Shown here: positions 1 to 31,032 of the stretch, piece after piece | How positions within the stretch are numbered: the stretch's first letter is position 1 | Layout of the letters: the number at the start of each line of letters is the position of its first letter | Virus record (IMG/VR): IMGVR_UViG_3300009508_000040 | Location: 1-31,032 of that record | Source: a virus | DNA length: 31,032 nucleotides | Reading direction: 5' to 3' (one strand) | Translations under genes and position numbers: made by a program | Notes under the pieces: generated by a model | The model's database searches: none | What the model saw: only the letters and a program-made list of their open reading frames with translations | What the model was told of the DNA's origin: nothing

Positions 1-1587
1 AGAGGGGGTGGATATTATTTCCAGCCAGGTGATACTGATGCCACTACATATCTGGGATTAACTGCATCCGACGCTGCCTATCAGATGGTAGTTACTAGAG
101 ACGGCAAAGTTGGTATCGGAACAACGGATCCAGCACAAAATCTTCATGTAGAAGGAACAACATCTATTATTCATGTGCAATCAACTACTGCGAATCAAAA
201 TGCTTCTATTTGGTTTAACTCGAATGTAGGCGGCACTCAAGCAAACAGATGGGAAATTGGCACAAACATATCAGCAGGTGGTGATTTAGAGTTTTTTGAC
301 AGACTTAATAGTGCATCAAGAATGGTGATTGAGCCTTCAGGCAACGTTGGTATCGGAACGATTGGTCCAGATACTTTATTAGAGCTAAGAAAAGATACTG
401 CCTCCGGCAGTTATGGAGATTACCCCACACTATCACTACGAAATGATAATGCAGCTGGTTATAGCGCAATTCACTTTCAAGAAGGCAGTACACAAAGAGC
501 AAGAGTAGAAGTAGGAAATAATAGTGGTACTCCTTACATGGGATTGTACACAACTGGTGCAGCTAGTGGAATTACGATTAAAGACGGCGTTGTTGGAATT
601 GGAGAGACTAGTCCAACAATGCCTCTAAGTGTCAAAGCGGCTTCAAATGCTTATGCAATTAATATGCACGGCAGAAGTGATGGTTATTCAGAGCTATATG
701 GCTCTAGCAGTGATGGTTCTACAAGGTATGCTTTCTTGCAAACGCATTCAGCACAAACAAAGTTATTTACACTAGTTAATACTCCACTTCTATTCGGTAC
801 AAATAGTACTGAATCTTATCGTATACGTCCTGATGGTGGATTACAATTTCCTGATAATAATACATTTATTGCAACATCTGATACAGCAGGTGGAACTGCT
901 TTTGAATGGGGTGCTTTTAGAAGGCCGGCCTCAAGTGATGGTGGGCAATTAACAGTAAGACAATATTCTTCCGGAGACACAGCCGCAAACTATCCAGCGT
1001 ATGCTAGTAGTAATGGTTCAGGTACTTGGGACGAAAATACTGGAGTTTATTTTCCAGAATTAGACCAAGTAGGTTTAACTGCTAATGGAAATCCAACACT
1101 GACAATAGAAGACGGGAGAAAAATTGAACTATATGAAAACGGTTTTACAAGTGGAGACGCCAATCGTGGACAACGCGTATGTTTAGGAGGTATATCTCAT
1201 ATTGCCAATACTAACCCAGGCGGTACAGGAAGTGGAACTTATTTACATATAAAAACAAATTTACCAAAAAGTAATATAATGTTTAGATTTGAATATAAAG
1301 GTATTTCTTATGATAGTCAAAATATGGACACATCAATAATAGGATACACATATACTGGAGTATCTTATGTTCATAGTCCTCAAATACAAGACACAGGCAA
1401 CACTACTTATAATTTTAAAACTCCATATTATTCATCAGATAATAAATTAGTTTTAGTATTACAAATAGCAAACAATTATACAGGTGGTATATTATGGGCT
1501 CAATTTGTTGGGTCACACACAATGGCACCGGGAACAATAGCTATAGCTTCATGCATCTATAGCAGCAGCACATCAGGAGCATTCTAA
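1..1587 (+). CDS. Phage tail fibre-like protein, 5' end outside window
   Basis: The frame is open from base 1, so the true start lies upstream; the first ATG inside the window is at 85. The visible part (about 528 residues) contains three spaced copies of a repeat of the form VGIG-T-x-P-x-x-x-L-x-V (near residues 9, 90 and 170 counted from that ATG). This repeat is typical of long phage tail fibre and spike shafts. The remainder is rich in Ser, Thr, Gly, Asn and Tyr and ends in a beta-rich C-terminal region of about 130 residues that probably forms the distal receptor-contacting head. No S74 peptidase/chaperone motif was recognised. It overlaps the next gene by TAATG, and the assembly chaperone downstream supports a fibre or tail role. 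Receptor binding is inferred from family behaviour, not shown by a motif. Confidence 0.75.
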   Translation, partial: RGGGYYFQPGDTDATTYLGLTASDAAYQMVVTRDGKVGIGTTDPAQNLHVEGTTSIIHVQSTTANQNASIWFNSNVGGTQANRWEIGTNISAGGDLEFFDRLNSASRMVIEPSGNVGIGTIGPDTLLELRKDTASGSYGDYPTLSLRNDNAAGYSAIHFQEGSTQRARVEVGNNSGTPYMGLYTTGAASGITIKDGVVGIGETSPTMPLSVKAASNAYAINMHGRSDGYSELYGSSSDGSTRYAFLQTHSAQTKLFTLVNTPLLFGTNSTESYRIRPDGGLQFPDNNTFIATSDTAGGTAFEWGAFRRPASSDGGQLTVRQYSSGDTAANYPAYASSNGSGTWDENTGVYFPELDQVGLTANGNPTLTIEDGRKIELYENGFTSGDANRGQRVCLGGISHIANTNPGGTGSGTYLHIKTNLPKSNIMFRFEYKGISYDSQNMDTSIIGYTYTGVSYVHSPQIQDTGNTTYNFKTPYYSSDNKLVLVLQIANNYTGGILWAQFVGSHTMAPGTIAIASCIYSSSTSGAF

Positions 1588-1913
1588 TGGCAGAAATAAC
1601 GTGGATTGAATTTACAAGAGAAGACGGCACAGTTGAAATGCGAAGAGAAGACCATGATGAAATCATGGCAGCTGGTATGCAAGGAGTTGAAAATATTCCA
1701 GCTATTACAATTTCACCAGAAGAGCTCGCAGCAACAAACTTAAGATTACTAAGAAGAGAAAGAGATAGATTATTAGCAGAAACAGATTGGTCACAAGGCG
1801 CTGATGTACCTACAGAATTAAAAAATAAATATACAACATATAGGCAAGCTTTGAGAGATATAACAGAAACAAGCAATAGTTATTTAACTGTTGAATGGCC
1901 AAATAAACCATAG
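1587..1913 (+). CDS. Phage tail assembly chaperone (APC-like)
   Basis: A 108-residue acidic protein whose start overlaps the fibre stop as TAATG, implying translational coupling. The second half carries the pattern typical of phage tail assembly chaperone proteins found next to tail fibre genes: LRRERDRLLAETDW, a short acidic spacer, then YRQALRDIT (residues about 53-92). Such proteins help fold or assemble the adjacent fibre. Family assignment is by motif recall; the direct partner is inferred from position. It is the last full gene of the rightward unit before the terminator. Confidence 0.75.
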   Translation: MAEITWIEFTREDGTVEMRREDHDEIMAAGMQGVENIPAITISPEELAATNLRLLRRERDRLLAETDWSQGADVPTELKNKYTTYRQALRDITETSNSYLTVEWPNKP

Positions 1914-1922
1914 AGATATAAT

Positions 1923-1961
1923 ATGGCATTAACAACAGAAGAAAGAAAAAACCCGCACTAG
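1923..1961 (+). pseudogene. Truncated gene start (12 codons) ending in terminator stem
   Basis: An ATG nine bases after the chaperone stop opens a frame starting MALTTEERK and stops after 12 codons. The last codons and the TAG lie inside the 5' arm and loop of the terminator hairpin. The start looks like that of a normal small tail gene, so it may be the remnant of a gene cut off when the terminator was acquired or when sequence was deleted. It could equally be chance. Confidence 0.3.
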
Positions 1962-1971
1962 GCGGGTTTTT
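1947..1971. terminator. Bidirectional rho-independent terminator between convergent units
   Basis: A perfect stem: CCCGC at 1952-1956 pairs with GCGGG at 1962-1966 over a five-base loop. Five flanking A residues pair with five T residues, so the hairpin has an A tract on one side and a T tract on the other and can stop transcription from both directions. It sits exactly between the end of the rightward tail genes and the end of the leftward replication and nucleotide block. Confidence 0.9.
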
Positions 1972-1975
1972 CGTT

Positions 1976-2224
1976 TTATGAACCTTCGTCTACTGGTTCT
2001 GCTTCAACCTCATTAGGGTCTTTATCAATGACTTGCTCGAGTCTACTTGTGTAGCCTTCTTTAGCTAATAGTAATCTGTCGTGTTGAATTTTAGCTGAAA
2101 CTAAGTCCTGCTCTAATCCCTGTAACATTTGTACTATAACTTTTGCATCGTCATGCAGTTCCGAGATAATGTATTTCTTGTCGTTAAACATTAATACTGG
2201 CTCGCTATTGGTTACTTCTGTCAT
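1976..2224 (-). CDS. Small conserved phage protein (DUF6447-like)
   Basis: The frame is open further upstream, but the ATG at 2224 is the better start. It has AAGGAG six bases before it and begins ten bases after the nrdB stop, whereas a longer start would run into nrdB. The 82-residue product begins with a beta-type segment (LMFNDKKYIISEL), continues in a long helix likely to form a coiled coil (residues about 25-65), and ends in an acidic tail. This resembles small phage proteins annotated DUF6447. Function unknown. It is the last gene of the leftward block and abuts the terminator. Confidence 0.65.
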   Translation of the reverse strand: MTEVTNSEPVLMFNDKKYIISELHDDAKVIVQMLQGLEQDLVSAKIQHDRLLLAKEGYTSRLEQVIDKDPNEVEAEPVDEGS

Positions 2225-2234
2225 TTTTTTCTCC

Positions 2235-3194
2235 TTATCCAAAAATGTCTTGCCAATTTCCTTGAGTTGTACTCTTTGCGTACTCTGTCGCTCTATTCTC
2301 AAAGAAGTTTGTGTGTTCCACTGCATTAATCTGTTGGTCCAACCATGGTAATGGATTTTCAGTACTGTGGAAGATTGCTTTCATACCGAGACCTAATAGT
2401 CTTCTGTCTGCGATATACCTAATATATTCTTTTACTTCTACGGCAGTTAAACCCTCTATGTCTGCGTTATCAAAACAAACATCAATAAAACTATCTTCTA
2501 GTTCTACTACTCGTTCTGCTGCACAGTATACTTCGTATTTTAACTTGTCTGTCCAGAGTTCTGGATTTTCAGCTATAAAAGTTCTGAATAGTTTGGACAT
2601 TCCCTCTACATGTAGAGTTTCGTCCCGAATAGACCATGTGACAATCTGCCCCATGCCTTTCATAAGGTTGTGTCTAGGGAAATTAAGAAGTATAGCAAAA
2701 CTACTAAATAGTTGTACTCCTTCTGTAAATCCGCTGTACACAGCCATTGTTTTTGCCATTTCATGCTTATCTCTCATATTAAAATCAGTTAGATACTCAT
2801 GTTTATCTGACATTGCTTGAATCTCTGTAAACTTTTGATATTCATCATCTGATTTACCGAGAGTCTCTAGTAGTAAAGAGTATGCTTCTTGGTGAACTGC
2901 TTCCATTGCAGCAAAGCTCACTAGCATCATTCTTACTTCTGGTTGTTTGAATGTTGGTAAATAGTGCTTTGCATATCCACAACATACATCTACATCTGCC
3001 TGAGTAAAGAATCGGAAGATATTATCTACTAATGCTTTGTTCTCAGGGGTTAGTTTTTCTTTATAGTCTTTTATATCGTCTTGTAACGGTACTTCTTCTG
3101 GCATCCAATGCATTTGCTGTTGCTTTTTATACATCTCAAATGCCCAAGGGTAGTTAAAAGGTTTATAATAGTCTCTTTCTTCTAATAAGTTCAT
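2235..3194 (-). CDS. nrdB: Ribonucleotide reductase class Ia, small (beta) subunit
   Basis: Houses the diiron-tyrosyl radical used by the large subunit to reduce ribonucleotides to deoxyribonucleotides. All expected ligands are visible in 319 residues: D67, E98 and H101 (MEAVHQ), E158 (FTEGV), E192 and H195 (DETLHVE). The radical tyrosine is Y105, four residues after H101 as in E. coli NrdB. It starts immediately after the nrdA stop (TAA then ATG), so the two subunits are co-translated in a 1:1 arrangement. It supplies dNTPs for phage DNA synthesis, in line with the exonuclease and recombination genes upstream that recycle DNA. Very sure of identity. Confidence 0.97.
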   Translation of the reverse strand: MNLLEERDYYKPFNYPWAFEMYKKQQQMHWMPEEVPLQDDIKDYKEKLTPENKALVDNIFRFFTQADVDVCCGYAKHYLPTFKQPEVRMMLVSFAAMEAVHQEAYSLLLETLGKSDDEYQKFTEIQAMSDKHEYLTDFNMRDKHEMAKTMAVYSGFTEGVQLFSSFAILLNFPRHNLMKGMGQIVTWSIRDETLHVEGMSKLFRTFIAENPELWTDKLKYEVYCAAERVVELEDSFIDVCFDNADIEGLTAVEVKEYIRYIADRRLLGLGMKAIFHSTENPLPWLDQQINAVEHTNFFENRATEYAKSTTQGNWQDIFG

Positions 3195-4958
3195 TTATCC
3201 CTCACAACTTAGACAATCTGATTGCTCAAAGATTATCTCTCTTTTTGCCTGACTTGCTACATTGTCTGCTCTACCAATGGCTTCACTACGTAGGTAATAA
3301 AGTGTTTTCATATTCTTAGCCCATGCTAACATATGAACATTGTGTAGGTCTCCTTTGTTTACATCAGGTGGGAAAAATAGATTCACACTTTGAGACTGAC
3401 AAATAAATTCTTGTCTCATACTAGCGTGTTCTACTACCCATGCTTGATTAATTTCTACTGCTGTTTTAAAAACTTCTCTTTCATCAGCTGAAAGAAAGTC
3501 AAGGTGTTGACAGCTACCTTTGTTTGCTATAATGCTTGACCATGTTGAATCATCATTATTTCCATACTTGTCTAGTACTTCTTCTAAAAATTTGTTTTTC
3601 ATCAAGTAAGACCCAGACTTAGTTTTTTGTGTAAAAGCGTTTGCTCTATAAGGCTCAATACTTGGACTTGTGTTTCCACAAATAATACTAGAACTTGCAT
3701 TAGGAGCTATAGCTAACAGATGAGCATTTCTTACTGAAGCAGTATCATCATCAGGGCATGCCCCTCTTTCTACTGCAAGTTTATGTGTCTCAGCTTCTGC
3801 TTGACTCTTAATGTGTTTAAATATTACCATATTAGTACTAGTAGCCATCATACTTTCAAAAGGAATATTATTCTTTTGCAAGTGTGCATGAAAACCCATA
3901 GCACCAAGACCAATACTTCTTTCTCTAGAAGCACTATACTTTGCTCTTTCTAACTCATCAGGTGCGTTCGCTATAAAATGCGTCAAAACATTATCTAGAA
4001 AACGTACTAAGTCAGGTATAAAAGCAGGTGTATTTTTCCATTCGTCAAAATACTCCAGATTTACACTTGATAAACAACATACTGCTGTTCTTTCTTCGTT
4101 TGTTGCGAGTGTAATTTCAGAACAAAGATTAGAATGATTGACTTTTAGTCCTTTTCTTTTTTGAAAGTCTGGCAAATCTGATTGCACAGCATCTTCAAAC
4201 ATAAGATAAGGTTCTCCTGTTTCCATTCTATTTTGTAGTAGTTTTACCCATAAAGTTCTTGCACTTACTACTTTCTTAACTTCTCCACTATGTGGGTCTC
4301 TAAGTTCCCAGCTATCATCAAAACCTTCTAGTTTAGTTGCCTTATGAATTATTTCCATAAACTCATCTGGTATAACTACACCATGATGTAAGTTTGTACA
4401 CTTACGGTTTATATCTCCACCTGTAGGCTTTCTAATATCTAAAAACTCCTCTATTTCCGGGTGAGACATGTGTAGATAGGAAGCATAGCTACCTCTACGA
4501 GTTACACCTTGTGAAAAAGCTAACATTTCTGCGTCAACTACTTTCATAAAAGGAACTACACCTGTAGACTCTGAGCCTTTAGATGTTTTAGTGCCTTGTG
4601 ACCTAACATCACTCCAGCCACCACCTATACCACCGCCCATTGAGGACAAGTAGGCATTTTCTGTATAATGTCCAGTAATTCCTTCTCTACTATCTTCTAT
4701 ATAATTAAGAAAACAACTAATAGGTAAGCCTCGTTTAGTTCCACCATTCGATAACACAGGAGTTGCAAACATAAACCATAGTTTACTAGCATAATCATAT
4801 ATTCTCTGAGCGTGAGCTTCATCATCAGCAAAAGCTTCAGCAGCTCTTGCAAAGGCTTCTTGTGGGCTTTGTTCATCACCAACAAGGTATCTATCTTGTA
4901 GAGTAAGTTTACTGAACTCTGTTAGTAAATCATCTTTACTATAGTCAATCTGTATCAT
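3195..4958 (-). CDS. nrdA: Ribonucleotide reductase class Ia, large (alpha) subunit
   Basis: Catalyses ribonucleoside diphosphate reduction. Visible active-site residues are C82 (PISCFLN) and C294 as the reducible pair, the N277-L-C279-S-E281 cluster with the thiyl-radical cysteine C279, a tandem tyrosine in LYYLRS for radical transfer, and a C-terminal C582-L-S-C585 shuttle pair. At 587 residues it is about 170 shorter than E. coli NrdA. The N-terminus goes straight into the catalytic barrel, so the ATP-cone that senses dATP is absent. The enzyme should therefore not be shut off by dATP. The start ATG has GGAG seven bases upstream and overlaps the exonuclease gene by 14 bases. Confidence 0.97.
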   Translation of the reverse strand: MIQIDYSKDDLLTEFSKLTLQDRYLVGDEQSPQEAFARAAEAFADDEAHAQRIYDYASKLWFMFATPVLSNGGTKRGLPISCFLNYIEDSREGITGHYTENAYLSSMGGGIGGGWSDVRSQGTKTSKGSESTGVVPFMKVVDAEMLAFSQGVTRRGSYASYLHMSHPEIEEFLDIRKPTGGDINRKCTNLHHGVVIPDEFMEIIHKATKLEGFDDSWELRDPHSGEVKKVVSARTLWVKLLQNRMETGEPYLMFEDAVQSDLPDFQKRKGLKVNHSNLCSEITLATNEERTAVCCLSSVNLEYFDEWKNTPAFIPDLVRFLDNVLTHFIANAPDELERAKYSASRERSIGLGAMGFHAHLQKNNIPFESMMATSTNMVIFKHIKSQAEAETHKLAVERGACPDDDTASVRNAHLLAIAPNASSSIICGNTSPSIEPYRANAFTQKTKSGSYLMKNKFLEEVLDKYGNNDDSTWSSIIANKGSCQHLDFLSADEREVFKTAVEINQAWVVEHASMRQEFICQSQSVNLFFPPDVNKGDLHNVHMLAWAKNMKTLYYLRSEAIGRADNVASQAKREIIFEQSDCLSCEG

Positions 4959-5805
4959 TCAAATACTCCAATATTTGTGAGGACAAGTCCTCTAAGTTCA
5001 TGTCTGCTTCGATTAATGCTTGTTCTGAATAACTCTCCAAATCCATGAGTTCAGCATTAAGTAATAATCTATCTGCGTTTTCGTTGAGAGACTGTATAAA
5101 TTTATACTTGCTGTCAATAGGACAGGCGTTGTATATATCAAATAAGTCTCCATATTGTTCGATAAGTGAGACAGCCCTCTTAGGACCGATTCCTGCTATA
5201 CCAGGGACATTATCACCTGTATCACCTGCTAGACATTTGAGTGTCAGATATTTATCTGGCTCAACATCATAGTGGTCTTCCCAATTATCTAAAGTTATTT
5301 CTTTTCTAGTTACTGTACTAAATCTAGAAACATTTTCTTGTATAAGTAAGTCCCAGTCTCTATCTGATGATATCAACCAAATTTCTCCTATACCAAATTC
5401 TTTTTTCTTTCCAACTATCCAAGCTGCTAAATCGTCAGCCTCTAGTCCTTTTTGTTTTATTGTTAAATGTCCTCTACTTTTTAGTTGTGTAAAGGCATTA
5501 CTAAATTCTCCCATAAACTGGGCAAATTCTGCTTTTTCTTGTTCGGTTTGCTCCGCATACTTATCCGACCGATTCGCTTTGTAATCGGGGGCTAATCTTT
5601 TTCTGTAGGTACTTCCACCATCTGCAAGTACAACTATGTTTCCACAGTCATACGACTTTGCGAGACTTTCAACAGTTCTTACATAGTCGTGTTTAAACTC
5701 GAGCTGTTTAGAGTGCTTCCACCTAAAGGCTACGTTTAGACCATCAACTATCAGTAAGTTCCCATTCTGGATCTGGTTCCCAAGGCTTGAGAAGTTTATC
5801 GCCAT
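4945..5805 (-). CDS. 5'-3' exonuclease / flap endonuclease (PIN-like, FEN family)
   Basis: A 286-residue metal-dependent nuclease of the family that includes the N-terminal domain of DNA polymerase I, T7 gp6 and T4 RNase H. The acidic metal ligands appear in order: D21 (VDGLN), D62 (LADGG), E122-A-D124-D125, D148 and D150 (SSDRD), D195 and D198 (GDTGDN). A helix-hairpin-helix (GIAGIGPKRA) follows. It likely removes RNA primers and degrades host DNA. The family A polymerase in this window lacks this domain, so the gene supplies it in trans. The only plausible ATG gives a 62-base overlap with the upstream nuclease gene, and the frame stays open beyond it. Confidence 0.93.
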   Translation of the reverse strand: MAINFSSLGNQIQNGNLLIVDGLNVAFRWKHSKQLEFKHDYVRTVESLAKSYDCGNIVVLADGGSTYRKRLAPDYKANRSDKYAEQTEQEKAEFAQFMGEFSNAFTQLKSRGHLTIKQKGLEADDLAAWIVGKKKEFGIGEIWLISSDRDWDLLIQENVSRFSTVTRKEITLDNWEDHYDVEPDKYLTLKCLAGDTGDNVPGIAGIGPKRAVSLIEQYGDLFDIYNACPIDSKYKFIQSLNENADRLLLNAELMDLESYSEQALIEADMNLEDLSSQILEYLNDTD

Positions 5806-6235
5806 TTGTAAATTCCAATTTTTCGTTTTCTAGCCACTTTTCTGCGTTCATTATATATGCACCGAGCCAGTTTATGTACATATATCTTTTTTCTTTTATT
5901 GGTTTGCGTGTAGTCGCAACAAACCAATTTGAGTAGTTTTGTTTCATCAATATGATAGGCTCTTGCTTCATCTGCTGTGCCTGTAATATTGCTTTGTTCC
6001 ACCACTTTACAAAATTATTACTTTTCTGTGTAAAGATTTTGTGAGTAAAACCCATATCCTTATAGTGTTTGACTTCTATAAGGAATAGGTTATGTTTATT
6101 TTCGACATATAAATCTCCTTTAATTTTACCACTACCACTACCTGGTGTCTGTGTAAAGTCTAAGTTTGTATGTCTTTTTAATAGAGCTGCTACTTCTTTC
6201 TCAGCTTTAGTTCCTTTTTGTCTTGCGTTTACCAA
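5744..6235 (-). CDS. PDDEXK nuclease, Holliday junction resolvase-like
   Basis: A 163-residue protein with the Hjc-like core layout: an N-terminal KGTKAEKEVA helix with acidic residues, a Gly-rich loop (GSGSGKIKGD) carrying D41, then E54-V-K56 in IEVKHYK. These are the metal-binding and catalytic residues of the PDDEXK fold. It likely cleaves branched recombination or replication intermediates before packaging. The start must be TTG at 6235: an in-frame stop lies three codons upstream and the next ATG is past the active site. It starts two bases after the small zinc-ribbon gene. Specific resolvase activity is inferred; a generic endonuclease is possible. Confidence 0.8.
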   Translation of the reverse strand: MVNARQKGTKAEKEVAALLKRHTNLDFTQTPGSGSGKIKGDLYVENKHNLFLIEVKHYKDMGFTHKIFTQKSNNFVKWWNKAILQAQQMKQEPIILMKQNYSNWFVATTRKPIKEKRYMYINWLGAYIMNAEKWLENEKLEFTNGDKLLKPWEPDPEWELTDS

Positions 6236-6237
6236 TT

Positions 6238-6414
6238 TTAATCATTTCCTTCAATGTTGTTTAAATATCTTGCCTGTTCTAGTTTTGCTCTTTCTAAACT
6301 GTCCATTTCATTTAATACACAGTCAGGGCATTTCATGCCTATAGGCAAATATACTTTTTTGTTTGAGTGCGGACACTCATGATACCAAAAGGTATCGCCT
6401 TCTTTATGAACCAT
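6238..6414 (-). CDS. Small zinc-ribbon protein
   Basis: A 58-residue gene. The predicted protein has C14-x-x-H16-type and C29-x-x-C32 pairs (ECPH and KCPDC) about 13 residues apart, a plausible single zinc site, followed by a charged helix. The ATG lies one base after the sbcC-like stop, and the TAA lies two bases before the TTG of the nuclease gene, so it fills the only gap in this operon without wasted sequence. Function unknown; it could be a nuclease accessory or nucleic-acid-binding factor. Confidence 0.65.
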   Translation of the reverse strand: MVHKEGDTFWYHECPHSNKKVYLPIGMKCPDCVLNEMDSLERAKLEQARYLNNIEGND

Positions 6415-6415
6415 A

Positions 6416-8206
6416 TTACTCCAAACGACTAATATTTTCCTCTTTAATTACTTCAATCTTTGCTAGAAGTGGGTGAGTCCAGCCATGAGATACTAGGTAA
6501 GTATTTAAATCTTCCCCAAGTAGTATCTCTACTAACTTCTCTTTACCCTCATCATCTAGTACACTTATTATTTCATCAAGAAAGAGTGTATTAATCCTTG
6601 AACTAGAAATACTACTCATTAGTTTTCGTATTGCTAGTAGTGTTGCGGTGTTAACTCTTGCAAGTTCACCAGAAGACAATGCAAGTATATCTACTACTTT
6701 CGCATTGTCAGTTATTTCTACATTCAGTTTGTCATTCGTGACAACAAACTCAAGACTGAATCTACCATCTGATAGTTCAGATAAGTACTCATTTGTCAAA
6801 TCTTCTAAATCTTTCACAAGATTCTCAATTTTGTAGGCGAGTAGTCCGTTTGTACTAAAGGCTTTCTTCAGTATCTCTAGGTGTGCAGACTTTTCTTCTA
6901 CCTTACCTAAAGCTGCGACGAGTTCTTCGAGTTGAGACTCCATACCATCTGATTGTTCCTGAATAATAGAGATACGAGTATTGTGGCGTTCCGCCTTCAT
7001 ATTCTCCTCACTTATTCTATCTATCTCATTATGTATGTTTCTCAATTTGGAAGAAAGTTCGTCAATCGAGGAAGAGATTTCGTCACCGTCTAAAATCTGA
7101 GAAGGTAGACTAGTGTCCAAATCACGAATGAAATCTTCCTTCTGTCTTTGCTGGTTTTTCTGAATTACCACCAGTTTATTATGTTCTTTTGCTTCCGCAA
7201 TTTTTTCTTTTAGTATAACTGTTTCATTTTCCGCAATTGTTTTCGAGTTGAAGTAGAATTGATTGAGTTCCTCCACTTTTTCATCATCTACCTCTTGCTC
7301 ACAAGTTGGACATTGTCCATGTAGTTCCGAGAGCTTATCCAAATGTGCTTGAGCTTCAGCCACCTTGGAACCGAAGGTTCCTTGTTGCTGCAGCATAGCA
7401 GTAAGGGATATCTCCTCTCCTACTGGCTCTAAATGACCTTGTCGTTCTAGGTCTTCGAGTTGCTCTTTTATAAAATTATTATCTATAATTTTTTTATTTT
7501 TTTCCGAAATCTTTTCAAAATCGCTTCGTAATTGCCTTAAAGTTGTCTCGTCATTTTCTGATGGTTTTGGTAAATCTAAGATAGGAAGTATGTCTATACT
7601 CTCTAATTTATTTTCTTCTAACCATTTTACTATTGTGTCAGACCTACTATTGAGGCTATTGACTTCAAAAGAAATCTCTCTAGCTGCGTCCTTGAATATA
7701 TCAAAGAACTCTACATATTCTTCTAGCTTTAACAAATCAATGAGAAACTTTTTTCTATTTGTATCTGTTGCAGTTAGGAACTGTAATGATGTATTTGTAT
7801 TCTGATAAACAAGCTGTGTGAAAGTCTTAAAGTCAAGCCCAAGTAGTTCTTGAACTGTCTTATAGGTGTTCGTAGCAGTATGAGAAGAAATATCCTCTCC
7901 ATTTTTATACAGTTTACATTTGATTGATGCCTTACGAGTTACATCTATCTCGTAATCGTCTTCATCTACCTGAAAGGTTAGATTGATAGCATAGCCGTTA
8001 TTGACGAATCTATTTTGTATCTCTTGTTTTTTTATCCCTTTACTATTCTTATTGAATAGGACTTCCTCGATAATAAGCGGAATGGAAGACTTACCCATTC
8101 CGTTTGTACCAACAAGTTGGGTGAGGTTGCTGTCATTAAGGTCAAGAGTATTATTTTGCCCATAGCTGAAACAGTTATCCCAGCGTAGCTTTTTTAGAAT
8201 AATCAT
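6416..8206 (-). CDS. SbcC/Rad50-like recombination ATPase (T4 gp46-like)
   Basis: The ATPase half of the Mre11-Rad50-type nuclease. Walker A is G33-T-N-G-M-G-K-S-S41, followed by coiled-coil arms (about 180-300 and 310-480) meeting at a zinc hook C300-P-T-C303. The ABC signature LSSGELAR is at about 511, Walker B is TLFLDE with D545 and E546, and the H-loop histidine is H575. At 596 residues it is close to T4 gp46 and much shorter than bacterial SbcC. It should process DNA ends for recombination-dependent replication. The ATG is preceded by GGGAG and overlaps the nuclease partner by 32 bases. Confidence 0.93.
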   Translation of the reverse strand: MIILKKLRWDNCFSYGQNNTLDLNDSNLTQLVGTNGMGKSSIPLIIEEVLFNKNSKGIKKQEIQNRFVNNGYAINLTFQVDEDDYEIDVTRKASIKCKLYKNGEDISSHTATNTYKTVQELLGLDFKTFTQLVYQNTNTSLQFLTATDTNRKKFLIDLLKLEEYVEFFDIFKDAAREISFEVNSLNSRSDTIVKWLEENKLESIDILPILDLPKPSENDETTLRQLRSDFEKISEKNKKIIDNNFIKEQLEDLERQGHLEPVGEEISLTAMLQQQGTFGSKVAEAQAHLDKLSELHGQCPTCEQEVDDEKVEELNQFYFNSKTIAENETVILKEKIAEAKEHNKLVVIQKNQQRQKEDFIRDLDTSLPSQILDGDEISSSIDELSSKLRNIHNEIDRISEENMKAERHNTRISIIQEQSDGMESQLEELVAALGKVEEKSAHLEILKKAFSTNGLLAYKIENLVKDLEDLTNEYLSELSDGRFSLEFVVTNDKLNVEITDNAKVVDILALSSGELARVNTATLLAIRKLMSSISSSRINTLFLDEIISVLDDEGKEKLVEILLGEDLNTYLVSHGWTHPLLAKIEVIKEENISRLE

Positions 8207-9131
8207 TAAATACTCCCATAATTGATTTAATTTTATCGTCAGTTAAATTCAGTATCGCACTTAAGTACTCTACTAGTTCTTCTTCCATTGACATTTCTTT
8301 AAGATTAAGCGTAGCTTCAGTACTTCGTTTTACAACTTTCTTATCAAGCAACTCAGAGTTTTTGATATTTGCTAAGTCAGCTACGTCACCTTCTATCTCA
8401 TAGATAGTATGGTGAAAGTCTGTGCCAATCATTTCATCTTCACTTTCTACTGTTCTTCTTAGTAGTTGTGGTAAATCAAATTCATGCCAACTCCAATCTC
8501 CATACATTCCTTCATCGTCAATAAGAAGATAGCCCGTCTTGACTACATCTCTGTGAAAAGATGTAGTCATAGGACTACCTGGATATACAATATTTCTCTG
8601 CGTATTGGAGTGGCTATGTAGGTCACCCGCGTATACTACAGGAAAGTTATCGAATCTATCCAAGTCAACCTCTGGTGTAACATGAGGAGGTATTTCACCC
8701 CTTACATGAGTAAACAAAGGTTTGTCAAAATTACATTTTTCTATTCCACCTTTTTTATGTAAGTCTACATAGGGTAGTATAGTTCCCCACGAATATTCTG
8801 TGGTTGTATCTATAATTTCAACTAAAGGGTTTATATCAGATGTTGCTCTCTTTAAATTACTAAAGAATGTTTTGTGTTTTTTAGTTGCTTCATGGTTTCC
8901 ATCAAAAATAATGGTTGGAATATCTACATCTTTAATAAAATCAAAGTATAGAGTAATTTCGTCCATTGAAGGAACACGATCAAATAAATCTCCACCTATA
9001 ATATGCAAGTCTACATTTTCTTCAATTTGATGTAGAATTTCAAAAAATAACTTGTATCTACTACAAGCCCATGCCATAGGCACATTTTTTTGACCAAGTT
9101 TTATATGCCAGTCTGCTGTAAATAATATCAC
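8175..9131 (-). CDS. SbcD/Mre11-like nuclease subunit (T4 gp47-like)
   Basis: A metallophosphoesterase-type nuclease that partners the SbcC-like ATPase downstream. Numbered from the chosen GTG start, the motifs are D7-W-H9, GGD48LFD, GN79H80E, H142 in THVRGE and GDLH172SH174. These are the two-metal-site residues of the Mre11 family. I chose GTG at 9131 because it overlaps the peroxiredoxin stop as GTGA and begins immediately before the first beta strand, with AGGAG upstream at a rather long 13-base spacing. An ATG at 9164 would add 11 mostly basic residues (MRMAARRRLRS) and a 37-base overlap; it cannot be excluded. Product 318 residues. Confidence 0.9.
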   Translation of the reverse strand: MILFTADWHIKLGQKNVPMAWACSRYKLFFEILHQIEENVDLHIIGGDLFDRVPSMDEITLYFDFIKDVDIPTIIFDGNHEATKKHKTFFSNLKRATSDINPLVEIIDTTTEYSWGTILPYVDLHKKGGIEKCNFDKPLFTHVRGEIPPHVTPEVDLDRFDNFPVVYAGDLHSHSNTQRNIVYPGSPMTTSFHRDVVKTGYLLIDDEGMYGDWSWHEFDLPQLLRRTVESEDEMIGTDFHHTIYEIEGDVADLANIKNSELLDKKVVKRSTEATLNLKEMSMEEELVEYLSAILNLTDDKIKSIMGVFNDYSKKATLG

Positions 9132-9637
9132 GCTACGAAGTCTTCTCCTGGCTGCCATGCGCAACCTGTAAGTCCACCTGCTTGTAAAGCTTGAAGTGTT
9201 CTTAATATTTCTTCTGCATTTCTACCTGTATCAAGTGCATTCACTGAATAATGTTGTATTTCATGGTCAGGGTTTAAAATAAAAGTAGCTCTGTAAGGAA
9301 CTCCTTCTTTATCATTATAAACACCTAACTCTTTTGCAAGTTCACTACCCGCATCACAACACAAAGGGTGTTGAATGTCTTTGATAATATCATTGCTTTC
9401 TTTCCAAGCCAACTTACAAAATTCATTATCAGGACTGAATCCTAAAACATCAGCATCGCCCAGCAGTTTATCCATATCGGCTATTTCTGTTGGGCAAATG
9501 AATGTAAAGTCTTTTGGATAAAAATAAACTACAGTCCACATGTTTTCTTGCAGTACATCTATATCAATAATTGTGTTATCAATATCACATGCTACTGTTG
9601 TAAAATCGGGGAATGCGTCTCCTATTGTATAATCCAT
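9128..9637 (-). CDS. 2-Cys peroxiredoxin (AhpC/Prx1 type)
   Basis: A thiol peroxidase that reduces hydrogen peroxide and organic peroxides. The peroxidatic cysteine is C48 in the classic DFTFICPTE motif, the active-site arginine is R116 in YRATF, and the resolving cysteine is C159 in GCAWQPGED near the C-terminus, giving a typical 2-Cys layout. The length of 169 is slightly short for Prx1. It has no signal peptide and acts in the cytoplasm. It sits between the ssDNA-binding protein and SbcD with GGAG ten bases before the ATG, so it is expressed with the replication and recombination genes. No reductase partner is in the window, so it must use a host thioredoxin-like donor. Confidence 0.95.
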   Translation of the reverse strand: MDYTIGDAFPDFTTVACDIDNTIIDIDVLQENMWTVVYFYPKDFTFICPTEIADMDKLLGDADVLGFSPDNEFCKLAWKESNDIIKDIQHPLCCDAGSELAKELGVYNDKEGVPYRATFILNPDHEIQHYSVNALDTGRNAEEILRTLQALQAGGLTGCAWQPGEDFVA

Positions 9638-9646
9638 AAGTCTCTC

Positions 9647-10279
9647 CTAACTAATGCTAAATTCTGAGTCAACATCTGAAGGTGCTTCTGAACCTTCTGG
9701 TTGTGTTACTCTTTGTAAAAGCTCTAACTGTGCGTCAGGCGTAGGTCTAGCTAGTACATCGTCCATTGAACGAAGTTCTGCTATTGCTTCTTGCTCAGCT
9801 TCTGTTAGAGGTCTTGGTTTGCACTTAAGTGCTTGTAGTCTGTACTCGACATTAAATGCCATAGGTCCAGTCTTAACTCTTTGGAAGCAAACGTCCCACC
9901 CAGTTTCAGGGTCGGTTGGATCGCCTAAATCTTCTGCGGCAACCATGATTTGTTCCATGAGTTTCTTTTTAAGGTTAACAACTTTTACATTGCCATCAGT
10001 TGGGTCTATAGCTTGAATAGCGTATGCCCAACCACATTTTAAGTCAGGAAAAAAAGACCTTACGTGGTCAGTTTCCTTATTGTTGAATGTTTCTGTATTT
10101 CTGTCGAAAGCTAAGCACTCCATAGGAATGTTTTTACCGTTTTCTCCTTTAATCCAATAAACATATCTAGGTAGTATGTCACCTACTAGTCTGAAGACAT
10201 TGTCTCCTTCTTTGTAAGTATACTGGTCGATTGAGGACTTTTTCGCTGCCCCCGAAGCTTGATTAAATTTTAATGCCAT
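9647..10279 (-). CDS. Single-stranded DNA-binding protein (gp32-like)
   Basis: A 210-residue protein. Its basic start (MALKFNQASGAAKKSS), aromatic-rich central region with two Cys (C55, C82) and a low-complexity acidic Ser-rich C-terminal tail match phage SSB design: an OB-fold core for ssDNA and an acidic tail that recruits replication partners. Its position between a small gene and the recombination nuclease genes fits. I recognise it as the gp32-like SSB of marine phages rather than a bacterial Ssb. The ATG follows the TAA of the upstream gene directly, and GGAG lies seven bases before it. Confidence 0.7.
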   Translation of the reverse strand: MALKFNQASGAAKKSSIDQYTYKEGDNVFRLVGDILPRYVYWIKGENGKNIPMECLAFDRNTETFNNKETDHVRSFFPDLKCGWAYAIQAIDPTDGNVKVVNLKKKLMEQIMVAAEDLGDPTDPETGWDVCFQRVKTGPMAFNVEYRLQALKCKPRPLTEAEQEAIAELRSMDDVLARPTPDAQLELLQRVTQPEGSEAPSDVDSEFSIS

Positions 10280-10678
10280 TTATGTTCTCCATTTAGCGTT
10301 ATCTTCAAATAGAAAGTGTACTAGACCATTCTCTATCCGAAGCAATCTGTTGCGATTTACTATGTTTTCACTTACAGGCAAATGTATCAACTCTAGTGTT
10401 GTTTGCCCTGTTTGTTTGTAATTAAAATAATTTCGGTATGAAGCTACTGCAATATATTCTGCAGCTTCTTTATTACTATAATTTCTTCGTTCCGCGAGTA
10501 ACTGTCGAGGGTTTAGTAAAAAACTATCACCGACAAAAGACTTCCCAAAATATTTATAGGTCTTGTCTTTTCTACTAGCAGGGATTCTTTTATAAGTTAA
10601 TAAATGAACGATAGTAAGTATTGAAGTTGAATCTCCTTTGGTCTCACTATTTATCTTTTCCCAATTATATTTTATCAT
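10280..10678 (-). CDS. Hypothetical phage protein upstream of SSB
   Basis: A 132-residue basic protein with no recognised family; helix-rich, with many Tyr and Asn, and no transmembrane segment. The only ATG in the first third is at 10678, and no in-frame GTG or TTG was found nearby. That ATG lies only two bases after the TATAAT of promoter P1, upstream of where its +1 should be. The protein may therefore be translated from read-through transcripts of the helicase operon, or from an unusual start. It shares an operon with the SSB gene and abuts it (TAA then ATG). Confidence 0.65.
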   Translation of the reverse strand: MIKYNWEKINSETKGDSTSILTIVHLLTYKRIPASRKDKTYKYFGKSFVGDSFLLNPRQLLAERRNYSNKEAAEYIAVASYRNYFNYKQTGQTTLELIHLPVSENIVNRNRLLRIENGLVHFLFEDNAKWRT

Positions 10679-10680
10679 AT

Positions 10681-10710
10681 ATTATAACAAATTTTGAAAC
10701 TCGTGTCAAG
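10681..10710 (-). promoter_or_regulatory. Promoter P1, sigma70-type, leftward
   Basis: TTGACA at 10709-10704, a 17-base spacer and TATAAT at 10686-10681, read on the minus strand. The predicted +1 is near 10674. It would serve the SSB, peroxiredoxin, SbcCD, exonuclease and nrd operon. Confidence 0.85.
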
Positions 10711-10729
10711 TAGTATTTTTCGGAGGTGC

Positions 10730-12010
10730 TTACAGGGTTGATATCTCATATCCTTGTTTGAGATAGTACCCCATACGTAAACTAGCCTGCCTCTTTGCAG
10801 TCTTTCCAATTAAATTTATATCTACTACTACGGGTTGTTGTTTTCCTTCATAATCCCTAATTATTCTACCAATGAGCTGTGTAAGTAACGGCTCGTTATT
10901 TACTGGTGTAGCAAGTATCAAACAGCTTAGAATATTTAAAGAAATACCCTCTGAGAATATAGACTGTGTTCCATACAGAACGTCTTTGTCCTCAAAAATC
11001 TGATTAATTATATCTGCTCTATCTTCGTGATGGACTTTGCCCGTCACACAAACTGCGTTGCTACCAGTGAGCTCCGCGCAGTTTCTGAGGAAGTCTACTC
11101 TATCAGATACCACTAACACTTTATGACCTTTGGCTGCGTACGATGACGCGGCCATTGCCACAGAATGTTGGTACTCTGGGTTGTATGCTAACTCATTTAT
11201 TCTGTTTGCCCAAGGAATACCGTTTCCGTCCATAAAGCGTATATCCATTGGTAGGATATGAACTTTAGGCATCATAAAATTTTCCTTTGGTGGTTTTAAA
11301 ACATTATCTCCAAAGTAATCACGAAAAACTACATGTCTACCATCTTTTCTTTGTAATGTTCCAGTTAAGCCTATCTTATGTCTAGCACAATTCTTATCTA
11401 TAATTCTAGAAAAGGTAGGTGCGCTACAGTGATGCATTTCATCTAGTATAATAGTGCCAAACTCTTGTCGTATTTCTGGAATCTTTCTATACAGACTTTG
11501 TATATTGCCTATAACGACTGGACTATCTAATTCAAATTTACCACTACCTATAATTCCAGGCGTGATATTAAAAACTTTCTTTACTTCATCTTCCCATTGC
11601 TTTCTTAGAGCTAAAGTATGGGTTATCACTAGGGTTTTCTGCCCAAGTTTTTCAGCTATTGCAAGACCTGTAAATGTCTTACCCCAACTTACCCAAGCGT
11701 TAATTATGCCGCCGTCACCTATCTCGTCATATACTGACTGCTGGCTTGGTCTTAATGTCAAACTAAACTTGGGGAAGTCTACTGGTTTTAGTACTCTCTT
11801 ATCTACTACTTCGTGGTCTGCAGGGATTAGGTCAATTCTGCCCACCGGTATTGCTACTAGTCCCTGTCTTATTAGTGCCATATTTTTTATAATGAGTGGT
11901 GGGTCACCGAACTTAAACGAAGGTATGGCATACGTAAGCTCGTCATCAATCTTTTTCTGTTGCGCGGGTAATACTTCTAGGTAAATCCTATCACTTATAA
12001 CTGCTTTCAT
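10730..12010 (-). CDS. SF2 DNA helicase, UvsW/XPB-like
   Basis: A 426-residue superfamily 2 helicase. Motifs in order: Q90 (LRPSQ), a GKT motif I at 110-112 in the unusual context AWVSWGKT, motif II D190-E-M-H-H, motif III GLTGT (214-218) and motif VI QLIGRIIRD near the C-terminus. T4 UvsW, the closest functional analogue, remodels branched DNA and removes R-loops to shift replication to recombination-dependent mode. The co-occurrence with SbcCD-like nuclease and a resolvase-like enzyme fits that role. It overlaps the methyltransferase gene by ATGA. The Trp in place of a small residue in motif I is notable but the GKT is intact. Confidence 0.88.
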   Translation of the reverse strand: MKAVISDRIYLEVLPAQQKKIDDELTYAIPSFKFGDPPLIIKNMALIRQGLVAIPVGRIDLIPADHEVVDKRVLKPVDFPKFSLTLRPSQQSVYDEIGDGGIINAWVSWGKTFTGLAIAEKLGQKTLVITHTLALRKQWEDEVKKVFNITPGIIGSGKFELDSPVVIGNIQSLYRKIPEIRQEFGTIILDEMHHCSAPTFSRIIDKNCARHKIGLTGTLQRKDGRHVVFRDYFGDNVLKPPKENFMMPKVHILPMDIRFMDGNGIPWANRINELAYNPEYQHSVAMAASSYAAKGHKVLVVSDRVDFLRNCAELTGSNAVCVTGKVHHEDRADIINQIFEDKDVLYGTQSIFSEGISLNILSCLILATPVNNEPLLTQLIGRIIRDYEGKQQPVVVDINLIGKTAKRQASLRMGYYLKQGYEISTL

Positions 12011-12477
12011 TTTATCCAGTGTATTCCTTGTAATTCTTTTACATCAGACCATACAAACCATGCATAGTCTATTGAGTCTGTTCCTTTACCTGTAAATGAA
12101 GGTCTTTTACTTAATATAAATAGTCCATCAGGGGGAAACTGTTGCCAAAAGTCATATCTTTTTTGACTTCCTAAAAAATTTATTCTTAATAACATTATTA
12201 CTGTAGGTGCTAATGACATAGAATGTTCAATGAATTCCTGTGCTAATGAAAAAGGAGGGTTAGTAAATATCAAATCAGCTTCTTCAAAATGATTAAAGAA
12301 GTTTATATCTTCTTGTATTTCGCACCAATCTACTTTTAATCCTTCTCCTTCTAAAAAAGATACTATTCTTCCATCTCCTTTGCAAGGTTCCAAAGCTGTG
12401 TCAAATTGACTCCAATCTATAGGTAAATTTTCATAACACCACTCTGGAGTTGGGTAATAATCATGTGGATTCCTCAT
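12007..12477 (-). CDS. DNA N6-adenine methyltransferase-like protein
   Basis: A 156-residue class I SAM-dependent methyltransferase. The SAM-binding motif is LEPCKGDGR (29-37) and the catalytic motif is T72-N-P-P-F76. An N-terminal YYPTPEW patch is common in phage adenine methyltransferases. It is short and has no evident target-recognition domain. It overlaps both neighbours by ATGA: an oxygenase gene upstream and the helicase downstream. The likely product is N6-methyladenine in phage DNA for restriction evasion or regulation; the target site cannot be read from the sequence. Confidence 0.72.
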   Translation of the reverse strand: MRNPHDYYPTPEWCYENLPIDWSQFDTALEPCKGDGRIVSFLEGEGLKVDWCEIQEDINFFNHFEEADLIFTNPPFSLAQEFIEHSMSLAPTVIMLLRINFLGSQKRYDFWQQFPPDGLFILSKRPSFTGKGTDSIDYAWFVWSDVKELQGIHWIK

Positions 12478-13052
12478 CTCCAGTCAGGCCCACTATACCA
12501 CTGTACTAAAGAATATCTAGTACCTTTTGTTACAGGAGTTACTTGATGCTCTAAGAAAGAAGGAAATACTATTATAGTTCCTCTATTTCTAAGTTCTTTT
12601 TCATTATTATTTAATTTATGCCCAAAGAAATTTTTTATCTCAAAGTTTCCGCCTTCATAATCATCAGGGTGACTTAACTGTACTGATACAGACAATTTTC
12701 TTATAGGAACGCCTTCTTCTAGTTTAACATCTGTATCTCGATGCCAACCATATCTTGACTGTAGTCCATAGATAGAAAACTGTACTTGTTCACTTTGACT
12801 TATTACATAGTTCCATTTTGCCTCAATATTTGCAGTACCTACATAACTTTTTAATAAAGCATCTACTTGACTTTCTTTACTAAACCAAGCTATACTGCCT
12901 TGTCTCAAGTCAGGGTCTTTAGTATTATCACTATTTACTCCTGCTGATTTAAAGTTATCCAAAGCTAGTCCTTGCTGTATTATTAGGTCACACGCTTCAT
13001 CGGGTAATACTTTATCCCAAAAGTAAAAAGGAATATCTGCTACACTTTTCAT
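12474..13052 (-). CDS. 2-oxoglutarate/Fe(II) oxygenase (prolyl-4-hydroxylase-like)
   Basis: A 192-residue double-stranded beta-helix enzyme. Iron ligands are H104-R-D106 and H169 (FLEHQV), and R179 (GTRYSL) should hold 2-oxoglutarate. The YEGGNFEI and GTIIVFPSF segments are typical of PiuC/PKHD-type hydroxylases. Substrate unknown. It is coupled by ATGA overlaps to a second oxygenase upstream and the DNA methyltransferase downstream, which raises the possibility of nucleic-acid modification, but protein or small-molecule hydroxylation is equally possible. Confidence 0.88.
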   Translation of the reverse strand: MKSVADIPFYFWDKVLPDEACDLIIQQGLALDNFKSAGVNSDNTKDPDLRQGSIAWFSKESQVDALLKSYVGTANIEAKWNYVISQSEQVQFSIYGLQSRYGWHRDTDVKLEEGVPIRKLSVSVQLSHPDDYEGGNFEIKNFFGHKLNNNEKELRNRGTIIVFPSFLEHQVTPVTKGTRYSLVQWYSGPDWR

Positions 13053-13552
13053 TTATATAATTTTGTACTCCATGGGTTTACTGCTACAGACACTCTGTGG
13101 CCTGTGAAATCTCGGACATAATGTTCTAGTCCTGGGTTAAATATTACTAATCTATTTACTACTGGTCTTACTTCTATGCCATTCATAAATACTAATTCTC
13201 CGCCCTGTAAGTTTTCTACTTCTAAATAAAATACTGTAGAGCATGTAGGGAATCTTGATATTCCCTTTTTTAAATAAGCAACTTCATCTTTATCTTGATG
13301 AACATCGCTTGGTTTTGTATTGAAATGTGTCCAATATTCATAATTACTATTTTTAACCATAAAAAATAAGTCTGCTTTTTCTAATATTGTTCTACACATT
13401 GCTTTGTTTTGGTGTTTTTCTTCCCACTCAAAAAAGCCTTCTCCCTCTTTTGAAGAATAACCACTAACAAAAGCATTATCACTTCTGTTAATATTACTAC
13501 TAAATATTTTTAATTGATGTGGCATAAAAAGATTATCAATTATGTGTATCAT
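13049..13552 (-). CDS. 2-oxoglutarate/Fe(II) oxygenase, second copy
   Basis: Start chosen at 13552 rather than 13564: this ATG overlaps the upstream stop as ATGA and has GGAG six bases before it, and GGAG itself lies inside the longer alternative. The product has 167 residues. Iron ligands are H85-Q-D87 and H144 (GLEHYV); R153 (GHRVSV) is the likely 2OG contact. LQGGELVF and RLVIFNPG flank the jelly-roll core. It is clearly of the same superfamily as the neighbour but too diverged to be a recent duplicate. Substrate unknown. Confidence 0.85.
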   Translation of the reverse strand: MIHIIDNLFMPHQLKIFSSNINRSDNAFVSGYSSKEGEGFFEWEEKHQNKAMCRTILEKADLFFMVKNSNYEYWTHFNTKPSDVHQDKDEVAYLKKGISRFPTCSTVFYLEVENLQGGELVFMNGIEVRPVVNRLVIFNPGLEHYVRDFTGHRVSVAVNPWSTKLYK

Positions 13553-14028
13553 ATTTTTCTCCATGAGTTCTTTTTCTTTTTATTAGATGTATCATACAGT
13601 AGCCAAGGCACTCCATCTCTGTATAAAAGACCTGCCCAAGTTTCTCCTTCACTAATAGGTCTATCTAATGTAAAAGGATATGGACAATCTTTTATCCACA
13701 TTACACTTGCTACATTCTTTTTGTCTACTCTTAGTATTTTATGATACTTTAATTCTGCTTTTGTTGTTTTTAGTTTTCTAAACCATCTACCTCTACTATC
13801 TATATAGTACTTACCTTGATGGTCAAGATAGTTTCTTATATTTTTAATCATAGACTTCAAAGGATATATACTTGTCATAGGAGTTTGTAGTCTTCTCATA
13901 CCGAGAGTTTCTCCTTTCATATTAGTATCATCTAATACTTGATTTTCTATCCAAAGTATACCATCTACAGACATTATCTCATCTGTGTGCAGTACAAATA
14001 CAGGAAATTTTATTTTATCATATATCAT
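13549..14028 (-). CDS. Hypothetical phage protein downstream of DNA polymerase
   Basis: The reading frame is open further upstream into the polymerase gene, but the ATG at 14028 gives a sensible 11-base overlap and a start MIYDKIKFPVF. The 159-residue product is rich in Lys, Tyr and Trp, with a very basic C-terminus (SNKKKKNSWRK). No domain recognised. Position between polymerase and oxygenases, with coupling on both sides, suggests a replication-time role; nothing further can be said. Confidence 0.7.
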   Translation of the reverse strand: MIYDKIKFPVFVLHTDEIMSVDGILWIENQVLDDTNMKGETLGMRRLQTPMTSIYPLKSMIKNIRNYLDHQGKYYIDSRGRWFRKLKTTKAELKYHKILRVDKKNVASVMWIKDCPYPFTLDRPISEGETWAGLLYRDGVPWLLYDTSNKKKKNSWRKI

Positions 14029-16288
14029 ATTTGGCTTCAAACTTCCCAAAGGAATAGTCATCACCAACATCAAAGTCACAACCTACAGGAGTTCCTGGGA
14101 TACTAAATCCTCTATCTTGTTGTATAAACTCTTGTAGCTTTTCTGAGTATGTTTCTACTTCTGATTCTGGTACTTCTGCTAAAATTGAATCATGTACTAG
14201 AGCAAAGATTCTTGCTTTCATACCAGTACTTTTTACATAAGCATTCATATCTATTGCACCAAGTAAATTAATATCAGAAGCTACAGACTGAACTAAGAAG
14301 TTCATACCTGACCTAACTTCATGACTTTGTATTCCTTGATTATCAGATTTAACATTTGGCAATCTTCTCTTTCTACCAGTAGCGCCATATATAAATCCAT
14401 TGTCCATAATAAACTTACTAGATAAATCTATCCACTTCTTGAGTTTGAAAAACTGTTTGAAGTAATCATCAATAACTTCTTGAGCTTGTGTCTTACTAAA
14501 GAAAGTGCCTGAATCTGTACTAACTTGCTGAGATATCTTGTTAGCTCCAGCACCATACATTATGCCAAAGGTAACAGCTTTTGCAGCCTGTCTGTCTGTA
14601 GGATAAAGTTCTGCAACTTCATCTGCCTCACAAGGTAAGTTAAATACTAACTTAGCAATGTTACTATGAAAGTTACCACCATCTTGGAATACTTTCATAA
14701 GGTTCTTATCATCAGCCAATACAGCAGCTACATATACTTCTGCAGTTGTTAAGTCCATTGCAACAATCTTATGTCCTGGAGAAGCTTTGATACAGCCTTT
14801 CACAATAGGGTTGTCTCTAGGGATTTGTTGCATATTCATTTTACCACTAGAAGATAAACGACCTGAGGTTGTGCCATGCAAATTAAAGCCTGTGCGCAAT
14901 CTACTATCTTTATCTAACTGTGGATAGATTTTATCTAAATAAGTATTCTTAATCTTAGACTTCTGTCTAATAGAAAGAATATGCCCAGGTATCTCGTGTT
15001 GTTCTGATAACTCTTTCAACACTTCGGCATCTGTGGAGTCTGCTCCTGTGCCAGTCTTTTTGCCTGTAGGCTTGAGCCCGACAAAATCAAACAGTAGTGA
15101 CCTAAGCTGCACTGTACTGTTTGGATTAAATTCTTTATCTTTTGCTGTTTCAAAAGATTTAACTGCTGGAAACTCATATAGTTTTTCAACTGCTTCATCA
15201 ATATCATTCTGCATTAAGTCTCTACCTTTGAGTAATCTTAATTTATCGAAAGGCACACCATTATCTTGTATGTCTGTTAACATTCTGCAGCCAGGTATAA
15301 GTATATTCTCGTATACACTGAACAGCTTTGCATTCTTTCTTACTGCTGGATATAACTTCTCGAATACTAGTAGAGTTACTACTGCGTCCATAGCAGCATA
15401 TACCTTCATAACATCGAAAGGTATTGAACCCCACTGAAAGTCAGCCTTGAGTATTCTGTGTTGTTTTTTGTACTGGTCTATCCAATCATACATAGGTTTC
15501 TCATAGTCTCCATATAGAGTATGTTCCATTGCTAACTGTTTTAGTCCATGCCCACCAGGTACTTCATCTAAGCAATAGTGAAGCAGCATTGTATCCTCAA
15601 ATCTAGGGAAAGTAAAATTAAAATGATACTCAAAGAAAGCCAAGTCAAACTTAGCATTATGAAATATAATTATCTTTTTATCAAATAATTCTTGTAGCAT
15701 TTGTTCTGCTTTTTCATCTACACAATCAGTATCTATATATGCTCCATGGTCTTTCTCATAAGAAATACTCATGCCAAGCATATGTCCATCTCTTGGGTAA
15801 AGTCCTGTTGTTTCAGAGTCAAGACCAACATATTTATTAGGGTGGTCTAGTGCTGCTTGTAAGAACTTATGAAACTGTTCTGTGTCTTGAATACCATAAC
15901 ATTTATCTTCATCAAGAGATACTTGTTTTAAGTCTCCATTAATATAATCTATAATATTACTTTTACTTTTATCCCATAAAGGTTTTGCTTCTGGCTTAAA
16001 GGATAACATAGCAGGATTGATAACGGGTAAAAACTTATCGTCTACACACTTACCACTATATTCTGTTATAGAATTAACACTTGTAAAAAACTTAAGTGCC
16101 TCTGAGCCTACAACTATAATCCAGTCGTAAGCATCTATATCGATTTCTATATCTACATCTGCCTTAAGAATCTTTTTCTTAGTGTGGTCAGAACATAGAG
16201 CAAATCTCTCTATTTCAAAATTATTGTCAAATCTATCTTCCCAGTTAGTTCTGCTAGTTTTAGACTCTATTAATGCTATATTTGTCAT
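14018..16288 (-). CDS. DNA polymerase, family A (PolA-like, with 3'-5' exonuclease)
   Basis: Replicative polymerase of 756 residues. The proofreading exonuclease has D157-S-E159 (ExoI), N211 and D215 in FHNAKFD (ExoII) and Y297-xxx-D301 (ExoIII). The polymerase domain has motif A D512-L-T-T-A-E517, motif B R566-xxx-K570-xxx-F574-xxx-YG, and motif C H699-D700-S701. The residue equivalent to E. coli Pol I position 762 is Phe (F574). There is no 5'-3' exonuclease domain; a separate gene at 4945-5805 supplies it. It has its own promoter P2 and an AAGGAA ribosome binding site. Confidence 0.96.
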   Translation of the reverse strand: MTNIALIESKTSRTNWEDRFDNNFEIERFALCSDHTKKKILKADVDIEIDIDAYDWIIVVGSEALKFFTSVNSITEYSGKCVDDKFLPVINPAMLSFKPEAKPLWDKSKSNIIDYINGDLKQVSLDEDKCYGIQDTEQFHKFLQAALDHPNKYVGLDSETTGLYPRDGHMLGMSISYEKDHGAYIDTDCVDEKAEQMLQELFDKKIIIFHNAKFDLAFFEYHFNFTFPRFEDTMLLHYCLDEVPGGHGLKQLAMEHTLYGDYEKPMYDWIDQYKKQHRILKADFQWGSIPFDVMKVYAAMDAVVTLLVFEKLYPAVRKNAKLFSVYENILIPGCRMLTDIQDNGVPFDKLRLLKGRDLMQNDIDEAVEKLYEFPAVKSFETAKDKEFNPNSTVQLRSLLFDFVGLKPTGKKTGTGADSTDAEVLKELSEQHEIPGHILSIRQKSKIKNTYLDKIYPQLDKDSRLRTGFNLHGTTSGRLSSSGKMNMQQIPRDNPIVKGCIKASPGHKIVAMDLTTAEVYVAAVLADDKNLMKVFQDGGNFHSNIAKLVFNLPCEADEVAELYPTDRQAAKAVTFGIMYGAGANKISQQVSTDSGTFFSKTQAQEVIDDYFKQFFKLKKWIDLSSKFIMDNGFIYGATGRKRRLPNVKSDNQGIQSHEVRSGMNFLVQSVASDINLLGAIDMNAYVKSTGMKARIFALVHDSILAEVPESEVETYSEKLQEFIQQDRGFSIPGTPVGCDFDVGDDYSFGKFEAKYDI

Positions 16289-16312
16289 TTGTTTCCTTTT
16301 TTAATTATATAT

Positions 16313-16342
16313 ATTATATCAAATTCTGAACGCAATGTCAAG
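16313..16342 (-). promoter_or_regulatory. Promoter P2, sigma70-type, leftward
   Basis: TTGACA at 16341-16336, a 17-base spacer and TATAAT at 16318-16313. The predicted +1 at about 16306 gives an 18-base leader with AAGGAA before the polymerase ATG at 16288. Confidence 0.88.
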
Positions 16343-17177
16343 AACTATATAACCTTTTCCTGATATCTGCTACCTTAATCTCGGGCAGTCCGCCAGGGTC
16401 TATGTTTTGTCCTAGGTTTATATTCCTAGAGGTTAGTCCTACTCTTTCTGCTAACCCTTTTATTTCTTCTGCAGCTGTCTGTCCTGCATCATCTCCATCA
16501 AACATTATATCTACTCCTTCAACATTTTGCATTTTAAGAATAGCAAGTTTTTCTGCATCTATGTTTCGAGTACCGAAACAACAGATGGCATTTGATAATC
16601 CTTTATCATAAAGATTAATCATATCAAATATTCCTTCTACTAGAATCACTCTACCTTTAATAGGGTGAACTGTAGAAGGATACAGTGGTAGCTTTGCTTG
16701 TGGAGGGTAGATGAGATATTTGGGTATCTCAGTCATGGTCATATGTCGACCGTTGAAAGCTACCACCTTTCCTGTTATATCACGCACAGGGAAGACTATT
16801 CTTCCATTAAACTGTGATTCGTGATGCATAAAAGCTTCAAAGTGCTTATATGTTTCTGGTCTGATTCCTCTCCAGTTGCCCACATATGGAGCAAACCCTT
16901 TAGGAAATTCAAACCCTATACTTGCTGAGCGTTTTTCATCTATAGATTCTTTCAACTTTTGTCTCTTAATCTCTAGAAAGTTTGCTGCAGCACCAAAATG
17001 TTTAAAGACATTACCTCTAAAACCACAAGAAAAACAATTAAATATACCAGTGATATTATCAATACGCATACTAGGATTGCTATCCTCGTGGTCAGGGTTA
17101 AGGCACTTTACTAAATAATCTCTTCCAGAGACTTTAAACTCTATTCGTTGTTCTTGTAATAGCTCGTCTACTTTCAT
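16338..17177 (-). CDS. DnaG-type DNA primase
   Basis: A 279-residue primase with an N-terminal CHC2-type zinc finger (C25, H30, C48, C51), an intermediate RNA-polymerase-like region (GRIVFPVRD about 125-133) and a TOPRIM fold with E181 (LVEGIFD) and D227-G-D229 (MFDGDD). It makes RNA primers for lagging strands with the helicase three genes upstream. It lacks a C-terminal helicase-binding domain of normal size. The ATG at 17177 has no clear Shine-Dalgarno. Its stop lies about where P2 begins, so P2 overlaps its last codons. Confidence 0.93.
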   Translation of the reverse strand: MKVDELLQEQRIEFKVSGRDYLVKCLNPDHEDSNPSMRIDNITGIFNCFSCGFRGNVFKHFGAAANFLEIKRQKLKESIDEKRSASIGFEFPKGFAPYVGNWRGIRPETYKHFEAFMHHESQFNGRIVFPVRDITGKVVAFNGRHMTMTEIPKYLIYPPQAKLPLYPSTVHPIKGRVILVEGIFDMINLYDKGLSNAICCFGTRNIDAEKLAILKMQNVEGVDIMFDGDDAGQTAAEEIKGLAERVGLTSRNINLGQNIDPGGLPEIKVADIRKRLYSS

Positions 17178-17219
17178 ATAAATATATTAAGAAATATAGA
17201 TACTATTAATAAGCCAATA

Positions 17220-17744
17220 CTAAGTTTCATTAGTTTTGCCCTCATTGTTGGTAGATACATTATCTCTTTCCCACTTTAGTGTTTCTCCGATATCTTCATA
17301 TTCGGTCATTTTGGTTCCATCTTCATCTTTGTCATGACTATAATAAAGTGATTTAAATACTACTTCTTGGGTTTGAAACCAAATAGCAATAGCCTTACTT
17401 CTAAACTCCTCATCAGGCCAAAGATAAAAACAATTATGCCAATCCTCTAAAAATCTATGAACTGTTATGTCCAAGTCAAAGTCTGGATTAGACTTCTTTA
17501 TTTCTGCCACTGCTCGTATTCTTTGACTACCAGCTAGTGGGTACCACATTTTCATAGAAAGATGTGGGTTTAAAATACCATTCTCTTTTATACTCTCCAT
17601 GAGTTTTTCATTTAATGGTACTTGCATTATGTTATCGGCAACCTGAGGTTGACTTAACATAAAGTTTGTAGTTACCTGCCTTATTTCAAAAGGTGGTACT
17701 CCTACTAATTCTGCGGACTTTTGTCCTATTCTATCACTTGCCAC
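17220..17744 (-). CDS. ParB/Srx-like domain protein
   Basis: A 174-residue protein. A ParB-type segment runs from IMQVPLNEKLMESI to YPLAGSQRIRAV (about 39-85), the phosphate-binding NTPase/nuclease fold of ParB and sulfiredoxin. It lacks the C-terminal HTH of partition ParB, so plasmid-like partition is unlikely; phage ParB-like proteins are often nucleases or regulators. The start codon is GTG at 17744, inside an 11-base overlap with the upstream gene. Its place between helicase and primase implies a replication role. Confidence 0.65.
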   Translation of the reverse strand: MASDRIGQKSAELVGVPPFEIRQVTTNFMLSQPQVADNIMQVPLNEKLMESIKENGILNPHLSMKMWYPLAGSQRIRAVAEIKKSNPDFDLDITVHRFLEDWHNCFYLWPDEEFRSKAIAIWFQTQEVVFKSLYYSHDKDEDGTKMTEYEDIGETLKWERDNVSTNNEGKTNET

Positions 17745-17976
17745 GCTGGTCTGCTATCCATTTGCCGAAGCTAGTAAATAAAGAGTCTTTTGTTTCTCTT
17801 TTACCTTCTGTCCATTTCTTTCCATCAGGCTTACACTCTTCAAATCTTTTTAATCCGTTATTATATGCAATCTCCATAACTCCATTACTAGCATGTATGT
17901 ACTTTACTTGATTGCCCCACTCTTCCGCTTCTAGCTCTTTTGCTTTTCTTTCTATTAGCTCGTTATATTGCGTCAT
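17734..17976 (-). CDS. Hypothetical small phage protein in replication operon
   Basis: Eighty residues, highly charged, beginning with a predicted amphipathic helix (MTQYNELIERKAKELEAEEW). The ATG is preceded by AGGAG at a nine-base spacing and overlaps the helicase end by 14 bases. No family recognised; being between DnaB-like helicase and ParB-like protein it may be a replication accessory factor such as a helicase loader, but no motif supports that. Confidence 0.65.
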   Translation of the reverse strand: MTQYNELIERKAKELEAEEWGNQVKYIHASNGVMEIAYNNGLKRFEECKPDGKKWTEGKRETKDSLFTSFGKWIADQRGK

Positions 17977-19318
17977 GTATATCTTCTCCTGTAGATAGGC
18001 TTTCTTTTATATCTTCTTTATCTTTAGGATTCATGGTGGATTGAGGGCCTATCTTTAATGTTTCCCAATCCATTACACTTGTAAATCCTTCCATTTTTGC
18101 ACTTCTCATTTTAGTACAGTTGAATGTAATAGCCTCATCTTCTGGCGACCATGTTTCAAGTGTAAAGGCTGCATCTGCTGCATCGAGAATACCTTTTGCA
18201 AATCTTGCTTCCCCTGTGTTATCTGTTTGATAAGGGGCAAACACAGGAATCTCATACTCCTGTGCAATACTTTTCAGAGTCTTACTAACTTCTATCTGCT
18301 CCGTCCAGTCATACTGTCCACTCTTTGAGGGAACATTGGAGCGTTTAACTTGATTTAGATAATCAACTACTATTACTCCATAATCTGTTTGTGATACTTT
18401 ACTTTCTAGTTCTTGTCTGATTCTAGATAAGCTAAGTAATGGGTCATATACTACATCAAGCTGTTTATCCTTGTGTAGTGGTCTTGTTTGAAGTTTTGCA
18501 TGAAACTCATCAAAATCTCTTGATTGTGTGAACTCTGGTACTAATTCATTTCCGCCTTCAAATCTTCCTGCCCACCAGTTTGCTACTCTATCCCACTCAA
18601 CAGTTGTCAAGTTTCGTGTAGCTAATCGGGAGATAGGTATACGCGCACCTAAGGCACACATTCTTTGTAAAATGGAACGACTGTCCATTTCTATTGTAAA
18701 ATACAGGGAACTTTTTCCTTGTTCATAAACATTATTTGCAATATTACAACAAGTTATAGACTTACCTGCACCTCTACGACCACCCACTAATATAAGATCT
18801 CGAGGTGAGAACTTTAGTGTTTGGTCATAGTCATCATTAAGACCTAAAGGTAAGAACTTTCTAAGGTCTTTTTCTGAATCAAATAAGGGTATTGTTTGCA
18901 TGTTTTCTTCAGGAGCTTTGAGGTCAACTCTTTCTCCTACATCTAAAACAATTTGTTGGATTGCTTCAACATTTTCTTCTGCTGAAGATATAGCTACAGT
19001 TTTATCAATGAACTTATCTAGCTCATCTAGTATTTCTACTTGTGTGTACTCATTTTTTAAGTACTCAAGTAAAACCCAAGCGTCGATATCCACTTCGACG
19101 GCTTCAATTGCAAATACTTTTTCTTGTAGTTTCCTATCACGAATGGATAGTTTGAGGTCATCAAAAGAAGGCAGCTGACTGAAATTTTTTATATGTGTAT
19201 CTATGACCTTATGTAAGGACTGATACTCCGCACTAAGATAATTAATTCTAAGGTTGCCCCAAGACTCAAAATCTTCTTGCGTTATTATTTGCTTCAACAG
19301 AGCTGAAGTTAAGTTCAA
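17963..19318 (-). CDS. Replicative DNA helicase (DnaB/gp41-like, RecA fold)
   Basis: A 451-residue SF4 helicase. The N-terminal helical domain (1-140) is followed by Walker A G179-G-R-R-G-A-G-K-S-I-T189, Walker B VIVVDYLN, and the H3-like motif FAPYQTD. It should unwind the fork and bind the primase encoded downstream. The start is TTG at 19318 with a strong GGGAGGG seven bases upstream. A terminator lies just before it at 19342-19365, and no consensus promoter is seen between, so it depends on read-through or an unrecognised promoter. Confidence 0.93.
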   Translation of the reverse strand: MNLTSALLKQIITQEDFESWGNLRINYLSAEYQSLHKVIDTHIKNFSQLPSFDDLKLSIRDRKLQEKVFAIEAVEVDIDAWVLLEYLKNEYTQVEILDELDKFIDKTVAISSAEENVEAIQQIVLDVGERVDLKAPEENMQTIPLFDSEKDLRKFLPLGLNDDYDQTLKFSPRDLILVGGRRGAGKSITCCNIANNVYEQGKSSLYFTIEMDSRSILQRMCALGARIPISRLATRNLTTVEWDRVANWWAGRFEGGNELVPEFTQSRDFDEFHAKLQTRPLHKDKQLDVVYDPLLSLSRIRQELESKVSQTDYGVIVVDYLNQVKRSNVPSKSGQYDWTEQIEVSKTLKSIAQEYEIPVFAPYQTDNTGEARFAKGILDAADAAFTLETWSPEDEAITFNCTKMRSAKMEGFTSVMDWETLKIGPQSTMNPKDKEDIKESLSTGEDIHDAI

Positions 19319-19341
19319 TTGCTACCCTCCCAGATATAAAA

Positions 19342-19365
19342 GAGCAGGAGATAATTCCCCTGCTC
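19342..19365 (-). terminator. Rho-independent terminator, leftward
   Basis: On the minus strand a ten-pair stem (GAGCAGG...CCTGCTC plus one G-T and two inner pairs) closes on the loop ATTA and is followed directly by TTTTATAT. It lies between the SANT-like repeat gene and the helicase gene, so it ends, or attenuates, the transcript started at P3. Confidence 0.85.
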
Positions 19366-19379
19366 AGACTTAAAAAGAT

Positions 19380-20105
19380 TTAGCTAGATGCTTTTTCTTT
19401 TCTAGCGGCTCCGTCGTAATCGGAACAAGTTAAACCTCTACGGGTTAACATTGTTTTAACACCTCTTACAGTTTTGCCAATTTCGTCAGCGATAGCTTCA
19501 ACAGTCATGTTGTCGATATCATTAACTTCTGCTAAAGGATCAGCTTTTGATGAACCTTTAGTTTCTTTTTGCTTAGGTATAGCGTTAATATCGCCACTTC
19601 TAAGTAAGCTAAGAGCTTTTCCTCTGATAGAGTTAACAGATTTGCCTAGAGCTTCTGCGATTTCTTCAACAAAAGACCCACCATTTACCATAGAAGTAAA
19701 TGTAGCTTCCTCTTCGGGAGAGTAAGTTCTTACAGATTCTGGCTTCTCAGCTGGTTTTACATGGCCAGTTAATTCCATTGATAGAATTTTGCCCTGTATT
19801 GATTTAGCAGAAAATGCTCCACCTTCAAATGAAGATGCGATGTCTGCGTATGTGTACTGACCACTGTTGTCAGATACGAATTGTGATAAAGTAGCTTCTT
19901 GGTCTTCAGAGAATGTTCTGTTTGATACTGAAGATGCAAGTTCTACATCATGACCCATTTTTCTTAGCTTAGAAGAGACACTTCTTGTAGAAGTTTCTAA
20001 TTCTGCGGCTGCGTCTGCAACCATAGCTTGTGAGATAGGTGACTCACTTCCTACGAAGTCCACAAGTTGTTGTGTTCTTTCGTCTGTCCATTTTGGTAAT
20101 GCCAT
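19380..20105 (-). CDS. Multi-repeat HTH (SANT/GcrA-like) DNA-binding protein
   Basis: A 241-residue protein built of related units: an opening unit with KWTDERTQQLVDFV, then FSEDQEATL...KSIQGKILSM, YSPEEEATF...NSIRGKALSLL, and a last unit IADEIGKTVRGVKTMLTRRGL. Each has an acidic/aromatic start, a middle IAxxLGK helix and a basic recognition-type helix, as in SANT/Myb or GcrA-type HTH. It should bind DNA at several adjacent sites. Two shorter proteins in the window share the unit. It has AGGAAAC before the ATG and follows the ligase C-terminal gene in the P3 operon. Target unknown. Confidence 0.7.
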   Translation of the reverse strand: MALPKWTDERTQQLVDFVGSESPISQAMVADAAAELETSTRSVSSKLRKMGHDVELASSVSNRTFSEDQEATLSQFVSDNSGQYTYADIASSFEGGAFSAKSIQGKILSMELTGHVKPAEKPESVRTYSPEEEATFTSMVNGGSFVEEIAEALGKSVNSIRGKALSLLRSGDINAIPKQKETKGSSKADPLAEVNDIDNMTVEAIADEIGKTVRGVKTMLTRRGLTCSDYDGAARKEKASS

Positions 20106-20114
20106 TTTAGTTTC

Positions 20115-20861
20115 CTATATTTCTTTTAAGTTTGTTATTATTATAACACCCCTTTCTCGGGCTGCTTGTGTTTTTGCTGACTCAATGCCAGACTCGTTTA
20201 CTAGGATATTAACATCTTTTGTTAAACTGCTTTTAACAAGATAGCCCTGTGTTTCTAAATACTGTGTTGCTAGTGCTTTTGTCTTGAAGCTTTTTAGTTT
20301 ACCTGTGATACAAACGACGCCCTTATCAGCACTTTTTTCTTCAATTTTAGTTAGTTGTTGCCATCTAAAAGGAAGTCTATCATATCCATCGGTAAATTCT
20401 TCTATTAACCAATCTAGTAAATTATTGGTAGCAGCTGGGCCTAAGCCAGCTTCAGCACAAGTTTCTTCGGTAATATCTCGAATGTTCTTGATAACCGAAC
20501 AAATCTTGTTTGAAGCTGTTCGACCAATCAACTTAATAGAGAAAGCTGGTAGTAAGTCAACTAAGTCAACTTGTTTACTATTCTCAATCTCTCTACTGAG
20601 TTTAACTGCTAGTTTTTCGGATTGCAAAGCTTCAATCATTATTTCTAATGGAAGCTCGTATAAATCGTACAAATCTTTGATTTGTAGTTTTTCTACTGTG
20701 CGAGGTCCGAGACCTTTTATTTTGAGAGTAGAAGCAAAATGCTCAATCTTTTTACTCGTCTTGCCTGGGCAATTAGGGTTATTACAATATAGCTGGTCTT
20801 TTACCCACTCAAGTTCTGTCATACAAGATGGACAGTGCGTTGGCGGGATTATTTGCTTCAT
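20115..20861 (-). CDS. NAD-dependent DNA ligase, C-terminal half (Zn finger, HhH, BRCT)
   Basis: A 248-residue protein that begins right at the zinc finger (C10-x-x-C13 and C26-x-x-x-x-C31 in HCPSC and CNNPNCPG). It goes through the helix-hairpin-helix bundle (KIKGLGPRTVEKL and following) and ends with a BRCT domain (GVVCITGKLKSFK to the end). This is the DNA-binding half of LigA without the catalytic lysine. It should pair with the adenylation half encoded at 21285-22235. Its own promoter P3 gives a 21-base leader with AGAGAG. A lone DNA-gripping domain would be unusual, so a two-subunit ligase is the best reading. Confidence 0.88.
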   Translation of the reverse strand: MKQIIPPTHCPSCMTELEWVKDQLYCNNPNCPGKTSKKIEHFASTLKIKGLGPRTVEKLQIKDLYDLYELPLEIMIEALQSEKLAVKLSREIENSKQVDLVDLLPAFSIKLIGRTASNKICSVIKNIRDITEETCAEAGLGPAATNNLLDWLIEEFTDGYDRLPFRWQQLTKIEEKSADKGVVCITGKLKSFKTKALATQYLETQGYLVKSSLTKDVNILVNESGIESAKTQAARERGVIIITNLKEI

Positions 20862-20888
20862 GTGTTCTCTCTTAATTTCTATTTATAT

Positions 20889-20918
20889 ATTATAACAAAA
20901 TTCAGTTTCCATGTCAAG
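20889..20918 (-). promoter_or_regulatory. Promoter P3, sigma70-type, leftward
   Basis: TTGACA at 20917-20912, a 17-base spacer and TATAAT at 20894-20889; predicted +1 at about 20882. The -35 overlaps the last codons of the GIY-YIG-like gene, so the ligase C-terminal half is transcribed independently of the insertion. Confidence 0.88.
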
Positions 20919-21285
20919 ATTTATTTTTTGGAAAGTCCTGAAGAATGAGAGAATCAATTTTGAAACACTCAGTATGACCTCCAAACTTAAACATTGGAAT
21001 ATATTTATCTTGCTTATACATCTCATGTAGGTACAGTTCATGTGCCCACACATTATAAAGTGTGCTGCTCCAGACCTTCTGAATACGAATATCATACCCT
21101 CTGAAACCCCTGCTACGCTTTATAATATGTCGCCAATCTTTTCCACTAGCTATGCCTACCTTGATACACTCTCGCTCAAATGTTTTTGTGTTCACTAACA
21201 CTATTCCATAGAGCACACCTTCTCTGTCCCTTTCTTCAGGGTTATTTTCAAAGTAGGTTTGATTGTATATGCCTTTACTAGACAC
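20914..21285 (-). CDS. GIY-YIG-like nuclease lying between ligase halves
   Basis: A 123-residue protein. VLYGIVLVN (24-32) followed by IKVGIA (41-46) resembles the two-strand GIY-YIG core in its T5orf172-like variant. WSSTLYNVWAHELYLHEMY then supplies a candidate catalytic Glu (E83) next to a helix, and F-G-G-H-T-E-C-F matches the late motif of the same group. The start is GTG at 21285, overlapping the TAG of the ligase N-terminal gene by one base. Free-standing GIY-YIG genes are common homing endonucleases. The fold is judged by motif only, and the catalytic Arg is not certain. Confidence 0.6.
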   Translation of the reverse strand: MSSKGIYNQTYFENNPEERDREGVLYGIVLVNTKTFERECIKVGIASGKDWRHIIKRSRGFRGYDIRIQKVWSSTLYNVWAHELYLHEMYKQDKYIPMFKFGGHTECFKIDSLILQDFPKNKS

Positions 21286-22235
21286 TAATTAGCTCGGGAT
21301 AGTATTCTGGGTATAATTTCTCCACTACGTATAACTTCTACTAGACAACCTATTTCTAAATTAAGGTCGGTTATATACTTCATATTGTGCAGAGTTGCCC
21401 TACTAACTGTAGCGCCATCTATCTCTATAGGTTCAAGAATAGCTACAGGAGCCACAACCCCTGACTTGCCAACATTCCATACAACATTAACTAATTTAGT
21501 TATAACTCCTTCATTACGCTGCTTGAGCGCATATGCACCTCGGGGGTGCTTAGAGGTATATCCTAAGGCATCAAAGTCCTTATAGTCATCTATACGAAAA
21601 ACAAGTCCATCATCGGGATATGCAGTCCAGTCATTAGACAGAACTGTATCAAATCCAAATGATTCTAAATAAGACATATCGATACTCCAGCACTCATTCC
21701 ATGAATCTTGTACTCCATATGCTATGAAGCGCAAATCTCTGCTGTTAAATTCTTCTACATCTTTAAGGTTGAGAGCACCCGCAGCATAGTTCCGAGCGTT
21801 CTTGATAGTTTTGGGAGCAACTACTTCGCCAGTAATCTGAATTAGATGACCTTTAAACTCGCCTAATGAATTAGGTACTAAAGATTTAACATTGTCTGTA
21901 ATATCCAGACCACGCTTTCCATCTCCACGAGTAAGGGCTTTGTGTAGCTGTCCCTCAACATAAAGCAATGATACAGCAGCTCCATCTAACTTAGGAGAAA
22001 CAACTATCTCTCCCTTGTACTTACCGAAAGGCTGCTTATCAAGCTCATTGGAAAATATCTTCTGTAATGAATACATCTGAAATGCATGAGGAACTCTATT
22101 GTCTCTACTAGAGAAACCGACTTCATCATACTGAGCATATGTAGCTAGCTTATCAAACTGTTCATCTGACATCGTAGGTTTACCATTATAGTAATCTTCG
22201 GACGCTTGCTGTAGTATTGCTTTTATATTTTCCAT
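21285..22235 (-). CDS. NAD-dependent DNA ligase, N-terminal half (adenylation and OB fold)
   Basis: A 316-residue protein with the NMN-binding Ia segment (YYNGKPTMSDEQFDKL, 15-30), the adenylation lysine K82 in PKLDGAA, the RN-AAGAL motif and the OB fold (WNVGKSGVVAPVAILEP to the end). It stops exactly where the zinc finger of bacterial LigA would follow. It is short for LigA (about 670), but together with the 248-residue partner it makes 564. It seals nicks using NAD+. The promoter P4 +1 coincides with the A of its ATG, so the mRNA should be leaderless. Confidence 0.93.
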   Translation of the reverse strand: MENIKAILQQASEDYYNGKPTMSDEQFDKLATYAQYDEVGFSSRDNRVPHAFQMYSLQKIFSNELDKQPFGKYKGEIVVSPKLDGAAVSLLYVEGQLHKALTRGDGKRGLDITDNVKSLVPNSLGEFKGHLIQITGEVVAPKTIKNARNYAAGALNLKDVEEFNSRDLRFIAYGVQDSWNECWSIDMSYLESFGFDTVLSNDWTAYPDDGLVFRIDDYKDFDALGYTSKHPRGAYALKQRNEGVITKLVNVVWNVGKSGVVAPVAILEPIEIDGATVSRATLHNMKYITDLNLEIGCLVEVIRSGEIIPRILSRAN

Positions 22236-22241
22236 TTATAT

Positions 22242-22271
22242 ATTATATCAAAAATCACAGGCAAAGTCAAG
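22242..22271 (-). promoter_or_regulatory. Promoter P4, sigma70-type, leftward, leaderless
   Basis: TTGACT at 22270-22265, a 17-base spacer and TATAAT at 22247-22242. Counting seven bases on puts +1 at 22235, the A of the ligase ATG. Confidence 0.88.
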
Positions 22272-22279
22272 AACTAAAT

Positions 22280-22582
22280 TTACGAAAGGTAAATTTCATC
22301 TAAAATATCTTTGAAGTGTGTCTCTAAGATACTTTTACTTTCTGCCAATGATAATATTTCCACTAGTCCCTCAAACAAATTCTTTGAATTATTAAAGTCT
22401 AGTTTCATTGCTACTCCGTCCTTTGATGGTTTGAAGTCCCCATCAAAGTCGAGGTAATACTTTCTTAAATGTAGATACTCTACATCATAAAAAGTATTTA
22501 TAGTTAATTTGACTTGTTCCGTCCCCTCCTCATTTTCAGAGATAACTTTTTCATACATCTCAGGGGCTTCATGCAACTTCAT
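22280..22582 (-). CDS. PC4/p15-like ssDNA-binding or transcription coactivator protein
   Basis: A 100-residue protein. The central segment (VEYLHLRKYYLD, DGDFKPSKDGVAMKLDF, about 34-63) matches the PC4/Sub1 pattern of a strand carrying LRKYY, a short acidic turn, then KP-x-K-x-G and a final strand. PC4-like phage proteins bind single-stranded DNA as dimers and can influence transcription or replication. The ATG overlaps the upstream stop as ATGA with AAGGAA upstream. Assignment by motif only. Confidence 0.6.
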   Translation of the reverse strand: MKLHEAPEMYEKVISENEEGTEQVKLTINTFYDVEYLHLRKYYLDFDGDFKPSKDGVAMKLDFNNSKNLFEGLVEILSLAESKSILETHFKDILDEIYLS

Positions 22583-22845
22583 CGTTTGTTCCTTAGTATA
22601 GAACTCAAAGGTTGTATACTGGTCACATTCTTAGGTTGTAATAGGCGATAACTATCAGTATCCCAACAAAACAGTAATACTGAATCGGTGGTTTCCTTAG
22701 CACGATTTTTCTTGCTTTGGATATACTTGTTATCGAAGTCTAGGGTACAAACATTATACTTAAGTTTTCTACTGTTTGTAGACCTATAGGTTATGATTGC
22801 GTCTCCACAATCAGATACAGTTCTTATGAACTCATCTTTTCTCAC
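22579..22845 (-). CDS. Hypothetical phage protein, GTG start within a hairpin region
   Basis: An 88-residue basic protein with no recognised domain; beta-rich by appearance. The start is GTG at 22845 with GGAG seven bases upstream, and that GGAG is buried in the stem of an intercistronic hairpin. It is co-transcribed with the SANT-like gene upstream and the PC4-like gene downstream. Confidence 0.65.
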   Translation of the reverse strand: MRKDEFIRTVSDCGDAIITYRSTNSRKLKYNVCTLDFDNKYIQSKKNRAKETTDSVLLFCWDTDSYRLLQPKNVTSIQPLSSILRNKR

Positions 22846-22848
22846 TAT

Positions 22849-22900
22849 AATACTCCATTACTATTAAGAAAACTCTTTCTCTTTAGTAATGGGTAGTATT
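22849..22900 (-). promoter_or_regulatory. Intercistronic hairpin burying a ribosome binding site
   Basis: Nine pairs (CCATTACTA at 22855-22863 with TAGTAATGG at 22884-22892) extend after a two-base bulge by six more (AATACT at 22849-22854 with AGTATT at 22895-22900). The 20-base interior can form a further five pairs. On the minus strand the GGAG before the GTG at 22845 lies in the stem. No T tract follows, so it is not a terminator. Confidence 0.7.
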
Positions 22901-22902
22901 AA

Positions 22903-23355
22903 TTAGCCATTGTTGATGTTGTTAAGTACACCTGTAAAGTAAACAGAAGCTTTACCAGTCAATTTGTCGATAATATCTGCATCGACTTCTTGACCTGCGT
23001 CAGTTAAAGCACTTGTTAGTGCAGCAGCTGCGTCAGCTTTTGATACTCTACCACCACCAGTTGAACCGCCTGATTTAGCAGCTCCAGTAGCAGGTGACTT
23101 TTTGACATAAACTCCAGCTTTAGTAAGTATCATTCTGACACCATTAGGGCTTTCGCCTAAGTGTTCAGCGATATCTTTCACAATTTCCATGCTAGTTTCA
23201 GGGGTAGGTTCCGCCTCATTATACATTTCTACTGCTTCTTGCTTTGATTCGTCTGTCCAAGCCATTCTTCTTCTCCGTTTGTTTCTGAGAGATTCGGGCA
23301 TACCTGGGCACCACCCTGTCGCATCTCTCATTTGGTTATAATATCTATCACTCAT
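22903..23355 (-). CDS. SANT/GcrA-like HTH protein with C-terminal domain
   Basis: A 150-residue protein. The HTH unit (AWTDESKQEAVEMY, then KDIAEHLGESPNGVRMILTK) matches the units of the 19380-20105 protein. A Gly/Ser linker joins it to a second domain (RVSKADAAAAL to the end). Two starts are possible. ATG 23355 lies two bases after the predicted +1 of P5, which would make it nearly leaderless. ATG 23265 has GGAG eight bases upstream and begins right at the HTH like its paralogue. The 30 extra residues are stop-free and end in a basic run (RNKRRRR). I keep the longer form with moderate confidence. Confidence 0.72.
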   Translation of the reverse strand: MSDRYYNQMRDATGWCPGMPESLRNKRRRRMAWTDESKQEAVEMYNEAEPTPETSMEIVKDIAEHLGESPNGVRMILTKAGVYVKKSPATGAAKSGGSTGGGRVSKADAAAALTSALTDAGQEVDADIIDKLTGKASVYFTGVLNNINNG

Positions 23356-23363
23356 TAATATAT

Positions 23364-23393
23364 ATTATACAGAAAAATGAGTGCGATGTCAAG
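23364..23393 (-). promoter_or_regulatory. Promoter P5, sigma70-type, leftward
   Basis: TTGACA at 23392-23387, a 17-base spacer and TATAAT at 23369-23364; predicted +1 near 23357, two bases before the ATG at 23355. It drives the SANT-like, hypothetical and PC4-like genes. Confidence 0.88.
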
Positions 23394-23405
23394 AACTATT
23401 TTTTA

Positions 23406-23609
23406 TTAAGTATAACTTAAGCTTTCAATATAGTTCATTTTCTCTTGAGCGTTTGCAGCTATTTCAATCTGCTCGTCTATTGCTCCAACGATGTCGGCAT
23501 GTTCTCCTATTCCTACAGGATTATTTAGATAGACTCTGATGTTAACTTCAGCAGCAGCTATCTCTCCCTTGTACTTTAAAATTAATGCGTTCCTCAATCT
23601 ATCATTCAT
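23406..23609 (-). CDS. Small conserved phage protein
   Basis: The open frame extends upstream, but the ATG at 23609 is the start: AGGAG lies six bases before it and it overlaps the upstream membrane-protein stop as ATGA. The 67-residue product is mostly helical, with a distinctive YLNNPVGIGEHADIV segment (about 27-41) that I recall from small proteins of marine T4-like phages. Function unknown. It is the last gene before promoter P5. Confidence 0.7.
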   Translation of the reverse strand: MNDRLRNALILKYKGEIAAAEVNIRVYLNNPVGIGEHADIVGAIDEQIEIAANAQEKMNYIESLSYT

Positions 23610-23869
23610 GTTTTGCTCCTGCAAAGTTCTCTTATATATGCTCTGCACCACCTTCTTCTTGCATCTTCACTGAAAGCTAATTGCCAACAGAGAGGAGTGA
23701 TTACTAAAAGCATTACTACATATATAACCATGTGAGTATATTTATACCTCACTATTAATTCGCCTCCTGGTGTAAGTTTTGCCATATAACTAATGATTGG
23801 GTGAGTTCTATACACACTCATTAGCCATGTGGAAATCCATACAGCAGAGACCACTGTCCATAATTCCAT
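23606..23869 (-). CDS. Two-pass membrane protein
   Basis: An 87-residue protein with two hydrophobic stretches: LWTVVSAVWISTWLMSVY (3-20) and MVIYVVMLLVITPLCWQLAF (47-66). An arginine-rich C-terminus (EDARRRWCRAYIRELCRSK) probably faces the cytoplasm. AAGGAG lies seven bases before the ATG. Two-pass with a basic tail is also a holin-like layout, but the endolysin lies 5 kb away, so that is only a possibility. Confidence 0.65.
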   Translation of the reverse strand: MELWTVVSAVWISTWLMSVYRTHPIISYMAKLTPGGELIVRYKYTHMVIYVVMLLVITPLCWQLAFSEDARRRWCRAYIRELCRSKT

Positions 23870-23889
23870 TTTTGCACTCCTTATGCTCT

Positions 23890-24546
23890 TTAGATATTTA
23901 TATCGTACTTGTTTAAGTGTCTTAAACTACCTAAGTCATAAGCTGCGAAATGGGCATGGTAACCGCCCTCTTTTATATGTCCAAAGTATGGACTATCAAA
24001 ATTTGTTAATTCTATTACATAGACATGATATATCCAACTATCATATCTTTTATCAAACTTGCCTTTTATTATTCTAGCAGGAAGATCGTGTCTAGCGCAC
24101 CATACTTTTTCACCTGGCTCAAAAGTTTCTGATACACACTCGTCTGGCAAATATCCTATTTTAGCACCGCTACTGCGTTCAGTACTAGGTCTTTTTTGTG
24201 GAACTCCTACTCTATCTAATAGATTTCTTACGAATGTAGTAGAACGATATAAAGCTTGCGCTATGCTAGACACGGGTTGCTCGTCTAAATACATCTCTAT
24301 TGATTGTTTAATTTCGTAGTCTGTTGCCTTTCTACCTCTGTTTTGTGCTTTTCTTTTTGCTCTAAATTGTAGAGTGTCTTCAAAATCTTTCATAATACTA
24401 TTCAGTCGAGTAGTATTGTAAGTTATGTTAAGCATGGAACATGCTTCTTTTTTTGTTATTGGTTGGTCTGCGTTAAGATGGTCTAATACTCTTTGTAAAT
24501 TAGCATCATCTAATTTTTCGTGTCCTTTCTTTCTAATTGTTCTCAT
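23890..24546 (-). CDS. Conserved phage HTH protein with C-terminal SH3-like region
   Basis: A 218-residue protein. A first HTH (KKEACSMLNITYNTTRLNSI, about 32-51) and a second (VSSIAQALYRSTTFVRNLLDRVG, about 92-114) are joined by a basic linker (RAKRKAQNRGRKATD). From about 145 on, GEKVWCARHDLPARIIKGKF and later strands look like a small beta barrel. It resembles proteins of cyanophages and other marine phages with no assigned role. DNA binding is likely. It starts inside the preceding gene (14-base overlap) with AGGAAGCG upstream. Confidence 0.65.
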   Translation of the reverse strand: MRTIRKKGHEKLDDANLQRVLDHLNADQPITKKEACSMLNITYNTTRLNSIMKDFEDTLQFRAKRKAQNRGRKATDYEIKQSIEMYLDEQPVSSIAQALYRSTTFVRNLLDRVGVPQKRPSTERSSGAKIGYLPDECVSETFEPGEKVWCARHDLPARIIKGKFDKRYDSWIYHVYVIELTNFDSPYFGHIKEGGYHAHFAAYDLGSLRHLNKYDINI

Positions 24547-24835
24547 CGCTTCCTAATAGTATAATTGAATAGTGAATAATTTTTAACAGGTCTAGTTCAT
24601 TTCTACCTGCTTTCTTTCCATAACGCTTTGCATACTTTATAATATTTCCTATGCAAAATCCCTCGCCGTGTCCTGAGTCTATAATAAACTCGGTTGCTTG
24701 TATTTTATCTGTACTATAGTGCTGGTCATAAGTATTGTCTATATAGACTTGCAACTTGGTTAATATTTTATCCTCGTTAAACTTATATTTAGTATCTATA
24801 CTATTATACTTAGTTTTCTTACTAAAAAAGGCCAT
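24533..24835 (-). CDS. DUF3310-like (SaV) phage protein
   Basis: A 100-residue protein. The segment GEGFCIGNIIKYAKRYGKKAGRNEL followed by DLLKIIHYSI matches the DUF3310 pattern (N-x-I-K-Y-x-x-R-Y-x-x-K-x-G then a helix). Members are widespread in phages and sometimes labelled nucleotide kinase without strong evidence. The N-terminal 45 residues are basic and specific to this protein. The ATG abuts the stop of the gene upstream. Confidence 0.7.
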   Translation of the reverse strand: MAFFSKKTKYNSIDTKYKFNEDKILTKLQVYIDNTYDQHYSTDKIQATEFIIDSGHGEGFCIGNIIKYAKRYGKKAGRNELDLLKIIHYSIILLGSDENN

Positions 24836-25465
24836 TTATACACTTTCCCAAAACTCATCAGCAAGTTGGTCTAGCATTTCACTAGGATATATGGACTCTC
24901 CTTTAACTTCATACTCAGCATGCCAGTCAAAATCTTCAACTGTGGTATCAATACTAGGGTACATCTCATTAAATAACTCTATTAGTTCCTCTCCATCAGT
25001 TTCATTGCACTCTCCTTCAATAGATTCCCAATCGTCCCATTTTTGTGTATCAAAATATTGTTTACCCATAAAGTTTCTAAACTCATCTTCATAAGTCATA
25101 GTAGCACTTATATTATCATCATACTTATTAGCAAAGTATTGTAATATAACTAGGACTAATTCTACTGGTTGTCTCCATGCTGAATATCCACTAATATAGC
25201 TGTCTTGCATTTCTTCAATGTTGCACCATTTAGCCCCTACATTTGTACAATACCAATCATATGAATTATTTAAATACCCATCATTGTCAAATGACTTATC
25301 TACATTATCCATAAAAGGTTGATTTTCTATTTCAGCATAATCTTCGTAATCATAAGGGTTGCCATCATAGTCATTTCTAGTACCTTTTATTGTTTTAATT
25401 GATGAATTAAATTCTTCATCAGTTAATCCTTCTATACTTATATTAAAATATACATGATTTGCCAT
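24836..25465 (-). CDS. Api92/YubB-like ferredoxin-fold phage protein
   Basis: A 209-residue very acidic protein. The opening MANHVYFNISIEG and the central WYCTNVGAKWCNI resemble the Api92-like (DUF1281-type) ferredoxin-fold proteins seen in phages and plasmids, which share a first beta strand of this kind and a W-x-x-x-x-x-G-x-K-W motif. Many Asp, Glu and Tyr; acidic throughout, so DNA mimicry is conceivable but untested. The start overlaps the MazG stop as TAATG. Function unknown. Confidence 0.55.
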   Translation of the reverse strand: MANHVYFNISIEGLTDEEFNSSIKTIKGTRNDYDGNPYDYEDYAEIENQPFMDNVDKSFDNDGYLNNSYDWYCTNVGAKWCNIEEMQDSYISGYSAWRQPVELVLVILQYFANKYDDNISATMTYEDEFRNFMGKQYFDTQKWDDWESIEGECNETDGEELIELFNEMYPSIDTTVEDFDWHAEYEVKGESIYPSEMLDQLADEFWESV

Positions 25466-25905
25466 TATATGTCTCCTTTTGCTCTTACTTCTGAACGAAC
25501 TACCTCGAAACCATTTGGGTATCTTTGCTCTAGCTTTTTAATGTTTTCTTCCATTACTTCATGTGGTGTGAACCCTAAAGCTGTGCAGCCTTGTACCCAA
25601 TACCAAAGAACATCTCCTAGTTCTCTTTTCATGTGGAATATTTCATCTTCTGTAAACTGTGTATCTGCTTGAAAGATTTTTTTCTTTACTACTTCAGCAA
25701 ACTCTCCACTTTCAGCCATCATTCCGATAACTGAAGTTAATAATCTTGCTACTTGCATTTCTTCTGTTCTGTGTGTACCTTGTACGCTAGTTGTTCCTTG
25801 TAGCAGTTCCATTCTAGCTGTCATTTTGTCTGTGTTTTTACTTGTCTGTGAGGTTGTTATATCTACGAACCTTGCGTAGTCGTTAAATTTTTGTTGGTCT
25901 GTCAT
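25465..25905 (-). CDS. mazG: MazG-like nucleotide pyrophosphohydrolase
   Basis: A 146-residue all-helical NTP pyrophosphatase. The metal-binding pattern is E65-S-G-E68 in MMAESGEFAEVVKKK and E95-L-G-D98 in KRELGDVLWYWVQ. It hydrolyses NTPs or dNTPs to monophosphates; in marine phages it has been proposed to adjust host nucleotide or alarmone pools, though that is not shown here. AAGGAC precedes the ATG. It is co-transcribed with the gene from P6. Confidence 0.85.
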   Translation of the reverse strand: MTDQQKFNDYARFVDITTSQTSKNTDKMTARMELLQGTTSVQGTHRTEEMQVARLLTSVIGMMAESGEFAEVVKKKIFQADTQFTEDEIFHMKRELGDVLWYWVQGCTALGFTPHEVMEENIKKLEQRYPNGFEVVRSEVRAKGDI

Positions 25906-25913
25906 GTCTGTCC

Positions 25914-26033
25914 TTAATGTGTCTGTTTGTTCTTTTTATACCACTTGGCTAACCAAGTGTCTATCTGTAGCTCAGTCCAATTACTTGGAAAGTATACTGA
26001 TAAGTAAGGTCTATCTCGTAATACGACTCTCAT
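25914..26033 (-). CDS. Small hypothetical protein (39 aa)
   Basis: A 39-residue frame starting at ATG 26033 inside the end of the upstream gene (23-base overlap) and stopping just before the mazG ribosome binding site. The sequence is basic and aromatic (WLAKWYKKNK at the end). No good Shine-Dalgarno; it would depend on coupling. It includes a perfect seven-pair palindrome at 25942-25959. Plausible because it fills the only gap here, but not certain. Confidence 0.45.
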   Translation of the reverse strand: MRVVLRDRPYLSVYFPSNWTELQIDTWLAKWYKKNKQTH

Positions 26034-26607
26034 AGTCGGCATAGTCCTCGTTCCACCAATGTGGTTTGTCTCTAAATTTCCAGCTTGCAAAGGTAGCTTT
26101 ATCTAAGTGGTAATAGTCGCGGTAAGATTGAATAGGATTACTATAGTCCTTTAGCTCTTCTGGCATAGCTAAACCAAATTCTGTAAAGCCTACTCTTTGC
26201 ATATTTACTGGTTCTGGTAATTTATTTACTACTTCGTGTATGGACTTATGTTCTTTGCCATATCTGTATCTATATTCATCGTTCAAAGCATTGCCATAGC
26301 AGTGTGTCCATTCGTGATTATCTAATGATGAACGAGCCCAAATAGTACATGGGTGGTTATACATCATAGGTAGATAAGGTGTGATTGGTCTTTCTGCTGG
26401 GGGTAGATGTTTTATCTTTGCTTTTTCTTCGTTAAGCACATCTCGTTCTTCTTTGTTGAGTGCACGAGGTATAAAGCCTAAGAACTTGTCAATACATATG
26501 CTTGTGCATAGTATTTGAGCAACTTCTAGTGGCATCTTGACAATGTGTTTGTCAACATGAGCTTCTGCGCATTTGTCTAAATCTTCGTCTAAGTAAAATA
26601 AATTCAT
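26011..26607 (-). CDS. Conserved phage hypothetical protein (first gene of P6 operon)
   Basis: A 198-residue protein. The start MNLFYLDEDLDKCAEAHVDKH and motifs HPCTIWARSS, EYRYRYGK-x-H, SYRDYYHLDK and FASWKFR-x-K-P-H-W match a family I recall in cyanophages and many other phages with no settled function. Conserved His, Asp and Cys near the N-terminus could bind a metal. The +1 of P6 falls on the A of its ATG, and that start is exactly where the conserved family begins, so a leaderless mRNA is well supported here. Confidence 0.75.
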   Translation of the reverse strand: MNLFYLDEDLDKCAEAHVDKHIVKMPLEVAQILCTSICIDKFLGFIPRALNKEERDVLNEEKAKIKHLPPAERPITPYLPMMYNHPCTIWARSSLDNHEWTHCYGNALNDEYRYRYGKEHKSIHEVVNKLPEPVNMQRVGFTEFGLAMPEELKDYSNPIQSYRDYYHLDKATFASWKFRDKPHWWNEDYADYESRITR

Positions 26608-26613
26608 ACAACT

Positions 26614-26643
26614 ATTATACTAAATTTTGAGAGCGGTGTCAAG
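26614..26643 (-). promoter_or_regulatory. Promoter P6, sigma70-type, leftward, leaderless
   Basis: TTGACA at 26642-26637, a 17-base spacer and TATAAT at 26619-26614. +1 is at 26607, the A of the downstream ATG. The -35 overlaps the stop codon of the preceding oxygenase-like gene. Confidence 0.88.
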
Positions 26644-27181
26644 TATTATTTTTTGCTTCTTCTATAAAGTTGGGTTGCGTTAAAAAGATTCCGAGAGTAA
26701 ATCTATATTGTGGAGCTATATGCGATGTTGGTCTTATACTATGAGGCGTAGTGCCGTCAAAAAGTATTGAGCGATTTTGCTTGTATAAAACACTTTTTGT
26801 AGCTTCTTCCATTGCGTCATCATAAAATATAGTTTCTCCATAATATTCATTTTTCCAATCTGGGTTTATATCATACACAAGAACTGTGCTACCCCCATGA
26901 GTATGAGGGAATTGAATTGAAGAAGGGAAAGAAAGATTAATGGTAGCACTATCAAATTTTAACCCGTCTAATTCTTTCATTAGCTCGGTATTGATTATGT
27001 TTTCCATAAAACCTAAATCTCTCCACTCCTGAGGTGTCATAGTATGATGAAGGCATGGGTACTGACGAGTCTCAAAAGTTGAAACATCGCCCCACCCTAT
27101 TTGATAGTCAGTAGAAGCACAGAACATATATAACTGCTCTCTAGTATTCTCCATTACTGTATTATCAAAAACCTTTATCAT
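26639..27181 (-). CDS. 2OG/Fe(II) oxygenase-like protein with HxH motif
   Basis: A 180-residue protein. The core FPHTHGGSTVLVY, NPDWKNEYYGETIF, SILFDGTTPHS and YRFTLGIF has the order of phage prolyl-4-hydroxylase-like enzymes: distal H147 and 2OG-binding R160. The usual H-x-D is H93-T-H95, so the carboxylate ligand is replaced by His. It may still bind iron or may be a halogenase-like or inactive variant. The ATG directly follows the TAA of the holin-like gene. Confidence 0.72.
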   Translation of the reverse strand: MIKVFDNTVMENTREQLYMFCASTDYQIGWGDVSTFETRQYPCLHHTMTPQEWRDLGFMENIINTELMKELDGLKFDSATINLSFPSSIQFPHTHGGSTVLVYDINPDWKNEYYGETIFYDDAMEEATKSVLYKQNRSILFDGTTPHSIRPTSHIAPQYRFTLGIFLTQPNFIEEAKNNT

Positions 27182-27556
27182 TTACTTACTATTAATTTTG
27201 TCTTTTGCTGTTCCTGCGTAGAGTCCAAACCAAGCTGCGCCTGCTCCTACTACTACCGAAATCAATCCTGACTGTTCAAATGTTGGTGCGTCAAGTTCCA
27301 TAAACCATATTGTACATTTGTAAAGTAGTATAATATATACACTTAAAAATGCTCTAGGGAATATTCTCCACGCGTCAATCATATTGGAAAGCCATATCCA
27401 TTTTTGCCATGGGTTGTCTGGTTCTCTTTCGTTCTCCATCTCCATAATCTTGGCTTTTAATTCACCAATTTCTGAAACCATCGCCATGAATTTATTAAGG
27501 TCAATCTCGACCTCATTGCGACTCATGTCCCCGCTAAATTTTTCTTGATTTGACAT
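27182..27556 (-). CDS. Holin-like membrane protein
   Basis: A 124-residue protein with a cytoplasmic coiled N-terminal part (DLNKFMAMVSEIGELKAKI), then two hydrophobic segments: FPRAFLSVYIILLYKCTIWFM (about 66-86) and GLISVVVGAGAAWFGLYAG (about 97-115). Small membrane proteins of this layout near an endolysin are usually holins that release the signal-less lysozyme. The endolysin gene lies about 1 kb upstream in the same transcription unit. AAGG precedes the ATG. No holin family was matched directly. Confidence 0.5.
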   Translation of the reverse strand: MSNQEKFSGDMSRNEVEIDLNKFMAMVSEIGELKAKIMEMENEREPDNPWQKWIWLSNMIDAWRIFPRAFLSVYIILLYKCTIWFMELDAPTFEQSGLISVVVGAGAAWFGLYAGTAKDKINSK

Positions 27557-27693
27557 TCTATGTCCTTAATTCTTGATTCTAAGTCTAAGACTTCTTCTTC
27601 AAGCTGTGCCCAAACACTAGGGCTTTTTGTTGTTGCTTGATTTTCTTTTAATGCTTTAAGTCCCTTCTTATAGTTATTAAGCCTTATTAGCAT
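27523..27693 (-). CDS. Small coiled-coil protein (Rz-like position)
   Basis: The frame is open upstream, but the ATG at 27693 is the likely start. It gives a 17-base overlap with the upstream gene and a clean 56-residue helix-forming protein (NYKKGLKALKENQ, then QLEEEVLDLESRIKDIECQIKK). It overlaps the holin-like gene by 34 bases. Overlapping small genes beside a holin recall spanin or Rz arrangements, but there is no signal or lipobox, so function is unknown. Confidence 0.55.
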   Translation of the reverse strand: MLIRLNNYKKGLKALKENQATTKSPSVWAQLEEEVLDLESRIKDIECQIKKNLAGT

Positions 27694-27976
27694 CTCGCAA
27701 CCATTTATACTCATCACTTTCCATATCAATAGGAGCCACTGATGTAGTATGAATATTTTTTGTATTAAGTTTAAACTGTCCCTCATTAACTGCATCTAAA
27801 ATCCAATCAGCTGGGTCATCTTTTTCTTTGTCTTGTGTAAAGATTATCTCTACTTTATATCCTACTAAGTTTGACATTTCTTTTTTCCTTTGTTTCCTTT
27901 CGTTACTAGCGTGCATAGCTTTAACCCAGCCATCGCTGTTTTCTTGCCATCTTTTGTCATTTACCACAATACTCAC
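27677..27976 (-). CDS. Hypothetical phage protein (GTG start)
   Basis: A 99-residue charged protein with no recognised domain. The start codon is GTG at 27976 with AGGAA five bases upstream; an internal ATG at 27877 (MSNLVGYKV) is an alternative. The N-terminal third is basic (NERKQRKKE), the rest acidic and beta-like. It overlaps the preceding small gene by 20 bases. Confidence 0.6.
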   Translation of the reverse strand: MSIVVNDKRWQENSDGWVKAMHASNERKQRKKEMSNLVGYKVEIIFTQDKEKDDPADWILDAVNEGQFKLNTKNIHTTSVAPIDMESDEYKWLRDANKA

Positions 27977-28121
27977 AAGTTCCTTTCAGACCTAGTAATC
28001 TTCTTTCTGTGTCCTCTTTTTGCTTTTCTGTAATCAATTCATTGATTCGTCTATAAGCAGCACTTAATTGTTTTTGCATACCTGCAATCTCGTTTTTTAA
28101 CATATGAATTTCGTCTATCAT
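27957..28121 (-). CDS. Small coiled-coil protein with terminal CxxC
   Basis: A 54-residue gene. The start ATG at 28121 overlaps the upstream stop as ATGA. The product is almost one long helix (IHMLKNEIAGMQKQLSAAYR and on) and ends with C49-E-Y-C52-G-K. A lone CxxC could bind zinc across a dimer or act as a redox tail. The reading frame is complete and coupled on both sides. Confidence 0.6.
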   Translation of the reverse strand: MIDEIHMLKNEIAGMQKQLSAAYRRINELITEKQKEDTERRLLGLKGTCEYCGK

Positions 28122-28327
28122 ATTTGTTTAATACCTAACACAAAGTTTTCTGCACAGTCTTCTGACCAGCTTTCACTTTTTGTAGGATAATACTCTAAAA
28201 ATCCTGGCTTATCACCATTTTTCATATATACTCCCCAAGAGTCATTAATTCTGTGTCTGACTACATGAGCTACTTTATCACCTTCAGTGTAAGTAGAGTA
28301 CACTCTATATTCATTAGTGTCTTGCAT
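28118..28327 (-). CDS. Small hypothetical phage protein
   Basis: The longer frame would start inside the preceding gene; ATG 28327 is preferred because AAGGAACAAAACA precedes it. The 69-residue product has two short beta segments (YRVYSTYTEG, WGVYMKNG) and conserved-looking aromatic residues. No family recognised. Confidence 0.6.
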   Translation of the reverse strand: MQDTNEYRVYSTYTEGDKVAHVVRHRINDSWGVYMKNGDKPGFLEYYPTKSESWSEDCAENFVLGIKQI

Positions 28328-28466
28328 TGTTTTGTTCCTTATATAATGTGAAGGCTTCAGCCACATACTCATCTATAGTCATGTCTCTTTTATTTGCATC
28401 TGCGCACATAGCTTCCCACATTTCTTGTGAGATAGAATATTCTTTGCCTTCGAATTTAATTACCAC
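28314..28466 (-). CDS. Small hypothetical protein (GTG start)
   Basis: A 50-residue frame starting at GTG 28466 within the last codons of the endolysin gene (11-base overlap). It begins VVIKFEGKEYSIS, a plausible beta hairpin, then a helical acidic region. The next gene starts 14 bases before its stop. No strong Shine-Dalgarno; coupled translation is likely. Accepted because it fills a 128-base gap with a single continuous frame. Confidence 0.5.
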   Translation of the reverse strand: MVIKFEGKEYSISQEMWEAMCADANKRDMTIDEYVAEAFTLYKEQNNARH

Positions 28467-28887
28467 TGCTAAAGAGGTCAGCTTCTGCTTGCCTTCTGCG
28501 TGTTAATCCTTCTAATACTTTGCCTCCAGCTTTGTTCCACCTCATTATTTGAGCTGGTACATTTACCATGTCATTGGCATTTATTACTTTTAGCATTGTT
28601 GATGCTTGAAAGTTAGATGAGCCTAAATTATAAACCCAAGATACTAACGCATCAAATTGATTTTGTGATAGAGGTACTGTGACTAATGTATTTACATAAT
28701 TTTCATACTCTACCAACTCTTCCATTAGCATATCATTAGCTGTATCTTCTGATATTACCATTCCTTCTTGCACACTTTTAGTATGCCCATAGCCTATAGT
28801 CCATACGCCTGCAGCGCATTTATAAGCATTTAATTCTAAGCCTTCAAATGTTTTTATTAATTCTAAGCCTTGTATTCCTAATTTCAT
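28456..28887 (-). CDS. Endolysin, T4-type lysozyme (GH24)
   Basis: Hydrolyses the glycan strand of peptidoglycan at lysis. The catalytic triad arrangement of GH24 is clear at the N-terminus: E16 in TFEG, C25 in KCAAG (Cys replacing Asp as in lambdoid and many marine lysozymes) and T31 in WTIGYGHT. The true start is ATG 28887 with AGGAC before it, giving 143 residues; the longer frame runs into the Fe-S carrier gene. No signal peptide, so release requires a holin, for which 27182-27556 is the candidate. Confidence 0.93.
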   Translation of the reverse strand: MKLGIQGLELIKTFEGLELNAYKCAAGVWTIGYGHTKSVQEGMVISEDTANDMLMEELVEYENYVNTLVTVPLSQNQFDALVSWVYNLGSSNFQASTMLKVINANDMVNVPAQIMRWNKAGGKVLEGLTRRRQAEADLFSSGN

Positions 28888-28894
28888 ATTTGTC

Positions 28895-29200
28895 CTATAT
28901 GTAGAAGCTTTCGCCACAGCCGCAGCGTCCACTCTCTTGATTATTTGTGATAACAAACTCCTCATTAAGTCCATTAACCACCCAATCCAATTTTGCATCT
29001 GTTAGATACTCCTTACTGTATATATCAATTACTAATATATCTTGATATATCACATCAGTTAAGTCAGGACTCTCGGCATAACTTAACTCATATGTATATC
29101 CTCCACAGCCGCCACCTGTGACTTTAAGGCGAGCGCCCCAAGCAGAACTTGAGGCGACTCTCTGTTTTAACATTGTTAAGGCTTTACCTGTTATTTTCAT
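28895..29200 (-). CDS. A-type iron-sulfur carrier (IscA/ErpA/HesB-like)
   Basis: A 101-residue Fe-S cluster carrier. The three conserved cysteines are C32 in GGGCGG and the C86-G-C88 pair in GRCGCGESF, with the DIYSKEYL segment between. It would deliver Fe-S clusters or iron to client enzymes, and the window has several iron enzymes (NrdB and the oxygenases). The start is ATG 29200, overlapping the stop of the small upstream gene as ATGA; a start at 29239 would ignore that gene and lacks a ribosome site. Host-derived, by family distribution. Confidence 0.9.
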   Translation of the reverse strand: MKITGKALTMLKQRVASSSAWGARLKVTGGGCGGYTYELSYAESPDLTDVIYQDILVIDIYSKEYLTDAKLDWVVNGLNEEFVITNNQESGRCGCGESFYI

Positions 29201-29355
29201 AGTAATGGTAGCATCGCTAGATACATTGTTCCAAAACATACAGTAAACATAATAATTACCTCACATAATGCCCCATCAGGGCAATAGTTATCTTTAACTT
29301 TCCGAATCGCTTGCAAAAGTGCATAACGATTAAGAAATCGTTTTGCATATTGCAT
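29197..29355 (-). CDS. Small membrane-anchored protein (52 aa)
   Basis: A 52-residue gene. The ATG at 29355 has a strong AGGAG six bases before it. The N-terminal half is basic (AKRFLNRYALLQAIRKVK); C25 and C31 flank a short loop; a C-terminal hydrophobic segment (VIIMFTVCFGTMYLAMLPLL, 33-52) can span the membrane. Its TGA overlaps the Fe-S carrier ATG. Function unknown. A tail-anchored layout is seen in some lysis regulators, but this is only an analogy. Confidence 0.65.
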   Translation of the reverse strand: MQYAKRFLNRYALLQAIRKVKDNYCPDGALCEVIIMFTVCFGTMYLAMLPLL

Positions 29356-29364
29356 TAGTTTCTC

Positions 29365-29796
29365 CTAGCCTATTTTAATCGTCTTAGGCTTCTCTTCGTC
29401 AGGTGTGTTGACCTGAAGGTTAATAACTAACATACCATTTTTGAATCCCGCGTCGGCTATCTCTACCCAATCGCCCAAAGTGAAAATTCTGCTAAAGGTT
29501 TTACCACTAAGTCCTTTATGGACATAGCTTTCCTCTCCAGAATCAAGACCTTGCTTTTCTGTTCCTTCTATAGTAAGTTTATTCTTGTGTTGCTTGATGT
29601 CGATATCATCTTTTGACCAACCTGGCAGAGCCATTTCAATACGGTAGCCCGTATCTCCAACTGCTACTAAGTTGTATCTTGGATAGTTAGTAAGAGGTGA
29701 ACTTTCATTTCTCCTAGTTAATTCCTTATTCAAGCGATCGAACCCGACAAATAATTTGTCAAAGTCGTTAAAGTTTAATGCTGATAATCCAGTCAT
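29365..29796 (-). CDS. Small heat shock protein Hsp20 (IbpA-like)
   Basis: An ATP-independent holdase of the alpha-crystallin family. The 143-residue product has an N-terminal arm (FDKLFVGFDRLN), the core from PRYNLVAVGDTGYRIEMALPG to SRIFTLGDWVEI, and a C-terminal segment ending in PKTIKIG. It is known from T4-like cyanophages and other marine phages. The start is ATG 29796 with AGGAG seven bases upstream; the longer frame (MPQGSH...) is rejected. Its mRNA is expected to start at P7, 226 bases upstream, leaving a structured leader. Confidence 0.93.
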   Translation of the reverse strand: MTGLSALNFNDFDKLFVGFDRLNKELTRRNESSPLTNYPRYNLVAVGDTGYRIEMALPGWSKDDIDIKQHKNKLTIEGTEKQGLDSGEESYVHKGLSGKTFSRIFTLGDWVEIADAGFKNGMLVINLQVNTPDEEKPKTIKIG

Positions 29797-29812
29797 TGGT
29801 TTTCTCCTATTT

Positions 29813-29829
29813 GCGTCCTTTCGGCACGC
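29813..29829 (-). promoter_or_regulatory. GAAA-tetraloop hairpin upstream of hsp20 ribosome site
   Basis: On the minus strand GCGTGCC and GGACGC form six pairs with one bulged G, closing on the GNRA loop GAAA. It ends four bases before the AGGAG (29808-29804) of hsp20. It could tune or stabilise translation initiation. Confidence 0.5.
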
Positions 29830-29867
29830 GCTGTGAGACCCTTGCGGCATCTCGGTTATTATAATAC

Positions 29868-29993
29868 TATGTCTAACAAAACCCGACCACTGGTGGAAAG
29901 CGGTGCTCCTGCCTCTAAACCCTCGGAATGATTAATTCCTACTCGTGCCAGACATATGAGGGGTTTTGATTCGGGAGTCCCCACAACTCCGCA
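29868..29993 (-). ncRNA. Candidate structured RNA in hsp20 leader
   Basis: A 126-base non-coding stretch, visibly richer in GC than its flanks, transcribed leftward from P7. Visible pairings are CAAAACCC (29968-29961) with GGGTTTTG (29884-29877), eight pairs; TATGTCT (29956-29950) with AGACATA (29874-29868), seven pairs crossing the first; GGAAT/ATTCC at 29925-29939; and a CC-ACC/GGT-GG hairpin at 29883-29896. The two long helices interleave, so they form a pseudoknot or are alternative folds. The third hairpin competes with one strand of the first. I recognise no known RNA family. Confidence 0.45.
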
Positions 29994-30010
29994 TAAATTA
30001 ACATAAATTA
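29992..30010. repeat. Tandem nine-base direct repeat
   Basis: CATAAATTA occurs at 29992-30000 and again at 30002-30010, between P7 and the structured leader. A possible protein-binding pair of sites, or chance in AT-rich DNA. Confidence 0.4.
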
Positions 30011-30028
30011 TTTAAAATTTATACTACT

Positions 30029-30058
30029 ATTATAACAAAATTTACCACCCTTGTCAAG
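30029..30058 (-). promoter_or_regulatory. Promoter P7, sigma70-type, leftward (hsp20 operon)
   Basis: TTGACA at 30057-30052, a 17-base spacer and TATAAT at 30034-30029; predicted +1 at 30022. No gene starts until hsp20 at 29796. Confidence 0.88.
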
Positions 30059-30067
30059 AATTAAATT

Positions 30068-30208
30068 TCAGTCCTCGTCAAAATCTATCTGCCCATCGGC
30101 TTTTAGATAATCTAGTGTATGACTAATTCCGTTTCTTTTACCTAAATTGTAAAAGATATGTCCACTAGCTACTGCTGTAAATATTAAAAATGTTATTTGC
30201 CAATCCAT
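30068..30208 (-). CDS. Small membrane protein (46 aa)
   Basis: A 46-residue gene. The ATG at 30208 has GGAG seven bases upstream and overlaps the end of the tRNA-bearing gene by 16 bases. A hydrophobic N-terminal segment (WQITFLIFTAVASGHIFYNL, 3-22) is followed by a short basic turn and an acidic tail (DGQIDFDED). Single-pass membrane topology is likely. It ends ten bases before the -35 of P7. Function unknown. Confidence 0.6.
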   Translation of the reverse strand: MDWQITFLIFTAVASGHIFYNLGKRNGISHTLDYLKADGQIDFDED

Positions 30209-30525
30209 TTGACATCTCCTCTTGGTATCACTTGATACGCACCTTTGTTGAAGGCAGGGGCAACAGTATATTTCTTACTAATCTCGAGTCTTTCCTCTTT
30301 TGTTAAGGTAGTTTTAGTACTCGTAGATTTACTACTGGTGGAGCTGGAGGGAATCGAACCCACGACCTCATGCTTGCAAAGCACGCGCTCTCCCGACTGA
30401 GCTACAGCCCCTTTAAAATTTTTGGTTTCCTGAGCTACGAAGTCAGGTCTCTTTGCTTTCTTCCATGCGTTTGTTTTTCTTTTGCGTCCGCTTGGTGAAT
30501 AACGCATACTACAATTTATAATCAT
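30193..30525 (-). CDS. Conserved phage protein whose reading frame runs through a tRNA
   Basis: A 110-residue frame. Both ends look genuine. The start MIINCSMRYSPSGRKRKT has AAGGAA and a promoter (P8). The end (KKYTVAPAFNKGAYQV then RGDVKWIGK) resembles the C-terminus of small basic phage proteins. Residues 39-64 are the translation of the embedded tRNA-Ala gene, in phase, without a stop. No ATG, GTG or TTG follows the tRNA until near the C-terminus, so the tail can only be made by translation through the tRNA region. Without the insert the protein would be about 85 residues. If the tRNA is cut out of the transcript the protein is not made, so the two products compete. Confidence 0.6.
   Translation of the reverse strand: MIINCSMRYSPSGRKRKTNAWKKAKRPDFVAQETKNFKGAVAQSGERVLCKHEVVGSIPSSSTSSKSTSTKTTLTKEERLEISKKYTVAPAFNKGAYQVIPRGDVKWIGK
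30336..30411 (-). tRNA. tRNA-Ala (anticodon TGC), with encoded CCA
   Basis: A complete 76-base cloverleaf on the minus strand. The acceptor stem GGGGCTG/CAGCTCC has one G-U pair. The D arm GCTC/GAGC is present. The anticodon stem CGTGC/GCATG carries loop TTTGCAA, anticodon TGC. The T arm GTGGG/CCCTC has loop TTCGATT with a single T-T mismatch in the second pair. The discriminator is A and CCA is encoded. It sits inside a protein-coding frame on the same strand. Codon supply or, less likely, an attachment site are possible roles. Confidence 0.95.
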
Positions 30526-30557
30526 AAAAATTCCTTATATTATTTTAATATAGATAT

Positions 30558-30587
30558 ATTATACACTTTTTCAGTAGCCAAGTCAAG
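30558..30587 (-). promoter_or_regulatory. Promoter P8, sigma70-type, leftward
   Basis: TTGACT at 30586-30581, a 17-base spacer and TATAAT at 30563-30558. +1 at about 30551 leaves a 25-base leader with AAGGAA before ATG 30525. It is divergent from P9, with the two -35 boxes 31 bases apart. Confidence 0.88.
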
Positions 30588-30617
30588 AAAAATATAAAGG
30601 GTTGCTGAAAATAACTC

Positions 30618-30646
30618 TTGACTTTGGAACTTAATTTTGGTATAAT
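30618..30646 (+). promoter_or_regulatory. Promoter P9, sigma70-type, rightward, leaderless
   Basis: TTGACT at 30618-30623, a 17-base spacer and TATAAT at 30641-30646. +1 is at 30653, the A of the ATG of the next gene. It is the only rightward member of the promoter set. Confidence 0.88.
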
Positions 30647-30652
30647 ATCCAT

Positions 30653-30880
30653 ATGATAAAAACTAATAGATGGACTGATAAGCAAGTCAAAGAACTAAAG
30701 AAGTTCTACGGCCATGTGCCTGTAGATACTCTCGCTAGCATGTTAAATAAAACACCTTCAGCTGTTACGAGCAAAGTACACTATCTTCGGAAAAGAGGGT
30801 GGACTTTTGACAGCAAGAAAATAGACTCAAAAGAGTTTGCTCGTCAATGTAAAGTATTTTATGGCGACAACATGGCATGA
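30653..30880 (+). CDS. Small SANT/GcrA-like HTH protein
   Basis: A 75-residue protein made of one unit: RWTDKQVKELKKFYG, then DTLASMLNKTPSAVTSKVHYLRKRGW. The layout (aromatic start, short helix, basic recognition helix ending in VHYLRKRG) matches the units in the proteins at 19380-20105 and 22903-23355 and resembles the N-terminus of GcrA. It should bind DNA. It is the first gene of the rightward operon from P9, its mRNA is predicted to be leaderless, and its stop overlaps the bS21 ATG as ATGA. Confidence 0.75.
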   Translation: MIKTNRWTDKQVKELKKFYGHVPVDTLASMLNKTPSAVTSKVHYLRKRGWTFDSKKIDSKEFARQCKVFYGDNMA

Positions 30881-31032
30881 AAAGACAGCAGAAACCACAA
30901 AATTATAGCTTTGACAGATTGCTAAGGCAATTCCGAAATAAAACAAAGCGTGATGGCAAACTAGAAAAACTCAAAGAGAAGACATACTACGAAAAGCCAG
31001 CTCAACGAAAGCAACGGCTAAAGAATGCTGCT
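30877..31032 (+). CDS. rpsU: Ribosomal protein bS21, 3' end outside window
   Basis: The visible 52 residues start MKRQQKPQNYSFDRLLRQF and continue through NKTKRDGKL, EKLKEKTYYEKPAQRK to the window edge with no stop. The pattern RxFxxKxxRxGxLxxLxxxxYYEKPxxRK is the bS21 signature (compare the REFYEKPSVKRK region of host S21). bS21 binds the 30S platform near the anti-Shine-Dalgarno region and affects initiation. Phage copies have been reported in marine viruses. The ATG overlaps the preceding stop, so it is translated by coupling behind the leaderless HTH gene. Confidence 0.88.
   Translation, partial: MKRQQKPQNYSFDRLLRQFRNKTKRDGKLEKLKEKTYYEKPAQRKQRLKNAA

Follow-up and report, generated by a model that had tools for sequence, protein, structure and literature searches.

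A 31,032-nucleotide stretch of viral DNA (hereafter the window; IMG/VR record IMGVR_UViG_3300009508_000040) has the domains of an NAD+-dependent DNA ligase parted between two open reading frames, at the boundary between OB fold and zinc finger, with a gene for a GIY-YIG-like protein lying between them. Did this gene split the ligase, as a sequence-only reading of the window had proposed, or did it come to a junction that already existed? The second answer is very probably the right one. We propose a two-subunit ligase of the T5 type, which would have been split only once, long ago, in the common ancestor of the T5-like phages or still earlier, the GIY-YIG gene being a later insert in a marine sub-lineage. 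LigA, with the nucleotidyltransfer domain and the OB fold, and LigB, with the zinc finger, HhH and BRCT domains, would assemble into one nick-sealing enzyme, with a separate sigma-70-type promoter presumably driving each half. The GIY-YIG gene would have been inserted between the ligA stop and the ligB promoter, a site at which it would share the ligA transcript. Most likely it encodes a free-standing nuclease of homing-endonuclease origin, whose DNA-recognition repeats would have been lost, and the gene would now be stably inherited.

The ligA gene (21285..22235, minus strand) encodes a 316 aa subunit A consisting of the Ia/adenylation domain and the OB fold (Pfam PF01653, 3e-31, and PF03120, 3e-24), in which Lys82 corresponds to the catalytic Lys115 of E. 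coli. The ligB gene (20115..20861, minus strand) encodes a 248 aa subunit B with a C4 zinc finger, HhH and BRCT. In PHROGs the ligase halves are already separate families, phrog_3359 (3.7e-105 with the ligA product) and phrog_3498 (4e-59 with the ligB product). On the 652-position LigA model TIGR00575, the ligA product stops at about position 376 and the ligB product covers positions 387-648, so the first half ends and the second begins at the zinc-finger boundary, as the sequence-only reading had it. By alignment, the cut falls between residues 392 and 399 of E. coli LigA. Compared with that enzyme, K115, D117 and G118 of the KxDG motif, R136, E173, R200 and K314 are kept, as are the NAD-binding residues Y22, D32 and D36, Y35 being replaced by Phe. 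The zinc finger gives a weak Pfam match, and all four of its cysteine ligands (C408/411/426/432, E. coli numbering) are kept. A search for adenylation domains found this gene alone in the record, which is a genome fragment; there is thus no fused ligase elsewhere in it.

A ligase in two subunits is not new: every T5-like phage that we examined has one. The annotation ligA/ligB stands in the records of phage T5 and hundreds of T5-like phages, and ligase subunits A and B are reported for phage Stitch, where HNH homing endonucleases are absent (PMC4319617), and named in the paper on Seabear (PMC6813398). T5 has the identical split point and a promoter upstream of ligB, in the gene order D3 ... 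ligA-promoter-ligB-D5-helicase. The window keeps this order: the gene adjoining ligB (19380..20105, minus strand) is a D5 homologue (phrog_323, D5-like, 3.4e-44), and synteny with T5 extends over D3, D5, helicase, primase and polymerase. The difference lies at the junction. In T5, ligA and ligB are adjacent, and the interval contains the annotated promoters P-K28b and P-K28a but lacks a nuclease gene, whereas the window carries the GIY-YIG gene there. Among the matches listed, the window LigA is about 44% identical to LigA proteins of T5-like phages.

The best PDB match of both halves is 9HU3/9I5I, a two-chain ligase (9hu3_A, 1.3e-68; 9hu3_B, 1.9e-31) whose second chain is named 'DNA ligase subunit B' and whose chain A is the protein of Providencia phage vB_PreS_PR1 (100% identity over 326 residues); a literature search found no publication on these entries. 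That two chains with such names share one entry suggests that the subunits form a complex, and by analogy with this homologue the halves encoded in the window would also associate and be active. Window and PR1 ligases have substitutions in common at E. coli positions K290 (Arg in the window, likewise in T5 and PR1) and R208, and both have a gap at R277. They differ in that only a terminator and a promoter, and no gene, stand between ligA and ligB in PR1.

The promoter of ligB, P3 (20889..20917, minus strand; TTGACA-17-TATAAT), matches the consensus at 12/12 positions and has an extended -10. Relatives have it at an unchanged position whether or not they carry the GIY-YIG gene, so the promoter claimed in front of the second half is well founded, the transcript itself being predicted from it. 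The ligA promoter (22242..22270, minus strand; TTGACT-17-TATAAT; 11/12 consensus) is conserved in most of the relatives inspected. In the window (20914-20917), the GIY-YIG gene ends with a TGA that lies within the -35 box of P3; in several loci devoid of this gene, the -35 hexamer takes in the TGA of ligA, and in locus L352 a 50-aa ORF stops within the box as well. Unrelated proteins preceding the promoter (in the window, L145 and L352) consequently end alike, for example in KN(K/S)S, a C-terminus dictated by the promoter. The stretch from ligA to the GIY-YIG gene holds a changing cargo of 0-1 kb in relatives. Since the promoter is kept whatever lies upstream of it and the cargo varies, the junction appears to take inserts while the promoter stays intact, and the GIY-YIG gene can be understood as an insert of this kind that has reached fixation. 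In marine T5-like phages, ligA-ligB would thus be a standing insertion site.

Several cargoes deserve mention in their own right. Three loci (L081, L082 and L089) encode a SET-domain protein of 98 aa (Pfam SET, 1.8e-10) between ligA and the GIY-YIG gene; to our knowledge, phages are not expected to carry SET methyltransferase-like genes. In two others (L352:234-2548 and L354:217-2549), a carbamoyltransferase and an ORF of 320-334 aa are found between the GIY-YIG gene and ligB. Within the window, but away from the junction, a 209-aa protein with a MANHVYF start (24836-25465, minus strand) resembles the ligA-junction cargo of relatives (DUF1281_C-like), which suggests that this family moves between sites.

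What is the gene at the junction? It spans 20914..21285 (minus strand), encodes 123 aa, and shares base 21285 with ligA through TAGTG, in which its GTG start overlaps the ligA stop. The window protein has no match in Pfam, but two divergent orthologues match MUG113 (3.9e-6) and T5orf172 (1.2e-4), and in PHROGs it matches phrog_681, endonuclease, at 4e-11. Across 23 sequences, two of them distant endonucleases, five residues never vary, and the GIY-YIG pattern fits them: Y26 as the tyrosine of the first motif, G44 as the glycine of the second, R57 as the catalytic arginine and E83 as the metal-binding glutamate, the fifth, K42, replacing in this family the tyrosine of the second motif. The AlphaFold model (pLDDT 84) matches phage T5orf172/homing endonuclease models in BFVD, down to 1.6e-6 with a TM of about 0.6. 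A Foldseek search of PDB with the model gave nothing below E 0.25; structural realignment with the GIY-YIG domains of Slx1, UvrC and I-TevI was more telling, although its Z scores of 3.4-4.9 are weak alone. The open reading frames lie exactly as the earlier reading placed them. The orthologue and fold matches bear out the GIY-YIG label, and the gene can be described as a stand-alone T5orf172/MUG113-type gene.

A longer relative indicates which part of a nuclease this is. The C-terminal domain of VPHD181_0052 of Vibrio phage D181 (phrog_681) aligns with the 123-aa protein at 38% identity, including the IY.ETYF start. VPHD181_0052 differs in having zinc/DNA-binding parts, DUF723 and a treble clef (zinc finger), N-terminal to its T5orf172 domain, and its gene adjoins a tail fibre gene. 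In view of its resemblance to the C-terminal domain, the window protein is probably the catalytic module alone, with no recognition domain.

The distribution of the gene was examined next to its rate of change. Among 194 copies, 180 immediately precede ligB and 12 fall at contig ends; the remaining 2 are the distant endonucleases mentioned above. A tblastn search of 50,697 phage records with the gene returned four records only, 2 Vibrio and 2 Acinetobacter phages, in which it matched at other genes. For the window's own clade, loci were fetched with the window's D5 as bait. All 69 testable ones carry the gene, 67 in place and 2 between ligA and a 3-kb insert. The latter two, L352 and L354, had been candidates for gene losses, which we rejected, because the gene is present further upstream and the carbamoyltransferase insert separates it from ligB. 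Near-identical relatives of which some have the gene and others an empty site were not seen; absence is confined to other lineages. The dN/dS of the gene, leaving out distant pairs for which the estimate did not converge, is about 0.05-0.12, like that of ligA, ligB and D5, and indicates purifying selection. Its distances correlate with those of its neighbours about as well as the neighbours' do with each other, and it is often better conserved than ligA or ligB. The gene is thus stably inherited, and not sporadic, in the window's clade. In one contig (L004:10421-10742) it is frameshifted, perhaps through a sequencing error, perhaps because the copy is broken. In L163, L150 and L179, D5 and the GIY-YIG gene are nearer to the window's lineage than are ligA and ligB, which hints at recombination or uneven rates.

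Stable inheritance of this kind could mean that the gene has been domesticated, as a nuclease conserved in the replication region that may work together with the ligase, and we give this nearly an even chance of being true. Retention in 69/69 clade loci, purifying selection on a par with the neighbours, conservation often above that of ligA and ligB, and the overlap with the ligA stop all agree with it. Yet the gene is absent from most T5-like phages, hence it is not needed by the ligase, and a selfish gene that had recently been under selection and become fixed would look similar.

Alternatively, the gene may still be an active free-standing homing endonuclease, cutting the ligA-ligB junctions of co-infecting relatives that lack it and spreading into the site. 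The Seg nucleases of T4 behave in this way. We hold this to be possible, but not probable. The GIY-YIG signature is intact, the gene is always found between ligA and ligB, its presence is patchy, over four groups of the tree, and the junction is a hotspot for inserts. Against this, a recognition domain is lacking outside the 123 residues, unlike the DUF723-zinc finger-T5orf172 arrangement of Vibrio phage D181; the gene is fixed in the window's clade, with zero losses; and its distances follow those of the neighbouring genes.

A more specific partnership, in which the GIY-YIG protein would be a fixed, co-transcribed nicking or junction nuclease whose breaks are sealed by the split ligase, we consider improbable. 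If it were true, such a nuclease-ligase pair could, for example, make or repair the nicks of T5-type genomes.

We now come to the origin of the split. Homing-endonuclease genes do interrupt phage genes (PMC10448857), and a GIY-YIG homing endonuclease might have invaded a whole ligase gene and split it at the OB/zinc boundary, the pieces then becoming a two-subunit enzyme. All testable loci of the window's clade have the gene lodged between the halves, and its protein family includes homing endonucleases, as this history would lead one to expect. The relatives tell otherwise. In a maximum-likelihood tree, the split ligases (20/20 sampled, that of T5 included) form a single clade (UFBoot 99) relative to 10 fused ones taken from jumbo and other phages, E. 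coli and one IMG/VR contig (L049). One clade of split ligases points to one splitting event, at or before the T5-like ancestor. IMG/VR loci were fetched by way of the neighbouring D5 gene, so that their choice was independent of the GIY-YIG gene; in 66 of these both halves were present, all were split, and 57/66 had no GIY-YIG gene. These 57 marine loci have the split and the ligB promoter, as do T5 and PR1. From ligA stop to ligB start, loci without the gene mostly measure 51-90 bp, with the promoter alone in between.

Searches that included an HMM scan found the same split without the gene in Demerecviridae of Aeromonas, Vibrio, Pantoea, Klebsiella, E. coli, Providencia, Serratia, Erwinia and Enterobacter; some Demerecviridae have small unrelated ORFs of unknown function between ligA and ligB. 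Fitch parsimony on the joined LigA + LigB tree required 3 changes for the GIY-YIG gene, with an ancestor devoid of it, compared with at least 21 in 500 label shuffles. Since relatives have the split and the ligB promoter without the gene, and the inferred ancestor was gene-free, invasion by the GIY-YIG gene was not the cause of the split. We read the split as one ancient event that predates the gene, which came later, in one marine T5-like lineage, and was then fixed.

Invasion by this gene as the origin of the split is therefore very unlikely, all the more as its four matches in phage records lie at other genes. Of the earlier proposal of a two-subunit ligase made from a split gene, the two-subunit part holds, being known from T5 ligA/ligB and 9HU3/9I5I; the part ascribing the split to the GIY-YIG gene falls, since a search of relatives yielded the same split with the same ligB promoter and no such gene. 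The parsimony result would be compatible with some other endonuclease, since lost, having been there when the ligase split, but nothing points to one. Finally, that the junction is an intron, with the ligase halves joined by splicing, has next to no probability. Phage ICP1 does have spliced genes with T5orf172 genes beside them (PMC10448857), but the gap in relatives goes down to 51 bp, promoter included; ligB is provided with a start and a promoter of its own; 9HU3 contains the two subunits as distinct chains; and a search for introns or RNA elements at the junction gave no intron family match, the only riboswitch match being sub-threshold and lying elsewhere.

The T5-type ligase with a later insert, which we prefer, carries a more general caution: a nuclease gene found between two gene halves need not have split them, and here relatives date both split and promoter earlier. 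What is new is modest, namely that in a marine T5-like lineage the ligA-ligB junction harbours a GIY-YIG gene that is fixed.

Elsewhere in the window, the only tRNA, tRNA-Ala(TGC) (30336-30411, minus strand), is not matched exactly anywhere in the bacterial genome set; a 110-aa ORF spanning it (30193-30525, minus strand) is probably spurious. Three genes, all on the minus strand, are host-like, and encode an HSP20 chaperone (29365-29850), an A-type iron-sulphur carrier (28895-29239) and a peroxiredoxin (9128-9637).

Follow-up and report, generated by a model that had tools for sequence, protein, structure and literature searches.

ROSE-like RNA thermometers lie in the leaders of the same gene family as the phage hsp20 leader described here and, like it, have stable hairpins 5' of the Shine-Dalgarno sequence. 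However, ROSE elements lack a large pseudoknotted core, and the hsp20 leader lacks both the U(U/C)GCU motif and a conserved Shine-Dalgarno hairpin; the motif occurs within 30 nt of the Shine-Dalgarno sequence in 0 of 57 leaders. The T4 gene 32 mRNA leader reportedly contains an H-type pseudoknot, and is a phage mRNA leader too; in the hsp20 leader, the knot is accompanied by a conserved three-way junction and by two GNRA hairpins. The manA RNA is likewise a marine and phage leader RNA, and its description (PMC2864571) reports it from 5' UTRs of genes including ibpA chaperones in marine sequences. Its consensus and layout are unlike the hsp20 leader core, and its covariance model (RF01745) matched 0 of 9 records of the hsp20-leader phage group at E up to 10, whereas the positive control was recovered (1/1; cyanophage P-TIM40, 141.7 bits, with manA standing before talC). 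A small heat-shock protein with a 5' UTR as its regulatory target is known in Escherichia coli: according to PMC10474464, IbpA represses itself via its own 5' UTR, and its R93 is needed for self-repression and not replaceable even by Lys.

A previous reading of the present locus (hereafter the sequence-only reading) had recognized in the leader neither ROSE nor another known family, and our searches agree. With Rfam 15, the window (the whole 31,032-nt stretch of viral DNA analyzed) yielded tRNA only, and the leaders of the window and of two relatives (L062 and L081), scanned as that reading had proposed, gave only implausible sub-threshold matches at E up to 10. Among tmRNA and tRNA genes, ARAGORN found only a tRNA-Ala in the window (30336-30411). 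No published report of the hsp20 leader RNA was found in searches of an open-access library without preprints.

Position and distribution of the leader

The hsp20 leader is on the minus strand, and extends for 226 nt from its inferred start (about 30022) to the ATG at 29796-29794. Both the promoter and this spacing, which the sequence-only reading had given, were confirmed in the sequence. The features are as follows.

30029..30057, minus: probable promoter, by its consensus, TTGACA-17 nt-TATAAT
30003..30022, minus: H1, hairpin at the inferred transcript 5' end; changes on both sides at 7/7 pairs
29860..30000, minus: core as modelled (R1); sole match in the window, 132.9 bits
29974..29990, minus: S1, hairpin GGAGU / ACUCC with loop UGUGGGG; 89.6% of cells paired, double changes at 2/5 pairs
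29960..29982, minus: S2, loop-to-tail pairing of loop GGGG (29982-29979) with CCCC (29963-29960), forming an H-type pseudoknot over the A-rich strand AAUCAAAA
29946..29956, minus: P1 5' strand, UAUGUCUGGCA; near-invariant, paired with 29878-29868 in 90.4% of cells
29940..29945, minus: J1/2 junction strand, CGAGUA; 5/5 scored columns (29944-29940) invariant in 58 leaders
29925..29939, minus: P2, hairpin GGAA / UUCC; 99.6% of cells paired, double changes at 2/4 pairs
29905..29924, minus: J2/3 strand, with GAGGG and AGGAG; 10/21 scored columns invariant
29886..29904, minus: P3, hairpin with invariant CCACC in its loop; 100% of cells paired, double changes at 5/5 pairs
29879..29885, minus: J3/1 strand, CGGGUUU; mean column homozygosity 0.90
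29868..29878, minus: P1 3' strand, UGUUAGACAUA; variation on one side only at 8/11 pairs, on both sides at 1
29854..29867, minus: A+U-rich linker from core to hairpins; variable, homozygosity 0.60, the deletion in L100 begins here
29835..29853, minus: H7, GAGAU-[bulged G]-CC-GCAA-GG-GUCUC; 93.8% of cells paired, double changes at 5/7 pairs
29813..29829, minus: H8, GCGU-[bulged G]-CC-GAAA-GG-ACGC; 90.1% of cells paired, double changes at 4/6 pairs
29804..29808, minus: Shine-Dalgarno sequence AGGAG, by its sequence; no conserved helix over it
29365..29796, minus: hsp20, 143 aa; PHROG 432 Hsp20, E 1.7e-37

An alternative opening of the hsp20 frame, the ATG at 29850 of the window, lies inside H7 and is absent from most aligned relatives. 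The hsp20 gene is the first of a long co-directional run, within which perfect TTGACA-TATAAT promoters stand at 26642, 23392, 20917, 16341 and 10709 (minus strand). The tRNA-Ala(TGC) gene, also on the minus strand, lies upstream of the leader promoter, and on the opposite strand (30653-30880) is a small gene matching PHROG 323, a D5-like transcriptional regulator.

The hsp20 leader is real and conserved. A search of IMG/VR with Hsp20 gave 74 loci: in 65 the contig extends as far as the promoter and contains the core, two are cut inside the leader with the core still visible, and in seven the upstream DNA is too short for judging the core. A search with the core pattern added more distant members, whose Hsp20 is only about 50% identical. 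In a set of 81 IMG/VR contigs (80 from the pattern search, among the matches listed, together with L140), hsp20 lies within 900 nt downstream of the core in 80, and a TTGAC/TATAAT promoter precedes the core in 80; the sole promoterless contig, L088, is itself truncated. The core is in single copy, with exactly one match to the model in each of 16 related records. In 15 relatives it is 79-93% identical to that of the window, and their Hsp20 is from 97% down to 50% identical. The window DNA polymerase is 44-45% identical to those of Aeromonas and Proteus phages, which we take to be T5-like; by this polymerase, the core-bearing phages probably form one T5-like marine group.

A looser pattern produced extra matches (L230, L232-L235, L237, L238 and L240-L242), mostly G+C-rich, which we read as chance and left out of the counts. 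The single pattern match in a genome collection (L141), whose flanking DNA has no leader anatomy, was also judged to be chance. A DNA similarity search of the phage collection gave short promoter-like or chance matches only.

Fold of the leader

By folding energy alone, the leader does not stand out from chance (z = -0.39): 70 of 200 shuffles folded equally well, and relatives were therefore needed to settle the structure. The claim of structure is carried by conservation and compensatory changes, not by folding energy. Fifty-six distinct cores were aligned by sequence alone, and the model tested (S1, P1, P2 and P3) was paired in 93.6% of cells, against 84.9% in shuffled and 33-49% in slid alignments (at most 48.8%), with 115 cells changed on both sides against 33.4 expected. 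The sequence-only reading had called the leader structured, a view that a lack of compensatory changes in the paired arms among relatives would overturn; many such changes were found, and they support the helices, although the folding energy does not. In a home-made, tree-aware covariation test following the idea of R-scape (58 leaders, 100 null alignments), which also scores as significant 29851-29848, two positions of one arm, E is 0.04 or lower for pairs in P3, H7, H8 and S1, and no pair of P1 or P2 has E below 1. The covariation of P3 is the strongest in the whole leader. At the 5' end, H1 is paired in 80.7% of cells against 68.3% shuffled, and its stem has at least 6 pairs in 51 of the 58 leaders.

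As judged from the aligned sequences, the 11-pair P1 closes a three-way junction with the hairpins P2 and P3. The seven-pair helix of the sequence-only reading (TATGTCT, 29956-29950, with AGACATA, 29874-29868) is present letter for letter and conserved, but its extent had been underestimated, since it is part of the 11 pairs of P1. Exchanges in P1, for example from G-U to G-C, occur beneath a nearly invariant 5' strand, and the 3' strand changes register in a few lineages. G-U pairs at two positions of P1 (37/56 and 32/56 rows) show that the RNA is the hsp20-sense strand. The least variable parts of the leader include the P3 loop and the junction strands, which are unpaired; a binding site would be expected to show such near-invariance, and a simple hairpin would not.

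The sequence-only reading had also proposed that an eight-pair helix, CAAAACCC (29968-29961) with GGGTTTTG (29884-29877), crosses the seven-pair one. It is in the window letter for letter, but has double changes at 0/8 pairs and is paired no more than shuffles are. As a long helix, it is absent from L081, L084, L086, L087, L092, L112, L131, L138 and L142, and in lineages of the L081 type it is reduced to runs of 4-6 pairs, most of them in a different register. The alignment supports another knot, which joins the S1 loop to the strand just upstream of P1. The S1 pair 29989-29975 has E 0.04 in the tree-aware test. In the window itself S2 has only four pairs, GGGG/CCCC, and across lineages it is compensated (GAUGG/CCAUC, GUCGG/CCGAC, GUAAGG/CCUUAC), so that a loop pairs with a downstream strand, with compensation, as in an H-type pseudoknot. 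Of 49 distinct leaders, 30 have loop-to-tail Watson-Crick runs of at least 5, where permutation gives a mean of 8.1 and a maximum of 16; the count is rough, as the finder mis-assigns S1 in, for example, L024, L041, L044, L053, L059, L072 and L138. Conservation extends to the A-rich strand that links S1 and S2; in H-type knots such a strand lies in a groove.

Where a single GNRA hairpin had been noted before AGGAG, there are in fact two, H7 and H8. In each, a base is bulged on the 5' side, and two pairs lead from there to a GNAA-type loop; together they are paired in 92.1% of cells against 75.0% shuffled, with 141 double-change cells against 36.1 expected. Of all 57 leaders, 51 have H7 and H8 both passing a strict rule, and six more have a second hairpin with a small internal loop. 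In 10 of the 51, belonging to one set of lineages, both loops are GAUAA.

Across the leaders, no conserved helix lies over the Shine-Dalgarno sequence. Its mean unpaired probability in 57 leaders, as predicted without pseudoknots, is 0.49, 0.53 and 0.60 at 5, 37 and 50 C, respectively; with P1 forced in folding, its access is unchanged (0.51 to 0.49). When 45 nt of coding sequence were added, the AUG was predicted to be largely paired (unpaired probability 0.05 to 0.12). Pairing of the Shine-Dalgarno sequence with the P3 loop or S1 was found in single leaders only, and we rejected it as not conserved. A terminator scan had one hit, P3 itself, followed by CGGGTTTT, and showed no terminator-like site fitting attenuation between core and hsp20. 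As for a riboswitch, a conserved receptor-like core is present in the leader, but no expression platform, either a terminator or a Shine-Dalgarno switch, was found.

hsp20 leaders and Hsp20 proteins of other phages

For comparison, 13 hsp20 regions of other phages were taken from 506 matching records. The core model had no match in these 13 regions. A hairpin of the same bulged geometry stands before the Shine-Dalgarno sequence in 12 of the 13 (for example, GUGGAU-g-CC-UUCG-GG-GUCCAC), and UCGCU, the ROSE motif, lies opposite the Shine-Dalgarno sequence in 11; the E. coli ibpA leader, too, has UCGCU before the Shine-Dalgarno sequence. In the last 60 nt of the T4-like cyanophage leaders (L256-L258, L262-L267, L270 and L271), a stable bulged hairpin is followed by CUCGCUU facing AAGGAG, with a bulged G, and the Shine-Dalgarno sequence is mostly predicted to be paired at 15-45 C. 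These leaders look like two-hairpin ROSE-type thermometers; a targeted search of the open-access literature listed no report of such leaders in T4-like cyanophages. Pseudomonas phage Cassandra (L269) has, before hsp20, the bulged hairpin GAGU-g-CC-AUAUU-GG-GCUC and a degenerate UUGCG motif. Counted over both strands of P-SSM4, the bulged hairpin has 16 occurrences, which is no excess over shuffles (13 to 21), and only two of the 16 stand before a ribosome site, one being that of hsp20; thus, leaders of this phage do not carry it in general.

As for the protein, the position of the Arg93 required in IbpA is Lys in all nine aligned members of the hsp20-leader phage group, and K98 is lost; the aromatic Y34 and R97 positions are retained. 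Of the 13 Hsp20s from other phages, 11 do have Arg93.

Possible roles of the leader

One relative bears on what the core may do without hsp20. In L100, the promoter and the core (121.7 bits) are kept and H7, H8 and hsp20 are gone; compared with L092, its DNA lacks everything from a point shortly past P1 up to where hsp20 ends. A gene that is presumably endolysin-like, by its motifs, follows the deletion. Since L100 lost hsp20 yet kept the core, the core can outlive hsp20, in this single case. Further hsp20-less relatives were sought via 80 endolysin loci (L150-L229), and the core was found only in L150, which is the L100 contig itself; the sequence of the closest relative of L100 (L151) ends too early to judge. 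After hsp20, L092 has a strong, terminator-like inverted repeat of an A-tract and a T-tract (10585-10640, minus strand), and L100 has a remnant-like inverted repeat without a T-run.

The explanation that we prefer, with about even confidence, is that the hsp20 5' leader represents a structured RNA family not described before, which most likely regulates hsp20 in cis by binding a ligand or protein. A strong promoter would give a transcript that opens with hairpin H1; the core would come next, with its H-type pseudoknot (S1/S2 and the A-rich strand) beside the P1 three-way junction, and then, in order, the A+U-rich linker, the two bulged GNRA hairpins, the open Shine-Dalgarno sequence and hsp20. 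The junction core is a putative receptor for a small molecule or for a phage or host protein, and H7/H8, next to the ribosome site, are a putative protein operator or docking element. Instead of ending transcription, binding may alter how efficiently the hsp20 mRNA is translated or how long it survives; both the binding by the leader and the direction of regulation are what we infer. The position of hsp20 next to the core in 80 of 81 contigs, among the matches listed, argues for action in cis. However, the leader shows no expression platform, the support for P1 comes mostly from one-sided changes, and the core of L100 was kept after the loss of H7, H8 and hsp20, so that the core may have another target.

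The best rival to action in cis is a processed small RNA, an option that the sequence-only reading had raised and that L100, with promoter and core but no hsp20, keeps alive. The core would be cut from the leader in the A+U-rich linker, and hsp20 translation left to H7/H8 and the open Shine-Dalgarno sequence. Core and hairpins are indeed separate modules with a variable linker between them, the L100 deletion starts in this linker and removes hsp20 with both hairpins, and the Shine-Dalgarno sequence is not under conserved pairing; nevertheless, hsp20 is missing in only one of the 81 contigs, among the matches listed, and no terminator follows the core, and we consider a free small RNA unlikely. 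It is slightly less likely still that the leader is a passive element whose knots and hairpins shield the mRNA from nucleases and hold the ribosome site open with no sensing: a 5' hairpin at the inferred transcript start and stable hairpins beside the Shine-Dalgarno sequence would suit this role, but a stabilizer would not need near-invariant unpaired strands.

By analogy with E. coli IbpA, the twin bulged hairpins might be an operator for Hsp20 itself. The recurrence of their geometry in 12 of 13 other-phage hsp20 leaders, the retained aromatic Y34 and R97 positions and the self-repression of IbpA via its 5' UTR, as established in PMC10474464, are consistent with this; the change of R93 to Lys in 9/9 aligned Hsp20s of the group and the loss of K98 make it improbable. 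The heat-sensor idea of the sequence-only reading found no support: a ROSE-type thermometer would fit the downstream small heat-shock gene, but with U(U/C)GCU near the Shine-Dalgarno sequence in 0/57 leaders, no conserved helix over it and an unpaired probability rising only from 0.49 (5 C) to 0.60 (50 C), it is very improbable. HK022 put is a processive antitermination element, and hsp20 opens a long co-directional run that such an element could serve; still more improbable is this explanation, as there are further perfect promoters inside the run, and a terminator-like hairpin stands right after hsp20 in 6 of 57 relatives under a strict rule, and in L092 by eye.

Few structured leaders are known from marine phages, and the hsp20 leader adds to them a well-supported RNA fold, with a covariance model ready for use; it also gives a testable handle on the control of phage chaperones during infection. 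That unrelated phages share the bulged hairpin in front of hsp20 points to a regulator in common, which is directly searchable. More tentatively, the leader could be a new class of phage RNA, in which a pseudoknotted junction senses an infection signal (a metabolite or host factor) and sets chaperone output, or is freed as a small RNA that acts on a target of its own; the twin bulged hairpins would then be an hsp20 operator type common to T5-like and T4-like marine phages.

Follow-up and report, generated by a model that had tools for sequence, protein, structure and literature searches.

A complete tRNA-Ala gene was found to lie in frame inside a same-strand phage protein gene. This locus is interpreted as a nested dual-use gene, in which the same RNA serves as a tRNA and as a protein message; the probability of this reading was estimated at roughly 0.8, and no transcript, protein or processing data are available. 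The sequence analysed, referred to below as the window, is a stretch of 31,032 nucleotides (IMG/VR virus record IMGVR_UViG_3300009508_000040, positions 1 to 31,032).

The host ORF (30193–30525, minus strand) is an open frame of 110 aa that encodes a small phage protein with a basic head, a variable linker and a conserved tail. The head (MIINCSMRYSPSGRKRKTNAWKKAKRPDFVAQETKNFK; 30412–30525, minus strand) is homologous to that of relatives without a tRNA, and the tail (..EISKKYTVAPAFNKGAYQVIPRGDVKWIGK; 30193–30335, minus strand) shows the strongest conservation within the family. The nested tRNA-Ala(UGC) (30336–30411, minus strand) is 76 nt long, includes an encoded CCA and G3:U70, and reads in frame as GAVAQSGERVLCKHEVVGSIPSSST. 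It was called by ARAGORN (tgc) and by Rfam RF00005 (68.3 bits against a cut-off of 29) and is supported by covariation. The peptide GAVAQSGER is encoded wholly within the tRNA, and the peptide HEVVGSIPSSSTSSK crosses from the tRNA-coded part into the tail. No tmRNA was found in the window by ARAGORN. The initial annotation had placed a complete tRNA-Ala with CCA in codons 39–64 of this frame and had noted the absence of a start codon after the tRNA that could rescue the tail; both statements were confirmed, the frame being open throughout and the stretch from the tRNA to the conserved tail motif containing no in-frame ATG, GTG or TTG. Contigs L004 and L005 show an identical arrangement of ORF and tRNA, and L006 and L007 show it at 94% identity. 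Since these contigs share the same junctions, the arrangement is not an assembly accident, and an assembly chimera was ruled out.

The host ORF is preceded by a sigma-70-type promoter, TTGACT-N17-TATAAT (30558–30586, minus strand; −35 box at 30586–30581, −10 box at 30563–30558), with 11/12 consensus bases and a leader of about 25 nt. A Shine–Dalgarno-like AAGGAA (30531–30536, minus strand) precedes the ATG at 30525. Downstream, a membrane-like ORF of 46 aa (30068–30208, minus strand), which is also conserved in tRNA-free relatives, overlaps the end of the host ORF by 16 nt. The replication genes of the window are T5-like, namely a family A polymerase with about 44% identity to those of Demerecviridae-type phages, a ribonucleotide reductase, and an NAD-dependent DNA ligase encoded in two parts by separate genes (20115–20861 and 21285–22235, minus strand). 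The split ligase and the polymerase point to a marine T5-like phage, as judged from gene content; a T4-like assignment was dropped because of these genes.

Homologues without a tRNA were found in marine phages, in HTVC008M and Mosig and in cultured T5-like phages. In tRNA-free IMG/VR relatives (e.g., L011–L024), the head (SGRKRKTNAWKKAKRPDFVAQ) and the tail (YTVAPAYNKGAYQVIPRGDVEWIGK) are encoded by a single ORF with a variable linker, and the conserved C-terminal motif of this family with the APAYNKGAYQ tail is in the same frame as the basic head. This agrees with the initial view that both ends of the frame look like genuine phage protein, and the flanks are under purifying selection. The possibility that the 5′ and 3′ parts are two unrelated genes, or that the tail is absent or frame-broken in relatives, found no support: the parts form one gene in L011–L024, and no broken-frame case was revealed by tail-only and head-only searches. 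Heads without a detected tail were contig ends, in-frame tail variants or one short unrelated match. A chance fusion of two unrelated genes was thus ruled out by the one-gene relatives. The expectation that the flanks of tRNA-free homologues would join cleanly was met only in part: head and tail are one gene, but the linker, which the tRNA either replaces or interrupts, itself varies in both length and sequence.

The tail is also present in the Pelagibacter phages HTVC008M and Mosig. The small hypothetical proteins of the Providencia phage PSTCR5 (QPB12239.1) and HTVC008M (AGE60505.1) share the conserved tail (..APAYNKGAYQ..IGR/K) with the window family, but these cultured members, unlike the window, have no tRNA in the gene. 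Starting from the T5-like PSTCR5, more distant tail matches were traced to 566 phage records, most of which belong to Salmonella, Escherichia and Klebsiella phages. The match to the phrog_4593 profile was weak (E 0.0011 for the window protein, over 22 residues only, and 5e-5 for a tRNA-free relative).

In order to survey the family, ORFs were collected by whole-protein, head-plus-tRNA, tail-only and head-only alignment, by a tail DNA pattern and by a search with one variant. This yielded 250 distinct ORFs, including 65 with a tRNA inside (ARAGORN) and 185 without; all tRNA-bearing members are metagenomic contigs. By isotype, 26 ORFs carried Ala, 15 Glu, 10 Asp and 4 Thr, 6 had Glu and Ala in tandem, and the remaining 4 held variant or decayed elements that were called as Lys or Stop. 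In the tail-pattern sample, which was not selected for tRNAs, 10 of 73 distinct ORFs were tRNA-bearing. The tRNA was in frame in 65/65 ORFs, and no out-of-frame tRNA was found among the 250 family ORFs when the region from 300 nt upstream to 150 nt downstream was scanned. Across the 65 ORFs, isotype, frame and flank length combine in 31 different ways, each of them in phase and with the tRNA frame used always free of stops. The Ala tRNA is read in two frames and the Asp tRNA in three, which indicates separate insertions. From these comparisons, several tRNA isotypes apparently entered the linker more than once, in different frames and always in phase. Under random and independent phases, this outcome would have a probability of about 5e-15; however, the sequences are related, so the 65 ORFs represent far fewer independent events. 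A FastTree phylogeny with the tRNA-coded residues excluded gave 19 changes between tRNA-bearing and tRNA-free states by parsimony and seven independent contrasts on supported branches, and these counts are rough because the alignment has only 98 columns.

Taken alone, an open frame across a tRNA is only weak evidence for a nested gene. Stand-alone tRNAs had on average 1.1 of 3 frames free of stops, and 9 of 82 lay inside a chance ATG ORF that extended 40 nt beyond either end; individual cases therefore require comparative support. These chance ORFs, together with the frequent presence of a stop-free frame in tRNA-Ala, would suit an explanation in which only the tRNA matters and the ORF is a spurious translation of the AntiFam kind. 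The peptide resembles such translations in that it simply results from reading a tRNA in frame (GAVAQ..GER..), but in the window family the flanks are conserved protein and phase is kept family-wide. Moreover, the head and tail form one conserved gene without a tRNA in 185/250 family ORFs, the family is present in cultured T5-like phages, and the dN/dS of the flanks is well below 1 in tRNA-bearing copies. This explanation is considered highly unlikely, and an AntiFam-type ORF was ruled out by the homologous, conserved coding flanks and their dN/dS. The window case stands above chance because of its homologous flanks, the purifying selection acting on them and the in-frame position of all 65 tRNAs.

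Selection was estimated from pairwise Nei–Gojobori sums, without a tree or phylogenetic correction. The dN/dS of the head in tRNA-bearing ORFs was 0.19–0.25 for the Ala group and 0.42 for the Glu group; the Asp and Glu+Ala heads had too few changes to be informative, and no comparison was possible for the Thr heads. For the tail, values of 0.05–0.15 were obtained in all six groupings of tRNA-bearing ORFs. The tRNA segment gave values of 0.72–1.0, with lower rates. In the Glu and Ala tRNA sets, 100% and 98.9% of cells were paired, respectively, and both sides had changed in 12 of 21 pairs in each set; the covariation score of these sets was reached by 0/500 shuffles. G3:U70, the alanine identity element, and CCA were kept in 13/13 distinct aligned Ala sequences. 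Comparison showed that, where the data were informative, the flanks evolve as protein and the tRNA as RNA. The relatives also demonstrate conservation of tRNA structure and of phase, as well as coding selection that acts on the tail in every group tested and on the head in several of them; dual selection is well supported.

It could also be proposed that only the protein matters, the tRNA sequence being an inert in-frame insertion in the linker that is neither processed nor charged. A few members carry decayed tRNA-like elements with the frame intact, and the minimum-free-energy fold of the window tRNA alone is not a cloverleaf, as this proposal would allow. However, it does not account for the compensatory changes in 12/21 pairs of both the Ala and Glu sets, for the CCA encoded in the canonical tRNAs, the invariant G3:U70 in 13/13 Ala sequences and the canonical anticodons of several isotypes, or for the absence of protein-level selection inside the tRNA segment, and it was judged unlikely. 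Concerning the decayed copies, one sub-clade (L403, L387, L370, L210–L214, L399–L402) contains a tRNA-Glu with the T-loop ATCATGC instead of TTCGANT (L403), as well as apparently decayed derivatives with Lys- or Stop-like anticodon calls, in which U33 and CCA are missing, the acceptor stems are paired and the frame is open. These elements may be tRNAs in decay or, alternatively, a tRNA-like RNA that has been put to a new use.

Two further explanations concern the route by which the tail is expressed. According to the first, head and tail are now separate products, and the tail initiates at its own codon after the tRNA. Between the tRNA and the tail motif, an ATG, GTG or TTG occurs in 13/60 ORFs and a rarer codon such as ATT in 37/60, but none of these codons is present in 10/60, the window has no ATG, GTG or TTG there, and a tail with its own start would need no phase with the head, yet 31 configurations are in phase. 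This explanation appears very improbable, and a separate tail start was rejected given the complete lack of a candidate codon in 10/60 ORFs. According to the second, the tRNA is intron-like, being excised as a tRNA while the mRNA halves are rejoined by an RNA ligase. RNA repair enzymes are indeed encoded by some large phages, but the loss of 76 nt (Ala), 77 nt (Glu and most Asp) or 158–161 nt (tandem Glu+Ala) shifts the frame. Frame continuity depends on keeping the tRNA, and this speaks against excision and religation; this possibility is hardly credible and was ruled out on phase. Neither 76 nor 77 nt is divisible by three, and phase is exact only if the tRNA stays in place, so read-through is the form maintained by selection.

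A modeling of the window protein with AlphaFold 2 gave an overall pLDDT of 64.5, with values below 50 for residues 41–66 and near 80 for most of the tail. The tRNA-coded segment is thus predicted, with modest overall confidence, to be disordered and the tail to be more ordered; no significant Foldseek match that could indicate a function was found for this model. The phase rule and the predicted disorder lead us to propose that translated copies yield a linker protein and cut copies yield the tRNA. In this dual-use gene, an early-type sigma-70 promoter in the window would produce one transcript carrying the small protein gene, whose tolerant, disordered linker would be encoded by the complete tRNA-Ala gene. 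On some transcripts, the ribosome would pass through the tRNA sequence and produce the 110-aa protein with a tRNA-coded linker of about 25 residues. On others, the cloverleaf would fold first, and RNase P and 3′ processing would free the tRNA, destroying that mRNA copy. Cutting would produce a head message that lacks a stop codon, and ribosomes on it are inferred to need rescue. Selection would preserve the tRNA as RNA and the head and tail as protein, as well as the phase and the stop-free frame through the tRNA. The either/or competition, RNase P processing, aminoacylation, early timing and the existence of the fused protein are all inferred. The two options offered initially, an insertion tolerated by keeping phase and a dual-use RNA, are not exclusive, and both hold, given the in-phase insertions and the selection on both layers.

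The embedded tRNAs share the full cloverleaf, anticodon, CCA, identity elements and isotypes with canonical phage tRNA genes (RF00005, e.g., intergenic clusters); however, the latter are intergenic and untranslated, whereas the former lie in a same-strand protein gene and are read in frame. In tmRNA (ssrA), a single RNA likewise combines tRNA and message, but this RNA is devoted to rescue and its tRNA-like part stays untranslated, while here a standard elongator-type tRNA is located within an ordinary ORF. RNA and coding functions are also combined on the same strand in dual-function RNAs, sense-nested genes and plant-virus tRNA-like structures near coding ends. To our knowledge, such dual-function cases are regulatory RNAs or tRNA-like 3′ ends, and none has complete tRNAs of several isotypes as an internal linker. 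The general kind, a sense-nested or dual-function RNA, is therefore already known; complete in-frame tRNAs in a phage protein gene are without a found precedent, no description having been found in the literature (open-access papers only). The tRNA passages of a pelagimyophage survey give tRNA genes in only 18 of its genomes and contain no mention of a nested arrangement (PMC7029224).

Annotation usually treats tRNA and protein genes as mutually exclusive, so arrangements of this kind are likely to be discarded or divided. Should both products be made, a standard tRNA is able to nest in sense inside a protein gene and be reused as coding sequence, repeatedly in evolution; ribosome passage versus RNase P processing on one RNA becomes testable, and the locus is a clear example of overlapping genes arising via insertion into a disordered linker. 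It can be suggested only tentatively, and with considerable doubt, that it is a general strategy among marine phages to keep their sole tRNA inside a promoter-proximal protein gene, where translation and maturation compete and ribosome traffic sets the output of tRNA and protein, forming a built-in switch that senses translation capacity. No further tRNA was found in 16/16 records with an intact embedded tRNA, but most of these are fragments (the largest is 102.9 kb), so the status of 'only tRNA' is provisional. Three phages with a tRNA-free family gene carry tRNAs at ordinary intergenic sites. Other viral contigs (L113, L114) contain stand-alone Glu-Ala-Asp-Thr clusters, i.e., the same four isotypes as the embedded tRNAs, and clusters of this type are a possible donor pool. 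The exact source of the window tRNA had no match in a search of genome contigs.

A near-consensus sigma-70 promoter (score of 10 or more of 12.5) was found upstream of 26/26 Ala, 6/6 Glu+Ala, 11/13 Glu, 8/10 Asp and 1/4 Thr copies, a strong own promoter being missing from most of the latter; the shuffled control gave 21/227. In many tRNA-bearing copies (L027, L116–L123 and similar), the −10 box ends 6–7 nt before the ATG, and many copies have their start codon on the predicted transcript start or only a few bases from it, which suggests leaderless mRNAs. Leaderless-looking copies made up 49/64 of the tRNA-bearing and 17/176 of the tRNA-free copies, but an independent-pairs test could not separate this association from shared ancestry, and leaderless mRNA as the cause of the arrangement was not retained. 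In the window, the promoter of the host ORF has a divergent sigma-70-type neighbor (30618–30646, plus strand) placed back to back with it, and a small regulator-like ORF (30653–30880) lies just downstream of this second promoter. A perfect consensus promoter, TTGACA-17-TATAAT (30057–30029, minus strand), is followed by a leader of about 200 nt, for which Rfam gave no match and the folding energy was unremarkable, and then by an Hsp20 gene. The next gene often begins near the end of the family ORF or overlaps it, by 16 nt in the window and, in the Asp group, through an ATGA shared with a ligase gene.
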